The translations under genes were made by a program, and so were the position numbers. A DNA stretch of 22,500 nucleotides from Chromera velia (taxonomy: Eukaryota; Sar; Chromeraceae): positions 1 through 22,500 of the forward strand of contig JAHBMJ010001005.1 of the NCBI GenBank assembly GCA_018398765.1. The letters run 5' to 3'. The notes under the pieces were generated by a model. It made no database searches, was not told the DNA's origin, and saw only the letters and a program-made list of their open reading frames with translations. Positions within the stretch are counted from its first letter, which is position 1. Every line of letters begins with the position of its first letter. This document shows, piece by piece, positions 1 through 22,500 of this stretch.

Positions 1-897
1 CCCCCCCCCCCAAATAAGGGGAGGGAGGAGGGGCCAAAAGCCCTTGAGGGGACCCCTCCCCCCCCTTTTTCAGGGTCACCTCCGGGGTGATGGACAGCAT
101 ACACGAACTTATATACACACTGCAAATTGAATGCGGATGCGCGTGAGATGACGTATAGGGGTACTTAGGGGCAAGGTGCAGGGGCAAAGGCCACGGCCGC
201 TACCGGCATGCCACCGCCCACAGTCTGACGCCCACAGAGACTCACGCAAGTATCAGTGACCCGGCATACCTTGGCGTATGTGGCCCTCAACTCAAGAACC
301 TCACCAAACAGGCTTAAACAAACAGGCTAAACAGCATCAAACAGCTAACAGGCCTAACAAGCCAAACGACAGACTTCAGCTCACTCGTTCGAGTCAAACA
401 ACAGGCTCCGGTCAGTCACTTTCCCTCACAATTGTAAACATCGGCATCTATAATCCTAGCCTGGTTTAGCCTGGTTAATATATATATGATATCTAGCTAC
501 CCCTAAGAGGCTAGTCAGTTTCAAAAATGATAAACTATCAAAGTCACGGCTTTGACGGCCTTCGGCTATCAAAGCCACGGCTTTTGCGGCTCTAACCAAC
601 TTTATATATAGAAAAAAAAATCTTACTACATCGAGCATCATTATATAATAGTCAGTCCTAGTTAACAATGCTGCTACTAGTCGCAAAGGCCTGACCTTCA
701 ACTTATAGCCTTCAAAAAATCTAAGGTGTGTCAATTTATTAACATCGAAGTTTAAAACTGAAGGAATCATACAGAGGGTCGCAGTTCTCACATCCAAATA
801 TATTTATAAAGCTACGATCATGAATCCGTTTCATTGTGATAGGCCAGTTAACACTGACTTGACAGCAGTTCTTCCACTTCATGTAGAAGAGACATTC
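1..897. other. Intergenic sequence, no gene seen
   Basis: No convincing coding frame is present. It opens with a C run followed by G-rich sequence (about 18-34), which could fold as a weak two-layer quadruplex. Around 295-372 there is a degenerate repetition of a short unit resembling aaacaggcta, and at 460-479 the unit agcctggtt occurs twice in the opposite sense. The 456-797 minus-strand open frame is AT-rich, has no recognisable motif and is probably chance. A hairpin repeat is listed separately at 547-590. Confidence 0.5.
547..590. repeat. Dispersed hairpin repeat, copy 1 (imperfect)
   Basis: This copy shares the core cggctttgacggccttcgg with 2017-2060 and, like it, continues with tcaaag and then a gctttt-cggc segment. 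The arms TTTGACGGCC and GGCTATCAAA pair around the loop with one C-A mismatch and one G-T wobble, so it is a decayed version of the perfect stem at copy 2. Two copies about 1.5 kb apart suggest a dispersed family rather than chance. No flanking target-site duplication was seen. Confidence 0.6.
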
Positions 898-915
898 ACG
901 CACATACACACATAC

Positions 916-961
<46 letters not shown>

Positions 962-965
962 ACAT

Positions 966-1001
<36 letters not shown>

Positions 1002-1440
1002 TCATATACACATTCATACACACATTCATACATACACTGAAACACATACACAAACACACATTCACTCACTCCCTCTCACACTCACTCACTCACTCACCTT
1101 CACTCACTTGCTCCCTCATCCACTCACTCACACACTTATCCATTCACTCACCCACCCACCCATCCACCGACCCACCCACTCATTCAGTGACACTCACTCA
1201 CTCATTTCTTACTCACTGGCTGACTCACTCACTCACTCATTTTTCACTCACTCATTTCTTACTCACTCACTGACTTACTCATTTCTCACTCACTCACTTA
1301 CTCACTCACTCACTCACTCACGCACTCTGACATTCATTCATTCATTCATTCATTTATTCATTCATTCATTCAAGTTCATCCAAACATTTTGAGTCATTTA
1401 TCTATTCATTCATTCATTGATTCATTCATTGGTTGATTCA
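898..1440. repeat. Compound microsatellite block (CA, CATA, CACT, CATT)
   Basis: A long simple-sequence tract begins as (CA)n with CATA interruptions and a short TATA run near 990-1000. From about 1060 it changes to an imperfect tetranucleotide array dominated by CACT and TCAC, and from about 1330 to CATT. The 190-residue open frame across it (His/Thr/Ser only) is an artefact of repeats that lack stop codons. Confidence 0.9.
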
Positions 1441-2016
1441 CCGCTGCTCACCTACGCGGGCAGTCACTTTGTCAGGCAGGCAGTCAGGCACGCACGCACA
1501 GCTACAAGCAAGAACAGGCAGGCACAGGCAAGCACAAGCATGCATCTCCCATCTATCTCCGTCTTCAGCATACTTTTCTTTCTGAACGCGTGTGTGCTGT
1601 TCGCGGCTATTCCAGCGTCAGAAGATTAGCAGCAGCTTATCGAGATCGCACTTCATCGGTTCGCTATGGTTGGCTCCTTTGGTTATCGGCCCTGGGGTCA
1701 AATTCAACCACTACTTATTATTCAGTTCATTGCATACCCCTGCTGCGATTTGAGGTCATCACATGCATCACGTTCTGGCTGTCGTTCCTCAATTATGGGT
1801 CTGCGGTGAAGAGAATAACGACCCTGGTTCATCAGCCCCCTCCTAAAGGAGTCGGGCAAGCTCCGCAGGAACGCTGGCTACCATCGCAAGGCAGCAGAGC
1901 TGCTGAGAATGACCAGGAGGAGACGGCTCTGGCAAGATCATGCACCCATGCATGTATGACATTTTCATGCACGCAGTCCGGCAGATGCGTGCACGTCGGC
2001 TGTCTGGGCGCAGGCC
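1441..2016. other. Intergenic sequence, no gene seen
   Basis: A mixed sequence with short GCAGGCA-type repeats near 1470-1540. The 1590-2066 plus-strand frame lacks an ATG start (it begins at GTG), has no recognisable domain and runs into the hairpin repeat, so I do not call it a gene. TGCATG-type motifs occur near 1540 and 1940-1960. Confidence 0.4.
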
Positions 2017-2060
2017 CGGCTTTGACGGCCTTCGGCCGTCAAAGTACCTGCTTTTACGGC
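2017..2060. repeat. Dispersed hairpin repeat, copy 2 (perfect stem with TTCG loop)
   Basis: The sequence tttgacggcc, ttc, ggccgtcaaa is a perfect 10-bp inverted repeat. As RNA the centre reads C(UUCG)G, a known extra-stable tetraloop, on a 9-bp stem. It is followed by a gcttttacggc segment matching copy 1. It could be the end or core of a short non-autonomous element, or a structured RNA motif; the sequence does not decide between these. Confidence 0.65.
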
Positions 2061-3411
2061 CCCTGAGCATCAAAGCCTGACCAGCCTCTTGGGGGTATAT
2101 CTAGCCAATAGTCATATAATTGCAAATCACGGTTTGGTTAAAAAGCCTGCATTAGTCTACATCTAGGTCTGCATATGCTTAGTACACTGTGTACTACATA
2201 TATTAGTTTTATGTTTGACACTGTTTGTTCTACTGCCCTTTTGGGTTCCTTTTGCTTCCGGACGGACCATGAAAGGCAGATAAGGATAATTTCGAACTGT
2301 AGCTAGACCAAAAGGTGTTTTATTTTAGGCGACTGTGGGGTCGAAGAAACGTTTTGGGCAGCGACTGGGGGCCGGGTTAGAGAAAGAGGTAGAAAGAGGG
2401 CGAACTTGGGCAGCGAACGAGATTCTTTTTCAAAACAGCTCCTCTGGAAAGCGAAGAATTCCCTCCGCAATTCTTAATTTCCCCCTGTCAATCGCTTCTA
2501 GGATCGCTTTCTACGAAGAAATTCTTCCAAACACGGGCAAACAAAAGAAGGAAGTCACACCCACCCACCCACCCACCATCGACCACGACGAGAATAGGAT
2601 TTGAGAGAGACTTAATTCATCACCCCAATTCCTTCAATGATCAATTCAATGTGCATGGATGGTCTTCTGCTGCTGCCGTGCCCTCAACCGAAGCAGCAAG
2701 CACTGGCGTGGGTGGCAAGGAAAACTCTCTCCGTCTGCCTCCTTCTTTCCTCAGGGAAGCTTCCCTTCCCTTCCCAAGAGTAAATACACTCCCCCAGCTC
2801 CTCTCTCCCCTTCCCGGCCGAGTGAGCGTCTGTCCATTGGTCTCTCTCTTCACACTTTCTCGTCTGCCCCGCTTCATTCCCATTTTTTCTTTTCTCTTCC
2901 TCGTCCTCACACGACACAACAGCAACCTAGACCCTCCCCCTCATCCAATGGACAGACAGACCAAGGAAGAAGAGGAGGGAAAAGAGAGCAAAGAACAGGA
3001 AGGAAGCTTTCTCCTCGTGCGTGCCTTCGAAAGGCAATGATCGAGGAACTACTGTTCTTTTCTTCCTTCTGACGAGATCGAGAGAGCACATAGACCGAGT
3101 AGGGAAACAGACTCACATACGTAGATGATGGATAAAAGCATTGACAAAAAGAAACAAACGGAACAAAATGCTTCCTTCCTCTGTACTTGCACTGCTCCCT
3201 CCTTCCCGAATCCCCGACCCCCCTTCAATGTCCCGCCAAGTTCACTTCACAACACGCACATACACCACACCCAGTCCCACCCACCCCCGCCCGGCCTCAA
3301 CAAGACAACTGATGATGAAAGGCACAAACAACCTGTCAGCGAGACGAGAGAGGACCAGAAGAGCGATCTGACTGCTCTCTAGCCCCCCCCCCCTTCCCTT
3401 CGATCGATCGA
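2061..3411. other. Downstream flank of the RRM gene, no gene seen
   Basis: This stretch lies downstream of the minus-strand gene's stop codon, so its right part probably includes that gene's 3' untranslated region. It is AT-rich to about 2320, then pyrimidine-rich (2680-2930) with several overlapping open frames of strongly biased composition and no motif. The 2335-2604 frame starts at GTG and resembles no family I know. I could not identify a poly(A) signal with confidence. Confidence 0.4.
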
Positions 3412-3497
3412 TCAGTAGGGAGAGGGCCTTCCCCCCGCTCCCCCGTTGGTCATCCCGGCGCCGCCTCTCTGGGGGCCGTAGCCAAACCCATCGCCAC
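3412..3497 (-). CDS. RRM gene exon 11 (C terminus and stop)
   Basis: Encodes GDGFGYGPQRGGAGMTNGG, then AGGRPSPY and TGA. The stop codon merges into a short GATC repeat just downstream. The acceptor is CTCTGTGCAG. Confidence 0.82.
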
Positions 3498-5975
3498 CTG
3501 CACAGAGAGAAGGAGGAAGACACGCAAACTCTCTCTCTCTCTCTCTCACACACAAACGGCTGTTGCTTTGCGGGCTGGCGCACAGGCGCTCTCTCTCTCT
3601 CTCACACACACACACCCATATCCCATAAACTTGGACCCGAGCAGACAAGAATGCAGACAAAGGAGGGAGGACACGCGGAAGGAAGGAAGGAAGGAACGTA
3701 GCATGGAGGGAAGGAGAGAGGGAAACTGACTGACCACTTCCTCCCATGCCAGTGTAGTCTGCCCCCATAGCGCCAGCCTGCTGTTGCTGTTGCCCCCCCA
3801 TTCCTCCCATGCCCCCCCACTGGCTTGGGTCCCCTCCCCACATGTTCTGCTGCTGCTGCTGCGGCTGTTGTTGAGGGGCCTGGGCCTGCCCACCGCCCTG
3901 CTGCCCCCCCATGGCGCTCCAGTCACCACCCCACGCCCCCGCCCCCGCCCCCTGGCCGCCTGCCTGCCCGCCGTATCCTCCATACGCTGCATGCATGCAT
4001 TCATATGAACTGTATGAAAAGAAACTCTGTATGAAAGAAAATGCCCGCCGTATCCTCCATACGCTGCAGCCTTGCAGCCCGGAATTCATGTAGGAACATC
4101 ACAGAAAGAAAATGTGTTTTTGTCGTACGTACGTACGGATCGCATGACCATCGCAGGAAGGAAGGAAGGAATGCTGCTGTGTATGAGGAGGACAAAATCT
4201 CTCTCAGCAGCCATTTTGGAGTGGAGGAGTGAGGATGAATCGTGGCCCTTAAAGCATAGCTCTGGAATGCACTTACACTTGCAAACACCTGTGTGTGAGC
4301 ATGCATGAAAACCCTCCCGGTCAACTTTCACGAAGAAAGAAGTGAGGGCGCAAGGGCCGGAACCCACTACTGCCGGGACATGGTGCGCACATTCTTTGCG
4401 CGTCTCCACCAAAATTCGCTTTCCGGCAAAGAAAGTTACTTTTCGGGCCATTCGAATGAATGCTCTTGACGGTAAACGGAGAAGGGTGAAGATTAACAGG
4501 CACTTAACTCTGCAGTCTTGCTCGTGTTGACCAAAGAGGACATGCAGTGCCGCCAGAAAAAAAAAACAAGCACATCAACAGAAAGAAAGAAGAGAATATC
4601 GAAATCCGATACCCACATGCTGCCCCCCCCTTTTCACCGACCGACCTGCCCACATAGCAGCAGAGGGGTCCATGCCTCCCCCCCCCATCCCTCCGTATCC
4701 CCCTCCCATCATGTTCGGGCTCATTCCCATGCCGCCCATGCCCATACCGCCCATACCACCTCCCCCCATCCCCATGCCCATCCCCCCTCCCATACCCCCC
4801 ATCGGTCCCATACCCCCCATGCCGCCCATAGGTCCGCCCATCGGCCCCCCCATAAACCCCGGACCCCCCATGCCGCCGAACGGCCCGCCACCCATGGGGC
4901 CGCCAGATCTCGGCCCTTCACTTCCTCCCATCGGCCCCATCGGCCCGTCTCCCTTTCTGCGGGGAGGATTGGCCCGACGGATGTTCACTGTCTGCCCGGT
5001 CAGCTGCATCCCCCAACACCACACACACACACACACACACAGAGGCAGGGAGGGAGGGAGGGGGGAGAAAGAAAGAAAGAAAGAGGGATGGAGCGGAGAA
5101 ACGAACAAAAAGGAAAAATGGATTGCTGGACCCCAGCAAAAAGCCCCGAGAGGGTTTCCCTCCTCATCTCTGTCTGTCTGTGTGCATCTGTACCTGCTAC
5201 CTTCATTCATGCCTTCGTTCCTTCCCGTGTTCGATGCATGTATTGCGTGTCTTGAATGAAGCGAGGAAAAAACGAAAGAAAAACCAGTGCAACCCACTCT
5301 TCTGAATCTACAGAAGGCCAAAAAAGAGGAGCAGGACTCAATGAATGAGTGAATGAATGGATGCAACAAAAGATCCTAGGATCCAGCGAACCCACAGGCA
5401 GACAAGACAGACAGACAGACAGACAAGACAAAGACAGACCTCCAGGTTTCCCTCTCCGATCGCCCTCATCACAGAGTCCTGCGACTTGAATGTCACGAAG
5501 CCGAACCCTTTGCATCTTCCCGTAGCGGCTGCATGCACTCGTACACAGACGCATGGACTTATGCAGGAGGAAGGGCTGCTCATATTGATAGAAAAAGAGG
5601 AGTCAGCAAGAAGGAAAGAAAAACGTACCACACATACATTCACGAAGGGATGATGTGAGGCATTCCGTGTAGGCAGAGAGTTACGGAAAGAAAGTAAGAA
5701 ACCGCCAACAAGTACCACAGCGCGCTCTATCTAAGAGAACTCAAAAATACGGGGGGAACACAAGTGCCGTACGGGCCCGAATGACGTGCTCTGATCTGAG
5801 CAAGCCCCCTGTCAAGAGAGCGTCATTTTGCTTCTTCGATCGCCCACCATGCAAACAACTAAACACAGAACAGCCAACGGACCCACCGTCAGTTACCACC
5901 CGTGCCTCCTCAATCTCTCCGAACTTCGAGAAGGCCTGCTTCAGAGCGTCTGCATGAACGAGACACAAACGAACA

Positions 5976-6036
<61 letters not shown>

Positions 6037-6919
6037 CGAGAGGGGGAAAAGTGAGAGGCTCTCTCTCAGTTCAGATCAGCCACGTGCGGTCTTGCTTTCG
6101 CTTCCGTTTGCAACTTTTCCACAGCTCTCATTTCCTTCTTGGTTGACTCATTATCTCGCTACAGTTCCGGCAAACAATCTTGGAAAATTGAGAGGAATGG
6201 GGTGATGACTTCCTGCTCTCCCTCTCTCCCTCCCGCCTTTGGATCAATCTTGACCGGCTGCCCAACATGCCTCTTCCGCACACTGCCTGAGAGAGATTGA
6301 TTTCCTAAGGAAGGAGCAGTAAGATCCAGAAATTGACTGCATACGCTTAGAGTAGAAAAAAAAGGCTTCTATTGCATGTCGATGGGCATCCATGAATGAC
6401 TGCTATTCATGATCAATCATGGACTGGCTGACTGCCTGACTGACTGTCGTCCGTCGTCGGGGCCAGGTTACCGATGAAGCACTTCTTGTCGGGGTCCATT
6501 TCAGGTGCCTTTCCTTCGTTCCTCAGCTCTTCAGTGGCGGGCTTCACGTCGACCTGAAAGGAGGGAGGAGTTGGAGTAGAGAAGAGAAGAGAGGTGAATG
6601 GAAGGAAATATTGATTCTCTGTTAACCTTGTTCAAAGGTACCGGCCGCTGTCAAAGAAACTGGCCGTTTTGATCTGACGCTCGACTAGAGGAAGCATTCG
6701 ATACAACTCTACACATCAGCGTCTTCGCTCGCAGGTCGACCTGACTGCATATGATGACGATACGGGTCGCCGATGAGACACACAGAGAAGGAGAGATAGG
6801 GAGACAGAGGATAAATGCGGGGGCAATGGAAGGACGTGAAAAGAAGGAAAGCACATCCCTCCCTCCCCCCCTTTCTCCATGCCCGAATTCTACCCTTCCT
6901 TCCTTCTGCCACCCTGCCT

Positions 6920-6959
<40 letters not shown>

Positions 6960-7178
6960 ATCTCTATCTCTGTCTGCCTGGCTAGCCCTCTGCCTGACTT
7001 GTTTCCCCTTGATGAAATGAGCGGCGACCGCAAAGATCTTGTCCTTCTCCGCCGCGTCTGCGATCTTCACGAATCCAAAATTCTTCGATCTCTGCGTCTC
7101 CCTGTCTCTCACAAGGTGAGCCTCCAAAACCTGCATGCGTGCAGTCACACTCTCATATACGCATCACGCGTGCACGCG

Positions 7179-7210
<32 letters not shown>

Positions 7211-9123
7211 GAGAGGCCGTGTGTACTCGGTTCCCTTTCTGCACCTTTTCCTTGCGATACGAAGAGACAGAAAGACAGACTTTAGGTGCTCTCTTCCTCT
7301 TCTTACAGACAGACAGATAGACAGACAGACAGAAGGACAGTCAGTCAGTCAGACAGACAGACAGAAGGACAGACAGACCTTCGTCAGAGTGCCAAAGTAT
7401 GTCACCATGTCCTCTGCAAAGAAAGGGACATGAAACAGAGAAGAAGGCCAACAAAGGAAGGAAACAGCTCGGTGAAATGAGTGTGAATCAGGACTGAATG
7501 AATGAATGAATGAATGAATGAATGAATCACCCATACAGACCCCCGGAGCAGTCAACCTCCGTCTGTCTGCGAGCCAGCCCGTGCCTTTCTGTCCTCTACC
7601 CCTGTTTGTCCATATATCCTTTCTGTCCACAGTGCCTGCCTGCCTGTCTCTCTGCATGTCCATGTCCATGTCTCTTCCCTTCTCTTCTTTCTTTTCCTTT
7701 CCTTTCGTCTCCTCTCCTCTCCTCACTGTCCATTAATTAGTCCAGACAGAGATTGTATGTCCTCCCGCCCTCCCTTCCCCCCGACTGAAATAAACGAAGA
7801 AAAAGAGCTCGCCAGTCTGGACCGAATGAACGTCTCCTCTTTCCCCCCTCTTTCCTTCTCCTCTCCTCACACAGTGCAACGATGAACAGAAAGGCGAAAA
7901 AACAATGTTTTGTTGTTTGTGTTTCTTAGTTCGTTTCTTTCTTTCCAAGGACAGCCGCAAGATGACAAGCCCAACTCATCGAGCGAGAGGGCGGGACAGG
8001 AGAGCAACTCAGCGATTGAACGGGAAGGAGGGGAAGAAGAAGAAGAAGAGGGGGGCCGTCCACGACCATCCAGAAGGAAGGCAGGCAGGCAGGCAGTGGC
8101 TGCTTGCACATTCCTCCCTCACACGCTCACACGTGCCTTCGCTGATTTCAGGAACCATGCCGCCGACAAAGAATTTACTGCAAAAAGAGAGAGAGAGAGA
8201 GACAAAACAAAAACAAAGCAGCGGAAAGAGAGGAGAAGGAGGGGGGCAAAAGGGGAAAGAAGCCCCAAAAACAAACACAAAGCAGAACAGAGAGAGAGAG
8301 ACAGAGGAGGAAGGGGAGACAGCTATGTGAATGCCCACATAAAATCATTTAATGACCCACACACCCTAGATTGCATTTAGATTGATCCTGCAGGTCTGCT
8401 AACAACAAAAAGCACAGTCAGTGGTGCACTCAGTCCCCTGTTCACCACAAGAGTGAGTGGACATGGGTCCGCACTCAAGAATCTCTCTCAATACACCGAT
8501 CTCACCGATCTCGTCAGTCATCAAGACACACATGAACAGCCACACAAACAAGACGCACACAGAACAGAAAAGACTTACTAGGGCTTCGCATCTGATGATC
8601 CCACTCCTCCAGCAAATGCAGCTGCTGCGGCCTTCGCTGCAGCTGCTGCCTTTGCGACCTCCAGCTCCGGTGAGTCTGCGCCTGCCCCCGTGCCGGTTCC
8701 GTTGATTACGGGCGCTGCCGACTCCGAAGTCGACTGGGCAGACTCGATCGGATCGGCCGCAGCCGCAGGGGGGGCGGAGTCGCCAGTCGCGCCTTCTGGT
8801 TGGTCTTCAGGTGCGGCCTTCACTACTTCGCCTGCAACTGGAAAAAAGAGACGAGTTCCCAACCAAACGCAAGAAAGAATGAAAAAGGACTGACTGGATG
8901 CCGACAAACCGTCATGCAGAGGGAAAGGAAGTCAAAGATCACAATCCCTTGGTCATTAAACTGCAAAGAATGCAGCCCGGTCTCAGAGACGCATTAGAGC
9001 AAATGAAAAGCAGTCTCAGAAGAGAGAAAACATACCCGCAGCATCGTTTTGGGCGACGGCCTCAGCAGCGTCAGTGTTTGGTTCGACGCAGGGCACAGCA
9101 GCTCCGTTCTCGTCAGAAGACAT
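3412..9123 (-). CDS. RNA-binding protein with two RRM domains and Gly/Met/Gln-rich tail (hnRNP A/B, Musashi or DAZAP1 type), 11 exons
   Basis: Predicted exons, in transcription order: 9123-9036, 8831-8579, 8177-8137, 7413-7379, 7130-6999, 6553-6445, 5949-5887, 5528-5440, 5003-4646, 3986-3735, 3497-3412. They total 1506 nt, or 501 residues plus TGA, with every junction in phase. Residues 1-113 are acidic and Ala-rich. RRM1 spans about 115-190, with RNP2 KFFVGG and RNP1 KNFGFVKI. RRM2 spans about 206-283, with RNP2 KCFIGNL and RNP1 KGFGFVTF. Residues 290-501 are low-complexity Gly/Met/Pro, then Gln/Gly. The RNP aromatics needed for RNA stacking are present. By family knowledge such proteins bind RNA in the nucleus and cytoplasm and act in splicing, transport, stability or translation; the exact role cannot be read here. 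The start is the ATG before MSSDENGAAV. One intron needs a GC donor. Exact orthology is not decided. Confidence 0.88.
3529..3616. repeat. CT/CA microsatellites in intron 10 of the RRM gene
   Basis: Two (CT)n tracts, each followed by a short (CA)n tract, lie inside the last intron and provide a purine-rich (GA) run on the transcribed minus strand. Confidence 0.8.
3735..3986 (-). CDS. RRM gene exon 10 (Gln/Gly-rich prion-like tail)
   Basis: Encodes AYGGYGGQAGGQGAGAGAWG, then QAQAPQQQPQQQQQNMWG and QQQQQAGAMGADY. The composition (Gln, Gly, Tyr, Trp, few charges) is prion-like. Phase 1-1 and 252 nt, so it can be skipped without a frameshift. The acceptor region is duplicated 77 bp upstream in the intron. 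Confidence 0.82.
3965..4068 (-). repeat. Duplicated exon-10 acceptor segment (27 bp, two copies)
   Basis: Identical 27-bp copies lie at 3965-3991 and 4042-4068, offset by 77 bp. Each holds TGCAG followed by the first 22 nt of exon 10. Use of the upstream copy would read through 77 extra bases and shift frame, so it is either a decoy or a source of a truncated isoform. Confidence 0.85.
4646..5003 (-). CDS. RRM gene exon 9 (end of RRM2 and Gly/Met/Pro-rich tail)
   Basis: LTGQTVNIRRANPPRRKG closes RRM2 and gives a basic patch. It is followed by about 100 residues dominated by repeats of GGM, MGG and GPM. Arg-Gly boxes are largely absent and Met replaces many positions. The exon ends DPSAAMWA in phase 1. 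Confidence 0.85.
5019..5042. repeat. (AC)n microsatellite in RRM gene intron 8
   Basis: A pure AC run just upstream (on the minus strand) of the exon 9 acceptor. On the transcript it reads as a GU repeat, a possible binding site for GU-binding splicing factors. Confidence 0.8.
5401..5439 (-). repeat. GTCT array at the exon 8 donor
   Basis: On the minus strand the intron begins GTCTGTCTTTGTCTTGTCTG and continues as GTCT units. The array begins at the splice donor itself. Confidence 0.8.
5440..5528 (-). CDS. RRM gene exon 8 (RRM2 RNP1)
   Basis: Encodes AATGRCKGFGFVTFKSQDSV and on to MRAIGEGNLE: the turn, RNP1 (KGFGFVTF) and helix 2. The donor opens a GTCT repeat tract. Confidence 0.9.
5887..5949 (-). 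CDS. RRM gene exon 7 (RRM2 helix 1 and beta 2)
   Basis: A 63-nt exon encoding NALKQAFSKFGEIEEARVVTD. The exon is phase-symmetric (1-1), but skipping it would destroy RRM2. The acceptor is TTCATGCAG and the donor GTGGGT. Confidence 0.88.
5979..6035. repeat. (TC)n(AC)n compound microsatellite in RRM gene intron 6
   Basis: A TC run (5979-6006) passes directly into an AC run (6007-6035), immediately upstream of exon 7 on the transcript. Confidence 0.9.
6445..6553 (-). CDS. RRM gene exon 6 (end of RRM1, linker, start of RRM2)
   Basis: Encodes VDVKPATEELRNEGKAPEMD, then PDKKCFIGNLAPTTDD. VDVKPA completes RRM1 in the way VDVKRA does in Musashi and hnRNP A/B proteins, and KCFIGNL is RNP2 of RRM2. 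The donor begins GTCAGTCAGG. Confidence 0.88.
6922..6972. repeat. (CT)n microsatellite in RRM gene intron 5
   Basis: A pure CT run ending in CTAT units, near the donor of exon 5. It reads as GA on the transcript and causes the overlapping Ser/Leu and Arg/Glu open frames seen here. Confidence 0.9.
6999..7130 (-). CDS. RRM gene exon 5 (RRM1 core, RNP1)
   Basis: Encodes VLEAHLVRDRETQRSKNFGF and on to AAHFIKGKQ: beta 2, the charged loop, RNP1 (KNFGFVKI), helix 2 and the start of beta 4. Both ends are in phase 0. The acceptor is GCATGCAG. Confidence 0.9.
7180..7215. repeat. (GA)n microsatellite in RRM gene intron 4
   Basis: A GA run on the plus strand, giving a pyrimidine (TC) tract on the transcript about 50 nt upstream of the exon 5 acceptor. 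Confidence 0.85.
7304..7378 (-). repeat. GTCT/GACT array starting at the exon 4 donor
   Basis: On the minus strand the intron opens GTCTGTCTGTCC and stays tetranucleotide for about 75 nt, with an internal switch to GACT units. The repeat starts at the exon edge. Confidence 0.88.
7379..7413 (-). CDS. RRM gene exon 4 (RRM1 helix 1)
   Basis: A 35-nt exon encoding EDMVTYFGTLTK, the expected helix 1 of an RRM (compare the family pattern EDLxxYFxxFG). It enters in phase 1 and ends in phase 0. Its donor starts a long GTCT/GTCC array that fills the beginning of the intron. Confidence 0.8.
7495..7527. repeat. (TGAA)n microsatellite in RRM gene intron 3
   Basis: About eight TGAA units in the 723-nt intron between exons 3 and 4. 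Confidence 0.9.
8137..8177 (-). CDS. RRM gene exon 3 (start of RRM1, RNP2)
   Basis: A 41-nt exon encoding YKFFVGGMVPEISE, the beta-1 strand (RNP2) and first loop of RRM1. The acceptor is TTTTGCAG. The frame reaches exon 4 only if the donor is AAG then GCACGT, a GC-AG intron; the nearby GTGTGAG donor would shift the frame. Confidence 0.75.
8579..8831 (-). CDS. RRM gene exon 2 (Ala/Pro/Glu-rich linker)
   Basis: Continues phase 1 as GEVVKAAPEDQPEG and is Ala-rich to its end, SSDAKP. The donor is a consensus GTAAGT at 8578. A second acceptor (CCAG) lies 6 nt upstream of the used TTGCAG and would add Val-Ala in frame, a NAGNAG-like choice. If the donor were read through, the next codon would be TAG, so splicing is needed to reach RRM1. 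Confidence 0.8.
9036..9123 (-). CDS. RRM gene exon 1 (start codon, acidic N terminus)
   Basis: Begins ATG TCT TCT GAC GAG (MSSDENGAAVPC) and ends in phase 1 before donor GTATG. The first in-frame methionine was chosen as the start. The short length and Ala/Asp/Glu composition match the N-terminal linker continued in exon 2. Confidence 0.75.
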
Positions 9124-10057
9124 TTTCCCTTCCGCAACCCACTCAAGGACTCTGCTTCTTTGCTCTCTGGCGAATTCGAGAAGGGAGACTGATCAATTTC
9201 ACACGAAAAAGGCAAAAGAACGTCTTAAACAAGCTTCAAGCTGGAAATCTTCTTACACGCGATGTGACCAGAACACAAAATACCAAGACAATATGTGCAG
9301 AGCATAAGAGATTTGTCAGCCGATGTCCATACCAGGCATTGGGCAGAAGGAAGGAATCAGGAAAGAAACGGCCATGCATGCAGTTCACTGAATTAAAAAA
9401 TCGATCGCGGTCGATCGGGGATCGAGACGAATGAATTGAAAAGTGAATACAAAATTCGCTTTTCTTGGTGCTCGCACGTACTCGCATGCATGCACAGCCA
9501 AAGCTGCTTGGTGGGCACTTAAACATGCACTTTTGCTCTAGCTTACAGTCTGACAGACTCGTCTCTCAATTAACTCTCCAGACTGAGCTCTTGCGAATGG
9601 AAGGAGCATGATCGAAGGAGCCTGATACACGCCATCGCCCGCACAGCCCGTCGATGTATCAATATATTGTTGTTCCAGTAGCATGTTTGTGCGTTTTCAT
9701 TCATTCGAAGCCTTCAAAACAAGCTTCATCACCTTTGCCTCGCCTGTATGGTATACACCGAATTGCATTTGAGGAATCCAGGAGTACTGTCTGCCGTGTC
9801 ATGATCATGGTTGAGGCCTTCCATCACGGCCTTCCGGTCTTCCTGTTTTGACGTGCTCCTTGTTCTGCGAGCCTGTTTCCCGTATTTCGGTCTGAGGCAG
9901 GTTGCCCACACGTTTGTACAGCCACCAGTCTCCTAGGCCCGTCTCGTTTTGAAGGAACATCCTCAGAGCATGCCCTGCGACCTTCTTGCCGACCACCAGC
10001 AACCAGCAGACACTCACGAGAACGCAAAGTAAGCAGGTTTGAGGAAAGGACGAAAGG
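9124..10057. promoter_or_regulatory. Shared divergent promoter region between the two genes
   Basis: Head-to-head start codons lie 934 bp apart, so both promoters and 5' untranslated regions should fall here. Visible motifs are CATGCATGCAG at 9373-9383, GCATGCATGC at 9484-9493, and a GATC-rich cluster at about 9398-9425. TGCATGCA is a known binding motif of some ApiAP2 factors in apicomplexans; its use here is inference. No clear TATA box was identified, although ATATAAAA occurs inside predicted exon 1 of the plus gene (10083-10090). A small minus-strand frame at 9805-9960 may be coding. Confidence 0.45.
9805..9960 (-). CDS. Possible small protein or orphan exon with TM-like upstream frame
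   Basis: From the ATG at 9960 the frame encodes 51 residues starting MFLQNETGLGDWWLYKRVGN and ending GRDGRPQP with TGA. The same frame stays open upstream past 10100 and contains a hydrophobic stretch, CLLCVLVSVCWLLVV then GKK, like a membrane segment with a positive edge. No upstream in-frame ATG is visible, so if it is real it is either the short 51-residue form or the 3' exon of a gene antisense to the plus-strand gene. It resembles no family I know. It conflicts with a simple promoter reading of this region. Confidence 0.22.
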   Translation of the reverse strand: MFLQNETGLGDWWLYKRVGNLPQTEIRETGSQNKEHVKTGRPEGRDGRPQP

Positions 10058-10226
10058 ATGGACGCGGAGCAAGGGCAGGAACATATAAAAGGAGGGTCCT
10101 CGCTGGAGCCCCCCCTTGGAGCCAATCACGGCGACTCTTCCTCTCCCCATTCCCAACCTCCCGCAAGTGCAGTACCACTTGAGCTCACAGCAAATGGAGA
10201 CCGGGAGAATTTGGGAACGCAGAAAG
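10058..10226 (+). CDS. Large gene exon 1 (probable start)
   Basis: ATG opens [18 protein letters not shown] and runs to NLGTQK in phase 1, before donor GTGTGTGG. The phase matches exon 2, which supports this start. The opposite strand carries a hydrophobic open frame, so the call is moderate. Confidence 0.5.
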
Positions 10227-11207
10227 GTGTGTGGGGAATCCGTCAGGGGCAGGCACGTCATGCAGTTGGCGGTGAGGTTTGTGAATCAAGATGAGGAGTT
10301 CAGTAGAGGGAGCGTGCATGGGTGTGTCCCGTCTCGTTCTTTCGATTCCGTGTTGATCCATTTCTGCGGATATTTTTGTACTCGCAATCCCTCTCGATCC
10401 TCCTCCCACCCCTTTCTCTCTGCCCCCTCGCCTCTCCCCTCTGTTTGTGCCGTCTCTCTCCCCCTATCTGTCAGGGTCTGGCCTTCTCCATCGCTCTGCC
10501 TCCTCTTCTGTGTTCTCCCCCCCCCTGCAGATTTGTACCTGCGATATTGGTTTACCATTATTGCGTGTATGTGTGCAGATGCAAAAGGGCCTCTTGAAGG
10601 AAGTGCGGGAGGGGACAGGCGGGGGCAGGGAGGAGAAGGCCCCAAGCAGAAGAAGACGGAGAGTGGCCGAAGAATCTTGGCCGGGGTGGGGACCGAGGAA
10701 GAGGAAGAGGATGAGAAGCCTCTCAGTCAGCACCCCCCCTCGACCTCTTCTATTAATAGAAAGGGGGGGGCATCAGGAGATAGAGAGGAAGGGGGCGGCG
10801 AGGACGAATCGGAAGAAGAAGAGCCCCTCACGAACAGACACGCAGATGCCCTTCGACTAAGGCTACCTCCCTACAACACACACACCTCCTCTTCCTCGTC
10901 CAGCAAGATGTCCGCAGCAGCAGGACAGCGAGAGAGAGAGAGGAACCCCCCCAAAGGAACATCGGGAAGCGAAACACATCAGCAGACAGGCAAGGCAAAG
11001 AACGCTTCACAGGAATCGGAAAAGTCTTTTGGAGACTTGAGCGGTCTAGGTGAGGCGGAGGCAGAAGATGACGCGGAAGAGGACGTCAGTATGTCTGTCC
11101 ATCTGTCTGTATGTCTGTAGGGAGGGCAAGAAACCATACAGCCTGTCTGACAGAAGAGAATGAAGAAAGAGAAAAAGAAAAAAAAAAAGACGATATATTC
11201 TGTCCGA

Positions 11208-11257
<50 letters not shown>

Positions 11258-14200
11258 CGCCTTTGAATTTCCACAGGCTCTCATCTCTTCCTTCATTCCT
11301 CCACAAGCTTCATGCAAGAAAAGAACAGAAAGCACAACGAGCGCATGTACGCCCACTGAGTGTGGGACGACCCAAAGAAGAGAAGAGAAGAGGAGAGAGG
11401 AGAGGAGAGGAGAGGAGAGGAGATGATTCCGTGTAGCTTCTCGGGAGAACGACAAACGAACGTGTCATTCATTATCAATCATATATCTGCCCACCAGGTC
11501 GGGCTGGCTAAGTGCTTAATTGTTTGAAGTGATTGCACGTGTACGTGCATGCAGGTGCCTTTGAGTAACATTTTTTTTTTTTTTTTTAATTGTTTGAATT
11601 GATTGCACGTGTACGTGCGTGCAGGTGCCTTTGAGTTCAACATGGCGGACGACTGGCGCGGTCCGAGTAGCATCAGGCTGGGGTGTCTTTCCCTCCGTCC
11701 CCTCTCCGGCAGAGAAGGACAAAGAGAAAGAGGCACATGAGCAGTTTCAACAGCAGAAGGGAACCGCCGGGGGGGGGAACGGAGGAAGGGGGAAGGGTGG
11801 AAGAGGGCGGCAGACGGAGAAGGACAAAGACAGAGGCCCACAAGATGGAAGTGCCACGGCAAGTCCGGAGGCTGCAGCAGCAGAGAGCGAGCCGGGGGAC
11901 GGTGAAGAAGAAGGAGACGAGGAGGAGCACTCACCTCTGGTGAAGCCGTCCTCCTCCTCCTCCTCAGCAACTCAGATTCAGAGGGGGGGCACGGGGGGCA
12001 GAGTGATGGGCACCCGGTCGCGGTCACAGGCCCAGAACCAGAAAGGGGGAGGAGGGGCGAAGGAAGGAGACAAGAGAGACGGCAAAGCTCCGGGGGGGGG
12101 TGAGAGACCGAAGGGTGGAAGGCGAGAGAGCGGCACGGCGTCTCGTCGTCTGAGTAGTTCGGGACTCGTTGGGGGGATCGGGGAGAGGGAGAGGGAGAGA
12201 GGGCTCCAACTGTTTGGGGCTCCCGGCTCATCATCCTCTTCGGTTCTTCCCTTTTCTCAGGGTGGGACTGTGCCGGACGACCTGGATGATGCCTTGGAAG
12301 AAATATCTTTGACCCAAGAAAACAGTCAGTCAGTGAGTTGGTCTAGGATTCTGGGACTCTTTCTTTCTTTCTTTCTTTCTGTTTGTCTGTCTGTCTGTCT
12401 GTCTTTCTTTCCTTCTTTCTTTCTTTCTTTCTTTCTTCCTTCCTTCTTCCCGCCCGCTTTTTGGACCCTGAAGAAAAAGGACCTTCCTGCTTTCTGTGCC
12501 GCTTTTTTCTGTCTGGACGTCTGTATCCTCAGGTGCGAACGTATGGATGGAGCTTGACATGCATCAGATTCTCCCTGTACCAAGTGAATGAAAATGTGAT
12601 CGAGATTGATGCACATGCATGCATTTGTCACTTTCTCTGCGTGTCTGTCTTCATGCGAATTCCGGCAAGTAAGTCATTGTACGACAAGGAAGGCACCAAG
12701 AAGCTTTGCAGCTTTCTTTCCTTCCTGGTTGTTGCTCGCTGTGCGTGCAGACTTGCCCCCGCTTGGGTCTCGAAGGACTGCAGGTCAGAAGAACAGAGAG
12801 AGACAAAAGAGACAGAGAGAGAAAGAGGAGCCCCAAATAGATCCCCCTAACCAGCCAGAGTGCGTACGTGTGTGAATGAATACAGGCGTGCTCGTGTATG
12901 TGTCAATATGTGAAGGAAGAAATGGAAAAAGGGGTAGAGTCTAGTGTCACGCAGCGCCGCTATGTGCATCTGTTGTGTGCGAGTATACGGTTTGAAGTTT
13001 GGGGTACAGTTTTGTACGTGCATTTCTGCGCAGACAGGAATAAGAGGAGAAAACAAACAAAAAAGATGTGTGTCGATCTGTACATGGCACCACCAACAGA
13101 GAGCGAAATAAATACCTCCACGGAGATCATCCTTCCCATCTAGGACAGCCTCTCTCCTGCTGTATGCGAGTCTTTAAAGACCTGCATGACATGATGGTCT
13201 CTAGCTGCTCGTGACCCTCCCCATGCAAGTCTAAGTCGCTGCTTGCTGCCTTTCGGAAGCACAGAGAGTGTGCTGTCTGTTCTGACACCTAGATTTTCAG
13301 AAGGATGAAGATTCCATTCAACCGAACCTCAGTTGAGAGAGAGAGAGAAGTACTGTACGAGTAGTCGAGCCTTGCAAGACTCCCATCTGCTCTTTTCTTT
13401 CTGCTTGTCCACGATTTCTGCCCACAGCAAACCGCCACAAAATTCCTCTCGTCTCTGAGGGGAGAGGCCTCTCGGAAGGGGGAAAAAGGAGAGCGCCCTC
13501 AGACGGCCACATCCCTGTTGCGGCGGACAAGGCCAAAAGGTCAAAGAGAGGCCCCCAGCCTATGCTACCACCTGTCCAGTCGCACTCACAACGAGAAGGG
13601 GGAAAGCGACAGCAGACAACGGCAGACCCCCTACGAGATCGGGGAAAAAATGCCTCCCAGCAGCAGCAGCAGCAGCTGGGGATGGGTTCTAGAGAAAGGA
13701 AGGAACGGGGGGATTATTCCCAGCAGAATCATTTAAATTTGACCGCCACCAGGTCTTCGCATGAGGAGCTCCTACTGCCCGACTTTGACAGAGCGGACGG
13801 AAGAGGAAGAGGCAGGGGGGAAGGCAGTAGTCGGGTTGGAGGGCCGCCGCTTCTGTCTCTGTCTGGCGGCATGGGGGGCATGGGTGTGGGTGTGGACCTT
13901 GTTGACGCTTTTGGAGATGAAATGAGTATGAATGGTGCATGTGGTGATTTCACAGGGAGGGCGTCGGGGAGGGCAGAGACAGGAGGGCGGAGAGGCGGGG
14001 GCATGCTCTCTTCTGCTGCCGGTGCAGCAACTAGCGCGGCCAGGAGGGGGGCGTCAGGGGCTGCTGTAAAGAAGGGGGGGGTGAAGAGTGGGGCAGGTGC
14101 GGGGAAGAGACGGGTGACGCGCACGGCCCCGGATCCTCAGATCCTCCTCAACGCTTGGGGGGCAGATTGGCGTCAAAGAACTTCTTCTTCTTCTTCTTCA

Positions 14201-15539
14201 TCTGCGTGTAGAGGGGCGTGTCAGCCCTTCCTGAAACCATCGAAAGAGAGAGACCAGCTAGGCCTAGGCAAGAGACAGTTCTTGACAGGAGGAGGTACAG
14301 AGATTTTACAGACAAAAGTCCTCAACCATCCCTCAAGAGTTCTGCTCAAAGGAGCGCAACCGAAGAAGAACACAGAGGGAGAAGAAAGAGACCCACAGCA
14401 GCAGCAGCAGCAGCATTCGCCCTCTCCCGTTCCCGAGTCACCATCTCCAGATGCCCCCCCATTTGTTCCATCTGAGCTTCCGGAGGAGGAGAGGCCCTCG
14501 TTCAATTCCCAGTGGACCCTCTTAGACCCAAAAGCAGTTGATGCCATCACTTGGAAGAGTCAGAAGCGCAACGCCGTGCGGAGACTCATTACGGAAATCT
14601 TGCCGTCTCTTCCATTTGCAGTTTTAGAGGTGAGTGCCTCGGGCTCATCGAGCGCGCCGAGCAGCCGTGAGAAAGAGCAGGCGGGGGCGTATGGGGTTTA
14701 TGAGATGGATCCTTCTGTGTCTTCCTCCCAACCTAACCAGGCACACAATCCTAATCGGGACAGAGGGGGGGAGGAGGATTCTGCATGGGGGTCTTCGCAC
14801 CCTTCCAACGCTCTATGGCCCCGCGGCCTTTGTTCCCGTATCGTCGAGGACCGCCTGGCCTCCATGAGGATGCTCCCGGGAGACATGGCGGGGGCGTGGG
14901 AGGATGCGGCAGGGAATCAGTGGTGGTCCTCGTTCTTGCAGATCCGACAGAAATCTCTCCTGTCGGTGTTGGACCCTGCCGCCTCCCGCTTACGTTCACA
15001 GGGCTGTAGCGTTCCATGGAATGACACAAAGCTGTTGAGTGTCCCCGGAAAGCGTTGGTACGGTCGTTTGCGTTGTTTTCTGGATCAGGTGTTTGAGAAG
15101 GGAGAGAGAGAGAAGGCATTGACACCTGTCGAAAAGTCGTTGTTAGACTTCACAGAAACTCAGTGGGCATGGTCCGACGCCCTCAGCAGGGGGTCCGTGG
15201 AAGAGTCGGATTTCGGCTTTCCTCGGGGAGTTCAAAAAGAGACCCAAGAGGCAATTCAGGCGGCAGAAAAGGACATGAGGGAGAGAGAGGGACTTTCGGA
15301 GAGCGTGCCTGTTACCACCCTGATACATGCGCTCCCATTCTGCCAGGAAAATTTCATCTACCAGGTCGGTTTCAGGCAGGCAGGCAGGCGGCATGTCCCA
15401 ATTCAGCGCCCTAGCTGCAGTCGTTTGTGTGTGTGTGTGTGTGTACGTTTGTTTGTGCGTGCGTGCGCGTGCGCGTGTGTGCGTGTGTGTGTGTGTATTT
15501 TTTTTTGTGTATGTATCTATATTTTTATATATATTATCC

Positions 15540-15620
<81 letters not shown>

Positions 15621-18600
15621 TGTGTGTATATGTATGTACGTATCTATCTATCTGTATTTGTGTATGTGCGTGTATTATCAACAAATCTGTTCGTGCAGAT
15701 GAAGACGTTTGCTGCGGAGGAAGCGGAGGCCAACACCAGTCGTCTCCTGCAGCTTGCCCGCATCTCGTCCCTAGTGGGGGAGGGCCAGAGGGGTATCAAA
15801 TGGGAGTCACACGTGTGTGCGTTGAAGAAAGAGCTGGCGGTCGGATGGGCCAGACTTCATCCAAGGGTTGGTGGGGGTGCGTCGAGAGGCTTTGAGCAAG
15901 ACCCTCAGAGATCTTCGAGAGACAAGAGCAGGGGGAAAAAAGAGAATGCAAAGGTGGGAAAGAGAGAGTCTCAAACAGGGGCACAGACGACGACAAGTCG
16001 TGGAAGGAGAAAAACAAGAACAAGGGATGGGGGAAGAGAAAGAGAGAGAGAAAAGTCTGCTCCAAGTTCTTCTTCTTCTTTCCCTCCCTGGGACGGCTTT
16101 TGCGTGACGGGGGCTTCTGATTTTGATGGCCTGACTTCTCCTGACACAGGCGTAGATCTTATGGATAGAGAGGCATCTCCGGTGTCCGCTTCACCGATGT
16201 CCCTCGGTGCAGGGAGTGGGGAGGTATGGGGAGGGGGAGAGGCCTCTCCCTTTCACTCTAATTCTTTGGAGCCCCCCCCCGTTCAGCTTCCCCTCCAATG
16301 GAGACGCCATCTGATCTTTCCTGACCGCCCTTCTCTCCGCTGGGACAATTTGGAGGGCCCTGGAGGGCAAGCGAATGGAGAAACGCAAGAAGAAAAAGGG
16401 GAAGAAGTTGGTAAGGAGGCAGAGGCAGAGCCTGGAGGGTTGGAGGGTCAGGACGGGACGTGCAGAGGGACACGAGGGTCTGTGGAAAGTGAGGCAGAAA
16501 GGAAGATTCGTGTCGAGATGGAGTCTGCGCTTTTGGTTGGATCTCTCCCTTCCGCCGCCTTCACGTCAGAAAAGCCTCAGCAGCCGAAAACGTCAGATAC
16601 TGAGGAGGAAAGCGAGTGGAGAGACAGAGACAGAGACAGAGAGAGACCCCGACGAAGCGGGAGGCACGGAACTGCAGCAGTAACAGCAGCCATGAGCAGA
16701 TCTGCAGGAGAACAGGAGGGAGGGGAGGCTGTTGAGGCAGATGGAGAAGGAACAGCTGGGGACGGGAGACCAAGTGAAGAAGAAGAGCAGGAAAGGAAGG
16801 AAAAAGAAAACAAAGAAGAGTCGGAGGGAGTCTCCCTGTTTCTTTCTGAGATCAACGCGCTCGTTGACGAGATTGAAGAGTCAGTTCCTCCCTCCGACCG
16901 TCCGTAGTTTGGTCAAATTGAAGTGGCACAACATTTTCTCGCTAGCTGCCTTTTGTCGGACTGAAGAGAGTGGCAAGATGCATGACGAATTTGAAGTGTG
17001 AGGGAAGGGTTGGAGCTCTCTGTCTGGGATTGGCAACCATCCTCCAAAAGCTGAAAGAAACCATTGAACAGAGCGTCCTTTTTTTTTAATGCATTTACTT
17101 TCATACAGAATTCAGTAAATGCAGGCAACCATCCAACATCTGAAAGAAGCCATTGAACAGAGAGGCTTGTTTCACTGGGGGGGAGAAGGGAGCCGTGCTC
17201 CCATACACATGCAATTTTATGGATTGGATGCATCAACATGCATAGAAGGAGACAGAGAACGAATTGATGCGCATGCGATCGCTTGCCATGGTCGCACGTT
17301 TGTCTGTCTTCCTGCCTGCAGGCTCTCCCAGATGCTAAACGAGTCCGTCCTTCCCTTTTTCCTGCCGTCCCATGAGGTCGCTCTGGGTCCCTCTGACCTG
17401 GTCCCTCTCGACCAAAGCTTCGAGACCCCGCTCGCCATGGAGCTTGCCGAACAGAAAACGGAAGAACACAAAGACATGCCGTGGCCTTTTTGGTTCCCTT
17501 CTGCTGACTCACAGGAGCCCCCGCTGATCCCAAACACAGACCCTCTCCTAGAGAACGAACCCAGCGTCCAGTTCCAGCGCGAGGGGTTTCGTGCTGTGAG
17601 GCTGCAGCCGTGGGGGGTGAGGGCGATGGGGGTCTCTGTGGGCTCTGGGGCGGGAGGAGTAGGAGGAGGAGCGTCTGTGCCTGTACCCCTTCCGTTTCCT
17701 GCGGAATTCGTGGACGGCTTGGCAGCACGCTATCTGGAGTGCAAGTCAGTCAGTCAGTCAGTCAAAATATGCTTCCAGTCAGTCAGTGAGCGAGTGAGTT
17801 AGTCAGGTCAGGTGTAGATTCTTTCCCTTCGGCAGGTAACTTGAATGAACGACAAAGGACGCATGGAAGGTGTTGTCTACGCCTCCACCCTGCCTGCCTC
17901 CTTTCCTATCGTATGTTCTCGCGCGGTTTCTGTTTGAACAGCAGCATGATGGATTCAGCCCCTCGCTCGGTGTTCGGCTCTCGACTTTTGGTATTTGTGT
18001 TTGCGAGTGATCGTTCGATGAAGTTGACGTTCTTGTTGCGTCTGTCAATGACCTGCCTGCATTGTGTTTTCTTTCCTTCTTTCGTTCAGACTGTGGCTCA
18101 CTGAAAGGAGGGAGGCCGAAATAAAATGCAAGGCCCTGTTGGTGAAAGCAGCTACTCTGGAGTGGTGCAAGTCAGCAGCAGGCTCTTTCTTTCCCTATCT
18201 ATCTCTGTGCTCCCTCCCTCTCCCTCTCTCTCTGTATGTGTGTGTGTGTGTGTGTGTCAGTCAGTCTGTCTGTCTGTCAGCCTGTCAGTCTGTCTGTCTG
18301 TTTTTGTCTGTTGTGTTTGTGAAGAAGAAGAAGGAAAGAAAGCATATAGTCTGTCTGTGTGTGTGCTCTCTTTCCTTTCTTCGCTTTCTCTTCGGCGTTG
18401 TGCCCCCCCCTCTCTCCCTCCTTCGGATTCCGTTTGTTAACGGGGATCGCGTGCAGGCAGGTGGGCGTCTCGTCCAACGCTCCTTCTGTCTGCATGAATA
18501 CGTGTTACATGTGAGAATGTTTCTGTTTCCGTGTGCATGCATCTTGTGCATATGTGCATGCACACGTATACATGTGTTCCTCTGCCGCTGCATATCCGTG

Positions 18601-19762
18601 AGGTTCCTTCTGTATAGCCCCTCTCTCTGCCTGCCTGCGTGCCTGCCTGCGTGCCTGGCTGCCTTCAGAGAGGTCCAAGCAGACGCAGTGAGGCTGAGTG
18701 AGGGGGGCGATCTGATCAACGAGTGGGGGTGTCTGCCTGCACGCGTGTTCGATAACCCAGACTCAATACAGGTCAGCCAGCAAGTCATTCAGTCAGTCAG
18801 TCAGTATGACCAATCAACGGTTACATACAAAAGCCGAGAGGACATAAGATCAGATGAAATGGGGTCAGAAGACAGCACGGGTGGGGGTCTGTCTGGGTCT
18901 GTCAACATGCGACGAGTTGCATGGGTGAGGTCTCTACTCTGCGGATGCAGAGAGAGAGCCGTGGCCAACGGCCGCGACGCCCCCTTCGCATGAGTAGATT
19001 CTGCGAGGCCCAAGCTTACGCACGCACACACGCACGCGCACATGCAGACAAGTAGAAAGAGCAGAGAGAGACGCACACTGTCACAAGTATTTCAGGCAGT
19101 TCTGAACAAAGAAGCAGTTGGCTAAGACTCCACCGCTATGAAGCACTCAAGGGAATTAATTGAGTCAGTCAGTGCGGTCCAGGGGAACTAACTCAGTGGA
19201 TTCATTCGACGGATGAATGGATCCATGGATGGATGAAGGGAGTCATCTTGTGCTGGTCTGCTCTTTCGTTTTTGGATCCGGTACTTAGACCGCGCTCACT
19301 GAAGTCTGGTAGACAAGCAGGCAATTTCGCAAGGGTGGTAGAGAGGGAGCAGCGAGGAGAAGCAGAGAAAGACCCCTCACCCTCTCCCGATGGTCTATCT
19401 CTCGGACAACGCTCGACACAGACTCATTCGTGCCGGTCACTTAATTCTCCGAGGTTCGAGCAGGCAGGCAAAATCGGAGGGATACTGTCGGCAGCCAGAG
19501 AAGAGAAGAGACTCTTTCTTGTGTTTGCACCTACCTGCACAGCAAGTCGTTTCTCTCACGCTCACCAGATTGCACTTCTTTCTCACTTAATTCTGCTCTC
19601 TCTGTGCTGCTGCAGGCACTGCCCCAACAGACGTGGCAGCTCGTGGACCCTCAACTGACCTTCAATGACGAAACTGCAGATGTCTGTCTGTCTGTCGGTA
19701 GTGAGTGAGTGGTAGTGAGTGAGTGAGTGAGTGACGCTTTTGTCTCGTTTCTTGTGTACGTG

Positions 19763-19802
<40 letters not shown>

Positions 19803-19844
19803 TCTGTCTCTCCGTCTCCCTGTCTCTCCAAAAGAGTGTGTGTG

Positions 19845-19878
<34 letters not shown>

Positions 19879-22420
19879 ATGATGATGTATGTCATTTCGC
19901 TCCCATGTCGTCTTTCCGCTTTGCCGGTTTGTACTCATCATCCGGTCTGGTTGCATGGGGATGCCTTTCCGCCCTCTGTCACTCTGTGCGTGTGTGTGTG
20001 CGTGAGGTCTTTGCGGTCGTCCTCTCTCTCTCTCGCTCGCTCGCTCTCGCCTTCTTTCTGCTTTCTGCTTTCACCCACCCCTCGGCGTTGACGGTCCCGT
20101 CCCTTCTTCTTTCGTTCTCTTCCTCTTTTCTTCCTGCCTGTATGCCTCCCGCATGTCTGCCTGCCCGCCTGCCCGCCTGGTTGCCAATGTGATTGATCCA
20201 CAGGCCGGAGACGAGACGTTGCGACAAGCGGAGATGACCTTCCGGACGAGAACAAGAGGCCTCGGGAAGCAGCACGCCGAGGGTGAGGGGGAGGGTGGCC
20301 GTTTTTCAGTCAGGGAGTGGGGGCTGTAGGTTTTCTTCGTGGGCGTCTTTGCGTCTCTCACCTATTTCCTTTCCCATCGCAACTGAAGAGTTTCTTCTCT
20401 CTTTGTCCCCTTTTGCCTCTCTTACTCTTTGCATTCGTACAGCCGAGTCTGCCTGCAGCGTTGGTTGCATGGCTCTGTGACTCCTGATCGATGCCTCGCT
20501 CTCTGTTTGCCATCCTGAACTGAAGTCGCTATTTTAGGCATCATGTGTTCTCTTTTGCAAAAAAAACTTCGGCGAGGGGTTTTTGCGTGAGTGGTTTCAC
20601 AATGAAGCGAAAGTCTTTTGCCTGTCCGGATGTCTGGAACTCAACTCAAGAAGTCCCTCGGTCCCTCGACTGGCCTGCCTCCTCGTTCCGCACTGGCCGG
20701 AGGGATGCATGAGTGAGTGAGTGAGAAAAGAAAAGAGTGCATGGAAGAAGAAGAGTGAATGCACTTAAGAGGGTGACCGTCGTCACGTGAATGCAGGTGC
20801 AGCTGCACACGCAGGGGGTACGGCCGGAGCCCCTCACCTTCACGGGCAGCCGCCCGGGGGGATCACAGGGTACATGTCCTTCCACGGCAATCTGACAGGA
20901 CCGTCGCCGAACTGGAGAAACACTCTCGTGCAGAGTAGCCACCTCTCAGAGATGGTCATGCGGTCAGTCAGTCAGTCAGTCAGTCAGTCAGTCAGTCAGT
21001 CAGTCACAGTGACTTTCAGTCAGTTAAGAGGGACGACTGACCGACCTTTCTTCCTGCATTGGACCTTCCGACAGGCAGTGAGTGAGTGAGTGAGTGAGTG
21101 AGTGAGGAATTGATTGAGTGAGCGAGGGATCCCTGCAGCCAGTTTGGGGATATACATCTCAATGCAGAACAATATGCTTCCCTGTGGGTTGCATTATGTA
21201 GAAGAGAGAGAATGTGTGAGGGGAGGGGAGGGGAGGAGAGAATGTAAAAGAGGGCGAGCGAGAGCACGAAGAAGACCCATGGAAGAGAAGACAATGGAAA
21301 TTAAGGGACAAACGTTCATGCTGCTAGCGATCTGCTGCTTGCCTGCCTGAGTGAGTACTCACTGGGGGCTGCTCAGTCACGCGAACGCTGACCATTCAAT
21401 GAGAAGCCCCTCATGTGTTCTCTCTCGTGTTTCCCGCTTTAATTTTCGATTTCTGCAGTGTGAGTGTGCTTCCCGAAAAGAAGAGTGGAGGGGGGAGCAA
21501 GAAAGCAGGGGAGTGGGAGAAACAGTTGTGGCGCACGCAGAAAGGCAAGGGAAAGGCCTTCTAGAAGAAAAAGGATCCAAAAGAAGGAAGCAGGGTAATT
21601 TCTTTCGTCCTTCTTATTGCTTCCTCCCTTCCTGTGTGTCTGCTTGCCTTCAGGAAAGCTGAGGAGGAGGTCAAGTACGTCTGCGCGGGACTGAAGGTTC
21701 GTTTTTCTATCGATCTCTATGTGTTTGCCTGTGTCGCTTTGATGTGATTGTGTTGCTGGAGTGATTGACTGGCTGCCTGACGGACTGATGGACGGACGTA
21801 GAGGCGAGACTCGTCTTCAAGCTGAGGAGGACAGTCGATCGATCAGGGTTTGGAGAAGAGAAGAGAAGAAGAAAACAGACGAGCAGAGGGCCCCCTCCCC
21901 CCAAAAAACGACTTCACACCACGGAGGGATGTGTGGAGCTCTCTGTCTGTTGTTGTGCTCCTCCCGCCTTGATTGTTGCCTCCGTCCTCGTTTCTTCTGT
22001 CCTTATCGTCCTCGTTTCTTCTGTCCTTATCGTCCTCGTTTCTTCTGTCCTGATCGTCCTCGTTTCTTCTGTCCTTATCGTCCTCGTTTCTTCTGTCCTT
22101 ATCGTCGTCGTTTCTTCTGTCCTTATCGTCCTCGTTTCTTCTGTCCTGATCGTCCTCGTTTCTTCTGTCCTGATCGTCCTCGTTTCTTCTGTCCTTATCG
22201 TCCTCGTTTCTTCTGTCCTTATCGTCCTCGTTTCATGGTGTGAGAGAGAGGGAGGGAGGTGTGCATGTTGAGAGAGCTCAACACACACTGAGGACCCAAC
22301 GCAATGCTCGGCCTGCAGGTGGACGACTGTGAGTCGTCGGATGACCGCCGGAAGTTTGAGAACGTGTGGGCACGGCACGAAGTGGTGCAGCTGCTGCGGG
22401 GGGTTCTGGCGGCCGGAAAG
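10058..22420 (+). CDS. Very large hypothetical protein, at least 14 exons, incomplete at right edge
   Basis: Predicted exons: 10058-10226, 10579-11088, 11713-12324, 12751-12783 (or 13301-13331), 13428-15364, 15699-16903, 17322-17744, 18090-18170, 18669-18771, 19616-19681, 20204-20282, 20797-20962, 21654-21696, 22319-22420. They sum to 5529 nt (1843 codons) with all phases matched, and the last exon ends at a donor at 22421, so the gene continues. Residues 1 to about 430 are disordered (Glu, Gly, Ser, Lys). About 441-1087 mix poly-Ser and poly-Gln with Trp-containing blocks, 1088-1488 hold helical then acidic sequence, and 1489-1843 are more ordered, with charged helices. I recognise no catalytic motif or domain. 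It may be a nuclear scaffold or regulatory protein, but that rests only on composition. Confidence 0.72.
10579..11088 (+). CDS. Large gene exon 2 (acidic, disordered)
   Basis: Starts [20 protein letters not shown] after acceptor TGTGTGCAG. It contains an EEEEEDE tract, DESEEEEP, poly-Ser and an [11 protein letters not shown] end. The donor GTATGT gives phase 1, needed for exon 3; an alternative donor 4 nt upstream (GTCAGT) would shift frame. Confidence 0.7.
11208..11255. repeat. (CT)n(GT)n microsatellite in large gene intron 2
   Basis: A CT run passes directly into a GT run inside the 624-nt intron. Confidence 0.9.
11375..11422. repeat. Purine repeat (AGGAG-type) in large gene intron 2
   Basis: Pentanucleotide AGGAG/AGAAG units, strand-asymmetric purine tract of about 48 nt. 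Confidence 0.85.
11516..11636. repeat. 51-bp direct duplication flanking a T run
   Basis: Copies at 11516-11566 and 11586-11636 differ at two positions and are separated by 19 nt that are almost entirely T. Each copy contains CACGTGTACGTG and ends with an acceptor-like GTGCAG or ATGCAG followed by GTGCCTTTGAGT. They lie just upstream of exon 3. Confidence 0.9.
11713..12324 (+). CDS. Large gene exon 3 (Gly/Ser/Glu-rich)
   Basis: Encodes [16 protein letters not shown], a Gly/Arg tract, an acidic tract ([11 protein letters not shown]), poly-Ser, and [20 protein letters not shown]. Three overlapping donors stand in the GTCAGTCAGTGAGT array (ends 12324, 12328, 12332) and give all three phases; the first and last each fit a downstream micro-exon. 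Confidence 0.72.
12325..12450. repeat. Donor-anchored GTCA array and (TTTC)n/(TGTC)n tract in large gene intron 3
   Basis: The intron begins GTCAGTCAGTGAGT and shortly afterwards enters TTTC, TGTC and TTTC tetranucleotide runs (12358-12450). The Phe/Leu/Ser-rich open frame here is an artefact. Confidence 0.85.
12751..12783 (+). CDS. Large gene micro-exon 4 (alternative a)
   Basis: A 33-nt segment ([11 protein letters not shown]) between acceptor GTGCGTGCAG and donor GTCAGA, phase 1-1. It joins the 12324 donor to exon 5 in frame. It competes with the 13301-13331 segment; I cannot decide from sequence alone. Confidence 0.35.
13301..13331 (+). CDS. Large gene micro-exon 4 (alternative b)
   Basis: A 31-nt segment ([10 protein letters not shown]) after a good acceptor, GATTTTCAG, with a weaker donor GTTGAG. 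Phase 0-1, it pairs with the strong GTGAGT donor of exon 3 and reaches exon 5 in frame. The acidic sequence continues the character of exon 3. Confidence 0.35.
13428..15364 (+). CDS. Large gene exon 5 (1937 nt, poly-Gln, poly-Ser and Trp blocks)
   Basis: Entered in phase 1 at CCCACAG; reads [18 protein letters not shown]. It contains [17 protein letters not shown] and [10 protein letters not shown] tracts, then blocks that look folded: [20 protein letters not shown] with [16 protein letters not shown], and [18 protein letters not shown] with [11 protein letters not shown]. It ends CQENFIYQ at donor GTCGGT. A GTGAGT at 14630 would be a good donor, but the frame stays open with similar composition beyond it, so I keep one exon. 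Confidence 0.8.
15426..15660. repeat. Compound GT/CT/AT microsatellite in large gene intron 5
   Basis: GT-rich, then CT, then an AT run, then GT again, filling most of the 334-nt intron. All three frames are nearly free of stops, so apparent coding continuity from exon 5 through this region is not real. Confidence 0.92.
15699..16903 (+). CDS. Large gene exon 6 (helical start, acidic end)
   Basis: Starts [20 protein letters not shown] after TCGTGCAG and has [16 protein letters not shown] Lys/Arg-rich stretch, a Trp segment ([18 protein letters not shown]) and a Glu-rich stretch follow. It ends [18 protein letters not shown] in phase 2 at donor GTAGTT. Without splicing, TAG follows immediately. 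Confidence 0.78.
17032..17162. repeat. Diverged direct duplication around a hairpin in large gene intron 6
   Basis: Two copies starting ggcaaccatc and ending cattgaacagag lie at 17032-17073 and 17124-17162 (small indels between them). Between them is a T run (about 17079-17088) and a perfect 10-bp inverted repeat: tgcatttact at 17090-17099 and agtaaatgca at 17114-17123. Confidence 0.85.
17322..17744 (+). CDS. Large gene exon 7
   Basis: Acceptor CTGCCTGCAG; encodes [20 protein letters not shown], then [16 protein letters not shown], a Gly/Val stretch and [13 protein letters not shown]. Phase 2-2. The donor is the first unit of a (GTCA)n array. Confidence 0.82.
17745..17763 (+). repeat. (GTCA)n at the exon 7 donor
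   Basis: About five GTCA units start at the first intron base, so several equivalent GTCAGT donors lie at 4-nt steps. Confidence 0.88.
18090..18170 (+). CDS. Large gene exon 8 (81 nt)
   Basis: Encodes [18 protein letters not shown], then KAATLEWCK, a charged probable helix. Phase 2-2 on both sides, so it can be skipped in frame. Confidence 0.78.
18235..18303. repeat. GT and GTCT/GTCA microsatellites in large gene intron 8
   Basis: A GT run followed by mixed GTCA and GTCT tetranucleotides. Confidence 0.85.
18669..18771 (+). CDS. Large gene exon 9
   Basis: Encodes [20 protein letters not shown], then [14 protein letters not shown]. Acceptor CCTTCAG, donor GTCAGCC, which leads into a GTCA array. 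It continues the helix of exon 8. Confidence 0.8.
19616..19681 (+). CDS. Large gene exon 10
   Basis: Encodes [20 protein letters not shown], then AD. Acceptor GTGCTGCTGCAG. The chosen donor (GTCTGT) is the first of several in a GTCT/GTGA array; the stronger GTGAGT at 19701 would change the phase and read exon 11 in another frame. Confidence 0.65.
19682..19736 (+). repeat. GTCT then GTGA array at the exon 10 donor
   Basis: The intron starts GTCTGTCTGTCTGTCGGTAG and then becomes GTGA repeats, giving many overlapping GTGAGT donors. Confidence 0.88.
19767..19878. repeat. (GT)n microsatellite pair in large gene intron 10
   Basis: Two long GT runs separated by a CTGTCT-rich spacer. Confidence 0.9.
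20204..20282 (+). CDS. Large gene exon 11
   Basis: Encodes [20 protein letters not shown], then GKQHAE, ending in phase 1 before GTGAGG. Its +1 frame is also open, but only this frame joins exon 12 in its longest and most protein-like reading. Confidence 0.65.
20797..20962 (+). CDS. Large gene exon 12
   Basis: Encodes [20 protein letters not shown], then [20 protein letters not shown] and SSHLSEMVM. The donor is the first unit of an 11-unit GTCA array. It joins exon 13 in phase 2 to make a continuous helix-like [13 protein letters not shown]. Confidence 0.72.
20963..21006 (+). repeat. (GTCA)n at the exon 12 donor
   Basis: About eleven GTCA units begin at the first base of the intron. A GTGA run follows at about 21077-21107. 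Confidence 0.9.
21459..21594 (+). other. Candidate poison exon in large gene intron 12
   Basis: A 136-nt segment bounded by a good acceptor (GATTTCTGCAG) and a good donor (GTAATT). Entered in the phase left by exon 12 it reads [20 protein letters not shown], then GKGKAF and TAG. Because 136 is not a multiple of three and it stops in frame, inclusion would truncate the protein; the main transcript should skip it. Confidence 0.35.
21654..21696 (+). CDS. Large gene exon 13 (43 nt)
   Basis: Encodes [14 protein letters not shown] after acceptor TGCCTTCAG. Only phase 2 entry is free of stops, which identifies exon 12 as its partner. Confidence 0.75.
21985..22234. repeat. 24-bp minisatellite, 10 full copies plus a partial one, in large gene intron 13
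   Basis: The unit is tcctcgtttcttctgtcctt followed by atcg. The only differences are a T/G variant near the unit end (order T T G T T T G G T T) and one C-to-G change starting copy 6. As 24 is divisible by three, frames on both strands stay open, giving spurious repeat proteins. Confidence 0.95.
22319..22420 (+). CDS. Large gene exon 14
   Basis: Encodes [20 protein letters not shown], then [14 protein letters not shown], phase 0-0. Acceptor GCCTGCAG, donor GTCTGGTCTGG. The gene continues beyond the window. Confidence 0.78.
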
Positions 22421-22459
22421 GTCTGGTCTGGTCTGCCGGCTGTTTTCTTTTCTTTTTTT

Positions 22460-22500
22460 TTGTTCGTTCGTTCGTTCGTTCGTTCGTTCGTTGGTTCGTT
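22460..22500. repeat. (GTTC)n microsatellite at the right edge
   Basis: GTTC units run to the window end inside intron 14, not far from its donor at 22421. Confidence 0.9.

Follow-up and report, generated by a model that had tools for sequence, protein, structure and literature searches.

Splice donors as probable seeds of tetranucleotide arrays in the genome of Chromera velia

Results

Two genes of the window and their splice donors

The window analyzed in this work (22,500 nucleotides, positions 1-22500 of contig 1004 in a 177.8-Mb Chromera velia assembly of 4040 contigs) contains two multi-exon genes. Both genes were built by reading frame and homology, the first build of the gene finder described below being partly wrong there. 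The plus-strand gene (10579..21564) was assembled as 11 exons with an undefined 5' end (10579-11084, 11625-12324, 13428-15364, 15699-16879, 17322-17744, 18090-18170, 18669-18771, 19616-19681, 20204-20282, 20797-20962, and 21459-21564). Cut at the GTs named in the original prediction, these exons join into one open frame, the sole stop being terminal. No Pfam match was obtained for the six exon pieces of this gene that were searched. A 24-bp minisatellite (10.5 copies, 97% matches) was found 3' of the last exon, at window positions 21983-22234. The minus-strand gene (3412..9123) comprises 11 exons, which together form a single uninterrupted frame beginning with ATG and closed by a stop codon. 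Its product is hnRNP-like, with a pair of RRM domains and a tail rich in Gly, Met, and Gln, as judged by frame and by Pfam and PDB searches. Joining across 8124, 7378, and 6998 yields a piece with RRM_1 at 28 bits, and joining across 6444, 5886, and 5439 yields one with RRM_1 at 71 bits. The PDB entry closest to this second RRM piece was a poly(A)-binding protein, scoring by several domains, followed by a nuclear polyadenylated-RNA-binding protein and then by hnRNP D-like, A2/B1, and A1 proteins. A 26-bp stretch of this gene including the acceptor and the first bases of exon 10 (3966-3991) is exactly repeated 77 bp away inside the intron (4043-4068), providing a second possible 3' splice site.

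The original prediction held that the GT of the 5' splice site is the first unit of a tetranucleotide array in both genes, and named nine such donors. Run lengths in the window are those of the exact period-4 run counted from intron base 1, and a slash marks the exon-intron border. Long arrays begin at three of the nine donors, all located in the plus-strand gene. CAA/(GTCA)5 at 17745..17764 (20 bp, phase 2) is in frame with the exon starting at 18090. GAT/GTCTGTCTGTCTGTC at 19682..19696 (15 bp, phase 0) is in frame with the exon starting at 20204, and GTGA units follow this ladder from about 19701. GCG/(GTCA)11 at 20963..21006 (exactly 44 bp, phase 2) is joined in frame to the last exon (21459-21564). 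Five donors have shorter runs of 8-11 bp. In the plus-strand gene, ACA/GTCAGTCAGT of exon 3 (12325..12334, 10 bp) fits the acceptor at 13427/13428 by frame. The minus-strand gene contributes AAG/GTCTGTCTGTC inside the first RRM (7368..7378, 11 bp), ACA/GTCAGTCAG and GAG/GTCTGTCT inside the second RRM (6436..6444, 9 bp, and 5432..5439, 8 bp, respectively), and GTG/GTCAGTCAGT (3725..3734, 10 bp). The ninth donor, CAG/GTCAGC on the plus strand (18772..18776), is a run of 5 bp and not an array, GTCA units beginning about 20 nt inside this intron and not at its first base. Since both genes are in one frame with the named donors, all nine are right by frame. A 10-bp run that was absent from the original list is present at the minus-strand donor CAG/GTCGGTCGGT (4636..4645).

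Runs of at least 10 bp were found at 7 of the 20 donors of the two genes versus 7 of 121 introns from elsewhere in the genome (p = 0.0007), indicating that the window is richer in donor arrays than the genome. GY occupies both +1 and +5 (the GYNNGY criterion) in 99 of the 121 introns and at 17 window donors out of 20; the nine named donors are all among these 17. As had been predicted, each rung of a ladder alters the reading phase, 4-nt steps cycling through the phases and every third rung, 12 nt on, restoring the frame. At 12325, a single rung of the run fits the frame; two rungs fit at each of 17745 and 19682 (the second 12 nt on), and four at 20963 (the further three 12, 24, and 36 nt on). 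Since rungs 12 nt apart share the same phase, the frame permits more than one rung in the long ladders.

Donor consensus and spliceosomal RNA genes

An alpha-tubulin encoded by the genome matches solved alpha-tubulins over 400 residues, the best entries being 7tnt and 7miz, which we take to be Toxoplasma alpha-tubulins. Donors were defined by homology by aligning an intronless tubulin (L030) to seven multi-exon loci of the tubulin family. Twenty-three of 26 introns were kept, two being dropped for poor alignment (L035) and one for a doubtful donor (L034). Among these 23 donors, G was present at -1 in 19, A at -2 in 15, G at +5 in all 23, and T at +6 in 18. Position +3 was occupied by C in 11, G in 9, and A in 3 donors (C or G in 20/23), and position +7 by C in 11 and G in 5.

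A gene finder was trained with donor and acceptor models derived from the 23 tubulin-family introns, as long ORFs alone provided too little coding sequence, and was applied to 188 kb of sequence taken from four contigs that had been selected by number, 16.6 kb of this sequence being masked. The output of 110 introns was reduced to 98 by removal of four introns from low-scoring genes and eight introns longer than 3 kb, and the addition of the 23 tubulin-family introns led to a set of 121. GT-AG borders were imposed by the aligner and by the finder in all intron sets. The donor model used positions -3 to -1, +3, +5, and +6, which are partly circular in the 98 introns, positions +4 and +7 onward being free. 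In the 121 introns, +3 was C in 63, G in 41, A in 13, and T in 4, and +5 was G in 115; +4 was A in 45 and G in 36, +6 was T in 81, and +7 was C in 51 and G in 33. The first unit was GTCA in 32 donors and GTGA in 10. The usual donor consensus is GTRAGT, in place of which donors of this genome tend toward GT[C/G]N-GT[C/G]. The latter motif nearly repeats after 4 nt; thus, the donor signal consists of two units of a period-4 repeat.

Three matches to U1 were found in the genome (L043, L044, and L045), of which a single one exceeds the Rfam cut-off, the other two being weaker. Two of the three copies display the 5' end AAACUUACCUG, which starts with the canonical AAACUUACCUGGC; the third is devoid of a 5' end, lacking the first 11 model positions. 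The U6 box GATACAGAGAAGATTAGC is present in five of six hits, the sixth harboring one change. A canonical U1 5' end and a U6 ACAGAGA box, characteristic of U2-type splicing, are therefore both present among the genes of this genome, and no changed U1 or U6 accounting for C or G at +3 was found among the three U1 and six U6 matches.

Left ends of arrays across the genome

If donors act as seeds, arrays are expected to begin preferentially at the G of GT. (GTCA)≥4 arrays were therefore counted by the phase of their left end on both strands of the whole genome, provided that all four preceding bases were off-phase. These four-base-clean counts replaced earlier counts based on one off-phase base, which were confounded by interrupted arrays; the reversed search pattern is, by complement, another phase of the same arrays. 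Clean left ends were distributed as 736 on G, 352 on A, 241 on C, and 97 on T (chi-square, p = 3 × 10–136). Starts in the A phase would include donors with A as the last exon base. For GTGA, 205 left ends were in the G phase versus 164 in the opposite polarity (p = 0.037). The corresponding counts for GTCT, 1698 versus 696, were set aside because a TATA flank probably marks a repeat family. Enrichment at intron base 1, which the original prediction had proposed as its own test, was thus clear for GTCA and bare for GTGA, the GTCT count not being used.

Of 100 clean (GTCT)4 left ends that were listed, about 59 have the TATA/GTCT flank in common (count by eye), often with several per locus, as at G000:C38:27314-28145 and C81:24431-25120; this flank may correspond to a repeat family or to a mutational hotspot. 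Separately, the GTCA-class arrays at G000:C31:48234 and G000:C40:50920 follow an identical 10-base flank, CACATAGCTG, and start in different phases, which may point to a repeated element carrying a microsatellite tail.

Among GTs without an in-phase preceding base, runs of at least 10 bp were found at 4 of 75 donors versus 11 of 1906 intron-interior GTs (p = 0.002). In the set of 121 introns, the donor run was at least 10 bp in seven and at least 16 bp in one. Taking the mean of the other phases as background, the G excess of about 500, together with a clean-flank correction of about 0.42, leads to an estimate of about 1,200 donors with (GTCA)≥4 genome-wide. By comparison of the C and G phases (241 versus 736), we estimate that background may account for up to about one-third of the G-phase left ends.

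Coding sequence upstream from arrays

Twenty G-phase arrays with non-repetitive flanks were chosen by eye in contig order and analyzed for coding sequence on both sides. The test covered G-phase arrays only, with runs of at least 16 bp by construction of the search, and 9 of the 20 were also four-base-clean. The stop-free length upstream from the array was too weak as a sole criterion (median of 240 nt at the 20 arrays versus 171 nt at random positions, p = 0.001), and a coding score and homology were used instead. In 19 of the 20 cases, the coding score dropped from the upstream to the downstream side of the array, the remaining case going from 0 to 0 (Wilcoxon, p = 0.0001). The median upstream score was 7.7 versus 1.7 at random positions (p = 3 × 10–5), and there was no excess downstream. 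Since the upstream score was 3.0 or less in five cases (L046, L050, L054, L056, and L062), the score does not establish coding for every array.

Pfam matches above the cut-off were obtained upstream from 4 of the 20 arrays: Peptidase_M16 (L048), Pkinase (L057), Kinesin (L060, in which the array comprises 14 units and 57 bp), and RTE1 (L056). Each of the four matches ends mid-profile, at one of the two residues immediately preceding the array. L048 also matches chains resembling MPP-beta through its last residue before the array. In L063, the 16 residues that lead up to the array are all identical to those of a succinate-CoA ligase beta (E = 0.0034). No homology reaching the array was found for the other 15 of the 20 loci.

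Copying and extension of the donor motif

The second unit of the donor copies the first (+3+4 identical to +7+8) in 24 of the 121 donors, versus 12.1 expected by permutation (p = 0.0008). Copying at lag 4 was similarly detected in interior decoys (24/150 versus 12.2, p = 0.0013). Lags 3, 5, and 6 also exceeded the permutation at +7 or +8 (39 versus 28.8 for lag 3 and 41 versus 29.9 for lag 6), indicating that general low complexity contributes too; at +3, lags other than 4 gave no excess in the permutation of the 121 donors.

Seeds were defined as GTSNGTS of at least 7 bp with an off-phase start. Extension to at least 10 bp was as frequent at donors (4/23) as at other sites (41/232, p = 1.0). 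This equality suggests that the growth step is ordinary and that it is the seed that is special, and is the main ground for proposing slippage seeded by the donor. Room is left for something special at donors, since GTCA seeds alone reached 10 bp in 3 of 11 donors versus 2 of 34 other sites (p = 0.085) and GTNNGT sites displayed runs of at least 12 bp at 3 of 44 donors and at 3 of 150 sites inside introns. Extension was less frequent at donors (7/37) than elsewhere (199/559, p = 0.048) once all GTs within arrays were included in the count. GTGA is closer than GTCA to the classical donor, yet shows little excess of left ends (205 versus 164, as above); with 10 GTGA versus 32 GTCA donors among the 121, pure seeding predicts a larger GTGA excess than was seen.

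Exon side of array donors and ladders at both intron ends

The exon side was analyzed for 47 G-phase left ends called clean by a script among 100 listed. AG precedes the array in 5 of the 47, versus 13 of 22 tubulin-family donors in which -1 is not A (p = 5 × 10–5). The weak exon side of array donors is not predicted by neutral growth alone. It raises the possibility that the ladder is functional, tandem U1 sites rescuing donors with a weak exon side and arrays being kept by selection. An excess was also present for clean starts in the A phase (352, versus 97 in the T phase), which would include donors with A at -1, in agreement with such a rescue. However, ordinary donors show the same trade-off between exon and intron in the absence of arrays, AG being present in 11 of 45 donors with A at +4 versus 42 of 76 otherwise (p = 0.0012). 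Thus, GTCAGT tends toward weak exon sides (AG in 5/20 versus 48/101, p = 0.085). Within the 121 introns, AG was not depleted at runs of at least 8 bp (7/17 versus 46/104, p = 1.0) and was weakly depleted at runs of at least 7 bp (13/40 versus 40/81, p = 0.084), and the background share of the G-phase left ends also weighs against this explanation. Together, these observations make retention of the arrays by selection unlikely.

Of the 47 left ends, 40 had one or more of C-3, A-2, and G-1; equal use of the four bases, an expectation that ignores coding composition, would give 62.5% (p = 0.001). Inner GTCA rungs, which follow TCA, have no match to CAG. This suggests, without proof, that pairing with the exon selects the first register.

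Periodicity at both intron ends was analyzed in 110 introns with a length of 100 bp or more. At +9 to +24, GT was counted 55 times in the phase of the donor and 33, 17, and 27 times in the three remaining phases (p = 0.00015); no such signal was seen at +41 to +72 in these introns. Acceptors are mostly TGCAG (84/121), although the acceptor model used positions -5 to -3, making this count partly circular outside tubulin genes. TG in phase with TGCAG was found 99 times at -24 to -8, versus 50, 39, and 61 times in the other phases (p = 0.00015), the signal fading by -72 to -41 (p = 0.15). TG counts at -9, -13, -17, and -21 were 30, 30, 24, and 24, versus about 12 at most other places, although 22 and 18 were observed off the ladder at -11 and -19, respectively. 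The TG ladder upstream from the acceptor, with its 4-nt step, is the mirror of the donor ladder. Both ladders (+9 to +40 and -40 to -8) were detected in 20 tubulin-family introns (p = 0.017 and 0.002, respectively) and in the other 90 introns (p = 0.013 and 0.003). Both intron ends might be 4-nt ladders acting as multi-register docking sites through which the spliceosome tolerates weak exon sides, signals and microsatellites shaping each other, a reading that we consider unlikely. If it were true, reading frames could drift in 4-nt steps.

Discussion

The consensus of the donors, the phase of the left ends, the drop in coding at arrays, the equal extension of seeds, and the canonical snRNA genes are most simply brought together by a donor signal that is itself a period-4 repeat. 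This signal probably acts as a standing seed for slippage, from which some donors grow into ladders. Selection keeping seven to eight bases, N(A)G/GT[C/G]N GT[C/G]N, at intron starts would maintain the seed for strand slippage, and a genome that readily makes tetranucleotide arrays from seeds would let some donors grow into (GTNN)n from intron base 1. Growth of the ladders would be confined to the intron, as the code holds the exon side. Splicing would stay on the first rung because the exon bases there usually contribute one or more pairs with U1; TCA, which precedes the inner GTCA rungs, contributes none. We infer that slippage is the mutation, that the first rung is used in the RNA, including that of the long ladders, and that exon pairing chooses the register. 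The ambiguity between rung 1 and rung 4 in long ladders leaves the seeding argument untouched. Among the three meanings offered by the original prediction, the first, seeded slippage starting from the donor motif, has the strongest support, based on the period-4 consensus, the copying of units, and the equal extension of seeds. The second, a possible buffering of donor loss, would agree with the weak exon side of array donors (AG in 5/47 versus 13/22), but the exon-intron trade-off is seen at ordinary donors as well.

Tetranucleotide arrays could abound in introns to the point that some touch a donor by chance. Tetranucleotide runs of at least 12 bp do account for 2.7% of the sequence, and GTSNGTS seeds extend no more at donors than elsewhere. 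However, chance contact is at odds with the uneven phases of the left ends, with the excess of runs at donors over intron-interior GTs, and with the drop in coding score at 19 of 20 arrays. Coincidence is therefore refuted as a full account and is improbable, the extension step itself being still without demonstrated donor specificity.

Array introns could alternatively be newly inserted introner-like elements bringing their own (GTCA)n 5' end, since array donors are devoid of the usual exon-side consensus, as random insertion into coding sequence would give. Against this origin, any similarity was detected in only 8 of 7260 pairs of the 121 ordinary introns, six of these over 25-37 bp only, and end-to-end inverted repeats of at least 8 bp were found in 4 of 110 ordinary introns versus 2.2 after shuffling. 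Thus, neither introner families nor inverted repeats joining the ends were found in the ordinary introns tested; in the 20 array introns, the reading was by eye and extended over about 140-185 bp downstream from the array. We regard recent insertion as very improbable. Amoebophrya, in the excerpts of the report describing its introner elements (PMC7789003), is an alveolate with unusual intron ends, a group to which the present genome is inferred to belong; the ordinary introns tested here differ in that no families were found among them and that inverted repeats between their ends were near chance.

Deliberate frame choice, that is, alternative splicing at successive rungs, received no support and is extremely unlikely: direct reading of the sequence indicates that GTCA arrays contain no stop codon in any frame and that three rungs add VSQS in frame, but with splicing at the first unit the frame is preserved across all resolved introns of the two genes (10/10 in the plus-strand gene and 10/10 in the minus-strand gene).

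Under the preferred reading, in which the donor seeds the array, the ladders resemble other microsatellites. Short tandem repeats of this type grow by slippage from short seeds. Perfect period-4 units likewise continue beyond the donor motif (44 bp at 20963 and 20 bp at 17745), and extension is equal to that found elsewhere. Because the seed is a splice signal, the left ends of arrays are pinned to exon ends, unlike those of ordinary microsatellites.

Tandem donors located 4 nt apart are already known. Mammalian GYNNGY (delta-4) tandem 5' splice sites have GY at +1 and +5, and use of the second site shifts the frame, according to excerpts of two reports (PMC4267661; PMC2423196). The donors described here share GY at these two positions, as judged from sequence alone, but the 4-nt spacing runs on to 11 units in the window and to 14 units in L060, and the consensus is GTSNGTS instead of GTRAGT. 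What seems to be new is that donors form the left ends of tetranucleotide arrays. A literature search covering titles and abstract starts of open-licence PMC papers retrieved no report of arrays starting at donors. The Chromera velia genome paper describes a genome in the same size class as the present assembly, with a high low-complexity content, and mentions strand-specific RNA-seq data for Chromera; its main text, as accessible, contains no occurrence of "splice" and no splice consensus was found there (PMC4501334).

A functional signal seems to double here as a mutational seed, in a case that can be counted through the left ends of GTCA arrays across 178 Mb. It bears on how the spliceosome picks one register among the near-identical donors of a ladder, and on whether the growth of repeats at splice sites is neutral or is paid for in frameshifts.
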